Positions 1-64,000 of a stretch of 64,000 nucleotides of DNA are shown here, one piece after another. The notes below the pieces were generated by a model. The model saw nothing but the letters and a program-made list of their open reading frames with translations. It ran no database searches and had not been told where the DNA came from. The stretch covers positions 1-64,000 of the forward strand of contig NZ_JXSL01000025.1 in the NCBI RefSeq assembly GCF_000829825.1, read 5' to 3'. The DNA comes from Paramagnetospirillum magnetotacticum MS-1 (GTDB lineage Bacteria > Pseudomonadota > Alphaproteobacteria > Rhodospirillales > Magnetospirillaceae). Position 1 is the first letter of the stretch; each line of letters opens with the position of its first letter. A program made the position numbers and the translations under genes.

Positions 1-476
1 GGAGGACGGGAGGGCCTTCAGGCTGCTCAACGTGCTCGACGACTTCAACCGCGAAGGGCTCGGCATCGAGGTGGATTTCTCGCTACCCGCCGAACGGGTC
101 GTACGCATGCTGAACCGGATCATCGAATGGCGTGGCAGCCCCAAAGCCATTCGGGTCGATAACGGCCCGGAATACATCAGCGGCACGTTGATGAAATGGG
201 CTGAAAAACGAGGGATTGCTCTCCAGCATATCCAGCCCGGCAAGCCCCAGCAGAACGCCTATGTGGAGCGCTACAACCGGACGGTCCGCCACGAATGGCT
301 GGGCCAGTTCCTCTTCGAAACCATCCAGGAGGTGCAAGATCACGCCACGGATTGGCTATGGACCTACAACAACGACAGACCCAATATGGCCATCGGCGGC
401 ATCACACCCGCCCAGAAACTGAAATTGGCCGCGTGAGTTCTATGTTCCAACCCCGTTAAAAACGGGGGGATTACCC
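1..476 (+). mobile_element. Right-hand part of an IS3-family insertion sequence
   Basis: The element contains the transposase end and about 40 bp of non-coding DNA after its stop codon. That tail holds a hairpin, CCCCGTT-AAA-AACGGGG (451-467), followed by GGATTACC, which resembles the right terminus of some IS3-family members. The exact end is a guess because the left inverted repeat and the target duplication are not in the window. Confidence 0.55.
2..436 (+). CDS. IS3-family transposase OrfB (integrase core), 5' end cut by window edge
   Basis: This is the C-terminal 144 residues of a DDE transposase that cuts and joins insertion-sequence ends. The frame is open to the window edge, so the start lies outside. 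The second catalytic Asp sits in RVDNGPEY and the Glu in [11 protein letters not shown]. They are separated by exactly 35 residues, the DD(35)E spacing of IS3-type and retroviral integrases. The tail ITPAQKL is typical of IS3 OrfB ends. The first catalytic Asp would lie upstream of the window. Whether the element is intact cannot be judged here. Confidence 0.93.
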
Positions 477-522
477 TTGGGCCTAACCGAACCCCGATGA
501 GTCGAACTCATCGGGGTTCGGT
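477..522. repeat. 46-nt hairpin element, copy 1 (TTGGGCCTAACC family)
   Basis: The motif TTGGGCCTAACC runs into a perfect 16-bp stem (487-502 pairs with 506-521) with a CGA loop. A second element of identical length and layout lies at 12327-12372, with different stem bases that still pair. There is no T-run, so it is not a standard intrinsic terminator. Its position between an IS end and an exported-protein gene suggests a dispersed REP-like element. Confidence 0.7.
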
Positions 523-601
523 CTGATTCACATGACCCAAGTCAAGCCACGCAGGCTTTGCCTGGGCTAGGCTGCCGCCTGTGATTGCCGGGGGAGAGGT
601 C

Positions 602-1945
602 ATGAAGCGCGCGGTTCCGCTGATCCTGCTGCTGTTGTCGTCCGCTTCCGCCCTGGCGGCTGGGGCGGGGATGGAGGCGCGCAATTATGTGGCGCGCCGT
701 TTGACCGCCGAAGGCCATGTGCAGGTGGAGGTGACGGGGGTGGAGCCTTCCGGCGATATCTGCCGCGTCTCGGGGATCGTGCGCAAGGTGTTCGCGGGAC
801 GGGCCGCAGCGGGTGATTCCTTGGCCTTCCGCCTGCCCTGCGGTGCTGATGCTTTCTGGACCGCCGATAAGCTGAAGGCGGCCAGACTGGCCGAAGTTTT
901 CGTCAAACCCGGCCTGAACGGGCTGGACGCCGCCGATGACGGCGAAGGGCTGCGCCTTCTCGACGCGGTGACCGCGCTGCCGCAATCGGTGGACGATCCC
1001 GCCCTGGTGCGCGAGATGACCGAATCCATCGCCCGTTACCGCATCGATGCCGAGGTCAAACGCCGCAATCCGGCTGCCGCATTGGAGATGACGCAGGTGG
1101 CGGATCCTGCCTTGCGCGCCCGATTGCTGGCCCATGCCGCCGGTCTGATGGCGGCGCATGGGTTGCCCCAAGCCGATGGGGCCGCCGACGAGGCCATTGC
1201 GGCGGTCACGGCGCTGCCCGATGCCGATACGCGTCTCGAAACCGGGCTGGTGGCGCTGGAATCCCTGGCCATGGGCCGGGCGCGCAAGGGGGCTCTGGCC
1301 CTGGCCGCCTTGCTGGAGCCCGAGGTGGATGCCCTGACCCTGCCGTCGCGGCGCGACGCGGCGGGGCTGGTCCTTTACGGTGCGCGTATCCGTTCCGACG
1401 ACCCGGCGGGCGCCTTCGTGTCGCTGTCCAAGCTGAGCGATCCGGCCACGCGGCGCGACCGGCTGTCCAACATGCCCTTCGCCCAGAAGGATTTCAGCCC
1501 GGTGAACCCGGACTCGCCGGTCTGGATGGATCGCCTTCTGGCGGGTGCCGAGGCGCTGCCCGCAGGCTCCTTCCGCACCGAGGCCCTGACCGGGCTTTGC
1601 CGCACCGTCCGGAACACGGCCATGGAAATGACCAAGATGCCTGATCTGCTGGGCCGGGCGGGGGGCTGGGCCGAACTGGCGGCCCGGCGCGGACATGGGC
1701 CGTCGGCTCAGTTGCTGGCTCTGATCCGCGAAGCCCAAGGGGGTGTATCCGCCCGCGCCGAAGCGGCGCGCTGGCATGCCGTGTCGGCCACCGGCTTCGA
1801 CGCTGGGCCCAAGGCCAAGGCCGAGGCCTTGAAGGCGCTGGGAACCTTCACCCCTGTCGAACGCGCCGCCGCCGCCCGGTTGATCCAGCCCATGTCCATG
1901 GGAGAGGTCTCGCCCGCCCGCCTGGTGGATCTGGCGGGGCGTTAG
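602..1945 (+). CDS. Exported protein of unknown function (447 aa)
   Basis: I do not recognise a family. The start chosen is the ATG at 602, preceded by GGGGAGAGGT. It gives a clean signal peptide: Lys-Arg, then a hydrophobic core ending SASALAA, cleaved around residue 20, so the protein is probably periplasmic. Residues about 25-90 look like a small beta-rich domain (VQVEVTGVEPSG, then CRVSGIVRKVF). The remainder is Ala- and Leu-rich and helical, resembling a degenerate helical-repeat solenoid. It converges on the histidine kinase at 1942-3639, sharing the bases TTAG at their stops. Confidence 0.8.
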   Translation: MKRAVPLILLLLSSASALAAGAGMEARNYVARRLTAEGHVQVEVTGVEPSGDICRVSGIVRKVFAGRAAAGDSLAFRLPCGADAFWTADKLKAARLAEVFVKPGLNGLDAADDGEGLRLLDAVTALPQSVDDPALVREMTESIARYRIDAEVKRRNPAAALEMTQVADPALRARLLAHAAGLMAAHGLPQADGAADEAIAAVTALPDADTRLETGLVALESLAMGRARKGALALAALLEPEVDALTLPSRRDAAGLVLYGARIRSDDPAGAFVSLSKLSDPATRRDRLSNMPFAQKDFSPVNPDSPVWMDRLLAGAEALPAGSFRTEALTGLCRTVRNTAMEMTKMPDLLGRAGGWAELAARRGHGPSAQLLALIREAQGGVSARAEAARWHAVSATGFDAGPKAKAEALKALGTFTPVERAAAARLIQPMSMGEVSPARLVDLAGR

Positions 1946-3639
1946 CCGGGCATTTGCTCGACCGGCAGCAGAAGATGCAGACGGACCTCGCCGTCTTCGG
2001 TGGTTTCGCCCCACATCTTGCCGCCGTGGATCTGCGCCACCTTGCGGCAGATGGCCAGGCTCAGCGTGGGGCCGCGTCCCCTGGCCGGGGTGCTGCCGGG
2101 CCCCATGAGCGGGAAGACGGTTTCGCCCTCGCCGAAATCGATGTCGGTATTGTCGGCACGCACCAGGAGGTGCCACATCTCGCCATCGCGTTCGGCGCCG
2201 AGGCTGATCTTCTGATAGGTGTCGGGCCGCCGCCGCTCCAAGATGGCCGAGATCATGTGGTGGAACAGCCCCGCCAGATGCTGGCGGTCCCCCATGATGT
2301 CGGGCAGGTTCCGGGCCCTGATCTCGGCCTCGGCCATGGCGATGCGCGGCTCCAACAGATCCATGGTCTCGGCCAGCACCCGCGACAGGGATACGGGCTC
2401 ATGGGGGCGGATCTGCGATACGCCGAGATAGCGTTGCAAAGCATCCATCTGCGACTTCATGCGCTCGATACCGGAACGGATAAAGCCCAGATACTCGTTA
2501 ATTTCCCCATTCTCGCCGCTACCGGTCTTGCGCACCAGCAACTGGGCGTAAGACAGCACGGTGCGCAGCGGTTCTTGCAGGTGATGGGCGGAGATCTCCG
2601 CCATATGGCGCAGTTCCTCATTGGCCAGTTCCAGATCGGCGCCGCGTCGCGCCAACAGGCGCTCGAAGCTCTCGCGGGCCACCAATTGGCGGTGCATGGC
2701 CCAGGTGATGGTCATGGCCGCCAGGACCAACGGGATGGCGATGATCAGCAATGTCGCCGCATAGCCCTTCCATTGGGCCATGGTGTCGTCGTGCAGGGTG
2801 GAGACGGCGACCACCGCTGGCAGACCGTCCAGCACCCGGTAGCTGGCCTGGCGCAACTGGCCGTCGGTCGCCACCACATTGATATAGCTGCCCGCTTGGG
2901 CTTTTGTGAGCTGTTCCCGGAATAGCGGACCTTGAGAGAAGTCCTTGCCGATCATCGTCTCGTCGAGGGGGCCGCGGCTCAGCATGGTGCCGTCGGTGTT
3001 GAACAGGGCGATGGCGCCGTTGGGCTTCTGGCGGATGGACTCGAACTGTTCGTTCAGGTGATCGAGACGAATCATCAGGGCGACTACCGCCACCAGCTTG
3101 CCATCCGGAGTCCGGTGGGCGCGGCTGACCGGCAGGACCCGCTTGCCGTTGACCCGGCTGATGATGGGCTTGCCCAGGAATATCCCGCTCCCGCCCTGTC
3201 CATGGACCAGGAGATAGTCCCGGTCCGCGACCACGGCCCCCGCCGGGGGCTGTTCGGGATAGGAGTGAAGATAGCGTCCCTCGGGCGCGATGACCCGGAT
3301 GGCCGCCACCATGGGGGCATGCAGCAGGAGATGGGCCAGGAACTCCTTGAAGGCGGGGTCATGGGGCGAAAGCCGTGTTTCGCGGTCGAGGCGCTCGCCC
3401 ACCATGGCAAGGACCAGCGAGGATTGCCGGAATATGCTGCCCGTATGCTCGGCCAAGGAATCGACCAGCCGCTCGTTGTTGACCTGGCGGTCGCGCATCA
3501 GATCGCTGCGCCTTTGCAGGGCCATGGCGCTGAATGTGGCGATGATGAACAGCACGGCCAGCACACCCAACCCCACGGCGGAGGTGCTGGGCCGCCAGGC
3601 GGGCCATTTGCCTTGGTCGTTCGGCATAGCTATGTGCAT
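1942..3639 (-). CDS. Membrane sensor histidine kinase with degenerate ATPase domain (565 aa)
   Basis: Residues about 19-42 and 292-315 are membrane segments flanking a periplasmic Cache-like sensor domain (about 45-290). A HisKA-type helix follows, with AHHLQEPLRTV around residue 351, so the phospho-accepting His is present. The C-terminal HATPase domain is eroded. The N-box reads LFHHMISAILERR, with no Asn at the usual position, and the G1 box reads DNTDID instead of DNGIGI. Typical members of the LQEPLR class have LFQNLIGNAIKY and DNGIGI. It may therefore bind ATP poorly or act as a pseudokinase or phosphatase. No response regulator is adjacent. It is divergent from the TPR gene at 3807. 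An alternative start is the ATG at 3627. Confidence 0.88.
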   Translation of the reverse strand: MHIAMPNDQGKWPAWRPSTSAVGLGVLAVLFIIATFSAMALQRRSDLMRDRQVNNERLVDSLAEHTGSIFRQSSLVLAMVGERLDRETRLSPHDPAFKEFLAHLLLHAPMVAAIRVIAPEGRYLHSYPEQPPAGAVVADRDYLLVHGQGGSGIFLGKPIISRVNGKRVLPVSRAHRTPDGKLVAVVALMIRLDHLNEQFESIRQKPNGAIALFNTDGTMLSRGPLDETMIGKDFSQGPLFREQLTKAQAGSYINVVATDGQLRQASYRVLDGLPAVVAVSTLHDDTMAQWKGYAATLLIIAIPLVLAAMTITWAMHRQLVARESFERLLARRGADLELANEELRHMAEISAHHLQEPLRTVLSYAQLLVRKTGSGENGEINEYLGFIRSGIERMKSQMDALQRYLGVSQIRPHEPVSLSRVLAETMDLLEPRIAMAEAEIRARNLPDIMGDRQHLAGLFHHMISAILERRRPDTYQKISLGAERDGEMWHLLVRADNTDIDFGEGETVFPLMGPGSTPARGRGPTLSLAICRKVAQIHGGKMWGETTEDGEVRLHLLLPVEQMPG

Positions 3640-3806
3640 TCACTTCGCATGGGCGGCATCATACCAGCGCGGAAATGAGGATCAATATCCCGAGAGGCAC
3701 AACGGCATGCATTGCGGCTGTCCTTGCGGCTTGCACCGTGCCGCCTTGCCACCTCCGTCAACTCCATGCCAAGGTTCGGCTCGGGAAGAGTCGTGGAGAA
3801 ACCATA

Positions 3807-5993
3807 TTGGCCGAGGATTTCGCAAAGGCAGTGGCGCTGCATCAGGCGGGCAAGCTTTTGGAAGCCGTCGAGATCTACCAGCGGATACTGGTTGCCAATC
3901 CCTATGACGAGGGCGCCAACCATCTGCTGGGGGTCGCCTGCTCTCAGATGGGCCAGTTCGATCTGGCCATCCACCTGATTTCCGAAGCCATCCGCGCCAA
4001 TGATCGGGTTCCCGATTATCACGTCAATCTGGGCAATGCACTGTTCAGCGTCCGGCGTCTTGACGAGGCCGAGGCCGCCTATCGCCGCGCCCTGGCCCTG
4101 AACGCCGAGATTCCCGAAGCGCTGTTCGGCCTGGGCAATACCCTGGCCCAGACCGGCCAATTGGAAGAAGCCCTGGCCTTTCACCGCAATGCGCTGGCTC
4201 TTCGCCCCAATTTCGTCGAGGCCCTGGCCAATATGGCCGGTGTGCTGGGTCGTCTGGGCCGCCGCGACGAGGCAGTGGAAAAGCTGCGCCGCGCCGTGGC
4301 CGAGCGACCGGGCGAGGCCAGCCTGCATGCCGATCTGGGCCGTGCCCTGCTGGCCTCCGGGCACGGCGCCGAGGCGGATGTGGAGGTGTGCCGCGCCTTG
4401 CGTCTGGCGCCTGACAGCCCTCCCGTCCTGGTGGCCGCCTCCGACGTGATCCGGGCCCGCGGCCGCATGGAGGAGGCGCTGGAATACGCTGACCGCGCCG
4501 TCGAACTGGCGCCCAATTATCCGCCCGCCGTGCTGGTGCTGGCGCGCCAGTTGCGGGTCCTGGGGCGTAGGGATCAGGCGGCCGAGACCTATCTGCGGCT
4601 GGCAGGAATCGAAGGCGCCGGCGTGGCCCATCTGTTCGACGCCGCTAATGCCTTGAACGAGATGAGTCGCCTGCCCGAGGCGGTGGCGCTGTATCAAAGG
4701 CTGCTGGCCCGCGAACACGATCATTCCGAGGTGTGGAACAATCTGGGCAATGCGCTTCGGGAACTGGGCGAGTTGGAGCGCGCCGCCGAATGCTACGAGG
4801 CCGCCGAAAGGCTCAGCCCTGACGATCCCGTGGTCATGTCCAACCGGGCCGCCCTGTTGGGCAGCCTGGGGAAGGCGGAGGAGGCCGAGGCTCTGTGCCG
4901 CAGGGTGGTGGAGCTGCAGCCCGGAATCGCCATACCGCTGTCCAATTTGGGGCAGGCTCTTTATGCCCAGGGCCGTATGGAAGAAGCCCAGGAGCAGTTC
5001 GACGCGGCGGGCGCGGCCAATCCGGAAAACGACGATGTGCGCTTTCACCGCGCCATCATCCGCCTGATGCTGGGTAATTTCGCCGAAGGCTGGCCCTTGT
5101 ATGAGGCGCGCTGGGGCAACCGCAAGCGGGCCGAGCAGCTGCGCCATGCGGGCATCCCCCAATGGCTGGGGGACGAGGACCTGCAAGGCCGGACCCTGCT
5201 GTTGTGGTCGGAGCAGGGCTTTGGCGACACGCTGCAATTCGTCCGCTTCGCGGCCCTGGCGGCGGCGCGCGGCGCCCGTGTGATCCTCGAGGTGCAGCCC
5301 GCCCTGGTCTCATTGCTGCGCCAGATGCCCGGCATCCATAAGGTGGTGGCGGTGGGCGAGGAGACCGGGCCGGTGGACCTGCAATCGCCGCTGATGAGCC
5401 TGCCCATGGCCTTCGGCACCACGCCAGACACCATTCCGGCCGGGATTCCTTATCTGGCTCCGCCGCCCGAACGGCTGGCGCCCTGGACCAGGCGTCTCAA
5501 TGCCAGCCTGCCGTCGGGCCCCCGCATCGGATTGGTCTGGGCGGGCGATTCCCGTGACCACGATATCGAATGCACGCTGATCGACCGCCGCCGGTCACTG
5601 GCGCTGAAACAGTTGGAGCCCGTTTTGGCGGTCGACGGCGCTTCCTTCGTCAGTCTGCAGGTGGGAAAGCAGGGGCTTCAGGCCAGGGATGAACCGCGCA
5701 TCACCGACCTGACCTCGGGCATCACCGATTTCGCCGATACCGCTGCCCTGATCAGCGGCCTGGATCTGGTGATCAGCGTGGATACCTCCAGCGCCCATCT
5801 GGCCGCCGCGCTGGGCAAGCCGGTCTGGCTGCTGTCGCGTTTCGACGGCTGCTGGCGCTGGATGCAAAACCGCGACGACAGCCCGTGGTATCCGACGCTG
5901 ACCCTTTACCGCCAGCCCGCCCCCGGCGATTGGGACACGCCCCTGGCCCGCATGGCCGAGGATCTGAGGGCCTGGCTGAAAACGGGAAAGTGA
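3807..5993 (+). CDS. TPR-repeat protein with C-terminal glycosyltransferase-like domain (728 aa)
   Basis: Roughly residues 1-480 are consecutive tetratricopeptide repeats (for example NLGNALFSVRRLDEAEAAYR and NLGNALRELGELERAAECYE). The last 250 residues resemble the GT9/heptosyltransferase fold seen in many alphaproteobacterial TPR proteins. Landmarks are WSEQGFGDTLQFVRF, RIGLVWAGD and SVDTSSAHLAAALGKPVW. Such proteins are presumed glycosyltransferases, often linked to surface or flagellar glycosylation, but the substrate cannot be read from sequence. I chose the TTG at 3807 because GTGGAGAA lies 6 nt upstream and the preceding in-frame residues do not look like TPR sequence. The longest frame begins at 3675. 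Confidence 0.82.
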   Translation: MAEDFAKAVALHQAGKLLEAVEIYQRILVANPYDEGANHLLGVACSQMGQFDLAIHLISEAIRANDRVPDYHVNLGNALFSVRRLDEAEAAYRRALALNAEIPEALFGLGNTLAQTGQLEEALAFHRNALALRPNFVEALANMAGVLGRLGRRDEAVEKLRRAVAERPGEASLHADLGRALLASGHGAEADVEVCRALRLAPDSPPVLVAASDVIRARGRMEEALEYADRAVELAPNYPPAVLVLARQLRVLGRRDQAAETYLRLAGIEGAGVAHLFDAANALNEMSRLPEAVALYQRLLAREHDHSEVWNNLGNALRELGELERAAECYEAAERLSPDDPVVMSNRAALLGSLGKAEEAEALCRRVVELQPGIAIPLSNLGQALYAQGRMEEAQEQFDAAGAANPENDDVRFHRAIIRLMLGNFAEGWPLYEARWGNRKRAEQLRHAGIPQWLGDEDLQGRTLLLWSEQGFGDTLQFVRFAALAAARGARVILEVQPALVSLLRQMPGIHKVVAVGEETGPVDLQSPLMSLPMAFGTTPDTIPAGIPYLAPPPERLAPWTRRLNASLPSGPRIGLVWAGDSRDHDIECTLIDRRRSLALKQLEPVLAVDGASFVSLQVGKQGLQARDEPRITDLTSGITDFADTAALISGLDLVISVDTSSAHLAAALGKPVWLLSRFDGCWRWMQNRDDSPWYPTLTLYRQPAPGDWDTPLARMAEDLRAWLKTGK

Positions 5994-6221
5994 CGGGAAC
6001 TGGATTTTTTGATCGGAATGGTTTAGCGTGAGGGGAGGTAGCTGGCGGATGTTCCTGCATCCGCCAGCCGCTCCTAGCCTCGGGTCAGAGCGAGGCGGAT
6101 GCGAATCCGCCACGGTAACCTGAGCACCAGGAGGAAGCGCATTCGTATCATGCGTTTCCCTCCTTGACGGCGGACCGGCTCATTCCGGCCCGCCGTCGTC
6201 ATTTCTATCAATGATTTGTTC
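5994..6221. other. Convergent intergenic region with four consecutive hairpins
   Basis: There is no convincing gene here. Four inverted repeats follow one another. GCTGGCGGATG/CATCCGCCAGC lies at 6041-6068 and GGCGGAT-GCGA-ATCCGCC at about 6093-6110. GGAGGAAGCGCAT pairs with ATGCGTTTCCCTCC (about 6130-6163, one bulge). GACGGCGG pairs with CCGCCGTC (about 6166-6192). The region sits between the convergent ends of the TPR gene and the CoA-transferase gene. It may hold bidirectional terminators or a small structured RNA. No known RNA family was recognised. Confidence 0.5.
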
Positions 6222-7328
6222 TTACGACCATCCGCTGATCACCATTTTGGCGGGCTTTTCGGCCAGGGGCCTACGTTGCCGAGGCCTCTCGCCATCCATC
6301 AACACGGGCAGGACCACTTCCACCAGACCCTGCTCGCTGAGATGGGTGAAGCCGCGCGCCTGATGATGGGGGTGGTTCGCCACTTCATGGGGTTCGAGAA
6401 CCGGCTCGAAGGTGCAGTCGGCGGGTTCGAGCAGCGCCGTCCACTCGGCCAGGGAGCGCGAGGCGAACAGGGCCTCCATCTCGGCGATCAGCGCGGTCTG
6501 GGGCAGGGGCTCGGCCTGGCGGGAAAGCCATTCAGGCTTGTCCAGCGCGGTGCAGAACGACTGCCAGAACTTCTCCTCCAGGGCCGCGATGGCGGCGAAG
6601 CGGCCGTCCTTGGTCTTGTAAATGCGGTAGAAGGCGGCGCCGCCATTGATCAGGTCATGTTCGCGCTTCGGGTCGCCCCAGCGATGCGCCATGGTCAGCA
6701 CGCCGCCCATCCAGGACAGCGCCGCCTCGGCCAAGGATATGTCAATGCTGGTGCCCTTGCCGGACGTGGAGCGCTTCAGCAGCGCGGCCAGGATGGCGTT
6801 GACCGCAAGCATGGCGCCCGCATGGTCGGCGAGCGGCGGGAAGGTCATGACCGGGCGCTCGGCGGGGCCGCTGGCTGCCAGCAATCCGGTGACCGCCAGA
6901 TAGGTGACGTCGTGGCCCGCCCGGGTGGCGAAGGGGCCGGTGCCGCCATAGCCCGACAGGGCGCAATGGACCAGACGGGGATTGATCTCGTGCAGGCGCT
7001 TGAGGCCGAAGCCCAGGCGGTCCAGCACGCCGGGGCGGAAGCCTTCCAGCAGCACATCGGCCTTGGCGACCATCTCGGCGAAGCGGGCCTTGCCCTCGGC
7101 GGATTTCAGATCCAGGGTCACGATGGTCTTGTTGGCATTGGCCAGCTTGTAGAAGGCGGTGGTTCCGTCCTCATCCACCGGCCCCATGGTGCGCATGGGA
7201 TCGCCCGCCGGGCTTTCCACCTTGATCACTTCGGCGCCCAGATCGGACAGCCACAAAGTGGCCAGAGGGCCGGGAATATACATGGAGAGGTCGAGGACCT
7301 TCAGCCCGGCAAGACAATCGGCGATCAT
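6222..7328 (-). CDS. CaiB/BaiF-family (class III) CoA-transferase (368 aa)
   Basis: The protein moves CoA between carboxylic acids through a covalent aspartyl intermediate. Family features are the N-terminal GLKVLDLSMYIPGPLATLWLS, DLGAEVIKVE and NANKTIVTLDLK. The expected catalytic Asp position falls in the RAGHDVTYLA segment around residue 160. The ATG at 7328 is preferred over longer starts: it lies 2 nt after the stop of the upstream hydratase gene and has a GGAG motif in front. The two genes form an operon, suggesting an acyl-CoA activation plus hydration step, for example in branched-chain or aromatic acid breakdown. The substrate is unknown. Confidence 0.9.
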   Translation of the reverse strand: MIADCLAGLKVLDLSMYIPGPLATLWLSDLGAEVIKVESPAGDPMRTMGPVDEDGTTAFYKLANANKTIVTLDLKSAEGKARFAEMVAKADVLLEGFRPGVLDRLGFGLKRLHEINPRLVHCALSGYGGTGPFATRAGHDVTYLAVTGLLAASGPAERPVMTFPPLADHAGAMLAVNAILAALLKRSTSGKGTSIDISLAEAALSWMGGVLTMAHRWGDPKREHDLINGGAAFYRIYKTKDGRFAAIAALEEKFWQSFCTALDKPEWLSRQAEPLPQTALIAEMEALFASRSLAEWTALLEPADCTFEPVLEPHEVANHPHHQARGFTHLSEQGLVEVVLPVLMDGERPRQRRPLAEKPAKMVISGWS

Positions 7329-7330
7329 AT

Positions 7331-8110
7331 TCAGCTCCAGCTCGGTTTTCTCTTCTCGGTCAGCGCGGTGACGCCTTCGCGGCATTCGGCTCCGGCGCGG
7401 GCCTCGACGAATTGGGCCACGGTATAGCGCATCAAATCGGGACCGGCGGGGCTGTCGTCCATGACGCGCAGCATGTCCTTGGCGGCGGCTTGGGCCTTGG
7501 GCGCGCCTTTGAGGCAGGAGTCGACCATCAAGTCGCGGGCGGCGTCCAGCTTGTCGGCGGCGACCACGGCGTGGACCAGACCGAGGCGGAGCGCCTCGCG
7601 GGCGTCGAAGCGTTCCCCCGACAGCACATAGCGGCGCATGGCCCGCGTGCCGATGGCCGCCGCCAGATGGGGCATGATCAGGGTGGGCGAGAATCCGGCG
7701 CGGACCTCGGGCAGCGAGAAGCTGGCATCGTCGGCGGCGACCACCATGTCGGCCACGGCGACGATACCGGCGCCCATGCCCAGCGCGGCGCCCTGGACCT
7801 TGGCGATCACCGGCTTGGCGCAGCGGTCGATGGCGTCCAGCATCACCGCCATCTGCATGGCGCTGCGGCTGACCTCCTCGGCATCCTGGTCCAGCATGGC
7901 CCGTGTCCAGCCGATATCACCGCCGGCGCAGAAGCTGGGGCCGCGTCCCTCGATCACCACGAGGCGCACCGCCTCGGCGACGGAAAGTTTCTGGAAGGTC
8001 TGGGCCAGATTGCCCACCATCTGCTCGTCCAGGGCGTTGTGCAGTTCCGGACGGTTCAGCGTCACGAAAGCAACGGCCCCGCTGATCTTGACATGGATGT
8101 GATCGGTCAT
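7331..8110 (-). CDS. Enoyl-CoA hydratase/isomerase family protein, methylglutaconyl-CoA hydratase-like (259 aa)
   Basis: This is a crotonase-fold enzyme of acyl-CoA metabolism. The oxyanion-hole segment reads FCAGGDIGWTRAM. The second conserved region reads VQGAALGMGAGIVAVADMV, followed by SLPEVRAGFSP, which supplies the acidic residue typical of the second catalytic Glu. The first Glu position of classical hydratases is not Glu here. Bacterial LiuC-like proteins share the downstream pattern (GERFDAREALRLGLVH), so 3-methylglutaconyl-CoA hydratase is the closest guess. A ribosome-binding site (AAGGGGAA) precedes the ATG at 8110. It is cotranscribed with the CoA-transferase at 6222. Confidence 0.88.
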   Translation of the reverse strand: MTDHIHVKISGAVAFVTLNRPELHNALDEQMVGNLAQTFQKLSVAEAVRLVVIEGRGPSFCAGGDIGWTRAMLDQDAEEVSRSAMQMAVMLDAIDRCAKPVIAKVQGAALGMGAGIVAVADMVVAADDASFSLPEVRAGFSPTLIMPHLAAAIGTRAMRRYVLSGERFDAREALRLGLVHAVVAADKLDAARDLMVDSCLKGAPKAQAAAKDMLRVMDDSPAGPDLMRYTVAQFVEARAGAECREGVTALTEKRKPSWS

Positions 8111-8302
8111 GGTTTCCCCTTCCCCTCGGCGGAGCCTTCAGTAAACCACGCCAGACGGGAATCAACCAAGATGCAAGCAGCGCTGGCTTGTGACCGGCGC
8201 GCGCCATTTCCTGTTGCCAGGGGCGTCATTGACTGAAACCATGGCAGGGCTGGGCGCAGGGGGTTCCGGCGCCTGTTCAAGCCAAGAAATTCCGGAGGGT
8301 CC

Positions 8303-10330
8303 ATGACGTCCAAGTCTCCTTCCCTGCCTCGCGCCTGCGCCCTGGTCGGGCCTTTCGCCAGTGGCAAGACCAGTCTGCTCGAAGCCATGCTGTTCGCCTG
8401 CGGCGCCATAGGGCGCCAGGGCCGCATCAAGGATGGCACCACAATCGGCGATGCCAGTCCCGAAGCCCGCGCCCGCCTGATGAGCGTCGAGCCCAATATG
8501 GCCAGCGCCGATTATCTCGGCGAGAAGTGGACCTTCATCGACTGTCCCGGTTCGGTGGAGTTCCAGCAGGATTCCTACAATGCCCTGATGGCGGTCGATG
8601 TGGCGGTGGTGGTGTGCGAACCCGATCCCGCCCGCGCCGTGATGGTCGCCCCGGTGCTGAAATTCCTGGATCAGCACAAGATTCCCCATCTCTTGTTCGT
8701 CAACAAGATCGATACGGCAGGGACGCGCCTCAAGGAAACCCTGGAAGCCCTGCAGGCCGTGTCCGACCGGCCCTTGATCATGCGCGAGATTCCCATCCGC
8801 GAAGGTGATGCGGTGACCGGCTATATCGATCTGGTCAGCGAGCGGGCCTATAAGTACCGCCCCGGCCAGACCTCCGCCGTGATCAAGATCCCCGATGCCC
8901 TGAAGGGCGAGGAAAGCGCGGCGCGCCAGGAAATGCTGGAGCATCTGGCCGATTTCGACGACCACCTGATGGAAGAACTGCTGGAAGATATCCAGCCGCC
9001 CGCCGACGAGATCTATGACGATCTGGGCAAGGACCTGACCGGTGACCTGATCGTGCCGGTGTTCTTCGGCTCGGCGGAAAATGACGGCGGCATCCATCGC
9101 CTGCTGAAGGCCCTGCGCCACGACGCGCCCGGTCCCAAGGCCACCGCCGCGCGGCTGGGCATCAAGGCCGAAGGCGGCCCGCTGGCCGGTGTGTTCAAGA
9201 CGGTGCATGCCGCCCATACGGGCAAGCTCAGCTTCTCGCGCGTCTGGCGGGGTGAGTTCGCCGACAACCAGTCCCTGGATGTGGGGCGCATCGGCGGCCT
9301 CTATGTCATGACCGGCGGCACGCCCACCAAGGTCGCCAAGGCCGGTCTGGGCGATGTCTGCGCCTTTGGCCGTCTGGACGGCGTGGCCACCGGCGCGCTG
9401 ATCGGCGGGGCCGAGGCCGCGATGGCCGCCTGGCCCGAGCCTTTGTCGCCGCTTTTTGCCTTCGCGCTGGCCGCCGAAAAGAAGGGCGACGACGTCAAGC
9501 TGACCGGCGCCATCGCCAAGCTGGCCGAGGAGGACCCCTCGCTGTCGCTCGATCACGGCGAGTTCGGCGAGCAGATCCTGCGCGGCCAGGGCGAGATCCA
9601 TCTTCAGGTGGCCATCGACCGGCTGAAGAGTCGCTTCAACATGGCCGTGGTAACCAAAAAGCCGACGGTTCCCTATAAGGAAACCATCCGCAAATCCACC
9701 TCGGTGCATGGCCGTCACAAGAAGCAGTCGGGCGGCCACGGCCAGTTCGGCGACATTCATATCGACATCGCGCCGCTGCCTCGGGGCTCGGGCTTCCACT
9801 TCGTCGACAAGATCGTGGGCGGCGTGGTGCCGCGTCAGTACATCCCTTCCGTGGAAGAAGGCGTCGCCGAATTCCTGCACCAGGGCCCCTTCGGCTTCCC
9901 GGTGGTGGATTTGCAGGTCACGCTCACTTCAGGCAGCTACCACGCGGTGGACAGTTCCGACATGGCCTTCAAGACGGCGGCCCGCATCGCCATGAGCGAG
10001 GGCATGCCCCAATGCGATCCGGTCCTGCTGGAGCCGGTCCTGGCCGTGGAAATCTCGGTGCCCTCCGACTTCACCGCCAAGGCCCAGCGCATCGTCTCGG
10101 GACGCCGTGGCCAGATTCTCGGCTATGACGCCAAGGAAGGCTGGCAAGGCTGGGACGCGGTTTCGGCCTATCTGCCCCAGGCCGAGATGGACGATCTGAT
10201 CGTTGAATTGCGCTCGCTCACCATGGGGGTGGGGACGTTCTCGTGGACGTTCGACCACCTGCAGGAAATCTCCGGCCGGGTCGCCGACAAGGTGGTGGAA
10301 GCCCGCAAGGAGGCCCTGGCCAACGCCTGA
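8303..10330 (+). CDS. Elongation factor G-like GTPase (675 aa)
   Basis: The protein has the EF-G domain order: a GTPase domain (about 1-265), then domain II, then domains III-V ending near residue 670. The P-loop is GPFASGKTS, the G3 box DCPGS and the G4 box NKID. Domain IV is recognisable at GRHKKQSGGHGQFGDI and domain V at YIPSVEEGVAEF. The switch-I RGITI motif of translational EF-G is absent. The equivalent stretch reads MSVEPNMASADY, as in the second EF-G-like proteins common in alphaproteobacteria, whose role is unclear. GGAGGG precedes the ATG. An intrinsic terminator follows, so it is probably monocistronic. Confidence 0.9.
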   Translation: MTSKSPSLPRACALVGPFASGKTSLLEAMLFACGAIGRQGRIKDGTTIGDASPEARARLMSVEPNMASADYLGEKWTFIDCPGSVEFQQDSYNALMAVDVAVVVCEPDPARAVMVAPVLKFLDQHKIPHLLFVNKIDTAGTRLKETLEALQAVSDRPLIMREIPIREGDAVTGYIDLVSERAYKYRPGQTSAVIKIPDALKGEESAARQEMLEHLADFDDHLMEELLEDIQPPADEIYDDLGKDLTGDLIVPVFFGSAENDGGIHRLLKALRHDAPGPKATAARLGIKAEGGPLAGVFKTVHAAHTGKLSFSRVWRGEFADNQSLDVGRIGGLYVMTGGTPTKVAKAGLGDVCAFGRLDGVATGALIGGAEAAMAAWPEPLSPLFAFALAAEKKGDDVKLTGAIAKLAEEDPSLSLDHGEFGEQILRGQGEIHLQVAIDRLKSRFNMAVVTKKPTVPYKETIRKSTSVHGRHKKQSGGHGQFGDIHIDIAPLPRGSGFHFVDKIVGGVVPRQYIPSVEEGVAEFLHQGPFGFPVVDLQVTLTSGSYHAVDSSDMAFKTAARIAMSEGMPQCDPVLLEPVLAVEISVPSDFTAKAQRIVSGRRGQILGYDAKEGWQGWDAVSAYLPQAEMDDLIVELRSLTMGVGTFSWTFDHLQEISGRVADKVVEARKEALANA

Positions 10331-10359
10331 GTGGTCGGGGCTAGATGGCGAGGACAAGA

Positions 10360-10390
10360 GAGGGGCGCGCCGCATGACGCGCCCCTCTTT
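10360..10390 (+). terminator. Intrinsic terminator of the EF-G-like gene
   Basis: A 10-bp stem GAGGGGCGCG/CGCGCCCCTC (10360-10369 with 10378-10387) and an 8-nt loop are followed by TTT. It lies 30 nt after the EF-G-like stop codon. Confidence 0.75.
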
Positions 10391-10486
10391 GCTGCCCAAA
10401 TGTCAGGCAGCGCAACAATGCGTCTAAAATCATCGCAATTATGCTTTACGGAATAGGTAAAACCGCCTAGGCTTTCTGTTGTGATA

Positions 10487-10505
10487 CGCAAGAGGGGATC
10501 TTGCG
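10487..10505. promoter_or_regulatory. Small inverted repeat upstream of chemoreceptor gene
   Basis: CGCAAGA-GGGGA-TCTTGCG is a 7-bp perfect inverted repeat 37 nt before the chemoreceptor start. It could be an operator or a leader hairpin. No regulator is identifiable, so this is only a candidate site. Confidence 0.3.
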
Positions 10506-10541
10506 CATCGCGTAAGCTGTTGTGGTGTTGGGGGTCGTTTC

Positions 10542-12227
10542 ATGCTGACGAATTTGCGAATTTCGGCGCGGCTTTCCGTGCTGACGGTGTTGATGGTTGC
10601 CGTGGTTGCCGTGGTGGCCGGGGTCGGGCTGAGCGGAATTGGCGGCATTCATGATCGCATGAAGTCCATGTATGACGACCGGGTCGTCTGTCTGGGCCAA
10701 CTGTCCACCATTCTCGATTCCATGTATCGCATGCGCCAGAATGTCCTCTTCGCCATGGCGCAGGAGACGGAGGCGGAGCGGGCGCCCAATATCGCCGCGA
10801 TCGCCAAGCACGATGCTGCCGTGGATAAGGAGTGGAAGGACTATATCGGCACCACCCTGACGCCCGAGGAAAAGGTTCTGGCCGATCGCCTGTCGCTTCA
10901 GATCGCCGCCTACCGTGAAATTCGCGGCCGCCTGTTCACCGCGCTGAAGGCGGGCAACCGCGACCAGGCCAAGGCCATCGTCGAGACCGAGGGAAGCAAG
11001 TCCTTCGCCGATATGACCGAGACCTTACGGGCCCTGCTCGATCTTCAGGTCCGCGTCTCTAAGGAAGAATTTTCCGCCGCCGAGGATTCCTACGCGGTCT
11101 CCAAGACCTGGGCCTTGGCCGTGGGCCTGATCGGCGCCCTGCTGGGTGTCGTCCTGACCCTGGTGATCGGCCGTTCCATCAGCGTCCCCGTGGCCGAGTC
11201 CATTCGGGTCATGGAACGTCTGGCCCAAGACGACACCTCGGTGGAGGTCTCGGGGCAGGATCGTAAGGACGAGGTGGGCGACATCGCCCGCTCGGTCCAG
11301 GTGTTCAAGCAGAACGCTTTGGACAAGAAGCGCCTGGAGGCCGAGTCCGAAGCCGCCAAGGCCAAGGCCTTTGCTGATCATAAGGCCGAAATGAACCGTC
11401 TGGCTGGTGAGTTCGAATCCGGCGTCTCTCATGTGGTGGACAACGTGGCTGGGGCTTCGGACGAGTTGGAGCATACGGCCCAGACCATGTCGGCCCTGGC
11501 CGGTCAGGTGTCCGCCCAGGCCGCCGCCGTGGCCGCCGCCTCGGAGCAGGCCGCCGCCAATGTCCAGACCGTGGCCGCCGCCACCGAGGAATTGTCGTCT
11601 TCCGTCTCCGAAATCGGCCGTCAGGTCAGCGAATCCGCCAAGGTTGCCCGTAATGCGGTGGAAGAAGCCGCCCATTCCGACGCCATCGTGCGCGGTCTGT
11701 CGGAAGCGGCGGGCCGCATCGGTGAGGTGATCAGCCTGATCAACGATATCGCCGCCCAGACCAATCTGCTGGCGCTCAACGCCACCATCGAGGCCGCAAG
11801 GGCGGGCGAGGCCGGAAAGGGCTTCGCCGTGGTCGCCAACGAGGTCAAGAACCTCGCCAACCAGACCGCGCGCGCCACCGACGAGATCGGCCAGCAGATC
11901 ACCTCGGTTCAGACCGAGACCGGCCGCGCGGTCCAGGCCATTCACTCGGTCAGCGCCACCATCGGCCGCATCGACGAGATCGCGTCCGCCATCGCCTCGG
12001 CGGTGGAGCAGCAATCGGCCGCCACCCAGGAAATCGCCCGCAATGTGGAAGAAGCGGCGCGCGGCACCCAGGAGGTTTCCTCCAACATCTCCGGCGTCAC
12101 CTCGGCGGCGGGCGAAACCGGCGCCGCCGCGCAGACCGTGCTCGGCTCGGCCAAACGCCTGACGGCGGAATCGACGGTGCTGCACCGTTCGGTGGGCGAC
12201 TTCGTGGCCAAGGTCCGCAACGGCTGA
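10542..12227 (+). CDS. Methyl-accepting chemotaxis protein (561 aa)
   Basis: This is a transmembrane chemoreceptor that controls CheA and flagellar rotation. Residues about 10-32 are the first membrane helix. A periplasmic four-helix-bundle (4HB/Tar-type) sensor domain spans about 33-185 ([25 protein letters not shown]). The second membrane helix is about 187-210, HAMP follows (about 211-265), then the coiled-coil signalling domain. The conserved hairpin tip reads [20 protein letters not shown] and continues [12 protein letters not shown]. No C-terminal CheR-binding pentapeptide is visible. It is probably monocistronic and is followed by hairpins at 12281-12319. Confidence 0.95.
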
Positions 12228-12280
12228 TATTAATTTGCGGAGATCGAAGGCGATCACCGCAACGCCCTCAACCGGCGGGC

Positions 12281-12319
12281 GGGCGCTTTGCGCCCTTGCC
12301 TTCCGCCGCATAAGCGGCG
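12281..12319 (+). terminator. Paired hairpins after the chemoreceptor gene
   Basis: GGGCGC-TTT-GCGCCC (12281-12295) is followed by CGCCGC-ATAA-GCGGCG (about 12304-12319). There is no clear U-tract, so function as a terminator is uncertain. The position downstream of the chemoreceptor fits. Confidence 0.4.
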
Positions 12320-12326
12320 CGGCCCG

Positions 12327-12372
12327 TTGGGCCTAACCAAACTGCCATGAGACTTGCTCACGGCAGTTTGGT
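12327..12372. repeat. 46-nt hairpin element, copy 2 (TTGGGCCTAACC family)
   Basis: TTGGGCCTAACC runs into the stem ACCAAACTGCC/GGCAGTTTGGT (12336-12346 with 12362-12372). One A-C mismatch and an inner TGAG/CTCA stem close a 5-nt loop. It has the same length and layout as 477-522. Where the two copies differ in the stem, both arms change together. It lies 72 nt upstream of the start of the small gene at 12444. Confidence 0.7.
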
Positions 12373-12443
12373 GCGGGGGCTGGATATTTCCGGCGGCGTG
12401 GTGCTATAGAGCGGTGCCACGCCGCTTTGGAAAGGACGCGCCC

Positions 12444-12713
12444 ATGGAAAACCGTGAGATGTTCGAAGAGATCGCCGCCCTGATCGGCTCCATCGCCAAG
12501 GCGTTCGAACTCTCCGACGGCGACGTGGTCGCCGCCATCGAACGGGGCGATCTTGGCATGGAGATGCTGACCGACGACGAGGGGCAGAACTGCGTCGAGG
12601 TCACCCATTCGGGCCGCGTCGCCCGCATCTATCCCGGCGCCATCTTCCGCGTCGGCGATCAGCCCCAGGACAAGGAGGAAGAGTGCGGCAGCGGGTGTTC
12701 CTGCGGGCACTGA
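12444..12713 (+). CDS. Small acidic protein with Cys-rich C-terminus, unknown function (89 aa)
   Basis: I do not recognise a named family. The ATG at 12444 follows GGAAAGGA at suitable spacing. Residues 1-45 look helical (MFEEIAALIGSIAKAFELSD), the middle is beta-rich (VEVTHSGRVARIYPG), and the protein ends EECGSGCSCGH. The three Cys and terminal His in nine residues could bind a metal or a metal cluster. Codon use matches the host, so it is likely a native gene. It is followed by a large palindromic repeat. Confidence 0.75.
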   Translation: MENREMFEEIAALIGSIAKAFELSDGDVVAAIERGDLGMEMLTDDEGQNCVEVTHSGRVARIYPGAIFRVGDQPQDKEEECGSGCSCGH

Positions 12714-12730
12714 TTTAACCAAACCTGGAT

Positions 12731-12840
12731 CTGTCATCCCGAACGACCATCGGGAGGAGGGATCTCATCCCGGCACGGCGTTTCGGAAATCGGTATCGCC
12801 GCAGCAGACGGAGATCCCTCGGCTACGCTCGGGATGACAG
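12731..12840. repeat. Palindromic dispersed repeat (GTCATCCCG family), copy 1
   Basis: The outer arms CTGTCATCCCGA (12731-12742) and TCGGGATGACAG (12829-12840) are perfect inverted repeats. An inner pair GAGGGATCTC (12757-12766)/GAGATCCCTC (12811-12820) also matches. It lies between the convergent genes at 12444 and gmk, and could form a long stem acting as a two-way terminator. It resembles the element at 55519-55605. Confidence 0.7.
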
Positions 12841-12859
12841 GAATAATAGCTGGCGAGGG

Positions 12860-13504
12860 TTACTCCTCGCCCCGCAACCGGGTGACGAAGTCGGGCAAGC
12901 CCACCAGACGGTCGCGCTTTAAGCGCTCGGCGGCCAGGATGGCCTGGACGGCGGCGATGGATTTGTCCAGATCCACATTGACCACGATGTAATCGTATTC
13001 CGGCCAGTGGCTCATCTCGTCGCCGGCCTTGGACATGCGCTTCTTCACCACCTCGTCGGAATCCTGGGCGCGGCCCCTGAGGCGGCGCTCCAACTCCTCC
13101 ACCGAGGGCGGCAGGACGAAGACCGAGACCAGATCGGCCCGCGCGTTCTGGGCCATCTGCTGGGTGCCCTGCCAGTCGATATCGAACAGCACGTCGCGGC
13201 CCGACCGCAGGATGGCGTCCACCGGCCCCCTGGGCGTGCCATAGAAATTGTCGAAGACGCGGGCGTGTTCCAGGAATTCCCGCTGTTCCACCATCTCGTG
13301 GAATTTCTCGACGGTGACGAAGTGGTAGTCCTTGCCGTCCACCTCGCCGGGGCGCGGCGCCCGCGTGGTGGCCGAGACCGACATGCCGATGGCCGGGTCG
13401 CGTTCGAGCAGGGCGCGCGAGATGGTGGTCTTGCCCGCGCCCGAAGGCGACGACATCACCAGCATGAGACCACGGCGGCTGACGGTGGGAAGGGTATCGG
13501 TCAT
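12860..13504 (-). CDS. gmk: Guanylate kinase (214 aa)
   Basis: The enzyme phosphorylates GMP to GDP in nucleotide supply. The P-loop SSPSGAGKTTI is near the N-terminus. The GMP-binding region includes SATTRAPRPGEVDGKDYHFV and the Glu-Tyr-rich segment FDNFYGTPR. The lid region RRLRGRAQDSDEVVKKRM follows. Length is normal. The ATG at 13504 is 5 nt after the yicC stop, so the two are cotranscribed, a pairing common in alphaproteobacteria. The longer in-frame extension toward 13867 overlaps yicC and is not coding. Confidence 0.97.
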   Translation of the reverse strand: MTDTLPTVSRRGLMLVMSSPSGAGKTTISRALLERDPAIGMSVSATTRAPRPGEVDGKDYHFVTVEKFHEMVEQREFLEHARVFDNFYGTPRGPVDAILRSGRDVLFDIDWQGTQQMAQNARADLVSVFVLPPSVEELERRLRGRAQDSDEVVKKRMSKAGDEMSHWPEYDYIVVNVDLDKSIAAVQAILAAERLKRDRLVGLPDFVTRLRGEE

Positions 13505-13509
13505 GATTC

Positions 13510-14409
13510 CTACTCGATATTCTGGACCTGCTCTTTGAACTGGTCGATGACGGCTTTGAGGTCGAGTCCGACGCGGGTCAGTTCCACGTCCGATGATTTG
13601 GAGCACAGCGTGTTGGCCTCGCGGTTGAACTCCTGGGCCAGGAAGTCCAGCTTGCGGCCGATGGCACCGCCCTGGGCCAGCAGATCGCGGGCGGCGGCCA
13701 CATGGGCGGCCAGACGGTCCAGTTCTTCGCGCACATCGGCCTTGACGGCGATCAGCGCCACTTCCTGGGCGATGCGGTCCTCGGCCAGGGTCGGCGCGGC
13801 GTCGAGCACCTGAGCCACCTGGGCGCGCAGGCGTTCGCGCACCGCTTCGGGGCGCAGCACGGCGCATTCACCCGCCTTGGCCGACAGGGTGGCGATCTCA
13901 TCCAACTGCGCGGTCAGCACGGCGCCGATGCGAGTACCTTCCACCTGACGCATGGCGGCCAACTGGTCGAGCATGGCCTCCAGCGAGGCCTTCATGGCGC
14001 CCTCGCGGGCGGCGCGCAAGGTGTCGGCATCGCCGGTCTCGGCCTCGGTCACCGGTTCCAGCACGCCCTTGATGGCCAGCAATCCGTCCATGCGGGCGGG
14101 CGTGATCTCGGGGAAGCGGCCCTGCCACTGGCGGCAGATGCCCAGCAATTGTTCCAGCATGGCCTCGTTGACGCGGATCTGGGATTGTTCGGTCTCGGAG
14201 CGCACGGTGAGCGAGATCTGGACATTGCCGCGCTTCAGGCGCTTGGCCGCCGCCTCGCGGGCCGCCACTTCCAGACCGTCATAGCCCGGCGCCGACTTGC
14301 ACCGCAGTTCCAGGCCGCGCCCGTTGACGCTTTTGCCTTCCCACACCCAAGAGCCCTGGGTGTCGCGGCCTTCGGCCCGGGCATAGCCGGTCATGCTGGC
14401 GACGGTCAA
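13510..14409 (-). CDS. yicC: YicC-family protein, putative endoribonuclease (299 aa)
   Basis: This is a YicC-family protein, linked in other bacteria to RNA turnover. The N-terminal signature ASMTGYARAEG and the KSVNGRGLELR segment match YicC_N. The C-terminal DUF1732 part carries LDFLAQEFNREANTLCSKS, the strongest family motif. The start is a TTG at 14409, 7 nt after AGGAGG, giving the usual N-terminus (TVASMTGYARA) and the normal family length. It is the promoter-proximal gene of the yicC-gmk operon. Confidence 0.95.
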   Translation of the reverse strand: MTVASMTGYARAEGRDTQGSWVWEGKSVNGRGLELRCKSAPGYDGLEVAAREAAAKRLKRGNVQISLTVRSETEQSQIRVNEAMLEQLLGICRQWQGRFPEITPARMDGLLAIKGVLEPVTEAETGDADTLRAAREGAMKASLEAMLDQLAAMRQVEGTRIGAVLTAQLDEIATLSAKAGECAVLRPEAVRERLRAQVAQVLDAAPTLAEDRIAQEVALIAVKADVREELDRLAAHVAAARDLLAQGGAIGRKLDFLAQEFNREANTLCSKSSDVELTRVGLDLKAVIDQFKEQVQNIE

Positions 14410-14512
14410 AGGGGAGCCTCCTTGCGAAAATGTCAGGGGGATTTATAGCCTTGCCGGGCCTGAGCAACAACCGCGCTTTCCCCGATCTGCGGGCGGGGAT
14501 AGACTTTACCCC

Positions 14513-14956
14513 ATGAAGGAAAGACGACGCCCCGAACGCGGCCGCCCCAACGTCATCGAGATCGTGGTGCGCGTGCCCGCCGACAAGGCCGATGCGGTCA
14601 AGGCCTATGCCGGGCGCATCTCGCGCCGCCGCAGCCCCGCCCTTCGCGACGAGGTCATCAGCCGTCTGCGGTCGCGTCCCGATATCATGGACCGCTTCGG
14701 GGTCAAGGCCCTGTTCCTGTTCGGCTCGGTGGTGCGCGAGGAGGCCAAGCCCACCAGCGATATTGACCTGATGGTGGACTTCTTTCCTGGCAGGCCCGGC
14801 GGTCTGTTCGCCTATGTGGAACTGAAGCACGCCCTGGAAGGCCTCCTGGGACGCCCGGTGGATCTCATCACCTCGGGCAATATCAAGCCGCGCCTGAAAA
14901 AGCGCATCTTGGAGGAATGCATGCTGGTCTATGGCGAGGGAGACGCAAGACGGTGA
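14513..14956 (+). CDS. MNT-type nucleotidyltransferase, antitoxin-like (147 aa)
   Basis: This is a small Pol-beta-fold nucleotidyltransferase. The motif LFGSVVREEAKPTSDIDLMV carries the GS and DxD metal-binding residues around positions 75-88. The N-terminal part (about 1-55) is basic and contains RRSPALRDEVISRLR, a possible helix. In HEPN/MNT systems the MNT partner neutralises the HEPN ribonuclease, in characterised cases by AMPylating it. The stop codon overlaps the GTG start of the HEPN gene, so the two are translationally coupled. Start ATG at 14513; no strong ribosome-binding site is visible. Confidence 0.88.
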   Translation: MKERRRPERGRPNVIEIVVRVPADKADAVKAYAGRISRRRSPALRDEVISRLRSRPDIMDRFGVKALFLFGSVVREEAKPTSDIDLMVDFFPGRPGGLFAYVELKHALEGLLGRPVDLITSGNIKPRLKKRILEECMLVYGEGDARR

Positions 14957-15321
14957 CCTTCAAGGATTGGCGGGTCCGTATCGAGGATATGATCGAGGCC
15001 ATCGAGCGCATCCGGCGCTATACCGAGGGCATGGACGACCGCCGCTTCGTCGCCGATGAGCGCACCGTGGATGCGGTAATCCGCAATCTGGAAATTATCG
15101 GCGAGGCGGCCAAGCGCGTCCCCTTCAATGTCATCGAGCGCCACCCCGATATCCCCTGGAGCCGCATGTCCGAGATGCGCAACATCCTGGTGCACGAATA
15201 CCATTCGGTGGACCCCTCCATCATCTTCGATACCGCGCGCCACGATCTGCCGCCGCTCCTGGGACCGCTGCGCGCCCTGCTGGCCGAGCGCAACGGCAAT
15301 GGGAATGGCAACGGCGGATGA
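14953..15321 (+). CDS. HEPN-domain (DUF86) ribonuclease toxin-like protein (122 aa)
   Basis: This is a DUF86/HEPN protein. The conserved Rx4-6H ribonuclease motif is RNILVHEY, around residue 76. Upstream helices read VIRNLEIIGEAAKRVPFNVI. The start is GTG at 14953, whose last bases form the TGA of the MNT gene (GTGA overlap). It ends in an Asn-Gly run (NGNGNGNGG). Its own TGA overlaps the ATG of the next gene (ATGA). HEPN toxins of this type cleave RNA and are controlled by the neighbouring MNT protein. Confidence 0.88.
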   Translation: MTFKDWRVRIEDMIEAIERIRRYTEGMDDRRFVADERTVDAVIRNLEIIGEAAKRVPFNVIERHPDIPWSRMSEMRNILVHEYHSVDPSIIFDTARHDLPPLLGPLRALLAERNGNGNGNGG

Positions 15322-16076
15322 GCGGCTTTACCTCCATCCTGATCACCGGCGCGTCTTCCGGCCTGGGGGCCGGACTGGCGCGGGTTTTCGCGGCGCCCGG
15401 AATCACCCTTCATCTGTCGGGACGCGACCTGGGCCGTCTGGATGAGGTGGCCGGGCAGTGCCGGGCGCGGGGCTCGGAGGTTTATACCGCTCCGGTGGAC
15501 GTCACCGACCGGGCCGCCACCGCGCGCTGGGTGGAGTCTTCGGAGGCTATCCGGCCTTTGGACCTGATTATCGCCAATGCGGGAATCTCAGCGGGAACCG
15601 GGGGCCGGGGCGAGACCGAGGCGCAGACGCGCGCTATCTTCGCCACCAATGTGGATGGCGTCTTCAACACGGTCCTGCCCGCCATTGCCTTTCTCAAGGA
15701 GCGCCACCGGGGCCAGATCGGCATCATGAGTTCCCTGGCCAGCTTCCGGGGTTTCCCCGGCGCGCCCGCCTATTGCGCGTCGAAGGCGGCGGTGAGGGTC
15801 TGGGGCGAGTCCTTGCGCGGGGAACTGGCGCCCCTTGGCGTCGGCGTCTCGGTGATCTGCCCCGGCTTCGTGAAAACGCCCATGACGGCGGTGAACCGGT
15901 TTTCCATGCCCTTCCTGATGGATGTGGAGCGGGCCAGCCGCATCATGGCCCGTGGGCTGGCGGGCAACCGGGGCCGCATCGCCTTTCCCTGGCCCATGCA
16001 TGTGATGGCCAGGTTGGCGGGTTGCTTGCCCAGTGCGCTTATGGATCGTATCGCGGGCGGCCTGCCCCGGAAGTAG
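15318..16076 (+). CDS. Short-chain dehydrogenase/reductase (252 aa)
   Basis: This is a classical SDR oxidoreductase. The cofactor motif ITGASSGLGAGLARVF is at the N-terminus, NAG follows at IIANAGISAG, and the catalytic Ser and YxxxK are in SSLASFRGF and YCASKAAVRVW. The C-terminal 50 residues (FPWPMHVMARLAGCLPSALM) are hydrophobic and may contact membrane or substrate. Its start overlaps the HEPN stop, so it is cotranscribed with the toxin-antitoxin pair. That may be a simple operon tail rather than a functional link. Substrate unknown. Confidence 0.9.
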   Translation: MSGFTSILITGASSGLGAGLARVFAAPGITLHLSGRDLGRLDEVAGQCRARGSEVYTAPVDVTDRAATARWVESSEAIRPLDLIIANAGISAGTGGRGETEAQTRAIFATNVDGVFNTVLPAIAFLKERHRGQIGIMSSLASFRGFPGAPAYCASKAAVRVWGESLRGELAPLGVGVSVICPGFVKTPMTAVNRFSMPFLMDVERASRIMARGLAGNRGRIAFPWPMHVMARLAGCLPSALMDRIAGGLPRK

Positions 16077-16121
16077 CGCAGGGACTTGCCGAGGCCTCCG
16101 TGAAAGGCCATAAGGGAAGGT

Positions 16122-17351
16122 ATGGATAATTTCGTCATCGCCGTCTTCTTCCTCACCTATCTCGGCATGGCCTTCGGGTCGGTTCCGGGTTTGAGGCTTG
16201 ATCGCACCGGCATCGCCTTGCTGGCGGTGGTGGTGTTGCTGGTTTCGGGCAAGGTGGGCGTCAAGGCCATGGGCTCGTCCATCGACGTGCCCACCTTGCT
16301 GCTGCTGTTCGCCCTGATGATCGTCTCGGCCCAGTTCCAACTGGCGGGCGTCTATGGCGCCGTGGCGCAAAGAGTGGCGGAATCGCCCGGATCGGCCCGG
16401 CGTCTGCTGGGTCTGGTGGTGGCGGTGTCGGGCGGGCTGTCGGCGGTGCTGGCCAATGACGTGGTCTGCTTCGCCATGACTCCGATCATCGCCGAGGGTA
16501 TCCGGCGGCGCGGCCTCGATCCGCGCCCCTATCTGCTGGGGCTGGTGGGCGCCGCCAATGCGGGCAGCGCCGCCACCCTGATCGGCAATCCCCAGAACAT
16601 CCTGATCGGACAGGTGGGCGGTCTGGATTTCTGGAATTTCCTGGCCGCCTGCGCCGTTCCTGCCGCCCTGTCGCTGGTGGCGGTCTATGCCTGCGTCGCC
16701 TGGATCTGGCAGCGGGAACTGGATGCGGTTCCCGAACCGGTGGCGGCCCATCCTCCGGCCGAGGGGCATCGCTGGCAGGCCGTCAAGGGCGGCATCGCGC
16801 TGGCCGTTCTGGCCTTGCTGTTCGCCGCCCCCTTGCCGCGCGAAGTGGGCGCCATGGTCATCGCCGCCCTGCTGCTGGCCAGCCGCCGCATGTGCTCGCG
16901 CGAGATGATCGGTCTGGTGGATTGGCATCTGTTGCTGCTGTTCGCCTGCCTGTTCGTGGTGACCGGCGCCTTCGCCGACACCGATCTGGCGCGACACTGG
17001 GTCAATTGGCTGGCCGAGAACGGATTGTTCCCCGATTCGCTCAAGGCCATGGTGCCGGTGGCGCTGGTGGCGTCTAACTCCATCGGCAATGTGCCTGCCG
17101 TGATGCTGATCCTGGCGGTGTGGCCCACCCCCGATACCGGGGCGCTGACCGGTCTTGCCCTGCTGTCGACCTTGGCGGGCAATTTCCTGCTGGTGGGCAG
17201 CATGGCCAATATCATCGTGGCCGAGCGCGCCGCCGGGGCCGGTTGCCGTCTGTCCTTCGGCGATTTCGCCCGCGCGGGCATTCCCATGACCCTGGTGACC
17301 ATGGCCATCGCCATCGTCTGGCTGCGCCTGGGCGGCTGGATGACATGGTAG
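16122..17351 (+). CDS. SLC13/ArsB-like ion transporter family permease (409 aa)
   Basis: About ten to eleven membrane segments span the whole protein. Two conserved re-entrant-type motifs occur: AVLANDVVCFAMTPII with NAGSAATLIGNPQNILIG in the first half, and ASNSIGNVPAVMLI with AGNFLLVGSMANIIVAERA in the second. This duplicated layout is typical of the ion transporter superfamily (ArsB, NhaD, DASS). The substrate could be an anion or Na+/H+ and cannot be fixed. GGGAAGG precedes the ATG. The DUF420 gene starts 8 nt after its stop, suggesting one transcript. Confidence 0.87.
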   Translation: MDNFVIAVFFLTYLGMAFGSVPGLRLDRTGIALLAVVVLLVSGKVGVKAMGSSIDVPTLLLLFALMIVSAQFQLAGVYGAVAQRVAESPGSARRLLGLVVAVSGGLSAVLANDVVCFAMTPIIAEGIRRRGLDPRPYLLGLVGAANAGSAATLIGNPQNILIGQVGGLDFWNFLAACAVPAALSLVAVYACVAWIWQRELDAVPEPVAAHPPAEGHRWQAVKGGIALAVLALLFAAPLPREVGAMVIAALLLASRRMCSREMIGLVDWHLLLLFACLFVVTGAFADTDLARHWVNWLAENGLFPDSLKAMVPVALVASNSIGNVPAVMLILAVWPTPDTGALTGLALLSTLAGNFLLVGSMANIIVAERAAGAGCRLSFGDFARAGIPMTLVTMAIAIVWLRLGGWMTW

Positions 17352-17358
17352 AAGCCCC

Positions 17359-17781
17359 ATGACCGCCGCCGGAACCCTGCCCCATATCACGGCCTTGCTC
17401 AATGCGGTGTCGCTGGGTTTCCTGGTGAGCGGATTCATACATATCCGCGCGGGCCGCAAGGACAGCCACCGCAAGGCCATGCTGGGCGCGGTGGGGGCTT
17501 CGGCCCTGTTCCTGGTGTTTTATGTGGTCTATCACTTCGCCGCCCCCATCTTCGTGTTCCGGGGAACGGGGCTGGTGCGGCCCGTCTACTACGCCTTGCT
17601 GATCAGCCATGTTCTGCTGGCGGCCCTGGTCACGCCCCTGGTCGTCCTGACCTTGCTGCGCGCGCTCAAAGGCCGCTTCGACCTGCATCCGAAAATCGCC
17701 CGCTGGACCTTGCCTTTGTGGCTTTACGTATCCATTACCGGCATCGTCGTGTATCTTATGCTGTATCATTTATACATCTGA
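17359..17781 (+). CDS. DUF420 membrane protein, probable cytochrome oxidase assembly factor (140 aa)
   Basis: A four-helix membrane protein of the DUF420 family. Conserved polar residues lie inside helices (HITALLNAVSLGFLVSGFIHI, split here by function; YVVYHFAAPIF; ISHVLLAALVTPLVV). DUF420 relatives such as Bacillus CtaM are needed for heme-copper oxidase maturation. The next gene encodes a heme O synthase-like enzyme, which supports the assignment by context. It begins 8 nt after the permease stop. Confidence 0.82.
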   Translation: MTAAGTLPHITALLNAVSLGFLVSGFIHIRAGRKDSHRKAMLGAVGASALFLVFYVVYHFAAPIFVFRGTGLVRPVYYALLISHVLLAALVTPLVVLTLLRALKGRFDLHPKIARWTLPLWLYVSITGIVVYLMLYHLYI

Positions 17782-17813
17782 TCCGCGGAGCAACCGCGGG
17801 CGCGGAGGCGGGT

Positions 17814-18665
17814 TTGACCTTCAGGCAATATATCGAGCTGTTGAAGCCGCGCATCGCCCTGATGATCGCGTTGACCGCCATCACCGGCTACGCGGCCGTG
17901 GCGACCAAGGTTGATCCGGTGGCGGTGCTGCTGCTGACCCTCGCCATGGTATTGGGCTCTGCCGCTTCGGCGGTGTTCAACCATGTCTGGGACCGCGATA
18001 TCGACCGCCTGATGCGCCGCACCGGGCGCCGTCCCATGGCGACGGGGGCGGGGACTCCGGCCTTGGGATTTACCCTGGCGGTGGTGCTGATGGTGGCCGG
18101 TATGGCCCTGGCCCATGCCGCCTTCAACTGGGTGGTGGCGCTGCACCTGTTTCTGGGCGGCTTCGTCTATGTGGCCATCTATACGGTCTGGCTGAAGCGC
18201 CGCCACTGGACCAACATCATCATCGGCGGCGCGGCGGGCAGTTTCGCCGTCCTGGCGGGCGCGGCGGCGGTGGACCAGACCCAGTGGCTGTTGCCCATGG
18301 TTCTGGCCCTGGTGCTGTTCTTGTGGACGCCCAGCCATTTCTGGTCGCTGGCCATTCTGCTGGCCGAGGATTACCGCCAGGCGGGGGTTCCCATGCTGCC
18401 GGTGGTGGTCGGCGCCAAGCGCACCGCCTGGTGCATCCTGGGCAACAGCCTGATCCTGGTGGCGGCTTCGCTTCTGCCCTGGTGGCTGGGGCTGCTGGGC
18501 GATGCCTATGGCATCATGGCGGCGGTTTCCGGCGCCGTGCTGCTGGGCTTCAATCTGGTGCTGGTCAAGGATACCAGCCGCCGCTGGGCGGGCTGGAACT
18601 TCGCCGCCTCCATGCCCTATCTGCTGCTGCTGTTCATCGCGGTATTCGTCGATAAGCACTGGTAA
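17814..18665 (+). CDS. ctaB: Protoheme IX farnesyltransferase-like UbiA prenyltransferase (283 aa)
   Basis: A UbiA-superfamily enzyme, most like heme O synthase, which adds a farnesyl group to heme B for terminal oxidases. The first Asp-rich motif is NHVWDRDIDRLMRRT and the second region YTVWLKRRHWTNIIIGGAAG. About eight to nine membrane helices are present. I place the start at TTG 17814 because GGAGG lies 6 nt upstream and LTFRQYIELLKPRI is the family's usual N-terminus. Longer frames read into the DUF420 gene. No oxidase subunit genes are in the window, so its oxidase must lie elsewhere. Confidence 0.88.
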   Translation: MTFRQYIELLKPRIALMIALTAITGYAAVATKVDPVAVLLLTLAMVLGSAASAVFNHVWDRDIDRLMRRTGRRPMATGAGTPALGFTLAVVLMVAGMALAHAAFNWVVALHLFLGGFVYVAIYTVWLKRRHWTNIIIGGAAGSFAVLAGAAAVDQTQWLLPMVLALVLFLWTPSHFWSLAILLAEDYRQAGVPMLPVVVGAKRTAWCILGNSLILVAASLLPWWLGLLGDAYGIMAAVSGAVLLGFNLVLVKDTSRRWAGWNFAASMPYLLLLFIAVFVDKHW

Positions 18666-18712
18666 GATCAAGTCCCGATGGGCGGTCCTTTATCGGGATC
18701 TGACATAAGAGG

Positions 18713-19549
18713 CTACTGCGCCATTTCCGCCAGATTGACGAAGAGCGGGCCGAAAATCTTTTCCGGCTCGCTTCCCCATTTTTCCATGAAGGCGGTCCGG
18801 CGTTCGGGCGTGAAGGTGTCGGGGCGGCACGAGGCGAACAGCGCCTGGAACAGACGCACCATATGGGCCTCGCTGAATTCGCGCAGCACCTTGTCCTCGG
18901 GCCGTTTGGGGATGAAGGCGTTGGACGCGGTGGAGACCGAGGACGGGCTGGAATTCATGATGATCAGGAACCAGTCCTTGCGCGGCTCGAAGCGGCGGAA
19001 GCTGCGCGCCATGGTGACCAGGACGTCTTCGAACACGGCGCGCGCGTCGTCATCGGCGTAGAAGTCGCCCCAGGCGACCATGCCCTCCTCGGTACGGTGG
19101 CGCTCGGCGGCCTTGTTGGCCCGGCCGCGCAGGACATCGAACGGCTCTTCGCCGATGATCATGCGGACCGCCGCGAAGAATTGCGGCAGATGCTTGCGCT
19201 CGATGCCGCTGTTCTTATCATCGAAGTAATCGGAGAAGGGGCGGGTAATGATCCGGCCCATGAAATCGGTGCGTTGCTGCTCGATCCGGCGCAGGGTGAA
19301 ACTGGAATCGCAGCCGTCCTCCCACAGGGCGTAATGCTCGGACAATGGGCCCCGCGCTGCCAGGACGGCCTTGGCCACGCGGCGGACGTCGTCCATGGTG
19401 ACGGCCCCATCCACCGAGGCTTCCTCAAGGATATCGGTCAATGCCATGATGGCGACCGCCGCGACACTGCGGCATCGTTTACCACCGGTCTCTCTCGGCA
19501 CCATGGCTCCGCCCGATTCGAGGGACGGTTCCGTTTCCTGGGCCCCCAT
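18713..19549 (-). CDS. Conserved-looking protein of unknown function (278 aa)
   Basis: No family recognised. It is soluble, mixed alpha/beta and rich in charged residues. Notable segments are GCDSSFTLRRIEQQRTDFMG, SDYFDDKNSGIERKHLPQFF and WGDFYADDDARAVFEDVLVT. The start at 19549 is preferred because AAGGTGA lies 5 nt before the ATG. An internal ATG at 19447 lacks such a site. Codon bias matches the host. An AT-rich tract with a Fur-like box lies upstream (19602-19620). Confidence 0.75.
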   Translation of the reverse strand: MGAQETEPSLESGGAMVPRETGGKRCRSVAAVAIMALTDILEEASVDGAVTMDDVRRVAKAVLAARGPLSEHYALWEDGCDSSFTLRRIEQQRTDFMGRIITRPFSDYFDDKNSGIERKHLPQFFAAVRMIIGEEPFDVLRGRANKAAERHRTEEGMVAWGDFYADDDARAVFEDVLVTMARSFRRFEPRKDWFLIIMNSSPSSVSTASNAFIPKRPEDKVLREFSEAHMVRLFQALFASCRPDTFTPERRTAFMEKWGSEPEKIFGPLFVNLAEMAQ

Positions 19550-19601
19550 ATCATTTCACCTTGGGAGATTGAACAAGACTGACAGGCCTTCCGAATCTAT
19601 T

Positions 19602-19620
19602 AATTATCATAATCATTGTT
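19602..19620. promoter_or_regulatory. AT-rich Fur/Irr-like box candidate
   Basis: AATTATCATAATCATTGTT contains overlapping ATNAT repeats resembling the Fur box GATAATGATAATCATTATC. It lies 53 bp upstream of the minus-strand gene starting at 19549. The match is partial, so this is only a hint of iron-responsive control. Confidence 0.3.
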
Positions 19621-19807
19621 CATGTTTATTTAAAGGCCTGACCTAAGTCGTCGTCCCTTGGATTGGGTTCTTGATGTCGTAGAATATTCATGTTGCAGCG
19701 CGACAAATAGACTTGATGCAATTCGCCACTGCCGTTTTCGGCCATATGACGGAAGAGCGGGGCAAATCCCCCTACCTGACCTCGGTCAATTGGACTAGAT
19801 TTTGGTC

Positions 19808-21619
19808 ATGAGCCAGCCGCAATCTTCCGCCGTCTTCTCTGATCGTCTTGCCGCTTTGCGGCGCGAATTGGAGCGCCGCAATCTGAGCGGCTTCGTCGTG
19901 CCGCGCGCCGACCAGCATCAAGGCGAATATGTTCCGCCCTCGGCCCAGCGCCTTGCCTGGTTGACCGGCTTCACCGGATCGGCGGGATCGGCGGTGGTGC
20001 TTGGCGGCAAGGCTGCGATTTTCGTCGATGGCCGCTATACGCTGCAGGTGGTGAGCGAGGTGGACACTGTGTTGTTCACCCCCCAGCATCTTACCGAAAT
20101 GCCGCCTCATTGCTGGTTGGCCGACGTGTTGTCCAAGGGCGACCGGCTGGGCTTCGACCCCTGGCTGCATACCCATGACCAGATTCAGACTCTGACCAAT
20201 ACCTGCGAAAGGGCGGGGGCCAGTTTGGTGCCTTGCCCGGACAATCCCCTGGACGCGGTGTGGACCGATCGCCCGGCGGCGCCCGCCACCCCCATCGTCG
20301 ATCATCCCGAATGCTTTGCTGGCCGTTCCGGCGAGGACAAGCGGAGCGACATCGCGGCCGAATTGTCGCGCGAGCACCTGGACGCCGCCGTGTTGAGCGC
20401 GCCGGAATCCTTGGCATGGCTGCTGAACATCCGGGCCGATGACGTGGCCTATACACCCTTGCCGCTGGGCTTTGCCATCATCCGTGCCGATTCCTCGGTG
20501 GATGTGTTCGTCGAACCTGGCCGCGTCCCCGTATCCTTGAGATCCCAATGGGGTGACGAGGTCAGGGTGACCGAGCCCGCCGGGTTCGAGGCCGCGCTTC
20601 GCCTGCTGGGGCGCGAGGCCAAGCGGGTTCGCCTGGATTCCACCTCGGCCCCCTTCCAGGTTTGGGAGACGTTGCGGGCGGCGGGTGCCAAGGTGGAGGC
20701 GGGGGCTGACCCATGCGCTCTGCCGCGCGCCTGCAAGAACAGTGTCGAGATGGCCGGGACCAGGGCCGCCCATCATCGCGACGCAATCGCCATGGTCCGC
20801 TTTCTCTCCTGGCTGGAGGACGCCACCCGGCGCGGCACGGTCGATGAGATGGCCGCTGCCGATGCCCTGGAGGGCTTTCGCAGCCGGGGAGAGCATTTTC
20901 GCGGCCTGTCCTTTCCCACCATCTCGGGGGCGGGCCCCAACGGGGCCATCGTCCATTACCATTCGACGCCCAAGACCAACCGGCCCCTGGCGGCGGGCGA
21001 TCTGTATCTGGTGGATTCCGGCGGCCAGTATCTGGACGGTACCACCGACATCACCCGCACCGTGCTGATCGGCGGCCCCGCCCCCATGGAAGCGCGCCGC
21101 CGCTTTACCCTGGTGCTGAAGGGCCATATCGCCCTGGCCCGCGCCGTCTTTCCCACCGGCACCACGGGCAGCCAGCTGGATGTGCTGGCCCGTCAGGCGC
21201 TGTGGTCCGAGGGACTGGATTACGATCACGGCACCGGCCATGGCGTGGGCAGCTTTCTGTCGGTCCACGAGGGCCCGCAGCGTATTTCCAAGCTGGGCAA
21301 TACCGTGCCGTTGAAGGCGGGGATGATTCTGTCCAACGAGCCCGGTTACTACAAACCCGACGACTATGGCATCCGCATCGAGAATCTGGTTCTGGTGACC
21401 CAGAGTCCCGCCCCGGCGGGGGCCGAGCGGGAGCTGATGGGGTTCGAGACCCTGACCCTGGTGCCCATCGACCGGGCCCTGGTGGATGCGGAATTGTTGG
21501 ATGCGGGCGAGCGGGAATGGCTGAACGCCTATCACGCCAGGGTGAGGGGCGCTCTCATGCCGCGGTTGGACGACGCGGCGGAGAGGGACTGGCTGGAGCG
21601 GGCGACGGCGGAGCTTTAG
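19808..21619 (+). CDS. pepP: Xaa-Pro aminopeptidase (M24 family, aminopeptidase P type, 603 aa)
   Basis: The enzyme removes N-terminal residues in front of proline. Two creatinase-like N-terminal domains (about 10-310) precede the pita-bread M24 domain. All five metal ligands are visible: two Asp in YLVDSGG and TTDITRT, His in GTGHGVGSF, and Glu in SNEPGYY and RIENLV. At about 600 residues it matches the long cytosolic aminopeptidase P class rather than the 440-residue E. coli type. ATG 19808 is chosen; a TTG at 19802 is also possible, and neither has a strong ribosome-binding site. It ends directly against the convergent hemerythrin gene. Confidence 0.93.
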   Translation: MSQPQSSAVFSDRLAALRRELERRNLSGFVVPRADQHQGEYVPPSAQRLAWLTGFTGSAGSAVVLGGKAAIFVDGRYTLQVVSEVDTVLFTPQHLTEMPPHCWLADVLSKGDRLGFDPWLHTHDQIQTLTNTCERAGASLVPCPDNPLDAVWTDRPAAPATPIVDHPECFAGRSGEDKRSDIAAELSREHLDAAVLSAPESLAWLLNIRADDVAYTPLPLGFAIIRADSSVDVFVEPGRVPVSLRSQWGDEVRVTEPAGFEAALRLLGREAKRVRLDSTSAPFQVWETLRAAGAKVEAGADPCALPRACKNSVEMAGTRAAHHRDAIAMVRFLSWLEDATRRGTVDEMAAADALEGFRSRGEHFRGLSFPTISGAGPNGAIVHYHSTPKTNRPLAAGDLYLVDSGGQYLDGTTDITRTVLIGGPAPMEARRRFTLVLKGHIALARAVFPTGTTGSQLDVLARQALWSEGLDYDHGTGHGVGSFLSVHEGPQRISKLGNTVPLKAGMILSNEPGYYKPDDYGIRIENLVLVTQSPAPAGAERELMGFETLTLVPIDRALVDAELLDAGEREWLNAYHARVRGALMPRLDDAAERDWLERATAEL

Positions 21620-22024
21620 TTACTCAACCCAGCCGTGGTCGAGAGCGAAGCCCGAGGTGACGTAATCCATGGTCGCCCGGTGTTCCAGGAACCATTGCGG
21701 CAGGTCCACGGCGAAGTATTCCGCGCAAGAATCGCCGCCCTCCAGGCTGCGGATCACCTCGTCCAACTGGCCCAGGACACGCATATGCTCGTCCCTGTGC
21801 GGCTCCAGAGCGAAGAATCCGGTCTTGACCATCATCTCCTCCTCGCGGGCGAAATGCTCGGCGCAGTGATGGGCAAAGGCGCGGGCCAGTTCCAGGCGCT
21901 CGGCCCCAGAGGCGGCGGCCAGGCGGTTGATCATCTCCACCGCCTCGCAGTGATCGCGATCCACGAAGCCGACGCCGAGCAGCAGGGGCTCGCCCCAACG
22001 GATGACCGCATGCCGAGCTATCAT
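21620..22024 (-). CDS. Bacteriohemerythrin (134 aa)
   Basis: A single-domain O2-binding di-iron protein. The ligand pattern is complete: His in VDRDHCEAVEMINRL, His and Glu in HHCAEHFAREEEMM, two His in HRDEHMRVL, and His plus Asp in FLEHRATMDYV. It has no signal peptide, so it is cytoplasmic. Hemerythrins are abundant in magnetotactic bacteria and are thought to buffer or sense oxygen. Three small Cys-containing genes lie upstream on the same strand (22125-23056), possibly in the same transcript. Confidence 0.93.
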   Translation of the reverse strand: MIARHAVIRWGEPLLLGVGFVDRDHCEAVEMINRLAAASGAERLELARAFAHHCAEHFAREEEMMVKTGFFALEPHRDEHMRVLGQLDEVIRSLEGGDSCAEYFAVDLPQWFLEHRATMDYVTSGFALDHGWVE

Positions 22025-22124
22025 GGTATTGCCTTCTCAATTCCGCCAAAACGGCGGCAATTTACGCCATTGCCGTCCGGACGCAAGAAAAAGCCATAGC
22101 TAAAATGTGGATATGCGCTAGCCG

Positions 22125-22379
22125 CTATCCCGCCAGCAATTGCGCCCGGTTGCGGAAGAAGGAGCAGGCGAGGCAGGGATCATCGCTGCGTAGCTTTTCC
22201 GAATGATCGATCCGCACCACCCAACAACCATCGTGGTCGGAGCGCATGAGGTCATTGCCGCGCCCAATGCGGCTGACCGATGCCACCGCCTCTGGGCAGC
22301 CGGCACATGGCAGAGCGTGGCCGTTATGCGGACAAGCCGTTGCCGGGTCGCGGCTTTCGCACAGGGCTTCTTCCGACAT
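22125..22379 (-). CDS. Small Cys-rich protein, putative metal-binding (84 aa)
   Basis: Family not recognised. Seven Cys occur in 84 residues, including two CxxC pairs (CAGC and CLAC) and further Cys and His that could complete a zinc or Fe-S site. The start at 22379 is supported by GGAGG 5-8 nt upstream. It lies between the hemerythrin gene and another small Cys-rich gene, all on the minus strand. Confidence 0.65.
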   Translation of the reverse strand: MSEEALCESRDPATACPHNGHALPCAGCPEAVASVSRIGRGNDLMRSDHDGCWVVRIDHSEKLRSDDPCLACSFFRNRAQLLAG

Positions 22380-22424
22380 GCAGGCCTCCGGGGGGTGCAA
22401 TGAAAACCTTGGGGAAAACCGTCG

Positions 22425-22688
22425 CTAGCGGAAGGCCGTAACCGGTGACAACAGATGGCGCAATCGGTCCACGAGGCGTGAGCGGACAGGCGCCCCGTCG
22501 TGCAGATCACCGGCGCAACGGGCAATCTCGCGGGCACAGGCATCGTGATGGATACAGGTTGAATCCTCGGGACAGTGAGCGATATCGCCGAGGATGACCA
22601 GCGCGTCCACCCAGACGCCGCAAGCGATACAATTGGTCGTCGCCGCGAACTTGCTTTGACAGGCCGTGGGCAGGTCATAATTCGTCAT
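22425..22688 (-). CDS. Small Cys-rich protein of unknown function (87 aa)
   Basis: Seven Cys in 87 residues: TACQ, NCIACG, HCPEDSTC, DAC and RCAG. This suggests a metal-binding or disulfide-stabilised fold. I place the start at 22688 (MTNYDLPTACQ); no clear ribosome-binding site is visible, and a longer start at 22736 exists. It has the same orientation as the preceding small Cys-rich gene. The two share Cys density but no obvious alignment. Confidence 0.55.
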   Translation of the reverse strand: MTNYDLPTACQSKFAATTNCIACGVWVDALVILGDIAHCPEDSTCIHHDACAREIARCAGDLHDGAPVRSRLVDRLRHLLSPVTAFR

Positions 22689-22771
22689 GGGGCGATGATA
22701 GGTGTGGCGAGAGCGATTCTCAACCACATCTTCCATGCGGGATTCACGGGGCGATCATGCGGAGGCCCGTA

Positions 22772-23056
22772 TCAGGCCGTCAGCGCCAGAACCCGATCAT
22801 GCTCGGCGGCGGCGATGGCGGCTGCGGATCGCCGCGACGCCACGATCATGGCCATCCACGAGCAGCCCAGCCGGTTGGGGCACGACACCAGCGCATTGCA
22901 GGCCCCGGCGTTGCGCAGCACGGACAGAGCCTCATCGGATGACAGAGCGTCGTCCGCCAGTCCGATCAACCTGTCAAAGGCACAATGCCCGCTGTCACGC
23001 CGCCCCATGGCCGCAAACCCCTGTTCAATATCGAGGAGATATTTAACTGGAATCAC
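22772..23056 (-). CDS. Small hypothetical protein with four Cys (up to 94 aa)
   Basis: Unknown function. The Cys occur in SGHCAFDRL, AGACNAL and SCPNRLGCS, followed by an Ala-rich helix. The frame can start at GTG 23056 or at ATG 23008; neither has a strong ribosome-binding site. It is the last host-like gene before the island boundary at 23142 and would have lain just downstream of guaA before the insertion. Confidence 0.45.
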   Translation of the reverse strand: MIPVKYLLDIEQGFAAMGRRDSGHCAFDRLIGLADDALSSDEALSVLRNAGACNALVSCPNRLGCSWMAMIVASRRSAAAIAAAEHDRVLALTA

Positions 23057-23141
23057 GAAAATGACAATCGGGCGGAAGCCCCATTCATCAAACGATAATG
23101 TTGACGAAAGTTGATGTTAACCAATCGCTCGTGACGACTTC

Positions 23142-23151
23142 ATTCCCACTC
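23142..23151. other. Distal attachment site of the guaA island
   Basis: ATTCCCACTC matches the guaA-proximal copy exactly; with flanks, TTCATTCCCACTCAAT versus CTTATTCCCACTCGAT. Composition changes sharply here from GC-rich to AT-rich. Confidence 0.75.
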
Positions 23152-23406
23152 AATAATTTTTTCTCTGCATCATATTGATTTACAATGCATTTTCAAAACT
23201 TTGTTAGTTTTTCACATGCAATAAACCAACAATACTAAGTATTGTATCACAATTCTGCGGAAAAATCAAGATTTAGATGTCAAAAGTGAATTGAAGTGTG
23301 GTTATTGATGAAAAATATAGCAAATAACCATGCCCTGGGAGTGCCATGTTCAAAGCATTCTTTTATTCAGAAAGAAACCGCAATCATCTATATGTATTAA
23401 TATACT
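23152..23406. other. AT-rich island end without genes
   Basis: About 250 bp of strongly AT-rich DNA with no convincing reading frame. It contains the palindrome CAATACT-A-AGTATTG (23230-23244). This could be a recombinase or excisionase binding area, or an intergenic remnant. Nothing else was recognised. Confidence 0.45.
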
Positions 23407-23670
23407 TTATTCTTGGCCGAGGGGCATACTGTTGTATTGTTTATAAATATACGCCTCGACAGCGTTTCGTATAATCTCGCTTTCGGATAGGCCCGTATAA
23501 TCGGAAATTGCCCGCAAATCTGCCCGAAGATTCTCTGAAATTCGAAATGATTTAGGAATGGTTGATCTGCCACAAAGCCCGCCTCCCATAAAGTGTCTTG
23601 CCTCATGCCATCCGCTTGATGCCGACTTTATGTCATAAATCTGATCCAAGAATCCCTTAATATCTCTCAT
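23407..23670 (-). CDS. Ribbon-helix-helix domain protein (87 aa)
   Basis: Residues about 38-80 match the CopG/Arc-type ribbon-helix-helix pattern: the strand TIPKSFRIS, then helix ENLRADLRAISDYTG, then LSESEIIRNAVEAYIYK. Such proteins bind DNA as dimers and often act as antitoxins or island regulators. No toxin gene is obvious next to it. A 9-bp palindrome lies just upstream of its start (23703-23723), a plausible self-regulation site. The N-terminal 35 residues are unassigned. Confidence 0.7.
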   Translation of the reverse strand: MRDIKGFLDQIYDIKSASSGWHEARHFMGGGLCGRSTIPKSFRISENLRADLRAISDYTGLSESEIIRNAVEAYIYKQYNSMPLGQE

Positions 23671-23702
23671 GCAGTACTATCCTTTGATTGCCACCATAGA
23701 TC

Positions 23703-23723
23703 ACAACAGGCTTCGCCTGTTGT
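23703..23723. promoter_or_regulatory. Perfect palindrome between divergent island genes
   Basis: ACAACAGGC-TTC-GCCTGTTGT is a 9-bp perfect inverted repeat located 33 bp upstream of the ribbon-helix-helix gene and 62 bp upstream of the divergent gene at 23785. An operator for the adjacent DNA-binding protein is the simplest reading; a hairpin in a leader RNA is the alternative. Confidence 0.45.
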
Positions 23724-23784
23724 CAGCGAAGCTGAACTACCTATTTCTTCGTTGCAGTAATGCTTTTGAACGCACTTACTCACG

Positions 23785-24306
23785 GTGAATGACTGTCGAG
23801 ATGCGCTGAACGATGTGGATTGTATTGTTCTACGTGTTTCGCTGGCAGAAACCCATTCCCAGAGGATTGAAAGCTTGAAGGCCGCCGTGATGGCATTATC
23901 GCCGCCAGCCAAGCGCCCCGCTAATCAGGCCCAGTTCAATTTGACGGCCAATCGCAGCATGAGCTTGACCAATTTGAGGGTTATGCTGCGGCTTTACGGG
24001 TATTGGCTAGAATCTGATGGCGATCTGGAGCTGACTTGCCGTCGATACCACGAATGGGCAACCGCCTGGAACAAGCAGGTGGAAGACAAAGGCTGGAAGC
24101 GCTCCAAGGCCGCTGTCCCTCCCAACCTTACGCAGTATATGGAGTGCCTTAATTCCATTACGGCCTCTGGTGGGAAGGGCAAGACAAAGAGCGGCGGGGG
24201 CAAGGCAGGCTATGATGCACTGCGGGCTGATATGCGCCGTTACATCCGGCGGGCACAGAAGATCGCCCAGAATGTAGGAAAAGGTGTCTTCCCTGGAACC
24301 TATTGA
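23785..24306 (+). CDS. Island protein of unknown function (173 aa)
   Basis: Not recognised. The protein is basic in its C-terminal half (RRYIRRAQKIAQNVGKGVFP) with a Gly/Lys-rich linker (GGKGKTKSGGGKAG). The middle contains YHEWATAWNKQVEDKGWKRS. The basic, linker-rich make-up suggests nucleic-acid contact, but that is inference. The next gene starts just after its stop. Codon bias is weaker than in the host genes. The true start is uncertain. Confidence 0.55.
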   Translation: MNDCRDALNDVDCIVLRVSLAETHSQRIESLKAAVMALSPPAKRPANQAQFNLTANRSMSLTNLRVMLRLYGYWLESDGDLELTCRRYHEWATAWNKQVEDKGWKRSKAAVPPNLTQYMECLNSITASGGKGKTKSGGGKAGYDALRADMRRYIRRAQKIAQNVGKGVFPGTY

Positions 24307-24323
24307 TCGGGAATCTGGATCAC

Positions 24324-24662
24324 ATGAGCGATTCATCGACAGCCGTCATAAGCATCCTGAAGCTCAGCCCAATCAATGGTTCCGGTGATATGCTGGGCTT
24401 GGCCGATGTGGAAATGATTCTTGATGGCGTTGCCATTATCCTCCACGGCGTTCAACTCCGGGCCAACGGCAAGAGGACAGAGGTACGGCTGCCTCGTTAC
24501 CGAGCACCGGATGGTAACTGGGTAGCTGCAATCAGCCTCCCAGATGAGGTAAAGGGGCCAATGGGCGATGTGGTCATTGCCGCAGGGTTAGAGGCAGGTC
24601 TCTTGCGGGAAACTTCTGCCGACATTATGGCGGATCCACGGACCGCATGCGAGTTCAGATAG
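24324..24662 (+). CDS. SpoVG-like protein (112 aa)
   Basis: The pattern resembles the SpoVG fold: VISILKLSPINGSGDMLGLA, then DVEMILDGVAIILHGVQLRA, then VRLPRYRAPDGNWVAAISLP. In firmicutes SpoVG binds nucleic acids; similar domains occur on phages and integrated elements in proteobacteria. The assignment rests on pattern memory and has not been checked. Start ATG 24324 (MSDSSTAVI) is preferred to TTG 24303, which overlaps the previous stop. It probably shares a transcript with the gene at 23785. Confidence 0.5.
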   Translation: MSDSSTAVISILKLSPINGSGDMLGLADVEMILDGVAIILHGVQLRANGKRTEVRLPRYRAPDGNWVAAISLPDEVKGPMGDVVIAAGLEAGLLRETSADIMADPRTACEFR

Positions 24663-24730
24663 TGTTCGATGAGGCCTGCGATACTCCAAAACGATGCCGA
24701 TCATGCGGCGGAAAGCAAATGGCGTGTGTT

Positions 24731-25369
24731 TTAGTTTTTATCAGAAATCAATGGTATTAGCGGCTGATACATCTCTGGAGAAACGATAGGCGCATTGATT
24801 ATCGCCGTACTTTCTTGCCCCTGATGAAAATATTCACGCTCCTTAAATCCTGTGATCATGGCTAAGTACTTCCACGGCATCTTTCGAATTTCCGCATTAA
24901 ACCGTGAAGCAGATTCGTTGTACATAACCCTATTGTTGGCGATCCTCTCCTCCATTTCAATCAGTGACGCCATCATAAACTTATACGATTTTACAGATTT
25001 AATGTCTGGATACCGCTCAGAATAAGCAATTACCTTTCCGAGGGCAGCGCCAAATCCATCCTGAACAAAAGTCTTTTCAATTTTGAGCGCATCGTCTTTT
25101 TTAGTTGCAACATTGACGCCTTCCGCTCTCTTATCAGAGCTATTATTGAACACAGAACTTTCTAGCGATGAATGATTAACTGTTAGGTTAATCAGGTTGC
25201 CGAACAGATTATTCCGCCTTTGTATCTCCACCTCAAAATTTGATCTCTTCGACTGAGCATCCTCCCGCATTGCCAGAAATTCATTGTAACGCAACAGCCC
25301 AGACGCAAACACTACGAGGACTGTGATTGCGGAAATTGCCCGAAAAACATATTTGAATTGAAGGTTCAT
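24731..25369 (-). CDS. LemA-family membrane-anchored protein (212 aa)
   Basis: One N-terminal membrane helix (about residues 8-28) is followed by a long helical domain. LemA landmarks are NFEVEIQRRNNLFGNLINL in the first helix pair, YPDIKSVKSYKFMMASLIEM, then ERIANNRVMYNESASRFNAE. It ends ITGFKEREYF, near the C-terminal FGFKxxEYF motif of LemA. The magnetosome protein MamQ is also a LemA relative, but nothing else here is magnetosomal. The start at 25369 has GAGGGG just upstream. Function in the island is unknown. Confidence 0.78.
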   Translation of the reverse strand: MNLQFKYVFRAISAITVLVVFASGLLRYNEFLAMREDAQSKRSNFEVEIQRRNNLFGNLINLTVNHSSLESSVFNNSSDKRAEGVNVATKKDDALKIEKTFVQDGFGAALGKVIAYSERYPDIKSVKSYKFMMASLIEMEERIANNRVMYNESASRFNAEIRKMPWKYLAMITGFKEREYFHQGQESTAIINAPIVSPEMYQPLIPLISDKN

Positions 25370-25459
25370 GCAGCCCCTCTGGTTATGGCATATATTACCC
25401 CCCAGCAGCTGCCCTTGAACAGGGGTGAGGCGGGTCAAGAAACTGATGGGGCGATGGGT

Positions 25460-25738
25460 TCAAACAAGATCGGATGGAAGCGGTTGAGTCGGAATATAAA
25501 AGTCTCGATCTCCCAGCACGGTGATGGCGACGATGCGAAATTCACTTTGCTGGAAAAAGCTATGAAGCCGAGCATGCAGAATGCCGTCCACCGTTGACCA
25601 TACCCTGGTGATTTTCCAAACCTTGCTGGGTGGATCGCCAACCTTCACGTAAAGATCGCCTGGCTGGATCACTGGATTCTTGCGTCCAAAAAAAACATGC
25701 CCGGTCAATTCCAATCTGCCAAATCCTGCTAATGCCAA
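25460..25738 (-). CDS. Small island protein of unknown function (92 aa)
   Basis: No family recognised. The sequence looks like a compact beta-rich domain: PGDLYVKVGDPPSKVWKITR, HARLHSFFQQSEFRI, VLGDRDFYIP. The only upstream start is a TTG at 25738. It lies upstream of the LemA-like gene on the same strand, with a 90-bp gap, so they may be cotranscribed. Confidence 0.45.
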   Translation of the reverse strand: MALAGFGRLELTGHVFFGRKNPVIQPGDLYVKVGDPPSKVWKITRVWSTVDGILHARLHSFFQQSEFRIVAITVLGDRDFYIPTQPLPSDLV

Positions 25739-25850
25739 TCATGGCACTTCAATCTATCAGACGATAGAAACGACAGAGTGTGATTTTCCATTTGAGAATT
25801 CGTTAGCCGATCACCGAGAATAGGTCATCTTTGGTGGCTATATTCCAAGC

Positions 25851-26117
25851 TTGGTCGTTCGAAGATCCAAGCCATTGGATGAAAAATTTATAGGGTTTTC
25901 AATGCGTTTCTATTCCAACTTGTCGATGCGGGACCGAAGTCGCCGGAATGCCCGCCAAATTGATCCCGATGCCCCGAAGCTGAAATTCCGAGCTCAGGGA
26001 TTCATCGGCGGTCGGTGGACGATCAAGGTATTCTGGGCAAGAGCCGCCGAAGCGTCCGGCATTGCTCGCCGGATGTTCGATGCCAGCAGCGAGATCGAAC
26101 TGATCCCAGCCACCTGA
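25851..26117 (+). CDS. Small basic hypothetical protein (up to 88 aa)
   Basis: Not recognised. It is Arg-rich (MRDRSRRNARQID) with a hydrophobic-aromatic core (RAQGFIGGRWTIKVFWARAA). The start may be TTG 25851 or, more likely, ATG 25902. Weak evidence of being real: moderate G/C bias at third positions and isolation between AT-rich stretches. Confidence 0.35.
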   Translation: MVVRRSKPLDEKFIGFSMRFYSNLSMRDRSRRNARQIDPDAPKLKFRAQGFIGGRWTIKVFWARAAEASGIARRMFDASSEIELIPAT

Positions 26118-26123
26118 ACGACA

Positions 26124-26144
26124 AAAGTTGAGATTCCCAACTTT
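26124..26144. repeat. Short inverted repeat in island
   Basis: AAAGTTG-AGATTCC-CAACTTT is a 7-bp perfect inverted repeat, just after the stop codon at 26117 and 21 bp before a longer inverted repeat. It may be part of the same structured region. Confidence 0.4.
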
Positions 26145-26165
26145 CCAGCATTCAGGTCAGTCCCG

Positions 26166-26213
26166 GAAATCCCTACCGAAATTTCTATCCCGAGGAGTTT
26201 CGGTAGGGATTTC
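26166..26213. repeat. 16-bp perfect inverted repeat between convergent island genes
   Basis: GAAATCCCTACCGAAA (26166-26181) and TTTCGGTAGGGATTTC (26198-26213) are perfect inverted repeats around a 16-nt spacer. The element is flanked by AT-rich DNA and lies between convergent genes. It has no U-tract directly after it. It could be a bidirectional terminator or a remnant of a small mobile element. Confidence 0.6.
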
Positions 26214-26319
26214 GATCATCAAAATATAAATGTATCGACTGTCAGATTAATTGCGCCGATAGAAAAATATAAATTATTTTTTCACATCTGTGAGGCGGCG
26301 TAATATCTTCTGTATTTTT

Positions 26320-26859
26320 TTAAGAAAGCATTCGTAAGCTAACAAATATCAGAACTACACATATGACGCCAAATGATATCAATGATAACTTACTGGCCAT
26401 CCTTTTTAGCAAAGCGCCTAGGAAAATCATGCAGAGAGCAGTAATTAGTATGGTTCCGCCAATTAACAAATAAAATCCAGAGTATAAAGCAATTGACTTA
26501 TCCGCTTCAGTCTTAATGTATCCAGGAACAAAAAACATCAGCATAAAAATTATAGCACCGAGTCCCAAGACTTGCAAAAGCTTGCCTGCAGCCAATTGAG
26601 TGTTATCGCCTCGGTCAATCCAGCGCCCAGCTTGTACTATGGAAAGGCCAAAAAATATCCAAGGCGTTGATTTTAGAGCTATAGTTGATAATATATAATC
26701 AAAACGCAAGACATCGAGGTATATATAGCTAAAATATGTCGGCTCTATAATTTTAGCCGCTACAATTAGCCAGCCTACATAGCGGGCAATACGAGCGGAT
26801 AGCGCACTTTTATCAGACTTATCTGGCGCAATAGCTGATGTATTGTTATCGGTATCCAT
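26320..26859 (-). CDS. Membrane protein of unknown function (179 aa)
   Basis: Four to five hydrophobic segments: about residues 25-42, 55-75, 92-112, 125-150 and 158-178. The N-terminal 20 residues are polar and acidic. No family recognised. The DNA is AT-rich, unlike host genes, consistent with acquisition. It lies downstream of the histidine kinase gene on the same strand (gap about 120 bp), so they may be linked. Confidence 0.65.
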   Translation of the reverse strand: MDTDNNTSAIAPDKSDKSALSARIARYVGWLIVAAKIIEPTYFSYIYLDVLRFDYILSTIALKSTPWIFFGLSIVQAGRWIDRGDNTQLAAGKLLQVLGLGAIIFMLMFFVPGYIKTEADKSIALYSGFYLLIGGTILITALCMIFLGALLKRMASKLSLISFGVICVVLIFVSLRMLS

Positions 26860-26978
26860 TCCGCCTCCAATTAGAGATCAACAAACTAAAATCTTGTACG
26901 GCAGATATCAGATGAAGGCTGGTCTGCTCGATCCAGGAACGAGGGTCGATGCTCTGAACCTCAATGAGAGCACAAATA

Positions 26979-28748
26979 TTAGCTGGAGGATATCTGGGCA
27001 CCAACCCCGGCTCGAAGCGTGAAGAAGAACGTCGCTCCTTGTCCCGGTTCAGACTCCACCCAAATGCTCCCTCCAAAACGGTGAACGATCCGGCGACACA
27101 AGGCTAAGCCGATACCAGTTCCTGCTCTCTCCGATGCCGGGCTGAGCCGCTGGAAAATTTCGAAAATTTTGTCGTGGTACTCATCTTCGATCCCAATGCC
27201 ATTATCGGTGACAGCGAAGCGCCACCAGCCTTGCTTGACTCGCTCAGCCTTCACCGAAAGTGACGGGCTACGTTCTGTAGAACGGTATTTGATGCCATTT
27301 CCCAAAAGGTTCTGAAACAGGCTGGTGAGACGGGTCTGCTCAGCCATCACCATTGGAAGATCACCAACTGTGATTTGGACGCAACCCTCTTCGATGTCTA
27401 CCTTCAGATTTTCCAGTGCCTGGGCAACTGCCTCGCTTGCCGAGGTAGGCTGCAATAACAGCGATTGACTTGTTGTCCGTGAATATTCCAGCAGATCACT
27501 GATCAAGCTGCTCATCTGTTTCGAGTTTTTTACGATAAAATCGATGAAATCATCGGCGTCGGCGTCCAACTTTCCTTTGTAGCGGCGCTCGAGAAGCTGG
27601 GTGTAGCTGATAATGTTACGCAACGGCGTTTGGAGATCATGCGATGACACGTAGGCAAATTGTTCAAGATCAAGGTTTGACTGCAAGAGCTGCTCGTTGT
27701 TTTTAATTATTTCGTTCTGAGCAACTACACGATCAGTGATGTTGTCGAAAATGACGGCGAAATACCCTTTTTGCGTGCTAAATACTGAGATGACAAACCA
27801 CAAATTAAGCGACAAAACATGCCTTTCGACTCGCTCGGGCTGCCCCGTATCAGCGACACGAAAATAAATGTCAAAAAGCTCTGAATCTTTCTCCTTCAGA
27901 TCTGGGATAACTTCACTAACCCTTTTCCCAACAACATCACAGAGGCCTGTCAATAATGTAAAATTTTTGTTTACTGCTAAATATGTGAAATCAACAGGAG
28001 CTCCATCAATATACTCAACTTTATGATAGGCAAACCCGCTCAGCATTCCGTCAAATAATGACCTATATTGCTTTTCGCTTTCTGCAATTCTGTCTTCCAG
28101 CGACTTTCTTTCCGTTATATCTCTGGCAACGCCAAACAAGCCAAGCAATTGATGGCCTTCTCCATAAAATGGCCCCTTATTACTCAGAAAGGTACATATC
28201 CCATTTGGGGTGGTCATCACCTCCTCGACGGTGCTAACAACTCCTCCCTCCATGATCTGGCGGTCAACCTCCATCAGTGCCTCGGCTTCTCCTGGCAGGA
28301 AGATGGAACGGTCATCATGTCCGATTACTTCGCTACTTTCCTTGCCAACAAATCGACCGGCTTGACGATTGAACAGTTGATAACGTCCCGAGGTATCCTT
28401 GATATATATGGCATCCGTCGATTTATCGGCGATAACCTCTAGTAGGCTCAACGCCTCAAGTTTTGCTGCTTGCTCCCGCTCTACCGCTGCATGCAAATCG
28501 GTCAGCTTGATGACCATGCGCATCATAAGCCTGTAGAGAATGAAGGTGGTCAGGGCGACGAAAGCCAAGCCTTTGTAAACGCTAATGTCGGCAGCCTGCC
28601 TAGCGTTGCCTACGAAATACGCAAGGGAATTGTCAGATACGATTATCCATGTTGCAGCTATAGCCGCATAAATGAGGGCAATCTTGGCTGGGCCGGATGA
28701 CTTAGAGGGGCTCAGCTGCCGTGCGCTGCCTGTAGGGCTTTGGGACAT
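26979..28748 (-). CDS. PAS-domain sensor histidine kinase (589 aa)
   Basis: Two N-terminal membrane helices (about 20-45 and 55-80) are followed by two PAS domains (about 105-215, DAIYIKDTSGRYQLFNRQAG; and about 225-340). Then comes HisKA with SSHDLQTPLRNIISY and a complete HATPase: LFQNLLGNGIKYRS, DNGIGIEDEYHD and GTGIGLALCRRIV. All catalytic boxes are intact, unlike the kinase at 1942-3639. No response regulator is encoded on the island. The ATG at 28748 is preferred to TTG 28754. The gene has a lower G+C content than the host genes. Confidence 0.93.
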   Translation of the reverse strand: MSQSPTGSARQLSPSKSSGPAKIALIYAAIAATWIIVSDNSLAYFVGNARQAADISVYKGLAFVALTTFILYRLMMRMVIKLTDLHAAVEREQAAKLEALSLLEVIADKSTDAIYIKDTSGRYQLFNRQAGRFVGKESSEVIGHDDRSIFLPGEAEALMEVDRQIMEGGVVSTVEEVMTTPNGICTFLSNKGPFYGEGHQLLGLFGVARDITERKSLEDRIAESEKQYRSLFDGMLSGFAYHKVEYIDGAPVDFTYLAVNKNFTLLTGLCDVVGKRVSEVIPDLKEKDSELFDIYFRVADTGQPERVERHVLSLNLWFVISVFSTQKGYFAVIFDNITDRVVAQNEIIKNNEQLLQSNLDLEQFAYVSSHDLQTPLRNIISYTQLLERRYKGKLDADADDFIDFIVKNSKQMSSLISDLLEYSRTTSQSLLLQPTSASEAVAQALENLKVDIEEGCVQITVGDLPMVMAEQTRLTSLFQNLLGNGIKYRSTERSPSLSVKAERVKQGWWRFAVTDNGIGIEDEYHDKIFEIFQRLSPASERAGTGIGLALCRRIVHRFGGSIWVESEPGQGATFFFTLRAGVGAQISSS

Positions 28749-28932
28749 GGCCAATCCTTGCGCTTTGCGCCCAATGGACCACCCTAATTTAATCTTTAGT
28801 ATGGCGTTTGTATAGCCGCCGTTAACGGCGAAGGGTCGCTTAGCGGCGTACTGACGCTATCGACGCCAATGTAACTTGAAATCGCCCTTGCCATCCGCTA
28901 TTCACCTCCGCCAAGGGTGGGGGGATAACGAA

Positions 28933-29139
28933 ATGACCTGGAAAACAGGCTTCGTGACGCAGGTAGAGATCAAGCGGCTGGCAGCTCAGGTGGTTGCCAA
29001 CCTCAATGCCACAGCTTCGACGGATGATATCTTGCGCCTTTGCATCGGCATGGCGTTGGCCAAAGACCTCGTGGACAATGACCTCGTGAGCCTTTTGGCG
29101 GAGGTCGGCACTCGCCTCGGTCTTTCGCTGGTGGCTTAG
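28933..29139 (+). CDS. Small island protein of unknown function (68 aa)
   Basis: Not recognised. It is mainly helical (VEIKRLAAQVVANLNATAST, then DDILRLCIGMALAKDLVDND). The start ATG 28933 follows GGGGATAACGAA, a plausible ribosome-binding site. It is divergent from the histidine kinase gene. The end overlaps the stop of the convergent small gene at 29136. Confidence 0.5.
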   Translation: MTWKTGFVTQVEIKRLAAQVVANLNATASTDDILRLCIGMALAKDLVDNDLVSLLAEVGTRLGLSLVA

Positions 29140-29339
29140 AGCTTCAAGGCTACCACAAGGTATTTTCCTGATGATGCCTGGGCAAGTTGACGCTTGAACA
29201 GGTCTATTCGCTGGCCAATTTCTCCCGAGCTTGAAACTTCAGCTACGGCAGCAATTGTGGATGATCTCAGAAATGGCTCAAGGGCAGATTTTGCAGGCTT
29301 GGAGACAAGAAGGGTTTGAAGTGGGGTTGACGCATTCAT
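29136..29339 (-). CDS. Small hypothetical protein downstream of integrase (67 aa)
   Basis: Unknown. The ATG at 29339 has GAGAG just upstream and lies 53 bp after the recombinase stop, so it could be a cotranscribed accessory factor such as an excisionase. No helix-turn-helix was recognised, so that role is only a possibility. Confidence 0.4.
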   Translation of the reverse strand: MNASTPLQTLLVSKPAKSALEPFLRSSTIAAVAEVSSSGEIGQRIDLFKRQLAQASSGKYLVVALKL

Positions 29340-29392
29340 AATTTCTCTCGGAATAAGTTCTGGTCAGAATTATTTATTCCTAATTTTCCTTC

Positions 29393-30637
29393 CTAAAGAT
29401 CCACCATGTCGAACCCCTCCTTGCTCCTGTCTAGGGTGCGAGTGAGCTCAGCTATCATTTCTGCGGTACGCACATGTGCATAATGGGTTTCGAGGTAGCT
29501 GACTGAACAGCCCATGTTCTGGGCCAGCAGCAGCGGATTGGTATCACCGTTCATGATGCGAAACGTGGCATAGGTATGGCGCAGGGAGTAGTAGGTCAGC
29601 TTGGCGGCTTCCATGCCTGCCGCTGCCATCAGGCTCTTCCATTGCCTGTAGTACTCGGCCTTAGCGAGAGGCTCTCCCGTTTTCTGATCGGCGAACAGGT
29701 AATCTTTTTTGTCGGTGAACCGAGAGGTTTCCTTTAGCCGCCTGAAATAGCTTCCTCCCCGGCCAATGACTTCCCTGCTCTTCCCGGTCTTGGTGATGTC
29801 TGCGCTGAGAATCAGCCGAACAGTAAGATTGGCGTCCTTGGCGTCAGGGCTTTTGCCCCTTTCGGCCATGATGCTGGCAACATTAAACCATCTGAGCCGC
29901 CTCAATTCGCCGAACCGAATGCCCGTATTGACGGAAATCAGTATGAAATCTCGGATGATCTGGCGGACCAGCTTCTCGTCGTCATCCTTTGAGGAATTGA
30001 TCCACCCTCTGAACGAACGATAGAACTGCTGATATTCCTGCGGCAGAAACGCTTCCCGCCTTGGAACCTCCTTGATCTTCAGTTTTTCCCATAACGGAAG
30101 CTGATGGTGGGTCGCTCGTCTGGCCTCGATGGCTTCCTTGAACAGATGCCCAATCGTCGATCGCTCGTTTTTGATTGTGATGAGGGAGGCGTCACCAAGG
30201 CGGAATGTCGTGTACTTCCTGAACGCTTCCCCCTGAATCTTGTTAATCCGGGTCGTTGAGCCGAGGAAGCGTTCAAGGGCACGAAGCTGACTGCGGACGG
30301 TCACCAATCTGCCAGCTGTTATAAGCCCCTTTGTAACCTCGATCTGCCGCTTATCCATGTACCACTCGACCAATTCGCCAAGGGTGCATGAAAATATTCG
30401 CTCGCCATTTCTGGCTGCCACCCTCAGATCAAGAACAATGTCATCGGCCATCTTGAAGGCTTTATCACGGTCCTTGGTCTTCAGTGATTTTGTGAGGTAC
30501 TTCCCCTCATCTGCAATCCAGCACGAAAAGTAGTAATTTCCGCCAGATTTCTTTGTTTTGTATATTTTAGCCGAGCTATTTGGGATTTTCTCGACGTCAT
30601 AGGTCCATTTGTCGTGATCATCAGTTGAATTATGCAT
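29393..30637 (-). CDS. Tyrosine recombinase (island integrase, 414 aa)
   Basis: Site-specific integrase, presumed to insert the island at guaA. The N-terminal part (about 20-65) resembles an arm-binding domain, a SAM-like core-binding domain follows (about 85-190), then the catalytic domain. Catalytic residues: Arg in NTGIRFGELRRL, Arg-His in YSLRHTYATF, and the His and nucleophile Tyr in YLETHYAHV. The His that usually precedes LRHT is Tyr here, as in some relatives. ATG 30637 is chosen over TTG 30643. It is oriented like guaA and next to its end. Confidence 0.93.
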   Translation of the reverse strand: MHNSTDDHDKWTYDVEKIPNSSAKIYKTKKSGGNYYFSCWIADEGKYLTKSLKTKDRDKAFKMADDIVLDLRVAARNGERIFSCTLGELVEWYMDKRQIEVTKGLITAGRLVTVRSQLRALERFLGSTTRINKIQGEAFRKYTTFRLGDASLITIKNERSTIGHLFKEAIEARRATHHQLPLWEKLKIKEVPRREAFLPQEYQQFYRSFRGWINSSKDDDEKLVRQIIRDFILISVNTGIRFGELRRLRWFNVASIMAERGKSPDAKDANLTVRLILSADITKTGKSREVIGRGGSYFRRLKETSRFTDKKDYLFADQKTGEPLAKAEYYRQWKSLMAAAGMEAAKLTYYSLRHTYATFRIMNGDTNPLLLAQNMGCSVSYLETHYAHVRTAEMIAELTRTLDRSKEGFDMVDL

Positions 30638-30724
30638 TTTCAATGACCCACGCTGTTTGCAACTCGTTGGAGTTTGGCCTGCGCTAATCCATTGAAAAAC
30701 AACAACACTAGAATCGCAACATCA

Positions 30725-30749
30725 AAGTTACTAAGTCATTTAGTAACTT
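30725..30749. promoter_or_regulatory. 10-bp perfect inverted repeat between guaA and integrase
   Basis: AAGTTACTAA-GTCAT-TTAGTAACTT lies 88 bp upstream of the integrase start and 40 bp past the guaA stop, inside the element's end. It may bind the recombinase or a regulator, or form an AT-rich hairpin after guaA. Confidence 0.5.
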
Positions 30750-30786
30750 CTAACGCATTGATATTAAACAATTCTAGAGCTTCAAC

Positions 30787-32343
<1,557 letters not shown>

Positions 32344-32475
32344 GACTTCCTCCGGGGAATTCGAGGCCGGGACTTTAGCGATTCACCAAGCCTGGAACAA
32401 GCACTTGGCCGAGGTCAATTTCACATTGCCCCATTGGTGCTAGGGTCCGGGCCAATTCAGCCGGAAGGAACCGCC

Positions 32476-32964
32476 ATGCGCCGCCTCGTCGCCCTGATAT
32501 TCGTGCTGTTGGCTTCCGCCTGCTATCAGGTCGACGGCGAGACCGTTGCCGCCTCGGCATCCATTCGGGTCGATGGCGTCAAGGACGGTCGCTATCGCCG
32601 CCCTGACGGGGTCGAGGTGCGGGTGCGCTGGAACGAGGGCGAGAAGCAGTATGACGTCGCCTCGCCCGATGGTCCCACCGGCAAGGCCCGCGCCGCCCGT
32701 CTGGCGCCCGGCCTGTTCCTGGTGCAATACCTGGACGCGGCGCGCCTGACCCTGATGGCGGCGCCCAAGGGCGACGATGTGGTGCTGTTCTTCGCGGACA
32801 AGGTGGCCGAGCCCCGGTTGCTCAAGGCCCACGGCTTGGGATTGAAGCCCGGCCCCATCAACGCGCTCACCGGCCCGGCCCGCGCGGTGGCCGACTTCTA
32901 CAAGGATCTGGCCGTGTCGGGCGAGTTCCGGGAAGGCGAAAGGCTGATCTATCTGGGCGGCTAG
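32476..32964 (+). CDS. Putative lipoprotein of unknown function (162 aa)
   Basis: A lipoprotein signal is clear: MRRLVALIF, then the lipobox LLASAC with Cys about residue 16. The rest is beta-rich without a known domain (GVEVRVRWNEGEKQYDVASP). GGAAGG precedes the ATG. It is divergent from guaA and convergent with the MlaC-like gene. Probably an envelope protein. Confidence 0.8.
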   Translation: MRRLVALIFVLLASACYQVDGETVAASASIRVDGVKDGRYRRPDGVEVRVRWNEGEKQYDVASPDGPTGKARAARLAPGLFLVQYLDAARLTLMAAPKGDDVVLFFADKVAEPRLLKAHGLGLKPGPINALTGPARAVADFYKDLAVSGEFREGERLIYLGG

Positions 32965-32980
32965 ATGACCGGAAGAAACG

Positions 32981-33634
32981 TCACCCGTGCAGGGTGGCGT
33001 TTTCCTTTTCATTGGACTCGATCTTGCGCTTGAGCGCGTCCATCAGGGGCTCGATCTTGCCGCCCGAGCCGCGCAGCACCGAGGCGAAGTCGTCCTTCAT
33101 GGCGCGGATCAGGCTGACGCCTTGGGCGGACAGATCCATGATCACCGGCTTGCCCTCGGCGGTGGTCGCCACAATCCATTCCACCGGGATGGGGTCGCCC
33201 GGCTGGGACGGCAGCAGGGCCGAGGACTGCACCTTGACCGTGCTTCCCTGATCGACGCCGCCGGTCACCTTGACCAGGGTGCCGGGTTCGGCGCGGCCGA
33301 GGATGCCCACATAGGAGGTCACCAGATAGTGCACGAAGAGCTGGGAAAAGGCCTTCTGCTCGCTCTCGCTGATCTTGCCCCAATAGCGCCCGAGTATGCT
33401 GGCCGACAGCATGGACGGGTCCACATAGCGGCGAAGGAGATCGTCCAGCAGCCGGGTTCTCTCGGGCAGGGGATGAGTCTTGCCCACAAAGGTGGAAATA
33501 CCCTCGTTCACAGCGCTTTGAACGGTCTTGCGGCCCTGTTCCACATCGGCCGCCCCGGCTGTGCCGGGCGTCAGGAACACGCCTAGGATCAGCACCACAG
33601 CCAGTGCCGAACGCCGCAAGAGGGTCATCGCCAT
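32981..33634 (-). CDS. MlaC/Ttg2D-family periplasmic phospholipid-binding protein (217 aa)
   Basis: MlaC carries phospholipids between outer-membrane and inner-membrane parts of the Mla system. A signal peptide (RRSALAVVLILGVFLTPGTAGAA) is present. Family segments are RRYVDPSMLSASILGRYWG, FSQLFVHYLVTSYV and VEWIVATTAEGKPVIMDLSAQ, with the MlaC C-terminal SLIRAMKDDFASVLR. The start is the ATG at 33634 or the one 6 nt later. No other mla genes are in the window. Confidence 0.9.
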   Translation of the reverse strand: MAMTLLRRSALAVVLILGVFLTPGTAGAADVEQGRKTVQSAVNEGISTFVGKTHPLPERTRLLDDLLRRYVDPSMLSASILGRYWGKISESEQKAFSQLFVHYLVTSYVGILGRAEPGTLVKVTGGVDQGSTVKVQSSALLPSQPGDPIPVEWIVATTAEGKPVIMDLSAQGVSLIRAMKDDFASVLRGSGGKIEPLMDALKRKIESNEKENATLHG

Positions 33635-33712
33635 TTTAGGACAGGTCCTGTCGAAAGCTCGAATCACGCGTAGGGAATAGCGCAATTGGGGGGGGCGGGG
33701 CAATACCCTCGG

Positions 33713-34204
33713 TCATAGCGCGACGGTCAGGTGGGCGTGGCCGGTATGTTCGAGAAAGCGGACCAGTTCCGCAGGTGTCAGGGTGGTGGTCATGGTATTG
33801 CGCAAGGGGTGATAGTTGATCAGCTCCTGGGCCATCATCTCGGCGTCCAGAACCACGCTGACCCGGTATTCGCGGTCGTTGACGAGGGCGAAGGGCGTCA
33901 CCGATCCCGGTTCGATCCCCAAAACCTCGGTCAGCAGCGCGGCGGAACCGAAGGACAACCGGGCGGAACCGATCTTTTCCGGCAGGGATTTCAGGTCGAT
34001 GCGCCGTTCGGCGGGCGCCACCACCAGCCAGAGCCTTCCCTTGCCATCCTTGAGGAATAGGTTCTTGCAATGCGTGCCGGGGATGGAGCCCCAGACCCGG
34101 TGCCCCTCTTCCACGGTAAAGGCCGCGTCGTGATGGTGGGTGACCGCCCGGATATCCAGCCGGTCGAACAGCGCGAACAGGTCGTCTGGCGTGGCGGGCG
34201 GCAT
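33713..34204 (-). CDS. YbaK/ProX-type aminoacyl-tRNA deacylase (163 aa)
   Basis: A stand-alone editing-domain protein that hydrolyses mischarged tRNA, in ProX/PrdX relatives Ala-tRNA(Pro). The family pattern is visible: HHHDAAFTVEEG, then GTHCKNLFLKDGKGRLWLVV, with the conserved Lys in the NLFLKD segment, and SVTPFALVND followed by a terminal NYHPLRNTMTTTLT. The ATG at 34204 overlaps the stop of the upstream GGDEF/EAL gene by one base, so it is translated from the same transcript. Confidence 0.92.
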   Translation of the reverse strand: MPPATPDDLFALFDRLDIRAVTHHHDAAFTVEEGHRVWGSIPGTHCKNLFLKDGKGRLWLVVAPAERRIDLKSLPEKIGSARLSFGSAALLTEVLGIEPGSVTPFALVNDREYRVSVVLDAEMMAQELINYHPLRNTMTTTLTPAELVRFLEHTGHAHLTVAL

Positions 34205-36243
34205 CACAGCCTGTGAATGGGCTTGGGCATGGCGATGTGGAAGCCCTGGCACAGATTGATCCCCATCTTGCGTAACAGCACCATGGTGTTTTCGTCCTCG
34301 ACGAATTCGGCGATGGTGATCATGCCGAAGCGCCGGGCCATGGAGTGGATGTGCTCGACCATGATGCGGTCGCGCTCGTCGGTGACCACATGGCGGATGA
34401 AGCTGCCTTCGATCTTCACATAATCGACAGTGATGTATTTGAGATAGAGGAAGGACGAGAAGCCCGAGCCGAAATCGTCGAGCGCGAAACCCAGCCCCGA
34501 GCTGCGCAACTCGTTGATCATGGTGACGATGTCGCCGAAATGGGGCAGGGCTTCCCGCTCGGTGATTTCCAGCACCACCCGCGACGGCGAGACTCCGGCG
34601 GCCCGCAGCCGGTCGGGAATGGACATCATGCGCTCGCGGTCGGTCAGGCTCTTGGCCGACAGATTGACGAAGATCTTGGCATTGCCCAGCTTGCCCGCCG
34701 CCATGGCCTCCAGGGCGCCGTCGAACACGGCGGCGTCGATCTCTCCGGCCAGTCCCAGTTCCTCTGCCGATTCGATGAAGTCTCCGGCACAGACCGCCTG
34801 ATCGCCATCCACCACGCGGGCCAGCACCTCATAGGCGGCGATGGAGCCGTCCTCGGCGGCGACGATGGGCTGGTAGTAAGGCACCAGCCGTCCCTCGGCC
34901 AGGGCGCTGCGCACCATCTCGCCCTGGCTGAAGATGGCCACGGTGGCGTCCTCGCCCTCGCCGATAACCGCCACCTGATTCTTGCCCGACCGCTTGGCCT
35001 TGTAGATGGCCACGTCGGCGGCGATGGCCAGCTTCTGGGCGTCGTCGGCATTCTCGGGATAGCCCACCAGACCGACCGAGGCGGTGATGCGCACGCCGCC
35101 CACCGGCAGCCCCAATTGGCAATCGGCGATGGCCTGGCGCATCTTCTCGGCCGCCGCGATGCCTTCTTCCATGGTGGTCTCGGGCAGCAGGACCGAGAAT
35201 TCATCGGCTCCCACCCGGGCCAGCATGTCGGTGCGCCGCACTTCGCGGTTCAGCACGCTGGCCAGTTCCTTCAGCACCAGATCGCCGATGGGATGGCCAA
35301 AGGTGTCGTTGATGTTCTTGAAGTCGTCCAGATCGATCTGGGCGACGCAGAAGGGATGGCCGTGCCGCTGGGACCGGTCGATCTCGTGGTCGAGGAACTC
35401 GTCGAATTTGCGCCGGTTGTAAAGCCGGGTCAGCGGATCGCGGATGGACAGGTCCTCCAGCCGGTGCTGGTAGTCCTCCACAGTGCGCAGCAGCTTGTTG
35501 AAGTAGTCGGACAGGTCGGCCACTTCGGCGATGATGCCCTTGCTCTCGACCCGGCGCGACAGGTCGGTGTGCAAGATGATCTCCTGCATCAGCGTCACCA
35601 TGTTGGTGATGGGACGCGCCACGAAGATCTTGAGCTTGAAATACAAAGCCACCGACAACAGCATCAGGATGGCGAAGAAATAGGCCAGGACCGTGTTCAG
35701 CACGTAGTCCAACGAAACCTTCAGCGCGTGCACAGGATAGACGATGTCGATGACGCCGTTGATGTCGCCCACCTTGGCCGCCGTATGGCAAACCAGGCAT
35801 TCCTGCTTGACGATCAGGGGATACAGGTAGCGGATGCCCGTGGGGCTGGGATGCAGCGTCTCCTTGCCGCTGGCCAGGACTTCTTGCAGCAGCGGGTCGT
35901 GCCGGACGATGGCGACGTCGTTGGCGATCTCGCCGAACTGCTCGATGACCGGACGTCCGCGGACCACATGGATGGACAGGTCGGGTAGGGCGGCTTGCAG
36001 CCGGGTGATCACCTCGCCGATCTCGGCCTTGCTCCAGCCCTTGCGCATGGCGGCGTAAAGGGTCTCGAACACCAGGGTCGAGGTCTGGCGCGCCTCGTCG
36101 CGGGCAAGGTCCTGCACCGACTTCTCGCGTACGTGACCGGAGATGAGGACGACTACACCCAGCGCCAAAATGGTGGCGGTCAGGGACAGCAGAAACACCA
36201 CGCGGGTGATGCTGATCCTGGCTTTGAATTTGAACTCGTCCAT
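34204..36243 (-). CDS. Heme-c-motif sensor GGDEF/EAL protein (679 aa)
   Basis: Predicted c-di-GMP enzyme. Membrane helices at about 13-35 and 182-204 flank a periplasmic domain of the Tll0287-like/DUF3365 type, which contains a single CxxCH heme c motif (CLVCH, residues 149-153). HAMP follows (about 205-258), then GGDEF (about 265-425) and EAL (about 435-679). The GGDEF signature is GADEF, a conservative change, and the inhibitory RxxD site is kept (RRTD, 336-339). EAL begins YEVLARV, keeping the metal-binding Glu, and DDFGSGFSSFLYLK is intact. It may be bifunctional or mainly a phosphodiesterase. The periplasmic heme suggests redox or ligand control. Confidence 0.93.
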   Translation of the reverse strand: MDEFKFKARISITRVVFLLSLTATILALGVVVLISGHVREKSVQDLARDEARQTSTLVFETLYAAMRKGWSKAEIGEVITRLQAALPDLSIHVVRGRPVIEQFGEIANDVAIVRHDPLLQEVLASGKETLHPSPTGIRYLYPLIVKQECLVCHTAAKVGDINGVIDIVYPVHALKVSLDYVLNTVLAYFFAILMLLSVALYFKLKIFVARPITNMVTLMQEIILHTDLSRRVESKGIIAEVADLSDYFNKLLRTVEDYQHRLEDLSIRDPLTRLYNRRKFDEFLDHEIDRSQRHGHPFCVAQIDLDDFKNINDTFGHPIGDLVLKELASVLNREVRRTDMLARVGADEFSVLLPETTMEEGIAAAEKMRQAIADCQLGLPVGGVRITASVGLVGYPENADDAQKLAIAADVAIYKAKRSGKNQVAVIGEGEDATVAIFSQGEMVRSALAEGRLVPYYQPIVAAEDGSIAAYEVLARVVDGDQAVCAGDFIESAEELGLAGEIDAAVFDGALEAMAAGKLGNAKIFVNLSAKSLTDRERMMSIPDRLRAAGVSPSRVVLEITEREALPHFGDIVTMINELRSSGLGFALDDFGSGFSSFLYLKYITVDYVKIEGSFIRHVVTDERDRIMVEHIHSMARRFGMITIAEFVEDENTMVLLRKMGINLCQGFHIAMPKPIHRL

Positions 36244-36369
36244 TTACCCCCGAATCCGTCAGATCAACGCCCTAATCCCCCGGCTCTTGATACTCATCAA
36301 GACGCCCGATGTCCAACTTTTCCACAATATGTGACGGAATGTGATCGGAGTTTGTCGGTCTCTCCTTGG

Positions 36370-38367
36370 TCACGCCGCTTCGTTGATGGGATGGCGCCCG
36401 GCGATCAGGCGGTGGAATTCCTCCTGCCAGCGGTTCTCCACATCGGGGGTAAGCTCCAGATTACCGTGCAGGCGACCGTTCTCGCATTCGCGTCCGACCA
36501 TGGACAACGCCACCGAGCAACCCTCGATCCGCACCTTGACCCGCATGCCCTTGCCCACCGGGCAGACATCGCCCTGGATGGTAAGGCCCTGTTCGGAAAT
36601 CTCGTCGAACACCACCGGGACCTCGACACCGCCCATATCGACCAGCCCTTTCATGCCCAGGGCGTAGCGTGGGCCGTTGCGGCGGTCCACTTCCTTGGTG
36701 GCGGTCCGCACCACCCGGATGATGACGCTTTTCAGCGATTCGATGGCGCGGGCCACATCGACGGAAATATCGTTGACCTTGGTGGCGCGTTCGCCGGTCA
36801 GGCTGGCCTCTTGCGAGACATCGGCGATCCGTTCGGCCACCTCGCTGGCGGCCTGGGTGGTCTGGGCAATGTTGCGGGCAATTTCGGCGGTGGCGGCGTT
36901 CTGCTGGCGGATGGCGCCAGCGACGCTGACCGAGACCTCCTCGACGCTCTTGATGGCCTGGGCGATTTCGCCGACGGAACTGACCGCCTCGGCTGTGGTG
37001 GCCTGGACTTCGTTGATCTGCGCCGAGATTTCCTCGGTGGCCTTGGCGGTCTGATTGGCGAGGTTCTTGACCTCGTTGGCCACCACGGCGAAGCCCTTGC
37101 CCGCCTCGCCCGCCCGCGCCGCCTCGATGGTGGCGTTCAATGCCAAAAGATTGGTCTGGGTGGCGATCTGGTTGATCAGGTCAGCCACTTCGCCGATGCG
37201 GTTCACGGCCGCCGACAGCCGGGTAATGGTATCTTGTGCCTTGCCCGCGGCGGTGACCGCACCGCCGGTGACCTGCCCGGCATTGGCGATCTGTTCTCCG
37301 ATCTCGCGGATGGAGGCGGAAAGTTCCTCGGCGGCGGCTGATACGGTCTGGGCGTTGGACAGGGCCTGAGTGGCGGCGGCGGCGACGCTTTGGCTGTTGC
37401 CGCCCACGGCGCCAGCCGAAGCCGCCATCTTGCCCGCGTTATCGGCCATCAGCGAGGTCTGGGCCGCCACCTGCTCGACGGCGGCGCGGGTTTCCAGTTC
37501 CACCGTCTCTGCCATGTTCTGCAAGGCGGCGATGCGCTCGGCTTGCGCCGTGGCGCGGTCTTCTTCCTGGGCGGTGCGCATGCGCTCGGCATCGCGCATG
37601 GCATCGCGGAAGACGCGCACGCTTCGCGCCATGTCGCCGATTTCGTCATGGGACTCCACCGAGGGAATCTCCATGGAGAGGTTGCCGCCCGCCAGGGTTT
37701 CCATGACGGCGGTCATACGGTTGATAGGCTGTGACACGCGTTTGAAGGCGGTCCATGCCGCCCAGCCGATGCCCGACGCCAATCCCAGCACCGCCAGCCA
37801 GATCATGGCCTGAAGGCGGCTTTCGTAGAACTCGTCCAGCCCCTGGACAAGTTCGGTGACCTTGGCGGCATTGGCGGCGGCCAGGACCTCGATATGTTTG
37901 TTCAGGGCCTGGCGATTGGCTCGGTTGGCGTCGTTGTCGCCGAAGGCACGGGCTTCGGTCGTTCCCACCTCGCGGCCCAGCCGGACCAGTTCGGCCCGGA
38001 ATTTGGCGAATTGGTCGGCTTGGTCGGCGGCGGGTTTGAACGCGGCCCGTTCGGCCTCGGGCACCATGGCCGACCATTGCGACATCAGGCGGCTGATTTC
38101 CGCGGTGTTCTTGAGAATGGCGGGGGCGTATTTCTCCGCCTCCTTGGCGTCCCGGCTCATATAGACGCCGCGCGAATCCATCACCACCGCATTGATCAGG
38201 CCGTTGACCTTCTCGCCGATCACCGCGCGCTGGGACGCCGATTCCATTTCCATCACATGCTGGTGATAGGTGGCCATGGAGCGGATTCCCACCAGGGCCA
38301 TGGCGATCGCGGCCAGTCCGACCAGACCGACGGCAGCGAAGATCCTGAGCTTCAGCGATAAGTGCAT
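36370..38367 (-). CDS. Chemoreceptor with C-terminal PilZ domain (665 aa)
   Basis: Methyl-accepting chemotaxis protein. Helices at about 9-29 and 192-210 flank a periplasmic helical sensor. HAMP follows, then the signalling coiled coil with the tip [20 protein letters not shown]. After the receptor, residues about 565-665 form a PilZ domain: DRRNGPRY supplies the RxxxR motif and [11 protein letters not shown] the D/NxSxxG motif. The receptor could therefore respond to c-di-GMP. It is encoded 127 bp from a c-di-GMP enzyme gene on the same strand. GGGGAGGG precedes the ATG. Confidence 0.95.
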
Positions 38368-38477
38368 AACCGACCCTCCCCCTGGGGAAATACCTACTCA
38401 GGGACAGATAAGTTTTCGCACTGCGGAATCTCAGGTCATAGAGATTATGACTTACGGTTAAGGGTGCTCGCCCTAGC

Positions 38478-39377
38478 TTATCGGCCGATGACCAGGGTTG
38501 CCCAACCGTCGATGACGATGCGGCGCTTCAATGTCAAACCCTGGCGTTCATGATTGGCCATGACCATGCGTTCCTGGCGTTCCAGCAGACCCGACAGGAT
38601 GGCCAGCCCGCCCGGGGCCAGATGGGCGGCGAGATCGGGGGCGAAGCGGCACAGCGGCCGGGCCAGGATATTGGAGAAGATCAGATCATAGGGCTTTCCC
38701 CGGCCCACCACCGGATTGCGGTAGCCGTCGCTGACCACGGCGGTGACGAAGCGTCCCACGCCGTTATTGGCGGCATTGCCAGCCAGGACCTTGACCGCCG
38801 AGGGATCGATATCGGTGCAGACCACCATGGTGGCCCAGACCTTGGCCGCCGCGATGCCGAGAATCCCTGAGCCGGAGCCCAGATCCAGCACGGCCCGCCG
38901 CCGGTGCTGCTTGGCCAGGGAATCGAGCGCCAGCAGACAGCCGCGCGTGGTGGCGTGTTCGCCCGAGCCGAAGGCGGTGCCAGCGTCGATCTCGATGCCG
39001 ATGGAGCCCACCGGCGGCTTGCCCTCCCAGTGGGAGCCGTGCACGAAAAAGCGACCGGCGCTGATGGGCGGGAAGTCGCGCAGATTCTCCAGCACCCAAT
39101 CCACATTGGGCAGCATCTCGACGCCCAGCGGCGGCACGTCGATGCCGTTGGCGGCGGCCACCGCTGACAGGGCCGAGACGATGGCGGTGCGGTCAGGTGG
39201 CGTGCGGGAAAAGCCTTCCAGGAACCAGTCGCACTCGCCGTCCGAGATGCCCGAACGGTCTTCCATGAACATGGTCACCGCCTCGGCATGGCGTTCGAAC
39301 ACCTCCTCGAACACCGGGAGGGTCTCCATGGAGACGGTGAGGCGCAGACGCCAGATGTCGGGGAAGACGGGGGGCAT
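38478..39377 (-). CDS. prmA: Ribosomal protein L11 methyltransferase (299 aa)
   Basis: SAM-dependent methyltransferase acting on ribosomal protein L11. Motif I is VLDLGSGSGILGIAAAKV; the upstream loop IEIDAGTAFGSGEHATTRGC is a PrmA hallmark, and FSNILARPLCRFAPDL carries the (N)xxA active-site motif. Length is normal. It is downstream of uvrD on the same strand, separated by a hairpin. Confidence 0.93.
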   Translation of the reverse strand: MPPVFPDIWRLRLTVSMETLPVFEEVFERHAEAVTMFMEDRSGISDGECDWFLEGFSRTPPDRTAIVSALSAVAAANGIDVPPLGVEMLPNVDWVLENLRDFPPISAGRFFVHGSHWEGKPPVGSIGIEIDAGTAFGSGEHATTRGCLLALDSLAKQHRRRAVLDLGSGSGILGIAAAKVWATMVVCTDIDPSAVKVLAGNAANNGVGRFVTAVVSDGYRNPVVGRGKPYDLIFSNILARPLCRFAPDLAAHLAPGGLAILSGLLERQERMVMANHERQGLTLKRRIVIDGWATLVIGR

Positions 39378-39418
39378 GTCGGTTCTCGCGGCTATCGTTG
39401 ACCACTAGTTTCTCCTTA

Positions 39419-39440
39419 CATTCCCGCTTTTGCGGGAATG
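39419..39440. terminator. Hairpin between uvrD and prmA
   Basis: CATTCCCGC-TTTT-GCGGGAATG is a perfect 9-bp stem. It is a common intergenic palindrome type and may end uvrD transcription. It is followed on the plus strand by two tandem copies of AGGATGTAA (39442-39459). Confidence 0.5.
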
Positions 39441-39473
39441 AAGGATGTAAAGGATGTAAAAGTATGTGGGGTG

Positions 39474-41756
39474 TTAGACCGCCGAAACGAAACTGTCGAG
39501 CACCTTCTTGATGCCCGCCTTGTCGAAGGCGATTTCCAGCTTGTTGCCGTCCAGGGCGATCACGGTGCCGTTTCCGAACTTGTCGTGGAAGACCCGCTGG
39601 CCGGTCTTGAAGGTGCTTGAACTTTCGCGTGGCTTGGCCTGGCCCCAACTGGTGGGGGCGGCGGCCTGCCGGGGTTGGCCGAAGCGGGCGCGGCTCCAGG
39701 CGGGATCATTCCAGGCGGCCCGCGATTCCTCCAGGCCCGACCCGTGCAGGCCGCGCTCGCCCGAACGCTCCACATGGGAATCGGGCAGTTCGTCCACGAA
39801 GCGGGACGGCAGTTGCGACTTCCACTGGTTATAGATGCGGCGATTGGCGGCGAAGGAGACCAGGACCCGCTTTCGCGCCCGCGTCAGGCCCACATAGGCC
39901 AGCCGCCGTTCCTCCTCCAGCCCCTTGGTGCCGGATTCGGCCAGGGCGCGGGAATGGGGGAAGACCTCCTCTTCCCAGCCGGGGAGAAACACCGAGTCGA
40001 ATTCCAACCCCTTGGCGCCGTGCAGCGTCATGATCACCACGCTGTCGGCTTCGGCGCGGGAATCGTTTTCCATGACCAGGGCCACATGTTCCAGGAAGGA
40101 GGCCAGGGAATCGTATTCCTCCAGCGCCGCCACCAGTTCCTTCAGGTTTTCCACCCGGCCAGGGGCATCGGGTGATTTGTCCGCCTTCCACATCTCCACA
40201 TAGCCGGATTCGTCAAGAATGGTGGCGGCCAGTTCCGCGTGGGGCATGGAATCGAGCAGCGATCGCCAGCGGTCCAGATCCTCGATGAACTTGGCCAGGG
40301 CCTGACGCGGCTTCGGCTTAAGTTCGTCTGTGCCGGTCAGGCGGCGGGCGGCCTCCAGTAGCGGCACCTGCTCGGCGCGGGCCGCCATGTGGATGGTCTG
40401 AATGGCAGCCTCGCCCAGGCCGCGCTTGGGCGTATTGACGATGCGCTCGAAGGCCAGCCCATCGGCGGCCGACACCACAAGGCGCAAATAAGCCATGGCG
40501 TCCCTGATCTCCAGGCGCTCGTAGAAGCGCGGGCCGCCGATGACGCGGTAGGCAATGCCGGTGGTGATCAGGCGTTCTTCGAATTCGCGGGTCTGGAATC
40601 CGGCGCGCACCAAGATGGCCATGGAGGAAAGTTTCTCGCCCCGCCGCTGCAGCGTCTCGATCTCTTCCACCACCATGCGGGCCTCGGCCACGCCGTCCCA
40701 CACCGCCTTGGTGCGGATCTTCTCGATGGACTCGGGCTCGTGGGGGATGCCGGGGCGCAGCGTTTTGCCCAGTCTTCCCTCGTTGTTGGCGATCAGCGCC
40801 GAGGCCGCCGCCAGGATATGGGGCGTCGAGCGGTAATTGCTTTCCAGGCGCACCACGCGGGCGCCGGGGAAGTCCTTCTCGAAGCGCAGGATGTTGCCCA
40901 CTTCGGCCCCGCGCCAGGAATAGATGGACTGGTCGTCATCGCCGACGCAGCAGATGTTGCGATGCGTCTGGGCTAGCAGGCGCAGCCACAGATACTGGGC
41001 CACATTGGTGTCCTGGTACTCGTCCACCAGAAGATAGCGAAAGCGCCCCTGCCAGCGGGCCAGAGCCTCTGCATCACTCAGGAACACGGTCAGCACATGC
41101 AGCAGAAGATCGCCGAAATCGCAGGCGTTGAGCGACTTCAGCCGCTCCTGATAGGCGCGGTACAGCGCCTTGGCCTGACCCTCGGCGCCGCCATCGGCCG
41201 CCGCCTTCTCGGGCGTCACGGCGCGGTCCTTCCAGCGCTGGATGGTGGCCATCAGCCCTTGGGGCGGGGTGGCCTTGGGGTCCACATGGGCCTCGGCCAT
41301 TACCTGCTTTAGGACCCGCATCTGGTCGTCGGCATCAAGCACGGTGAAATCGCCCGACAGCCCCACCGCCTCGGCATGGGAGCGCAGGATGCGAAGGCAC
41401 AAGGAATGGAAGGTGCCCAGCCAGATACCGTCCGAGACCGGGCCGACCAGTTGCGCCACCCGCTCCTTCATCTCGCGCGCCGCGCGGTTGGTGAAGGTCA
41501 CCGCCAGGCATTGCCAGGGCTGGGCCAGATTGGAGGCCAGGATATGGGCAAGGCGCGAGGTCAGCACCTTGGTCTTGCCGGTGCCCGCGCCCGACAGCAC
41601 CAGAACCGGACCCTCGGTGGTGGTCACCGCCTGAAACTGTTCGGGATTGAGGCCTTTCAGCCAAGGGGCGTCCGGCGGGACGGGCCGGGGCCCAGAGGCG
41701 CGGGGCGGGGGCGGGGAGGCGGGGGCCTCATCGTCGAGGGCGAAGGGATCGGACAT
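39474..41756 (-). CDS. uvrD: UvrD/PcrA-type DNA helicase (760 aa)
   Basis: Superfamily 1A 3'-5' helicase in repair and replication. Walker A is GAGTGKTKVL, motif II DEYQDTN, motif III GDDDQSIYSWRGA, motif IV RLESNYRS, and motifs V-VI MTLHGAKGLEFD and VGLTRARKR. The N-terminus has a Pro-rich extension (about 1-30). The C-terminus ends in a Tudor-like segment (GQRVFHDKFGNGTVIALDGN), as in PcrA/UvrD proteins that bind RNA polymerase. Length is typical. Confidence 0.96.
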   Translation of the reverse strand: MSDPFALDDEAPASPPPPRASGPRPVPPDAPWLKGLNPEQFQAVTTTEGPVLVLSGAGTGKTKVLTSRLAHILASNLAQPWQCLAVTFTNRAAREMKERVAQLVGPVSDGIWLGTFHSLCLRILRSHAEAVGLSGDFTVLDADDQMRVLKQVMAEAHVDPKATPPQGLMATIQRWKDRAVTPEKAAADGGAEGQAKALYRAYQERLKSLNACDFGDLLLHVLTVFLSDAEALARWQGRFRYLLVDEYQDTNVAQYLWLRLLAQTHRNICCVGDDDQSIYSWRGAEVGNILRFEKDFPGARVVRLESNYRSTPHILAAASALIANNEGRLGKTLRPGIPHEPESIEKIRTKAVWDGVAEARMVVEEIETLQRRGEKLSSMAILVRAGFQTREFEERLITTGIAYRVIGGPRFYERLEIRDAMAYLRLVVSAADGLAFERIVNTPKRGLGEAAIQTIHMAARAEQVPLLEAARRLTGTDELKPKPRQALAKFIEDLDRWRSLLDSMPHAELAATILDESGYVEMWKADKSPDAPGRVENLKELVAALEEYDSLASFLEHVALVMENDSRAEADSVVIMTLHGAKGLEFDSVFLPGWEEEVFPHSRALAESGTKGLEEERRLAYVGLTRARKRVLVSFAANRRIYNQWKSQLPSRFVDELPDSHVERSGERGLHGSGLEESRAAWNDPAWSRARFGQPRQAAAPTSWGQAKPRESSSTFKTGQRVFHDKFGNGTVIALDGNKLEIAFDKAGIKKVLDSFVSAV

Positions 41757-41910
41757 GGGCGGATATTGGCGGAACCCTCTCGCCGGTGCAATGTGTGTCC
41801 CCGCTATTCCTGCAATGCGGCTGTGTGAGGCGGTTCATTGAAGCAATCGCCGCCAAGGCCCAGACTCTTGTTCATAGGAGCGCGTTCCACCCGAGACAGG
41901 GAGGTCCGCC

Positions 41911-42468
41911 ATGCGCAAACGCCTTCTCATCGCCGCCACCCTCGCCCTGACGGCCATATCCCTTCCCGCCTGGGGTGGCGACTGGGCTTTTCCGGCAGCA
42001 AAGCAACCCGGCTGGTCCGCCAACACCACCGTGGCTCTCAAGATGGGCGTCATGGTTCCCGATGCGGCAGTGGGCAGCGGCCTGGCCGGTGGCTTCGAAC
42101 TGGCCTTGGACGATCCACTGTTGCAACTGCCCTATGGCAAGATCCGCGATCAGTTCAGTTATAACCGCTTCGACCATGGCGGGCTGATGCTCCAGACCCT
42201 GGAGTTCAATCCCCACTACATGATCCCCGTCATCGACAATCTATGGGTCGGCGCAGGGCCCGGTGTGGGCTGGGTCTTCACCGATTCCAATTCCGGTCCC
42301 AGCCCCGACATGGCAACCCTCCAACTGGGCGCCAGCGCCTATTACACGGCGGGCCAACTGATGCTCGGTCTGGAAAGCCGCTATCAATGGACCGGCGACG
42401 AGCGGGTCGGCAATGCGTCCAGCGCCGATAACTGGCTGACCATGCTGAAGATCGGCTATGCATATTAG
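41911..42468 (+). CDS. Outer-membrane beta-barrel protein (185 aa)
   Basis: A signal peptide ends near SLPAWG (about residue 22). The rest shows alternating hydrophobic strands with Gly-rich turns and a terminal aromatic (MLKIGYAY), typical of small eight-stranded barrels. Function is unknown. It is divergent from uvrD. The ATG at 41911 follows ACAGGGAGG. Confidence 0.82.
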   Translation: MRKRLLIAATLALTAISLPAWGGDWAFPAAKQPGWSANTTVALKMGVMVPDAAVGSGLAGGFELALDDPLLQLPYGKIRDQFSYNRFDHGGLMLQTLEFNPHYMIPVIDNLWVGAGPGVGWVFTDSNSGPSPDMATLQLGASAYYTAGQLMLGLESRYQWTGDERVGNASSADNWLTMLKIGYAY

Positions 42469-42542
42469 TCCCTTCCGCGTTTCCCTCAGGGGCATGGTAT
42501 ATATCCTCGGATATGCCAGTGCTCCGGGGGGAGGATGTTCCG

Positions 42543-43361
42543 ATGCTTGAACTGACCGACGACCTGCGGATCGGCCATCCGGTGATCGACGCCGATCACC
42601 AGCGCCTGATCGAGATCATCAACGAGTTTCTTGAACACTCGAATGAGGTGAATCCGCAGATTCTGCACGAGACGCTGAAGTCCTTGCTGGCCTATGGCCG
42701 CGAGCATTTCGCGCGCGAGGAGGGTATCCAGCGCCAGTGTCTCTATCCCTATCAGCAGGGGCATTCGAACGAGCATAAATCCCTGCTTGATCAGGTGCGC
42801 GAGATCGCCAGGGCCTATTTCGTCGCCAAGACCAAGCCCCTGAACGCCACCTCGGTGCAAGACGTCAACGAACTGCTCAAGGCCTGGCTGATCGGCCACG
42901 TCAAAAAATTCGACACCAGCATGCGCGACTGGGTGGCGCCCTCCTTGGATATGGACGCCCCGCGGATCAAACTGGCCTCGCCCGATCTGGCGGCTCTGAT
43001 CATCAGCCCCAACGAGCGGAGCCGTGCGCGGCTGGCCGATCTTCTGAGCGAACTGGGAGCGTCAAAGGTTTTGCAGGCCGAGGACAGCATCACGGGGCTG
43101 GGCATGGCCTTCGGGGACCCGGTACCAGATTTCATTTTCTGCGATCTGGAAACCGAGCCCCTGGACGGCGGCGCCTTCGCCGGGGCGCTGCGCGGCAGCA
43201 ACAAGGCCTATATCACGCGGATACCGCTATTGCTGCTCCATGATGCCGAGGATGCTGAGGCCATTCAGAACGCCATGGCGGCGGGAGCCAGCGGCGTCTA
43301 CCCAAAATCCTTCAATCCGACGAATCTGGGGCGGTTGCTCAATCAACTGCTCTTGCGCTGA
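42543..43361 (+). CDS. Hemerythrin domain fused to a receiver-like domain (272 aa)
   Basis: Residues about 1-140 are a hemerythrin: HPVIDADHQRL, REHFAREEG, SNEHKSLL and GHVKKFDTSM supply His, Glu and Asp ligands. Residues about 155-272 look like a CheY-type receiver: the central Asp in FIFCDLE and the Lys in VYPKSFN are present. The usual acidic pair near the N-terminus is replaced by SPNER, so phosphorylation may be lost. The fusion suggests O2- or redox-dependent signalling. ATG 42543 follows GGGGAGG. Confidence 0.88.
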   Translation: MLELTDDLRIGHPVIDADHQRLIEIINEFLEHSNEVNPQILHETLKSLLAYGREHFAREEGIQRQCLYPYQQGHSNEHKSLLDQVREIARAYFVAKTKPLNATSVQDVNELLKAWLIGHVKKFDTSMRDWVAPSLDMDAPRIKLASPDLAALIISPNERSRARLADLLSELGASKVLQAEDSITGLGMAFGDPVPDFIFCDLETEPLDGGAFAGALRGSNKAYITRIPLLLLHDAEDAEAIQNAMAAGASGVYPKSFNPTNLGRLLNQLLLR

Positions 43362-43391
43362 CCCTGGCGGGAAAAATCAGCGGGTGGGGCA

Positions 43392-43583
43392 TTAGCGGGA
43401 ACGGCTGACGGCGGCCATGGCCTCCGGTGAGACGGTCGAGGCGGGAGAAGCGCTGCGCCGATATCCCTGACACGCGACGCAGGACAGGGCCCATAGCGGG
43501 CGACCAGAAAAAGGTGAGCCCGTATCGTGGCATTGGCCGTCGCGGTAATGGCTGCAGGCGCCGCAGGTTCCAGGAATAATCAT
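43392..43583 (-). CDS. Small Cys-rich protein of unknown function (63 aa)
   Basis: Five Cys are spaced as CGAC...C...CVAC (with YRDGQCHDTG between), a pattern often binding zinc or an Fe-S cluster. Downstream residues are Ser/Ala-rich. The start ATG 43583 lacks a strong ribosome-binding site. It follows the hemerythrin-receiver gene convergently, echoing the Cys-rich genes near the other hemerythrin. Confidence 0.5.
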   Translation of the reverse strand: MIIPGTCGACSHYRDGQCHDTGSPFSGRPLWALSCVACQGYRRSASPASTVSPEAMAAVSRSR

Positions 43584-43711
43584 CGTCGCATTCTTTCAGC
43601 TTATGCCCATCGCCAGGCAAGCTATGCCAAAAGAATGTATGAAATTTACGCTGCATTTGAATGTGTCAAAAACGGAAATGGGGCCGGGCGACGAATTGCG
43701 AAGGCCTTGGC

Positions 43712-44347
43712 TTAGTCGCCGAACACGTCCCTGAAGCTGGCCATCAGGGCGCAATCCACGTCTTCCAGGGTGGGGGTGAGCCCCAGATCCCACAGCGAGG
43801 TGACACCGTGTTCGCGGATGCCGCAGGGCACGATGCCTTCGAAATGGGAGAGGTCGGGATCGACGTTGAGCGCGATTCCGTGGAAGGTCACCCAATGGCG
43901 CACCCGCACGCCGATGGCGGCGATCTTATCCTCGCGTCCCGCTCCCCTGTCCACCCAGATGCCGACCCGGCCCGTGCGCCGCTCGCCCTTGACCACGAAG
44001 CGCGCCAGGGTGCGGATCAGCCATTCCTCCAGATTGCAGACATAGGCCCGCACATCGGCGCCGCGTTTCTTGAGATCCAGCAGCACATAGGCCACCCGCT
44101 GGCCAGGGCCGTGATAGGTGTACTGGCCGCCGCGCCCCGATTCGTAGACGGGAAAGCGCTCGGGATCCACCAGATCCCTTGGGTCGGCGCTGGTGCCCGC
44201 CGTGTAGAGCGGCGGATGCTCCAGCAGCCAGACCAACTCAGGCGCCGTACCGGCCCGGATGGCGGCGACGCGTTCCTCCATGGCGGCCACGGCCTCGTGA
44301 TAATCCACAAAAGAATCGGAAATCCGCCACTCGACGGGAGAATTCAT
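43712..44347 (-). CDS. lipB: Octanoyl-[ACP]:protein N-octanoyltransferase (211 aa)
   Basis: First step of lipoate synthesis: moves octanoate from ACP to lipoyl domains. Family motifs [20 protein letters not shown], the Lys in [11 protein letters not shown] and the catalytic Cys in [13 protein letters not shown] are all present. Length is normal. It is divergent from tRNA-Leu. Confidence 0.96.
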
Positions 44348-44440
44348 CTAGGACTCCGGGATGCGTGCTTGATTCGGCCGAAGTGATTTGGTATTCCCCT
44401 GTCTCCTCGTTGGCAAGCCCTTCGAGGCTACCGGAAGTAC

Positions 44441-44527
44441 GCGGCCATGGCGGAACTGGTAGACGCGCAAGCTTGAGGTGCTTGTGGGGTAACTCCCGTG
44501 GAAGTTCGAGTCTTCTTGGCCGCACCA
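44441..44527 (+). tRNA. tRNA-Leu (anticodon GAG)
   Basis: The cloverleaf is complete. The acceptor GCGGCCA pairs with TGGCCGC. The anticodon arm is CAAGC-TTGAGGT-GCTTG, giving GAG. The long variable arm (TGGGGTAACTCCCG) is typical of leucine tRNAs. The T-arm is GGAAG-TTCGAGT-CTTCT. CCA is encoded at 44525-44527. Confidence 0.97.
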
Positions 44528-44539
44528 TCTGAACCTATC

Positions 44540-44576
44540 AAGCCCGCCGGCGACCCCGGCGGGCTTGGTTGTTTTT
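44540..44576 (+). terminator. Intrinsic terminator of tRNA-Leu
   Basis: An 11-bp stem AAGCCCGCCGG/CCGGCGGGCTT (44540-44550 with 44556-44566) is followed by GGTTGTTTTT. It lies 13 nt after the tRNA. Confidence 0.9.
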
Positions 44577-44749
44577 GGACTTTTGCGCAATATTATGACT
44601 CGCTGCCTGGGCAGTGGTCATACCGCCATACCCTTGCATTTCCTGTGGTTTTCCGAAATTAGCCCCATCGGAGGCTTTGCCTGTCGCCTTCAAGCGAGTA
44701 TGGTATCGCCCCGATCAAGCAATAACATTACGCCAGAGGTTGCCGTTCC

Positions 44750-47038
44750 ATGAGCATGTCCGACGAGTTGCGCGACGCGGCGCTGGAATACCATCGCCTT
44801 CCCACCCCCGGTAAGATCAGCGTCACCCCCACCAAGCCGCTGGCCACCCAGCGCGACCTGGCGCTGGCCTATTCCCCCGGTGTGGCCGCCGCGTGCGAAT
44901 TGATCGTCGCCGACGAGGACAGCGCCGCCGATGTGACGGCCAGGGGCAATCTGGTGGCCGTGGTGACCAACGGCACCGCCGTTCTGGGCCTCGGCCCCAT
45001 CGGCCCTCTGGCCGCCAAGCCGGTGATGGAGGGCAAGGGCGTCCTGTTCAAGAAGTTCGCCGGTATCGACGTCTTCGACATGGAACTGGCCGAACTGGAC
45101 CCGGACAAGCTGGTGGACATCATCGCCGCCATGGAACCCACTTTCGGCGCCATCAATCTGGAAGACATCAAGGCGCCCGAGTGTTTCGAGGTGGAGCGCA
45201 AGCTGCAAGAGCGGGTCAAGATTCCGGTCATGCATGACGACCAGCACGGCACCGCCATCGTGGTGGGCGCCGCCATGGTCAACGCGCTGCGCGTGGTGGG
45301 CAAGGATATCGGCGAGGTCAAGCTGGTGGCGTCGGGCGCCGGTGCTGCGGCTCTGGCCTGTCTCAACCTGCTGTGCAAGCTGGGCGTCAAGCGCGAGAAC
45401 GTCTGGGTCACCGATATCAAGGGCGTGGTCTATGAGGGCCGCACCGAGTTGATGGACCAGTACAAGTCCATCTACTCCAAGAAGACCGACATGCGCACCC
45501 TGGCCGAGGTCATCGAGGGCGCCGACATCTTCCTAGGGTTGTCCGCGCCGCGCGTCCTGACCGGCGAGATGGTCGACAAGATGGCGCAAAAGCCCATCGT
45601 CTTCGCGCTCGCCAATCCCACCCCGGAAATCCTGCCCGACGAAGTCAAGGCGGTGCGCCCCGATGCCATCATCGCCACGGGCCGCTCGGACTATCCCAAT
45701 CAGGTCAATAACGTCCTGGTCTTCCCCTATATCTTCCGCGGCGCGCTGGACGTGGGCGCCACCCAGATCAATGACGAGATGAAGCTGGCCTGCGTCTATG
45801 CCCTGGCCAATCTCGCCATGGCCGAGTCGGATGAGCGGGTGCGCGCCGCCTATGGCACCGCGCCGCTGACCTTCGGCCCGGAATACCTGATCCCCAAGCC
45901 CTTCGATTCCCGCCTGATCATCAAGATCGCTCCCGCCGTGGCCAAGGCGGCCATGGAATCGGGCGTGGCGCGCCGTCCCATCATCGATTTCGATGTCTAT
46001 ATGGACCGGCTGAACCAGTTCGTCTTCCGCTCCGGCCTGGTGATGAAGCCGGTCTTCGACCGCGCCCGCCAGGACATGCGCCGCATCGTCTATACCGAGG
46101 GCGAAGGCCGCCGCGTCCTGCACGCCGTGCAGACCGTGGTGGATGAAGGCCTGGCCCATCCCATCCTCATCGGGCGGCGCGAAGTGGTGGAAAAGCGCAT
46201 CTTGGATCTGGACCTGCGCATCCGCATCGGTCAGGACTTCGACCTGTGCGACCCGGAAGACGATCCCCGCTTCAACGAGTACTGGCGTCTCTACCACTCC
46301 ATCATGGAGCGCCATGGCGTCAGCCCGGAATACGCGCGGACCGTGGTGCGTACCCGCAATACGGTGATCGGCACCTTGATGCTGAAGCGCAAGGAAGCCG
46401 ACGCCATGATCTGCGGCACCATCGGCCGCTACGACAAGCATCTATCGCACATCCTCAACGTCATCGGCACCCGTGACGGCGTCAAGGTTCCGGCGGCCAT
46501 GAACCTGTTGATCATGCCAGCTGGGACTTTCTTCATCTGCGACACCTATGTGACGCCGGAACCCACGCCCGAACAGGTCTGCGACATGACCTTGCTGGCC
46601 TCGGAGGAAGTGCGGCGCTTTGGCATCGAGCCCAAGGTGGCCTTCCTGTCCCATGCCAATTTCGGCAACCGCTCCTCGGCTTCCGCCGCGCGTCAGCGCG
46701 AAGCCCTGGCCCTGCTGCGCGAAAAGGCTCCCTATCTGGAGGCCGAGGGCGAAATGCACGGCGATGCGGCGCTTTCGGAAGAAATCCGCACCCGCATCTT
46801 CCCCAATTCCAAGCTGAAGGGCGCGGCCAATCTGCTGGTCATGCCGACGCTGGACGCCGCCAATATCTCGTTCAACCTGCTGAAGGTTGCGGGCGACGCC
46901 TTGTCGGTGGGGCCGATCCTGATGGGCATCGCCCAACCGGCCCACATCCTCACGCCGTCCGCCACAGTGCGCAACATCGTCAACATCACCGCCCTGGCGG
47001 CGGTGGATGCCCAGATGCACGCGGGCAAGGGACGGTAG
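44750..47038 (+). CDS. maeB: NADP-dependent malic enzyme, MaeB type (762 aa)
   Basis: Decarboxylates malate to pyruvate with reduction of NAD(P). The malic domain reads [12 protein letters not shown] and [14 protein letters not shown], with metal-site residues in the [11 protein letters not shown] area. The cofactor motif is [16 protein letters not shown]. From about residue 430 a phosphotransacetylase-like domain follows ([20 protein letters not shown]), the usual MaeB layout; in studied members it is regulatory rather than catalytic. A second ATG lies two codons in. Confidence 0.96.
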
Positions 47039-47049
47039 GCACCGCAAGA

Positions 47050-47136
47050 TTCACAGCGAAGGCACGAAGGAAAAAGAAGAAGAGATTCTTCATTTCTCCT
47101 TCGTGTCTCTTCGAGCCTTCGTGACTTCGTGGTGAA
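47050..47136. repeat. Imperfect palindromic repeat (CACGAAGG family)
   Basis: CACGAAGGA (47063-47071) and TCCTTCGTG (47097-47105) form the inner arms. The outer parts TTCACAGCGAAGG and CCTTCGTGACTTCGTGGTGAA repeat the same motif. It lies between the convergent maeB and pseF genes and could serve as a bidirectional terminator. Confidence 0.55.
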
Positions 47137-47152
47137 CCGACCGATCCACGCG

Positions 47153-47886
47153 CTACTTTGTCGGCGGTTTGGCCCTGACGCCGTGATGCATGGCGTTGAT
47201 CTCGGCCAGCTCGGGATGGGCCGCCAGCACCGCCAGAACCGCCTGCGTGGGGACGATCTCCTCGGGCAAGCGCTCGAACAGGGCGGCCAGGAAGGCGTAA
47301 TCCTCGGGGTAGTCCAGGGTCCAGCGGCAGTCCAGCGACAGGTCGGCGCCAATGCGCGCGATATTGCCGCGCTTCACATGGGACGCCTTGCGCATCCAGG
47401 GCGTCACATGCTCGCGCTCGAAGGGCTCGGTGGCCGTGCGGTCCGCCTCCATCAGCAGGGCGCGGGTGAACACCTCGGCATCCAGGCCATGGGGCCAGGA
47501 GGGCGGGGTGTTGTTGCAGCAGAAGTCCAGCCCCTCGGTCTTGAGCTTGGCCAGCATGTTCCCGCACAAATCCGGGTCGAGCAGGGGGCAATCGCTGGTT
47601 ACCCGCATGACCACATCGGCCTCGGCCAGTTCCGCCGCCAGGGCGTAACGCTTCAGCACATCGGCGGACGGGCCGCGCGCCACCAGGGCGCCGCAGCGGA
47701 TCGCCTCGGCGACCACGGGCGCTTCGTCTTCTCCTTCGGGAATGGCGCAGACCACCCGATCGATGCCGGGAATGGAGGCGCACCGGCGCAGGCACTGGGC
47801 CAGGGCGCTCATGCCCCCCAGAGGCATCAGGATCTTGCCCGGTAACCGGGTCGAGCCCATGCGGGCCTGGACGATGACCGCCGCCG

Positions 47887-47890
<4 letters not shown>
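47153..47890 (-). CDS. pseF: Cytidylyltransferase of the pseudaminic acid locus (PseF/SpsF-like, 245 aa)
   Basis: NTP-transferase-fold enzyme, presumed to make CMP-pseudaminic acid, the activated donor. The nucleotide-binding N-terminus reads VIVQARMGSTRLPGKIL and the metal-site segment VTSDCPLLDPDL. The SpsF-like form is common in alphaproteobacterial pse loci, so pseF is a context call. The start is GTG 47890, overlapping the pseC stop (GTGA). Confidence 0.82.
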
Positions 47891-50619
<2,729 letters not shown>

Positions 50620-50647
50620 TTGCCCTGTCCTCCTGCCCGCCTATACT
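50620..50647 (+). promoter_or_regulatory. Sigma-70-like promoter for pseG-pseI, overlapping a divergent pseH promoter
   Basis: TTGCCC (50620-50625), a 16-bp spacer and TATACT (50642-50647) precede pseG by about 30 bp. The same place read on the minus strand gives TATAGG, a possible -10 for pseH. Only 59 bp separate the two start codons, so the operons may be coordinately controlled. Confidence 0.55.
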
Positions 50648-50678
50648 GAGGGCAACGAGTCTAGCCAGTTTCCCGGTC

Positions 50679-51653
50679 ATGGTCACGCCCACCATCTGTT
50701 TTCGCGCCGACGCCAGTGCCGCCATGGGCACCGGCCATGTCATGCGCTGCCTTACCCTGGCCGACGAATTGGCGCGGCGTGGGGGGCGGTGCCTGTTCGT
50801 GTCCACGCCGGAAACGGCGGAAATGGTGCCGTCGCTGCCCTATGAGGTGGTGACGCCCGAGCAATTGCCCTTCGGCTCCGCCCTGGTGGTGATCGACCAT
50901 TACGGCATCGGCGCGGGGGAAGAAGCCCGCATCCGAAGCATGAGCCGGGCGGTGATGGTCATCGACGACCTGCCCACCCGGCGCCATCACTCGGACCTGC
51001 TCCTTGACCAGACCTTCGGGCGGCGGCCGGAGGAGTACCGGGATCTGGTGCCCCACAACTCCGTCGTTCTGGCTGGCTCCGACTATGCTCTGCTGCGGCC
51101 GCAATTCGCCGCCGCCCGCTCCAAGTCCCTGGCGCGGCGCGACGGAAGCCTTCGCCGCCTGCTGGTCAGCCTGGGCGGGACCGATCCCGACAATATCACT
51201 GGCCGGGTACTCGACGCGGTTGCCGGGTCGGGTCTTGCCGTCGATGTGGTGATGGGGGCCAAGGCGCCCCATCTCGATGCGGTCAAGGCCCAGGCCGCCG
51301 CCATGGCTGAGGTCACGGTTCATGTGGGCGTGTCCGACATGGCCGGGCTGATGGTTGGGGCCGATCTGGCCATCGGCGCGGCGGGCACGTCTACCTGGGA
51401 GCGCTGCTGTCTGGGACTGCCCACCCTGATGCTGGTCATCGCCGAGAATCAGCGCGACGTGGCCCGGCTGGTGGGGCTAAGTGGCGCCGCCCGCCTGATC
51501 ACCGTGGACGATCTGCCCGCCGCGCTGACCGTTCCTTCCACCGAGCTTCGCGCCCTGTCCGCCGCCGCCGCCAAGATCTGCGACGGGCTGGGTGCCGCCC
51601 GGACCGTTGACGCCATCCGACGCCTGCCGTTCCTGAAAGGCCTTGCCCCATGA
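50679..51653 (+). CDS. pseG: UDP-2,4-diacetamido-sugar hydrolase, PseG (324 aa)
   Basis: Removes UDP from the diacetamido sugar. GT-B-like fold: an N-terminal CFRADASAAMGTGHVMRCL motif with the catalytic His in GTGHVMRC, and the C-terminal nucleotide-binding segment AAGTSTWERCCLGLPTLML. ATG 50679; the pseI start overlaps its stop (ATGA). Confidence 0.93.
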   Translation: MVTPTICFRADASAAMGTGHVMRCLTLADELARRGGRCLFVSTPETAEMVPSLPYEVVTPEQLPFGSALVVIDHYGIGAGEEARIRSMSRAVMVIDDLPTRRHHSDLLLDQTFGRRPEEYRDLVPHNSVVLAGSDYALLRPQFAAARSKSLARRDGSLRRLLVSLGGTDPDNITGRVLDAVAGSGLAVDVVMGAKAPHLDAVKAQAAAMAEVTVHVGVSDMAGLMVGADLAIGAAGTSTWERCCLGLPTLMLVIAENQRDVARLVGLSGAARLITVDDLPAALTVPSTELRALSAAAAKICDGLGAARTVDAIRRLPFLKGLAP

Positions 51654-52696
51654 CCGAGATCGCCATTGCCGGACGGCCCGTCGGCCCCGACCATCCGCCC
51701 TTCATCATCGCCGAGATGTCCGCCAATCATAACGGCGATCTGGGCCGCGCCCTGGCGCTGCTGGAAGCGGCGGCCAAGGCCGGGGCCGATGCGGTCAAGC
51801 TGCAGACCCTAAAGCCCGATGCCATCACCATCGATTGCGACAAGCCCGACTTCGTCATCGAGGGCGGCCCCTGGGGGGGGCGCAAGCTCTTCGACCTCTA
51901 TGCCGAGGCTCAGACGCCGTGGGAATGGCATTCCAAGCTGTTCCAGCGGGGCAAGGAGCTGGGGCTCATCGTCTTTTCCTCGCCCTTCGACATGGCGGCG
52001 GTGGACTTCCTGGCCGGTCTTGATGCCCCCGCCTTCAAGATCGCCAGTTTCGAGATGGCCGATCCCGGACTGGTCGCCCATGCCGCGGCCAAGGGCAAGC
52101 CCATCATCGTCTCCACCGGTATGGCGGGCCTCGGCGACATCGCCGCCACGGTGGAGACGGTGCGCCGCGCGGGCAATGACCAGTTGGTGCTGCTCCACTG
52201 CATCAGCTCTTACCCCGCGCCCACCGAGGACGCCAATCTCGCCACCATTCCCCATATGGCCCAGGCCTTCGGCGTGCCGGTGGGTCTGTCGGACCATACC
52301 CAGGGCACGGCGGTGGCGGTGGCGGCGGTGGCGCTGGGCGCCTGCGTCATCGAGAAGCACTTCACGCTGCGCCGTGCCGATGGCGGCCTTGATTCCCATT
52401 TCTCGTTAGAGCCCGAGGAACTGGTCCAGCTGGTCCGGGACTGCCGCGCCGCCTGGACGGCGCGCGGGCGCATCTCCTACGCCCTGGCCGAGTGCGAGCA
52501 GGGCTCCAAGGGCTTCCGCCGCTCGCTTTATGTGGTGGAGGATCTGCACCCCGGCGAAACCATCACCGAGGACAAGGTGCGCTCCATCCGCCCCGGTTAC
52601 GGGCTGGAACCCAAATTCCTGCCCGAGATCCTGGGTCGCAAGGCGCGCAAGGCCGTGCCGCGCGGCACCGCCTTTGACTGGTCCATGATCGAGTGA
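51650..52696 (+). CDS. pseI: Pseudaminic acid synthase, PseI (348 aa)
   Basis: NeuB-family enzyme condensing the sugar with phosphoenolpyruvate. The TIM barrel contains IIAEMSANHNGDLGRALALL, FSSPFDMAAVDFL, ISSYPAPTEDANL and GLSDHTQGTAVAVAA with metal-binding His. The antifreeze-like SAF domain is at the C-terminus (GETITEDKVRSIRPGYG). It overlaps pseG by four bases. Confidence 0.95.
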   Translation: MTEIAIAGRPVGPDHPPFIIAEMSANHNGDLGRALALLEAAAKAGADAVKLQTLKPDAITIDCDKPDFVIEGGPWGGRKLFDLYAEAQTPWEWHSKLFQRGKELGLIVFSSPFDMAAVDFLAGLDAPAFKIASFEMADPGLVAHAAAKGKPIIVSTGMAGLGDIAATVETVRRAGNDQLVLLHCISSYPAPTEDANLATIPHMAQAFGVPVGLSDHTQGTAVAVAAVALGACVIEKHFTLRRADGGLDSHFSLEPEELVQLVRDCRAAWTARGRISYALAECEQGSKGFRRSLYVVEDLHPGETITEDKVRSIRPGYGLEPKFLPEILGRKARKAVPRGTAFDWSMIE

Positions 52697-52704
52697 CGTC
52701 ACTG

Positions 52705-52825
52705 GCGGGCTATCGCCCGCGCCCATTTGGGGCTATGCCCCAAACCCCCTTTATATTCATAAATCAAAGGGAGGTCTGGCGGCATCGCCTCCAACCGGGG
52801 CCGGGGCGGGAGCCCCGCTTTCTTT
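52705..52825 (+). terminator. Three hairpins after pseI, the last terminator-like
   Basis: GCGGGC-TATC-GCCCGC (52705-52720) and TTTGGGGC-TAT-GCCCCAAA (52726-52744) are followed by CGGGGC-GGGA-GCCCCG (52802-52817) and then CTTTCTTT. This ends pseI next to the convergent oxidoreductase gene. Confidence 0.6.
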
Positions 52826-53795
52826 AGGATGTCGTCAGAACGATTTTTCCCGTGGCGGCGCGGCCTTTCAGGAGGCCGATGGCGTCGACCGCCTGGGACA
52901 GGTCCATGACCTTGGAGACATGGGGGCTGAGTTTCCCCGCCGCCCACCAGTCCAGACATTCCAGCATGGAGTCGCGCACCATCTGCGGCGCGATCTTGCG
53001 GTAGGCGCCCCAGTAATAGCCGATCACCGTGACATTCTTGACCAGGAGGATATTGGCGGGAATCTGCTGCACCGTGCCGCCCGCGAAGCCGATGATCAGG
53101 ATGCGGCCATCGGCGGCGATGGAGCGCAAGGAGGCGTCGAAGACCTGCCCGCCCACGGGATCATAGACCACATCGGCGCCCTTACCGTCGGTCAGGGCCT
53201 TGACGCGCTCGCGGATATCCTCGGATTTGTAGTCGATGCCGAAATGGGCGCCGTGCTCCAGGGCCACCTTGACCTTGTCCGGTCCACCAGCGGTGCCGAT
53301 GATTGTGGCGCCCAGGGCGCGGCCCACCTCGACGGCGGTGAGGCCCACGCCGCCCGCCGCGCCGTGCACCACCAAGGTCTCGCCCGCCCGCAGACCAGCC
53401 TTGGCCTTGAGCCCCAGATGGGAGGTGCCATAGGCCACCGGGAAGCCCGCGGCGGTGACGAAGTCGAGGGAATCGGGCAGGACATAGACATCGGTCTGAT
53501 CGCAGACCGCCTCTTCGGCGAAAGCGCCTCCCGTCACCGTGGCCATGACCCGGTCGCCGGGTTTGCAGGTGGTGACGCCCTCCGCCACCTCGATGACCTC
53601 GCCCGCCAGTTCCATGCCGGGCACGAAGGGCGGCTCCATCTTTTCCTGGTACTTGCCCCCGGTGATCAGGGAATCGGCGAAATTGACGCCCGCCGCCCGT
53701 ACCTTGATACGGATTCCGCCAGGGATCATGGCGGGCGCGGGGAAGTCGGTGACGACCAGATCCTGGCCGAAAGCGGGGCAGATGACGGCTTTCAT
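52824..53795 (-). CDS. NADPH:quinone oxidoreductase-like MDR protein (323 aa)
   Basis: Medium-chain dehydrogenase/reductase of the zinc-free quinone reductase class. The N-terminal GroES-like domain reads AAGVNFADSLITGGKYQ and PGMELAGEV. The nucleotide-binding motif is VHGAAGGVGLTAVEVGRALG. No zinc-ligand Cys cluster is present. Substrate unknown. It ends near the terminator after pseI. Confidence 0.92.
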   Translation of the reverse strand: MKAVICPAFGQDLVVTDFPAPAMIPGGIRIKVRAAGVNFADSLITGGKYQEKMEPPFVPGMELAGEVIEVAEGVTTCKPGDRVMATVTGGAFAEEAVCDQTDVYVLPDSLDFVTAAGFPVAYGTSHLGLKAKAGLRAGETLVVHGAAGGVGLTAVEVGRALGATIIGTAGGPDKVKVALEHGAHFGIDYKSEDIRERVKALTDGKGADVVYDPVGGQVFDASLRSIAADGRILIIGFAGGTVQQIPANILLVKNVTVIGYYWGAYRKIAPQMVRDSMLECLDWWAAGKLSPHVSKVMDLSQAVDAIGLLKGRAATGKIVLTTS

Positions 53796-53814
53796 AGGAA
53801 ACTCTCGGAAGGAA

Positions 53815-54645
53815 TCAGACGGAGGGGCGGCCCGGAGCGTGCTTTTGCGCCGCCCACGCCCGTTTCAGCGTGGTGAACAGCACGATCTCGGTGATCTGGT
53901 CGCGCGTCATGCCGCCCGACAATTCGCCCTGGGCGAACTGGACCAGTTCCAAGGGCGCGGTATTGGAGGACAGCAGATTGGTCAGCAGTTCCTTGCGCAC
54001 CAGCGGCGGATATTTCATCACCTCGCGCACCAGCGAGACCTTGACCATCAGCGGGATATTGGGGCTGGTGAACAGCCGATCGACGCACAGCGCGTAGATG
54101 CCGAAATCCAGTTTGCCCGCCACCGAGCGGGTGAAGTCCAGGAACTCGTCCAGGAAGGCCGGTTCGGACATCTTCTTGTCGATCAGCAGCTTGATCACGT
54201 CGAGAAAGGCGCGATAGCGGGTGCGCGCCGGTCCCACATTGCCGCCCAGCTCGGCGGCCAGTTCGCGGATGCGGGCCTCGCGGAAACCCGCCGAGATCAT
54301 GGCCTCGGCCGAGCCGCGCACGCCGGTATCGAAGGCGGTTTCCTCGATCAGCTGGAAGAGCTGCTCGTATTTCGGGCGGTGGCGGGCCGAGACCTTGGAG
54401 GCGGCCACCGACAGCGGCAGCATGGCGGCCAGCGCCACCTGGGAATCGCGCGCCACGATGGCGGCCATGGACAGGGCCGCCACATCGCCCACCGTGCCGT
54501 TCAACAGATCGTCGGTGATGACGAGCCGTTCGCCCGGCGCCAGGCTGAGATTGGTGTTGAGCGCCCCGCATTCCATGAAATGCGTCGCCAGATCCGATGG
54601 TCTGGCGGCAAGGGGATTGGCGACGGGGGCGTATGTAGTAGCCAT
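53815..54645 (-). CDS. Helical protein of unknown function (276 aa)
   Basis: Not recognised. Almost fully alpha-helical (FLDVIKLLIDKKMSEPAFLDEF, split across helices; ELLTNLLSSNTAPLELVQFA). ATG 54645 (MATTYAPVAN) is chosen. It is upstream of the MDR gene on the same strand, only 20 bp away, so they share a transcript. Confidence 0.7.
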   Translation of the reverse strand: MATTYAPVANPLAARPSDLATHFMECGALNTNLSLAPGERLVITDDLLNGTVGDVAALSMAAIVARDSQVALAAMLPLSVAASKVSARHRPKYEQLFQLIEETAFDTGVRGSAEAMISAGFREARIRELAAELGGNVGPARTRYRAFLDVIKLLIDKKMSEPAFLDEFLDFTRSVAGKLDFGIYALCVDRLFTSPNIPLMVKVSLVREVMKYPPLVRKELLTNLLSSNTAPLELVQFAQGELSGGMTRDQITEIVLFTTLKRAWAAQKHAPGRPSV

Positions 54646-54728
54646 GGTTGCATTCAGCCACAATACCCGCCGGGGGGCAAGAGTCTCGGGTCTTCACCGG
54701 CTTTTCCCCGGCGCGCCGAAGTGCTAGG

Positions 54729-54998
54729 ATGCATTATCTGGTCTTTGGCGGAAATTTTGAAACCATGGTTGAGTCCACTCGCGGCTTTGGCTCGTCGGTC
54801 CTGAACACCGCCCTTTCCGGGGTGTTCGGTCGTGACCAGCGTGCCTCCGTCGCCGCTGGCGGCGGTGAGGCGGTGACCGCCATTCAGGGTGCCACTCCCG
54901 CCGGTCCGCGTGGCCGACGCATGTTGTCGCCCAACACTTCGGTAGACAGCCTGGACCGCAACGCGCCGCGCGGCACCTATCTCGACATTCTGGCCTGA
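54729..54998 (+). CDS. Small protein of unknown function (89 aa)
   Basis: Not recognised. Gly/Ala/Ser-rich, likely disordered, ending RGTYLDILA. The start may be ATG 54729 or ATG 54765. Its stop overlaps the NUDIX start (TGATG), so the two are coupled. Confidence 0.55.
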   Translation: MHYLVFGGNFETMVESTRGFGSSVLNTALSGVFGRDQRASVAAGGGEAVTAIQGATPAGPRGRRMLSPNTSVDSLDRNAPRGTYLDILA

Positions 54999-55504
54999 TG
55001 AAGCCCTCCGGGCCGAATCTGCGTGCCATTCCCGATGGCGACGACCGCGAACGGCTGTTCTGCGGCGATTGCGGCTTCATCCTTTACGAAAATCCCAAGA
55101 TCATCGTCGGCGCGGTCTGCACCTGGGGCGAGAAGTACCTGATGGTGAAGCGGGCCATCGAGCCGCGCCTGGGGACCTGGACCATGCCCATCGGCTATAT
55201 GGAACTGGGCGAGACGGCGGATCAGGGCGCGCTCCGCGAAGTATGGGAGGAGGCCCGCGCCGTGGCCGAGGTGGACGGGCTGCTGGCGGTGTTCTCCTTT
55301 CCCCAGATCAGCCAGGTCCACATGATCTACCGCGCCCGCATGACGGGCCCCGATTTCGCCGCCGGGCCGGAAAGCCTGGAAGCGGGCCTGTTCACCTGGG
55401 ACGAGATCCCCTGGGACCATCTCGCCTATCCCAATGTGCGAATGGCCCTGGAATATGAGCGCCAGGTCAAGGGCCAAACCGGCTTCGCGCCCATCGGGTT
55501 GTAA
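54998..55504 (+). CDS. NUDIX hydrolase with N-terminal zinc-ribbon half (168 aa)
   Basis: Hydrolyses a nucleoside-diphosphate-linked compound. A CxxC pair (LFCGDCGFI) precedes the NUDIX fold. The Nudix box GYMELGETADQGALREVWEE is complete for GX5EX7REUXEE. The layout resembles the NADH pyrophosphatase NudC C-terminal half or ADP-ribose hydrolases; the substrate is undetermined. Confidence 0.92.
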   Translation: MKPSGPNLRAIPDGDDRERLFCGDCGFILYENPKIIVGAVCTWGEKYLMVKRAIEPRLGTWTMPIGYMELGETADQGALREVWEEARAVAEVDGLLAVFSFPQISQVHMIYRARMTGPDFAAGPESLEAGLFTWDEIPWDHLAYPNVRMALEYERQVKGQTGFAPIGL

Positions 55505-55518
55505 CCGGACCCGTTCTC

Positions 55519-55605
55519 TTTCGTCATCCCGGCCTTGAGCCGGGATCCAGGAGTCGCCCCCTCCTGGATCCCGGATAGCGCTATCGCGCTTCCGGGATGA
55601 CGAAA
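55519..55605. repeat. Nested palindromic repeat (GTCATCCCG family), copy 2
   Basis: The outer arms TTTCGTCATCCCGG (55519-55532) and CCGGGATGACGAAA (55592-55605) are perfect. A second perfect hairpin inside has arms CCGGGATCCAGGAG (55540-55553) and CTCCTGGATCCCGG (55561-55574). It lies between convergent genes. It resembles the element at 12731-12840. Confidence 0.75.
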
Positions 55606-55616
55606 AAGGGCGATGA

Positions 55617-56384
55617 CTACAACCCTCTTGCCTCGGCCTCCGCCTCGTCATGGGCCGCCACGTCGCCCGCCCGGCCGAACAGTTTGGCGGCGGCGTGCAT
55701 GGATTTGCGCGCCTGATCGTGCAGCCCCTCATCGGCCAGGATGCGGGCCATCAGCCTTGTCGCCTTGGCCTCGCCCAGCAGGTCGCCCGCCTGACGCAGC
55801 AGGATCAGGGCCTGGTCGCACTCGGCCCGCGCCTTGTCCAGATGGCCGAGGTTCCGTTGCACGGCGGCCATGGATTTGAGGGTTCCCGCCTCGCCCAGAG
55901 TGTCGGCGGCGTGCCGGTAGCAGGCCAGGGCTTCGCGGTAGCGGTCCAGGGCCTTGTCCTGGGCGCCCGCATCTCGCTCCATATGGCCCAGGGCGCGGTG
56001 CACATGGCCCAAACCGGAAGGATCTGCCGCCGATTCATAAAGGTCCAGGGCCGACTGATAGAAGGAGCGGGCCCCCGCCCCATCACCCTCGCGCTGGGCC
56101 AGATGGGCCAGGCGGACCAGGATCGATCCCTGTTCGCGCTGGTCGCCGCCCTGGGCATAAAGTTGGCGGGCCTCCACATAGGCCTGGCGGGCTCCGTTGC
56201 CGTGGCCGGTTTCCGCTTCGATATCGCCCATGCGGGTCAGCGCGTCGGCCTCGCCCCGCCCGTCGCCGGTCTCGTGATAGAGCAGGCGGGCCCTGAGACA
56301 GCACTCCCTTGCCCGCTGTTTCTCACCCGAAAGCCACAGGGTTTCGGCCTCGTCGAGAACACGGTCGGCTTCGCTTCGGGTCAT
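55617..56384 (-). CDS. TPR-repeat protein (255 aa)
   Basis: About six tandem tetratricopeptide-type repeats cover nearly the whole length, each with a G-x-A pattern (GEADALTRMGDIEAETGHGN, LGEAGTLKSMAAVQRNLGHL). No other domain and no signal peptide. Probably a cytoplasmic protein-interaction scaffold; partner unknown. Confidence 0.88.
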   Translation of the reverse strand: MTRSEADRVLDEAETLWLSGEKQRARECCLRARLLYHETGDGRGEADALTRMGDIEAETGHGNGARQAYVEARQLYAQGGDQREQGSILVRLAHLAQREGDGAGARSFYQSALDLYESAADPSGLGHVHRALGHMERDAGAQDKALDRYREALACYRHAADTLGEAGTLKSMAAVQRNLGHLDKARAECDQALILLRQAGDLLGEAKATRLMARILADEGLHDQARKSMHAAAKLFGRAGDVAAHDEAEAEARGL

Positions 56385-56488
56385 GGAAGTCCCCTTTTCG
56401 AAATTTGCGACACAAACAGCCTAAACTTCTATCGGAGCGCTACCAAATATTCCTTTGATGTAAGCGCGGGGGGGAATAAAAATCAGGT

Positions 56489-56983
56489 ATGAGGTTGGCC
56501 CTTATCCTTGCTTTTGTCGTCCTGGTCGGCCCGCAGGCCGTGATTGCCGCCGACTGCACCCAGCCAGCGGCCCCCGGGGTGGATTGGCAGCGCTGTTACA
56601 TGGACGGCCGCGATTTCACGCGGCACGACCTGAGCGGGGCGCGGCTGCGTGAAACCAGCTTCCAGCGGGCCAAGCTGGAAGGGGCTGTGTTGGTGAAGGC
56701 CGACGGCTATCGCGTGCGGTTTGTCAGCGCCGTTCTGAACGGCGCCCGTCTCGATGACGGTCTGTTTAGCGACGCTGATTTCACCAAGGCCGATCTTGGC
56801 GGCGCGTCCCTGGTCCGGGCCGATCTTCGCCGCGCGCGGTTCTTTCATGCCTCGCTGCGCGGTGCCGATCTGACCGGCGCCAAGACCTTGGGGGCGGAAT
56901 TGTTGAATGCCGATTTGTCCGGAGCCCGCTGGACGGACGGAAAGACCATTTGCGCCGAGGGCTCCCTCGGTCAATGCAATTGA
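56489..56983 (+). CDS. Exported pentapeptide-repeat protein (164 aa)
   Basis: A signal peptide (MRLALILAFVVLVGPQAVIA) is followed by pentapeptide repeats A(D/N)Lxx from about residue 45 to 150 (LSGARLRETSFQRAKLEGAV). These fold into a right-handed beta helix. Cys near both ends (DCTQP, ICAEG, GQCN) may form disulfides. The diguanylate cyclase gene begins 14 bp after its stop. Confidence 0.88.
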   Translation: MRLALILAFVVLVGPQAVIAADCTQPAAPGVDWQRCYMDGRDFTRHDLSGARLRETSFQRAKLEGAVLVKADGYRVRFVSAVLNGARLDDGLFSDADFTKADLGGASLVRADLRRARFFHASLRGADLTGAKTLGAELLNADLSGARWTDGKTICAEGSLGQCN

Positions 56984-56996
56984 GGTTCAGGTCACG

Positions 56997-58055
56997 ATGA
57001 AGAGCCCGGATTCCCTTGATGTCGCCGCCCATTGCGCCCGTGCGGCGCTGGCCATGATGGAGCGGAACAAGGTCCCGCCCCATCCCGAGAATTACGCCAT
57101 CTGGTATTCCTATGTGGCGGGGCGCAATCCCGATCTGACGGCGGCCATCGACGCGATTTTGAACGCGGGCAAGAAATTCACCCAGAAAATCAATGACGAG
57201 CTTTACGAGCGCTTTGCCGTCTTTCCCCAAGACACCGCCGAACTGCGCGAGGTGGGCCAGCGGGTCGAGGAGGCGGTGGGGCGTGTGCTGGAATATCTCA
57301 GCAATGCCGGTCAGGGAACCGCCAATTACGGCGCCGCCCTGGAGGATTTCAGCGGCAAGCTGGCCAGTGGGCCTTCGGCTGGCGCGCTCAGCGAACTGAT
57401 CTCGGGCATGCTGGCCGAGACCAAAGTGATGGCCGATCTGAACCGTCAGCTGGAACTGCGCCTGGAAAACTCCTCGGGCGAAGTGGCCCGGCTGCGCAAT
57501 CAGTTGGACGATCTGAAGCGCGAGGCGTCCACCGACGCCCTGACCCAGCTGGCCAACCGCAAGCTGTTCGATCATTCCCTCAATCTGGCGGTGCTCGACG
57601 CCCAGGCCTCGGAAGCGCCTCTGTCGCTCCTGATGATCGACATCGACCATTTCAAGCAGTTCAACGACACCTATGGTCATCAACTGGGCGATCAGGTGCT
57701 CAAACTGGTGGCGCGGTCGCTGTCCGAAATCGCTCAGGCCAAGGATACCGCCGCCCGCTATGGCGGCGAGGAATTCGCCGTGATCCTGCCCGCCACGCCG
57801 TTGGAAAAGTCGATGGAAGTGGCCGAAGCCATCCGTAATCAGGTTTCCACCAAGCGGCTGACCAACCGCCGCACCGGCCAGGTCCTGGGTCAGGTGACCC
57901 TGTCCATCGGCGCCGCCCGGCTGAAAGATGCCGAGCCCGCCGATTCCCTGGTTCACCGTGCCGACGAGGCCATGTATCTGGCCAAGCGCGACGGCCGGAA
58001 CCGGGTCAAGAACGAAATCGATCTGGAAAAGGCGGCCAGCGACGCCGGGAAATAG
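56997..58055 (+). CDS. GGDEF diguanylate cyclase (352 aa)
   Basis: Makes c-di-GMP. Residues about 1-175 are helical with no membrane segment (NYAIWYSYVAGRNPDLTAAI); the GGDEF domain spans about 185-345. The signature is intact as YGGEEF, with DIDHFKQFNDTYGHQLGD. The inhibitory RxxD site is missing (QAKD in its place), so product inhibition may be weak. ATG 56997. Confidence 0.93.
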   Translation: MKSPDSLDVAAHCARAALAMMERNKVPPHPENYAIWYSYVAGRNPDLTAAIDAILNAGKKFTQKINDELYERFAVFPQDTAELREVGQRVEEAVGRVLEYLSNAGQGTANYGAALEDFSGKLASGPSAGALSELISGMLAETKVMADLNRQLELRLENSSGEVARLRNQLDDLKREASTDALTQLANRKLFDHSLNLAVLDAQASEAPLSLLMIDIDHFKQFNDTYGHQLGDQVLKLVARSLSEIAQAKDTAARYGGEEFAVILPATPLEKSMEVAEAIRNQVSTKRLTNRRTGQVLGQVTLSIGAARLKDAEPADSLVHRADEAMYLAKRDGRNRVKNEIDLEKAASDAGK

Positions 58056-58147
58056 ATGCGCCGCTGGACCCAAAGGGCCGTCCTCTGTATTACTGCTGGG
58101 GCACGCGGCCGGGTGGGGGCGCCGCGCTCACAGGTGAACTGTCCGAA

Positions 58148-58876
58148 ATGATTCTGGAACGTCGCGTCATCGTCTTTCCCAGGGCCGATTTTCTCGATGC
58201 CATTCGCCGTTATGGCGAGCGGATCGGCAAGATGCTTCCCGATACGGCCCCGGATCTGCTCAGCTTCGACCCTGCCCAGGACATCGCGCTCACCATCCGT
58301 TTTCCGGCCGTGTTCGCGGGCGGTTCGGCCAAGGACTTCATCTTTTCGCGCGATGACGTGGGCCAGGCGCTCACCCTTTATTGCCGCGAGCGCAAGGTGC
58401 CGCTGCCCAAGAACTCGGCCAAGCAGATCGAGAAGTTCAAGGACGGCGCGGCGCTGACCATGCAGATCGGCGGCGCCGGTCTGCACATCATGGTCATCGA
58501 CGACCAGGAAGTGATGCGCAACATCATCAAGAAGCTGCTGGGCAAGGCCAATCCCGCCCAGATCTCCGAGGCCAATGACGGTTTGACGGCGCTGGATATG
58601 CTGCGTTCGGGCGATGTGGACCCCGATGTCATCATCTGCGACCTGCATATGGAGAACATGGACGGCATCGAGTTCCTGCGGACTTTGCGGAACGAGAAGG
58701 GCAATCTCAACAGCCGCAAGCCCGTGCTGATCCTGACCGGCGACAAATCCGAACAGGCCCACGAGATCACCCGCCAGGTGGGGGCCTCCAAGGTGCTGAC
58801 CAAGCCCATCGGCGCCGACGATCTCATCCGCCAGATCAATCTGGTGCGCGGCCATTTCGAGGCCGGGCGGCCTTAA
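58148..58876 (+). CDS. Response regulator with an unassigned N-terminal domain (242 aa)
   Basis: Residues about 113-235 are a complete receiver domain: VIDDQEVMR, phospho-acceptor Asp in VIICDLHMENMDG, Thr in LILTGD and Lys in VLTKPIG. The first 108 residues form a separate domain I cannot name (VFPRADFLDAIRRYG; ALTLYCRERKVPLPK). No output domain is present. It follows the diguanylate cyclase by 92 bp, suggesting a shared signalling role. Confidence 0.88.
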   Translation: MILERRVIVFPRADFLDAIRRYGERIGKMLPDTAPDLLSFDPAQDIALTIRFPAVFAGGSAKDFIFSRDDVGQALTLYCRERKVPLPKNSAKQIEKFKDGAALTMQIGGAGLHIMVIDDQEVMRNIIKKLLGKANPAQISEANDGLTALDMLRSGDVDPDVIICDLHMENMDGIEFLRTLRNEKGNLNSRKPVLILTGDKSEQAHEITRQVGASKVLTKPIGADDLIRQINLVRGHFEAGRP

Positions 58877-58897
58877 GGCGTTTTTTCTGGAGGCGGC

Positions 58898-59611
58898 ATG
58901 GGGATCTTCCGCTATTGCCGCCTGTCGTTGCGAAGCCTGCTGATCCTCATCGAGCAGTTCCCCGTCTTTTTGCGTCTGTCCTGGCTGTGCATGACGGTCA
59001 GCCTGCTGGGGGCGGCGGTGTCGTCGCGCCATGTCATGGCGGGCGGAATCACCGATCTTCTGGCGCGGGGCGTCTTCGTGGTGGCCTGGCTGCGTCTGGT
59101 GGGGCTGGGCGAGGTTCCGTCCAGCCGCCATTATTTCCGCCTCGGCCGCCGCGAGAGCTTCGGCGCCCTGGCCTGGGTGATGGCCGAGATATTCGTCACC
59201 TTTCCCGCCCAGGTGATCGCCGCATCCCTGGCCATCGCCACCGGCGTGCCCATCGCCGATTCGGTGATGGTGCTGGCGGGCCTGTCCAATCTGCTGTTGG
59301 GCGGGTTCTATCTGGTGCCCGCCGATGCGGCGCTGGAGCGCGCGGGCAAGTCCGGGGATCTGGGCTGGCGGGTTCCCGATCTGATGATCCGGGGCGGACT
59401 GGCCTTAGGGATGGCGGTGTTCATCTGCTGGCTGCCGCTCAATCTGTTGCAGGAGGGGGTGCGGCTGCTGCCCGAGATGGATCTGGCCGAGGGGCTCGCC
59501 TTGCGCGACGCCGCCATGGTGCCGGTGCGCTATTTGGGCATGGCGCTGACGGCGGGAACCCTGGCTCTGGCCTGGAACAGCCTGATGGCCGAGGAAACGG
59601 CGCAGGACTAG
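58898..59611 (+). CDS. Membrane protein of unknown function (237 aa)
   Basis: About five to six membrane segments (FPVFLRLSWLCMTVSLLGAA, AWVMAEIFVTFPAQVIAASL, LMIRGGLALGMAVFICWLPL). No family recognised. It begins 21 bp after the response regulator stop, so the two are probably cotranscribed. Confidence 0.75.
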   Translation: MGIFRYCRLSLRSLLILIEQFPVFLRLSWLCMTVSLLGAAVSSRHVMAGGITDLLARGVFVVAWLRLVGLGEVPSSRHYFRLGRRESFGALAWVMAEIFVTFPAQVIAASLAIATGVPIADSVMVLAGLSNLLLGGFYLVPADAALERAGKSGDLGWRVPDLMIRGGLALGMAVFICWLPLNLLQEGVRLLPEMDLAEGLALRDAAMVPVRYLGMALTAGTLALAWNSLMAEETAQD

Positions 59612-59619
59612 CCCGTAAC

Positions 59620-60084
59620 CTATCTGGCCGCCCGCATATCGGCGATGCCTTCGCGGGCCAGGGCGTCGGCCCGTTCGTTTTCCGGGTGTCCGGCATGGCC
59701 CTTGACCCAGTGCCAGGACACTTTGTGCCGGGCGGCGGCCTCGTCCAGGGCTTTCCACAGATCGTCGTTCTTCACGGGCTTCTTATCGGCGGTCTTCCAG
59801 CCCCGCGCCTTCCAGCCGCGCAGCCATTCGGTCATGCCCTTCTTGACGTATTCGCTGTCGGTGTAAAGATCGATGGCGCAAGGCCGGGTCAGGGCGTTCA
59901 GGGCCGACAGCACCGCCATCATTTCCATGCGGTTGTTGGTGGTCTGGGGCTCGCCGCCCTTCAGTTCCTTCTCGATCCCCTTGAAGCGCAGAATGGCGCC
60001 CCAGCCGCCGGGACCGGGATTGCCGGAACAGGCGCCGTCGGTATAGATCTCGACGGTTTCGGGTTTAACGGCCGCTTCGCTCAT
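59620..60084 (-). CDS. rnhA: Ribonuclease HI (154 aa)
   Basis: Degrades RNA in RNA-DNA hybrids. Active-site residues are present: Asp in [17 protein letters not shown], Glu in [13 protein letters not shown], Asp in LYTDSEYV and Asp in NERADALA. The ATG overlaps the thrB stop (ATGA). Confidence 0.97.
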
Positions 60085-61043
60085 TCGATACCGTACTGGC
60101 CGGGTCCGGTGACGCCCTGGTGAAAGCGAAGCTTGCGGTAATATTCCATGGGGTCCTTGCGCTTGACCATGGCGCCCGCGGGCGTGTTCAGCCAGTCATA
60201 GCTGCGCGTCAGCAAGAAGCGCATGGCCGCGCCGCGGGCCAGCAGCGGCAGGGCCTGCAACTCCTCATCCGACAGGGGGCGCACCTTGCGATAGCCGTTG
60301 AGCATCAGGCGCGCCTTGGTGGCGTTGAAGGCGCCGTCGTCCTCGAAGCACCAGGCGTTGAGGCAGATGGCAATGTCATAGGCCAGGATGTCGGTGCAGG
60401 CGAAGTAGAAATCGATGATTCCCGACAGCCTGTCTCCGATGAAAAAGACATTGTCGGGGAACAGGTCGGCATGGATCAGCCCCACCGGTAGAGTCTTGGG
60501 CCAATGGGATTCCAGATAGGCCAGTTCGTCCTCGATCATCTCTTCCAGGTCGGATTTGATCTCGGCGGCGCGCGGCCGGATGGCGTCGAACAACGGCCGC
60601 CAGCCCGCGACCGACAGATTATTGGCTCGGGTCAGGGGGAAGTCGGCACCGGCCCGATGCATGCTGGCCATGGCGGGGCCCAGTTCGGCGCAGTGGCCAA
60701 GCGTAATGCGTCGGCTCCACATGCCTTTGAGGAAGCTGACGATGGCGGCCGGGCGGCCGCACAAATTGCGCAGCGCCTTGCCGTCGCGCCCCTTGATGGG
60801 GGTGGGGCAGGCCAGGCCTTGGGCCGCCAGATGCTCCATCAGACCCAGGAAGAACGGCAGTTCTTCGGGGTTAACCCGCTTTTCATAGAGGGTGAGGATG
60901 TAGTTTCCCTGCTCGGTCTGCAGCAGATAATTGGTGTTCTCCACCCCTTCGGCGATGCCCTTGCACGACACCACCTGGCCGATATCGTATTCGGCGGCGA
61001 AGTCTTCCAATTCGTCGTCGGATACCTCGGTGTAGACGGCCAT
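60081..61043 (-). CDS. thrB: Homoserine kinase, APH-fold type (320 aa)
   Basis: Phosphorylates homoserine in threonine synthesis. Catalytic loop [13 protein letters not shown] and the metal-binding DFYF segment ([12 protein letters not shown]) mark the aminoglycoside-phosphotransferase-like class used by alphaproteobacteria. It lies between ispH and rnhA in the standard order. Confidence 0.96.
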
Positions 61044-61071
61044 GCTCTCTCGACTTCGTGCTGGGGGAGAA

Positions 61072-61101
61072 TTGGGCGGAAAGTACGATGTTTCCGCCCA
61101 A
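61072..61101. repeat. 11-bp perfect inverted repeat between ispH and thrB
   Basis: TTGGGCGGAAA-GTACGATG-TTTCCGCCCAA lies in the 76-bp ispH-thrB gap. No U-tract follows; it may be an attenuating or processing hairpin in the transcript. Confidence 0.45.
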
Positions 61102-61119
61102 GACGCCAGAGGGCAGAGC

Positions 61120-62076
61120 CTATTCCGACAGGGCCTGGGGCAGTTTGAAGGTCACGGTCTCGGTGGTGACGCGGATTTCCTCGATGGTGACGTCGAAGCG
61201 CTCGCGCGCGGCGGCCACCACTTCCTCCACCAGGATTTCAGGGGCCGAGGCCCCGGCGGTGATGCCGAGGCGATCGACACCGTCCAGCAGGCTCCAATCC
61301 ACCTCGGCGGCGCGCTGGACCAGGACGGAACGGGCGCATCCGGCGCGTGCCGCCACTTCCACGAGACGCGACGAGTTGGAGGAATTGGGCGAGCCGATGA
61401 CCATCAGGGCCTCGCATTTAGGGGCGATGGTCTTGACCGCGGCCTGGCGGTTGGTGGTGGCGTAGCAGATATCCTCGCGCTTGGGCCCGACGATTTCGGG
61501 GAAGCGACGCTGCAGCACCTCGGTCACGGCCGCCGCGTCATCCACCGACAGGGTGGTCTGGGTGATATAGGCCAGCATGGAGGCGTTCTTGGGCGCCACC
61601 TTCTCCGCCTCTTCGGGCGTTCCCACCAGCAAGACGGTGCCATCGGGCACCTGGCCGATGGTGCCGATGACCTCGGGGTGGCCGGCATGGCCGATCATGA
61701 TGATCTGGCGACCCATGGCGTGGTGCAGTTCGGCTTCGCGGTGGACCTTGGTCACCAGGGGACATGTGGCGTCCAGCGAGGTCAGGCCCCGGCGGTCGGC
61801 CTCGGCCGGAACCGTCTTGGGCACGCCGTGGGCCGAAAACACCACGGCGGCCTCGTCGGGGACCTCGTCCAGTTCCTCGACGAAGACGGCTCCCTTTTGG
61901 GCCAGGGACTCCACCACGAAGCGGTTATGAACGATTTCGTGCCGGACATAGACCGGCGCACCGTATTTCTCCAGGGCCCGCTCGACGATGTGAATGGCAC
62001 GGTCGACGCCAGCGCAGAAACCGCGCGGGCTGGCCAGCACCAGGGTCAAGGGCCTCTTGGTAACGCTTGTGCTCAC
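61120..62076 (-). CDS. ispH: 4-hydroxy-3-methylbut-2-enyl diphosphate reductase (318 aa)
   Basis: Last step of the MEP isoprenoid pathway. The three Fe-S Cys are in [19 protein letters not shown] and [10 protein letters not shown]; active-site His in FSAHGVPKT and VRHEIVHNR. Normal length. It heads the ispH-thrB-rnhA operon and is divergent from the lipoprotein gene at 62192. Confidence 0.97.
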
Positions 62077-62191
62077 AGTATCGCTCTCCGCAATGGCTTT
62101 GACATGGGGTTGGCGGCTTGTATCAGCGCCCCGGCTTCACTACAGTCAGGGGCACCTTTACCAGATCATGTGGCTCTTAAGGAAGTTTGGC

Positions 62192-62737
62192 ATGAACACC
62201 CCTCGCATCGCCCGCCTGCTGCTTTTCGTTCTGGCGGCTCCCCTGCTGCTTTCGGGGTGTGATTCCTGGAGCCGCGTCAAGGGCAGGACGCCGCCGCCCT
62301 GCCCGCCGGTTTACATCATGTCCGACGCCGCCAAGATGATCAAATACCGGGCCGGGAGCGGGCGCGACCTGACCGACGTTGAGATGGAAGGCGAAGTCGT
62401 CGCTTTCAAGGGCGACTGCGTCTATGACGCCAAGGGCGGTGAGGTTACGCTGCAACTGGGCTTCGAACTGCGGCGCGGCCCGGCGGCTGCCAGCCGCACC
62501 CTGGACGTCACCTATTTCGTCGCCGTGCCCAAATTCTATCCGGCGCCCGAGGCCAAGGGGGTGTTCACCTTCCCGGTAACCTTCCCCGATACGGTGGACC
62601 GGATCCGTGTCACCGATGACGAAGTGGTCATGCGTCTGCCGGTCAGGACCAAGGAACTCATTGATAATTATGAGGTCTATATCGGGTTCCAACTGACCCC
62701 CGAAGAGATGGAGTCGAACCGGCGCACCAAGCGCTAG
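62192..62737 (+). CDS. Putative lipoprotein of unknown function (181 aa)
   Basis: Signal with lipobox LLLSGC (Cys about residue 23). The mature part is beta-rich (VTLQLGFELRRGPAAASRTL; VTYFVAVPKFYPAP). ATG 62192 follows AAGGAAG. Possibly an envelope protein; no family recognised. Confidence 0.82.
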   Translation: MNTPRIARLLLFVLAAPLLLSGCDSWSRVKGRTPPPCPPVYIMSDAAKMIKYRAGSGRDLTDVEMEGEVVAFKGDCVYDAKGGEVTLQLGFELRRGPAAASRTLDVTYFVAVPKFYPAPEAKGVFTFPVTFPDTVDRIRVTDDEVVMRLPVRTKELIDNYEVYIGFQLTPEEMESNRRTKR

Positions 62738-62797
62738 GGGGCGTCGACTCTTCGTTGACTCCCTCGCCGGGCTGACTAAGATGTGCCCGCACAGATG

Positions 62798-62887
62798 ATC
62801 CCCGTGGGAGAGACCGGCCTGAAATTCAGGTTGGCGCCGAAGGAGCAACCGCCCCTGGAAACTCTCAGGCAAAAGGACCGCGGGGGG
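62798..62887 (+). promoter_or_regulatory. Glycine riboswitch, first aptamer
   Basis: The outer stem forms between CCCCGTGGGAGAG and the closing GGACCGCGGGGG. The core contains GCGCCGAAGGAGCAACCGCC and ACTCTCAGGCAAAAGGACC, the glycine-aptamer signature. It is upstream of gcvT. Confidence 0.9.
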
Positions 62888-62889
62888 AT

Positions 62890-63010
62890 GAAACTCTGGA
62901 AAGCGTGCCGCAGGACCGGCTAAGGTCGGGCGGCCCACCGACGATGAAAGCCGCCTTGGCCTCTCTTTTGGCCGTGCGGTGAATCTTTCAGGTTCCCAGA
63001 CAGAGGGGGG
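62890..63010 (+). promoter_or_regulatory. Glycine riboswitch, second aptamer
   Basis: AAACTCTGGAAAGCG starts it; the core has CCACCGACGATGAAAGCCGC, ATCTTTCAGGTTCCCAGACAG and the closing AGAGGGGGG. The tandem arrangement with the first aptamer is typical. It controls gcvT, which starts 76 nt downstream. Confidence 0.88.
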
Positions 63011-63085
63011 CAAGCCGGGCAAGGCCACAGCCATGTCCGGAGCCCTTCACATCCCGCGCGGGTAATCCGCGTAAGGAGGAACCCG

Positions 63086-64000
63086 GTGACCCAGTCTGAT
63101 ACCCCCTTACTGACCGTTCCCTTGGATGCCCTGCATCGCGAGCTGGGGGCCAAGATGGTGCCCTTCGCCGGTTACGCCATGCCGGTGCAATATCCCGCGG
63201 GCGTGCTGGCCGAACATCTGCACACCCGTTCGGCGGCCGCGCTGTTCGACGTCTCCCATATGGGCCAGGCCGAGATCAAGGGAGCCCGCGCGGTCGAACT
63301 GCTGGAGAGCCTGGTGCCGGGCGATATCCGGGCTTTGGGCCTGGGCAAGACCCGCTACAGCGTCTTCACCAATGACCATGGCGGTATTCTCGACGATTTG
63401 ATGATCAGCAAGCTGGCCGAGGATCATCTGTTCCTGGTGATCAATGCCGCATGCAAGCATGCCGACTTCGCCCATCTGAAGGCCCATCTGGAGGGCAAGG
63501 TCGAACTGCGGATGATCGAGGACCGCTCGCTGCTGGCGCTGCAAGGTCCCGGCGCGGCCGCCGCCATGGCCACGTTGTGCCCCGAGGCCGGGGCCATGAC
63601 CTTCATGACCATCGCCGAGGTCACCGTGGCCGGCATCAAGTGTCTGGCCACCCGCTCGGGCTATACGGGCGAGGACGGCTGGGAGATTTCCGTGGCCAAT
63701 GCGGATGCGGAAAAGCTGGCCCGCGCCATCCTGGCCGCGCCGGGCGTCATGCCCGCCGGTCTGGGCGCGCGCGACTCGCTTCGCCTGGAAGCGGGCTTGT
63801 GCCTCTACGGTTCGGATATCGACACCACCACCACGCCGGTTCAGGCCAATATCGCCTGGATCATGAGCAAGCGCCGCAGGGCCGAGGGCGGCTTTCCCGG
63901 TGCCGCCGTGATTCAGAAGCAACTGGCCGAGGGCGCGCCCACCTTACGCGTCGGCATCCAGCCCGACGGCAAGGCTCCGGCCCGCGCCCATACCGAGATC
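63086..64000 (+). CDS. gcvT: Aminomethyltransferase (glycine cleavage T protein), 3' end cut by window
   Basis: T protein of the glycine cleavage system, moving the aminomethyl group to tetrahydrofolate. GCV_T motifs: FAGYAMPVQYP, FDVSHMGQAEI, RSGYTGEDGWEIS and GARDSLRLEAGLCLYG. The start is GTG 63086 after AAGGAGGA. About 305 residues are visible; the gene runs past the window end. The riboswitch indicates induction by glycine. Confidence 0.96.
   Translation, partial: MTQSDTPLLTVPLDALHRELGAKMVPFAGYAMPVQYPAGVLAEHLHTRSAAALFDVSHMGQAEIKGARAVELLESLVPGDIRALGLGKTRYSVFTNDHGGILDDLMISKLAEDHLFLVINAACKHADFAHLKAHLEGKVELRMIEDRSLLALQGPGAAAAMATLCPEAGAMTFMTIAEVTVAGIKCLATRSGYTGEDGWEISVANADAEKLARAILAAPGVMPAGLGARDSLRLEAGLCLYGSDIDTTTTPVQANIAWIMSKRRRAEGGFPGAAVIQKQLAEGAPTLRVGIQPDGKAPARAHTEI

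Follow-up and report, generated by a model that had tools for sequence, protein, structure and literature searches.

Two adjacent genes of Paramagnetospirillum magnetotacticum MS-1, located in the 64,000-nucleotide stretch analysed here (the window), encode a GGDEF/EAL protein and a chemoreceptor. The locus raises the question of whether a redox or gas signal perceived by a heme could reach chemotaxis through c-di-GMP, as a preliminary description had suggested.

Organization of the locus

Domain layout, conservation, predicted folds and the intergenic box were computed, and the resulting features are collected in Table 1. The GGDEF/EAL protein had been described as carrying a periplasmic CxxCH motif, and this was borne out by Pfam (GGDEF, 2e-44; EAL, 4e-61), by the position of CLVCH between two long helices with hydrophobic stretches in the structural model, and by its presence in 58 of 58 relatives. 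Its neighbour matched MCPsignal (4.2e-29) and HAMP (3.9e-10), and the PilZ tail ascribed to it was confirmed by sequence and predicted fold, with a PilZ score below cut-off in the focal protein. Among the NCBIfam matches listed for the two proteins (25 of 35 and 12 of 12), all but the GGDEF domain model were below cut-off. Both genes lie on the same strand, as stated, but the gap between them is 126 bp rather than 127 bp. On the other side, the stop codon of the heme/EAL gene and the ATG of the YbaK-like gene share one base (TGATG), and the two genes probably belong to the same transcript. Three features had been overlooked: the GADEF motif, ExSxxG as the second PilZ motif, and a perfect FNR-type box in the intergenic region.

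Table 1. Features of the heme/EAL and chemoreceptor locus (positions in the window)
Feature	Position	Strand	Remarks
Aminoacyl-tRNA editing (YbaK-like) protein	33713..34204	(-)	
Heme-c Cache-type / HAMP-like / GGDEF / EAL membrane protein, 679 aa	34204..36243	(-)	
EAL domain, aa 443-673	34225..34917	(-)	motif EVLAR; catalytic N, E, DD, K, E, Q kept
GGDEF domain, aa 267-423	34975..35445	(-)	degenerate GADEF motif at 35197-35211; RRTD I-site kept
sCache_heme-type periplasmic sensor domain, about aa 38-178	35710..36132	(-)	AF2 model, Foldseek, profile match
CLVCH heme-c attachment motif, aa 149-153	35785..35799	(-)	invariant in 58/58 relatives
Met66, predicted distal heme ligand	36046..36048	(-)	58/58 invariant; aligned on GSU0935 Met60
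FNR-type box TTGATGAGTATCAA	36287..36300	(-)	intergenic, upstream of heme/EAL gene
Chemoreceptor, 665 aa: N-terminal membrane-anchored sensor region, HAMP, MCPsignal, PilZ-fold tail	36370..38367	(-)	
PilZ-fold tail, about aa 561-655	36403..36687	(-)	RxxxR kept; ExSxxG in place of D/NxSxxG

An FNR-type box upstream of the heme/EAL gene

The promoter region of the heme/EAL gene contains a perfect match to the pattern TTGAT-N4-ATCAA. Three other perfect copies occur in the genome, all inside ORFs, leaving the intergenic copy as the only one outside an ORF. A survey of orthologous upstream regions, in which L094 gave no anchor, found an identical box at 6 of 16 loci; the box, allowing up to one mismatch, was absent from 10 of the 16 upstream regions, including those of the receptor-adjacent G012 and G001. 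Across the six box-bearing genomes, picked for comparison after this survey, 14 of 14 columns were invariant in the box versus 46 of 112 outside it. The search for σ70 promoter-like sites between the genes returned none (0.4 in shuffles); the two terminator-like sites returned (against 1.7 in shuffles) lie within the receptor gene, on the + strand. Judging from its upstream sequence, the heme/EAL gene seems to be served by a promoter element of its own, and in the lineage of the focal genome an FNR/DNR-type regulator probably switches it under low-oxygen or denitrifying conditions.

The chemoreceptor and its PilZ-fold tail

Pfam made no assignment in the N-terminal sensor region of the receptor; a 4-helix-bundle sensor, an idea drawn from the sequence alone, was dropped, Pfam having returned none. 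The tail scored 15.7 bits against PilZ (PF07238), under the 22.5-bit cut-off, and PilZ was absent from the whole-receptor Pfam matches at E ≤ 0.1; at this threshold 31 of 32 aligned tails match PF07238. Comparison of the tail model with the PDB retrieved 18 chains at E ≤ 0.001 (TM 0.29–0.66 by target), nearly all described or known as PilZ-domain proteins. Both arginines of RxxxR are present in all 32 tails. The canonical D/NxSxxG is not found in the focal tail: throughout the receptor ortholog group the second motif reads E-x-S/A-x-x-G (9 of 9, including the G008 fragment L024C), with A replacing S in two of the other eight, and the other 24 tails have D (17) or N (7) at the same position. 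Profile matches and model together point to a PilZ fold.

The enzyme and the receptor both belong to known kinds. Like the focal receptor, Azospirillum brasilense Tlp1 and Aer, which are active in aerotaxis, carry a C-terminal PilZ domain (PMC6406031); the focal receptor differs in its ExSxxG tail and in a sensor region without Pfam assignment. PilZ domains on some MCPs also receive mention in work on M. gryphiswaldense, a magnetotactic relative in which oxygen-related chemoreception involves CetA2/CetB2 (PMC12442639), where the sensor is FAD-based, unlike the heme-c c-di-GMP enzyme considered here.

Association between the enzyme and receptor genes

Of the 16 genomes with an enzyme ortholog, 8 have the receptor gene next to it, and this arrangement persists at identities of 81% for the enzyme and 71% for the receptor (tblastn). 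In G002 the order is prmA-enzyme-mlaC and the receptor is absent there; in G007 the receptor lies elsewhere, near sox-like genes and cheB; in G008 it is frameshifted beside an intact enzyme gene. Since the genome holds 61 MCP and 43 GGDEF matches, one adjacent pair is unremarkable. By chance, about 0.62 same-strand MCP-GGDEF neighbours are expected per genome, with P(≥1) of 0.46, when gene number is assumed to equal genome length/1050 and 43 of 43 GGDEF and 61 of 63 MCP matches are used (the two omitted being a match under the cut-off and a further piece of a gene already counted). Adjacency was not accepted as proving a circuit, because chance alone gives at least one pair per genome about half the time.

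Among 33 mostly Campylobacterota loci with an upstream ORF, four (L099, L101, L103 and L115) have an MCP gene directly upstream on the same strand; the MCP of L099 is cut at the contig end, and the MCPs of L101 and L115 gave no PilZ match at E ≤ 0.01. Enzyme relationships were examined on a tree built by a quick method from 22 Rhodospirillales-order rows and 31 others, all full GGDEF-EAL proteins, omitting 12 loci that are copies of included genomes (L086–L092 and L094–L098) and the split L013. MCP neighbours are found in three regions of this tree (the Rhodospirillales order, Sulfuricurvum and Sulfurimonas L115), requiring at least five changes; long branches meet in it (L130, L124), so that change counts are minima and the tree is uncertain.

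A lineage-specific juxtaposition by chance, with the two genes acting independently, is a serious contender that we place somewhat short of probable: the receptor-less gene order of G002, the abundance of MCP and GGDEF matches and the seemingly separate promoter element agree with it, but a pairing that survives long divergence and the presence of MCP neighbours in three regions of the tree do not. A dedicated one-to-one circuit, in which the heme enzyme sets local c-di-GMP and the adjacent PilZ tail reads that level to bias chemotaxis or aerotaxis, is possible but, in our judgement, unlikely. The long-kept adjacency, the four homologous loci with an upstream MCP and the service of PilZ tails in aerotaxis in Tlp1 and Aer (PMC6406031) argue for such a circuit, against the eight genomes whose enzyme has no adjoining receptor, the displaced G007 and frameshifted G008 receptors, the expected frequency of chance pairs, the ExSxxG tail and the L101 and L115 MCPs. 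Of the proposed passage of a signal via c-di-GMP into chemotaxis, the heme-sensor enzyme and the PilZ-tailed receptor stand as real by sequence and predicted fold, while the adjacency count, the chance rate and ExSxxG weaken the link between them.

The periplasmic sensor domain

CxxCH and Met66 are both invariant in the 58-row alignment. This alignment consists of 61 references minus L073, L075, L077, L078, L094 and L132, with three close orthologs added by hand; rows of at least 86% identity, matches shorter than about 140 residues, and L110, L133, L134 and L060–L063 had been removed earlier. L077 and L078, outside the alignment, also have CxxCH and a methionine at position 66.

The AF2 model (mean pLDDT 82.2, pTM 0.59) was searched with Foldseek, which returned 5b82 (E 2.9e-4), 3b47 (1.6e-3) and 3b42 (3.1e-3), Tll0287 ranking second, GSU0582 third and GSU0935 fifth. 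The heme-sensor matches are weak in TM-score (0.40–0.48 by target length; rmsd 7.6–15.3 Å); for 5b82 the probability was 1.00 and TM 0.28/0.41. VIA also supported a Cache fold of this kind (Z 9.8, rmsd 3.9, 125 aligned), other Cache domains scoring equally well; GSU0582 and GSU0935 are not among the 50 VIA entries listed, an absence that excludes nothing. The best profile match to PDB sequences, weak at E 0.032, was 3b42 (GSU0935), in which Met66 falls on Met60. Against PF11845 the focal domain scored 17.5 bits, under the 24.1-bit cut-off, and E ≤ 0.1 is reached by 55 of the 58 members (best 2.7e-5). The predicted Cache fold and CxxCH are of the sCache_heme/Tll0287-like type, and the putative distal methionine corresponds to GSU0935 Met60 by sequence position only.

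The sCache_heme (DUF3365/Tll0287, PF11845) proteins described in a preprint (PMC12889525) likewise combine a periplasmic Cache fold with CxxCH and are fused to signal modules including GGDEF/EAL; the focal domain differs in falling below the Pfam cut-off and in having the invariant Met. Neither "Met" nor "methionine" occurs in the main text of that preprint, whose available portion presents no characterised GGDEF/EAL member. The Geobacter heme-c chemoreceptor sensors GSU0935 and GSU0582 share CxxCH and the TM-sensor-TM-HAMP order, and GSU0935 has at the aligned position Met60, its distal heme ligand; their output is an MCP domain, as opposed to GGDEF-EAL here (PMC8396549).

Candidate signal

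We propose that one heme c is attached to the periplasmic Cache-type domain of this membrane sensor, its axial ligands being His153 and, probably, Met66. A His/Met-ligated heme has a free site only after Met departs; Met66 would be displaced by oxidation or NO binding, and the signal would cross TM2 and the HAMP-like region before reaching the GGDEF-EAL module. In GSU0582 and GSU0935 the methionine ligand switches with redox, and NO and CO are bound (PMC8396549); in an sCache_heme signalling protein NO binding is stable, and no stable complex with O2 is formed (PMC12889525). The redox or gas signal initially suggested is therefore consistent with characterised relatives for redox and NO, direct O2 sensing being least supported. 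That the heme serves as a direct oxygen sensor for aerotaxis is very unlikely: the Desulfovibrio heme-c chemoreceptor DcrA has been described as a sensor of redox potential and oxygen, but neither of the two sCache_heme proteins studied in that preprint (PMC12889525) formed a stable O2 complex, and Met would first have to leave a His/Met heme.

Within the family (24 genomes), enzyme and nirS occur together in 15, the enzyme alone in one (G002), nirS alone in one (G023) and neither in seven (p 1.8e-4, strong nirS matches only). Counting the weak Cytochrom_D1 match of G019 (5e-8, above cut-off) as nirS gives p 0.0013, and adding the above-cut-off nirK of G018 and G019 gives 15/1/3/5 (p 0.007). 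In several genomes from outside the family, nirS occurs without the enzyme. Co-occurrence with nirS as proof of NO sensing was dropped, since ancestry confounds it, related genomes are not independent, and it weakens with nirK and weak nirS-type matches.

The GGDEF-EAL output module

The catalytic set of EAL domains comprises the E of ExL, N, E, DD, K, E and Q; 43 of 44 full-length relatives have every one of these residues. The focal protein and Rhodospirillales-order members have KIE, versus KID in Campylobacterota relatives, a substitution that might lower EAL activity. The focal GGDEF domain lacks an intact GG(D/E)EF, its second glycine being changed (GADEF). All 13 aligned intact genus members have GADEF or AADEF, the latter in one species (L011 = L096); nine other full-length Rhodospirillales-order loci comprise seven with GGDEF and two with GADEF; and a separate, mostly Campylobacterota branch has HSDEF, HADEF or HADEY, with the I-site gone. 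The cyclase motif changed state at least four times on the tree of 53. Because sister lineages keep GGDEF, bifunctionality is possible in them.

A natural GADEF with a complete EAL domain is also found in XOC_2335 of Xanthomonas oryzae pv. oryzicola, where both motifs are needed for motility; the accessible part of that report (PMC4823724) mentions no heme sensor such as is predicted for the focal protein. That the focal domain is still an active cyclase, making the enzyme bifunctional or a net cyclase, is most improbable: the motif D, E and F and the RxxD I-site are retained, and some cyclases tolerate a first-glycine-to-serine change, but here the second glycine is altered, GADEF was the active-site mutation that drastically reduced the cyclase effects of V. 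fischeri VF_0985 and gave phosphodiesterase-like behaviour, and one species has AADEF. The degenerate GADEF and complete EAL residues thus make c-di-GMP breakdown the likely net output; the GADEF domain is probably cyclase-inactive and regulatory (e.g. GTP-binding), leaving hydrolysis to the EAL domain.

Overall interpretation

A low-oxygen-induced NO/redox heme-c phosphodiesterase feeding the co-encoded receptor, with the altered PilZ tail tuned to local c-di-GMP and the partnership arisen separately in Magnetospirillum relatives and sulfur-oxidising Campylobacterota, is in our estimate decidedly improbable. The reading that we consider on balance probable is a heme-c periplasmic sensor governing c-di-GMP hydrolysis by a GADEF-EAL module under FNR/DNR regulation; here we infer heme attachment, Met ligation, enzyme polarity, signal and regulation. 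The main effect would probably be on the general c-di-GMP pool, and hence on motility and surface behaviour, and the neighbouring receptor, by way of its PilZ-fold tail, may be among the readers of this pool.

If this sensor-phosphodiesterase reading is true, a family known mainly for its heme sensor would gain a likely output in this branch, c-di-GMP breakdown, and the cyclase half would have decayed more than once. Extracytoplasmic NO/redox sensing would then be tied to c-di-GMP and swimming in bacteria of the oxic-anoxic boundary, which are often denitrifying.

Enzyme and receptor genes

Two neighbouring genes on the minus strand of the window encode an enzyme, probably a c-di-GMP phosphodiesterase under heme-c control whose sensor belongs to a known family, and, adjoining it, a PilZ-tailed chemoreceptor (MCP) of known kind. 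The same-strand arrangement is as first described, with a spacing of 126 bp instead of the 127 bp claimed. Pfam confirmed both the GGDEF and EAL domains of the enzyme and assigned HAMP and MCPsignal domains to the receptor. The pair is not named in the titles and opening parts of abstracts of the open-licence papers found for DUF3365 together with GGDEF or for Magnetospirillum together with PilZ and chemotaxis.

Coordinates of the genes and sites discussed
Feature	Sequence	Position	Strand	Length	Remarks
Integrase-like ORF	window	29393-30643	-		immediately adjoining guaA (by eye)
One-mismatch FNR-type box	window	30758-30771			between guaA and integrase-like ORF
Enzyme	window	34204-36243	-	679 aa	heme-c Cache-type sensor, GGDEF, EAL
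Perfect FNR-type box	window	36287-36300			TTGATGAGTATCAA, between receptor and enzyme genes
Receptor	window	36370-38367	-	665 aa	HAMP, MCPsignal, PilZ-fold tail
Hemerythrin protein	window	42513-43361	+		hemerythrin domain; receiver-like domain (29.0 bits, Pfam cut-off 30.2)
Second GGDEF/EAL-type protein, same genome	C27 (loci L041, L054)	505265-507382		831 aa open frame	PF11845, 65.6 bits
Receptor ortholog of genome G007	locus L050	5010-7034			after sox-like genes (by eye), close to cheB and a hemerythrin gene

The sensor domain of the enzyme

The sensor alignment covered the first 260 residues of the enzyme and 57 relatives, which come from the window genome's order and, mostly, Campylobacterota. 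The periplasmic invariants include Met66, Gly69, Arg95, Cys149, Cys152 and His153; the proposed CxxCH motif (Cys149, Cys152, His153) was thus borne out, and together with Met66 it is found in 58/58 proteins. The top PDB-sequence match of the sensor profile was the Geobacter heme-c chemoreceptor sensor GSU0935 (3b42; E 0.032), with an ungapped alignment that begins at position 46 and places Met66 opposite chain position 26. Since chain position 106, the first heme Cys of 3b42, is Cys140 in the numbering of a review (PMC8396549), chain position 26 is Met60, described there as the distal ligand in one of the crystal's two hemes, with binding thought to occur on reduction. For an AF2 model of the sensor region (mean pLDDT 82.2, pTM 0.59), Foldseek ranked a WalK-YycH model first, followed by Tll0287, GSU0582, an MCP model and GSU0935; E was below 0.001 for the WalK-YycH model and Tll0287 alone, and the three heme sensors (Tll0287, GSU0582, GSU0935) gave low TM-scores. 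VIA placed the model among Cache domains in general (Tll0287: Z 9.8, rmsd 3.9, 125 aligned). The sCache_heme family, PF11845, scored 17.5 in the enzyme (cut-off 24.1) and, at E up to 0.1, was matched by 55/58 proteins of the alignment. A HAMP match was present in 29/58, the enzyme not being among these. On these results we class the sensor as a sCache_heme-type domain, in which we infer GSU0935-like Met ligation.

A 2026 preprint (PMC12889525), which lists GGDEF and EAL among sCache_heme outputs, describes a HAMP-linked member that binds NO with slow release and a stand-alone member that looks redox-related, neither protein studied forming a stable O2 complex. In the Geobacter sensors, Met release is coupled to redox, and NO and CO are bound; DcrA is said to sense redox and oxygen (PMC8396549). 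Because of the behaviour of these sCache_heme and Geobacter proteins, NO or redox would be a more likely signal for the enzyme than O2. The window's hemerythrin protein is possibly another nearby oxygen-linked signalling protein.

Output domains

The cyclase motif reads GADEF (AADEF once) in 13/13 intact genus members aligned; nine other full-length loci of the order carry GGDEF (seven) or GADEF (two). Across 44 full-length rows, which include the enzyme and share some genomes with the preceding comparison, the motif was GGDEF in 17, HSDEF in 12, GADEF in 10, HADEY in 2, and AADEF, GGDEY and HADEF in one each, and the EAL catalytic residues were complete in 43. The sole EAL exception, the M. 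moscoviense BB-1 ortholog (L094/L059), lacks the domain end and keeps GGDEF, opposite to the trend elsewhere. The motif state changed at least four times on a quick tree of 53, gain and loss being indistinguishable by count; we read the changes as losses. Loss of the cyclase motif with retention of the phosphodiesterase points to c-di-GMP breakdown as the predicted output, a reading that calls for caution, as K-I-E replaces K-I-D in the EAL domain of the order's members. In V. fischeri, mutating the active site to GADEF drastically weakened the cyclase effects of VF_0985, which then behaved much like a phosphodiesterase (PMC11575326); swimming is reported to need both motifs of XOC_2335, a natural GADEF/EAL protein (PMC4823724).

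The PilZ tail of the receptor

The C-terminal PilZ domain claimed for the receptor was upheld by its predicted fold, but not by its Pfam score (15.7 bits, under the 22.5 cut-off); at E up to 0.1, PilZ was matched by 31/32 homologous tails. Structural comparison of the modelled tail (mean pLDDT 86.8) recovered PilZ structures, c-di-GMP complexes among them, with E-values as low as 1.7e-4; the first 18 structure matches had TM-scores by query of about 0.45-0.59. RxxxR is present in 32/32 tails. The first position of D/NxSxxG is E in 8/8 receptor orthologs, two of which also have A for S, and likewise in the receptor fragment of genome G008; it is D or N in 24/24 other tails. PilZ proteins with incomplete motifs are reported to bind poorly (PMC3131395), and c-di-GMP binding by this tail may be weakened or altered. 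PilZ-tailed receptors acting in aerotaxis are known (PMC6406031), and two further MCPs of the same genome score above the PilZ cut-off.

An FNR-type box between the genes

The box between the two genes, a palindrome, is the only perfect one of the six FNR-type matches that the window contains when one mismatch is tolerated (1.23 expected). The genome holds four perfect copies (reversed control, 0), the other three all inside ORFs. The box was present in 6/16 orthologous upstream regions examined, the receptor being adjacent in all six; the remaining ten, in two of which the receptor is adjacent, had no match even when one mismatch was tolerated. In the six boxed regions, from genomes picked after the box had been seen, 14/14 box columns are invariant against 46/112 outside. 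A similar box serves NO regulators of the DNR type. Integration next to guaA, the neighbour of the window's integrase-like ORF, is typical of mobile elements.

Distribution and conservation of the pair

A full-length enzyme ortholog (at least 72% identity) occurs in 16/40 genomes searched and in 14/17 within the genus. Counting strong matches only, nirS and the enzyme occur together in 15 genomes of the family, the enzyme alone in one, nirS alone in one and neither in seven; the association weakened when weak nirS and then nirK matches were counted (p 0.0013 and 0.007). Thus, nirS tends to accompany the enzyme, but the association tracks ancestry.

The receptor ortholog adjoins the enzyme in eight genomes (the window's own, G000, and G001, G008, G009, G010, G012, G013 and G016). 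In G008, a one-contig genome (locus L024), the receptor gene is frameshifted, its frames overlapping near 2496-2511, beside an intact enzyme gene; in G007 the enzyme gene is interrupted by TAG and the receptor ortholog lies elsewhere. The order in G002 is prmA, enzyme, mlaC, without the receptor there. A cytochrome c gene follows the enzyme in P. marisnigri SP-1 (G003, L043) and P. kuznetsovii LBB-42 (G014, L047), as does a GAF/HD-domain gene in the former.

Beyond the order, four of the 33 loci that show an upstream ORF (36 loci in total) have an MCP gene immediately upstream of the enzyme gene and in the same orientation: L101, L103, L115 and L099, where a contig end truncates the MCP gene. 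The proposed link into chemotaxis gains from these neighbours and from the persistence of the pair; against it stand the lack of a PilZ match in both upstream MCPs checked (L101, L115) and the chance rate, since profile counts of 61 MCP and 43 GGDEF matches in the genome predict about 0.62 same-strand adjacent pairs per genome (P of at least one, 0.46). Overall, the pairing is only suggestive of a functional link, and its retention across divergence speaks for some selection.
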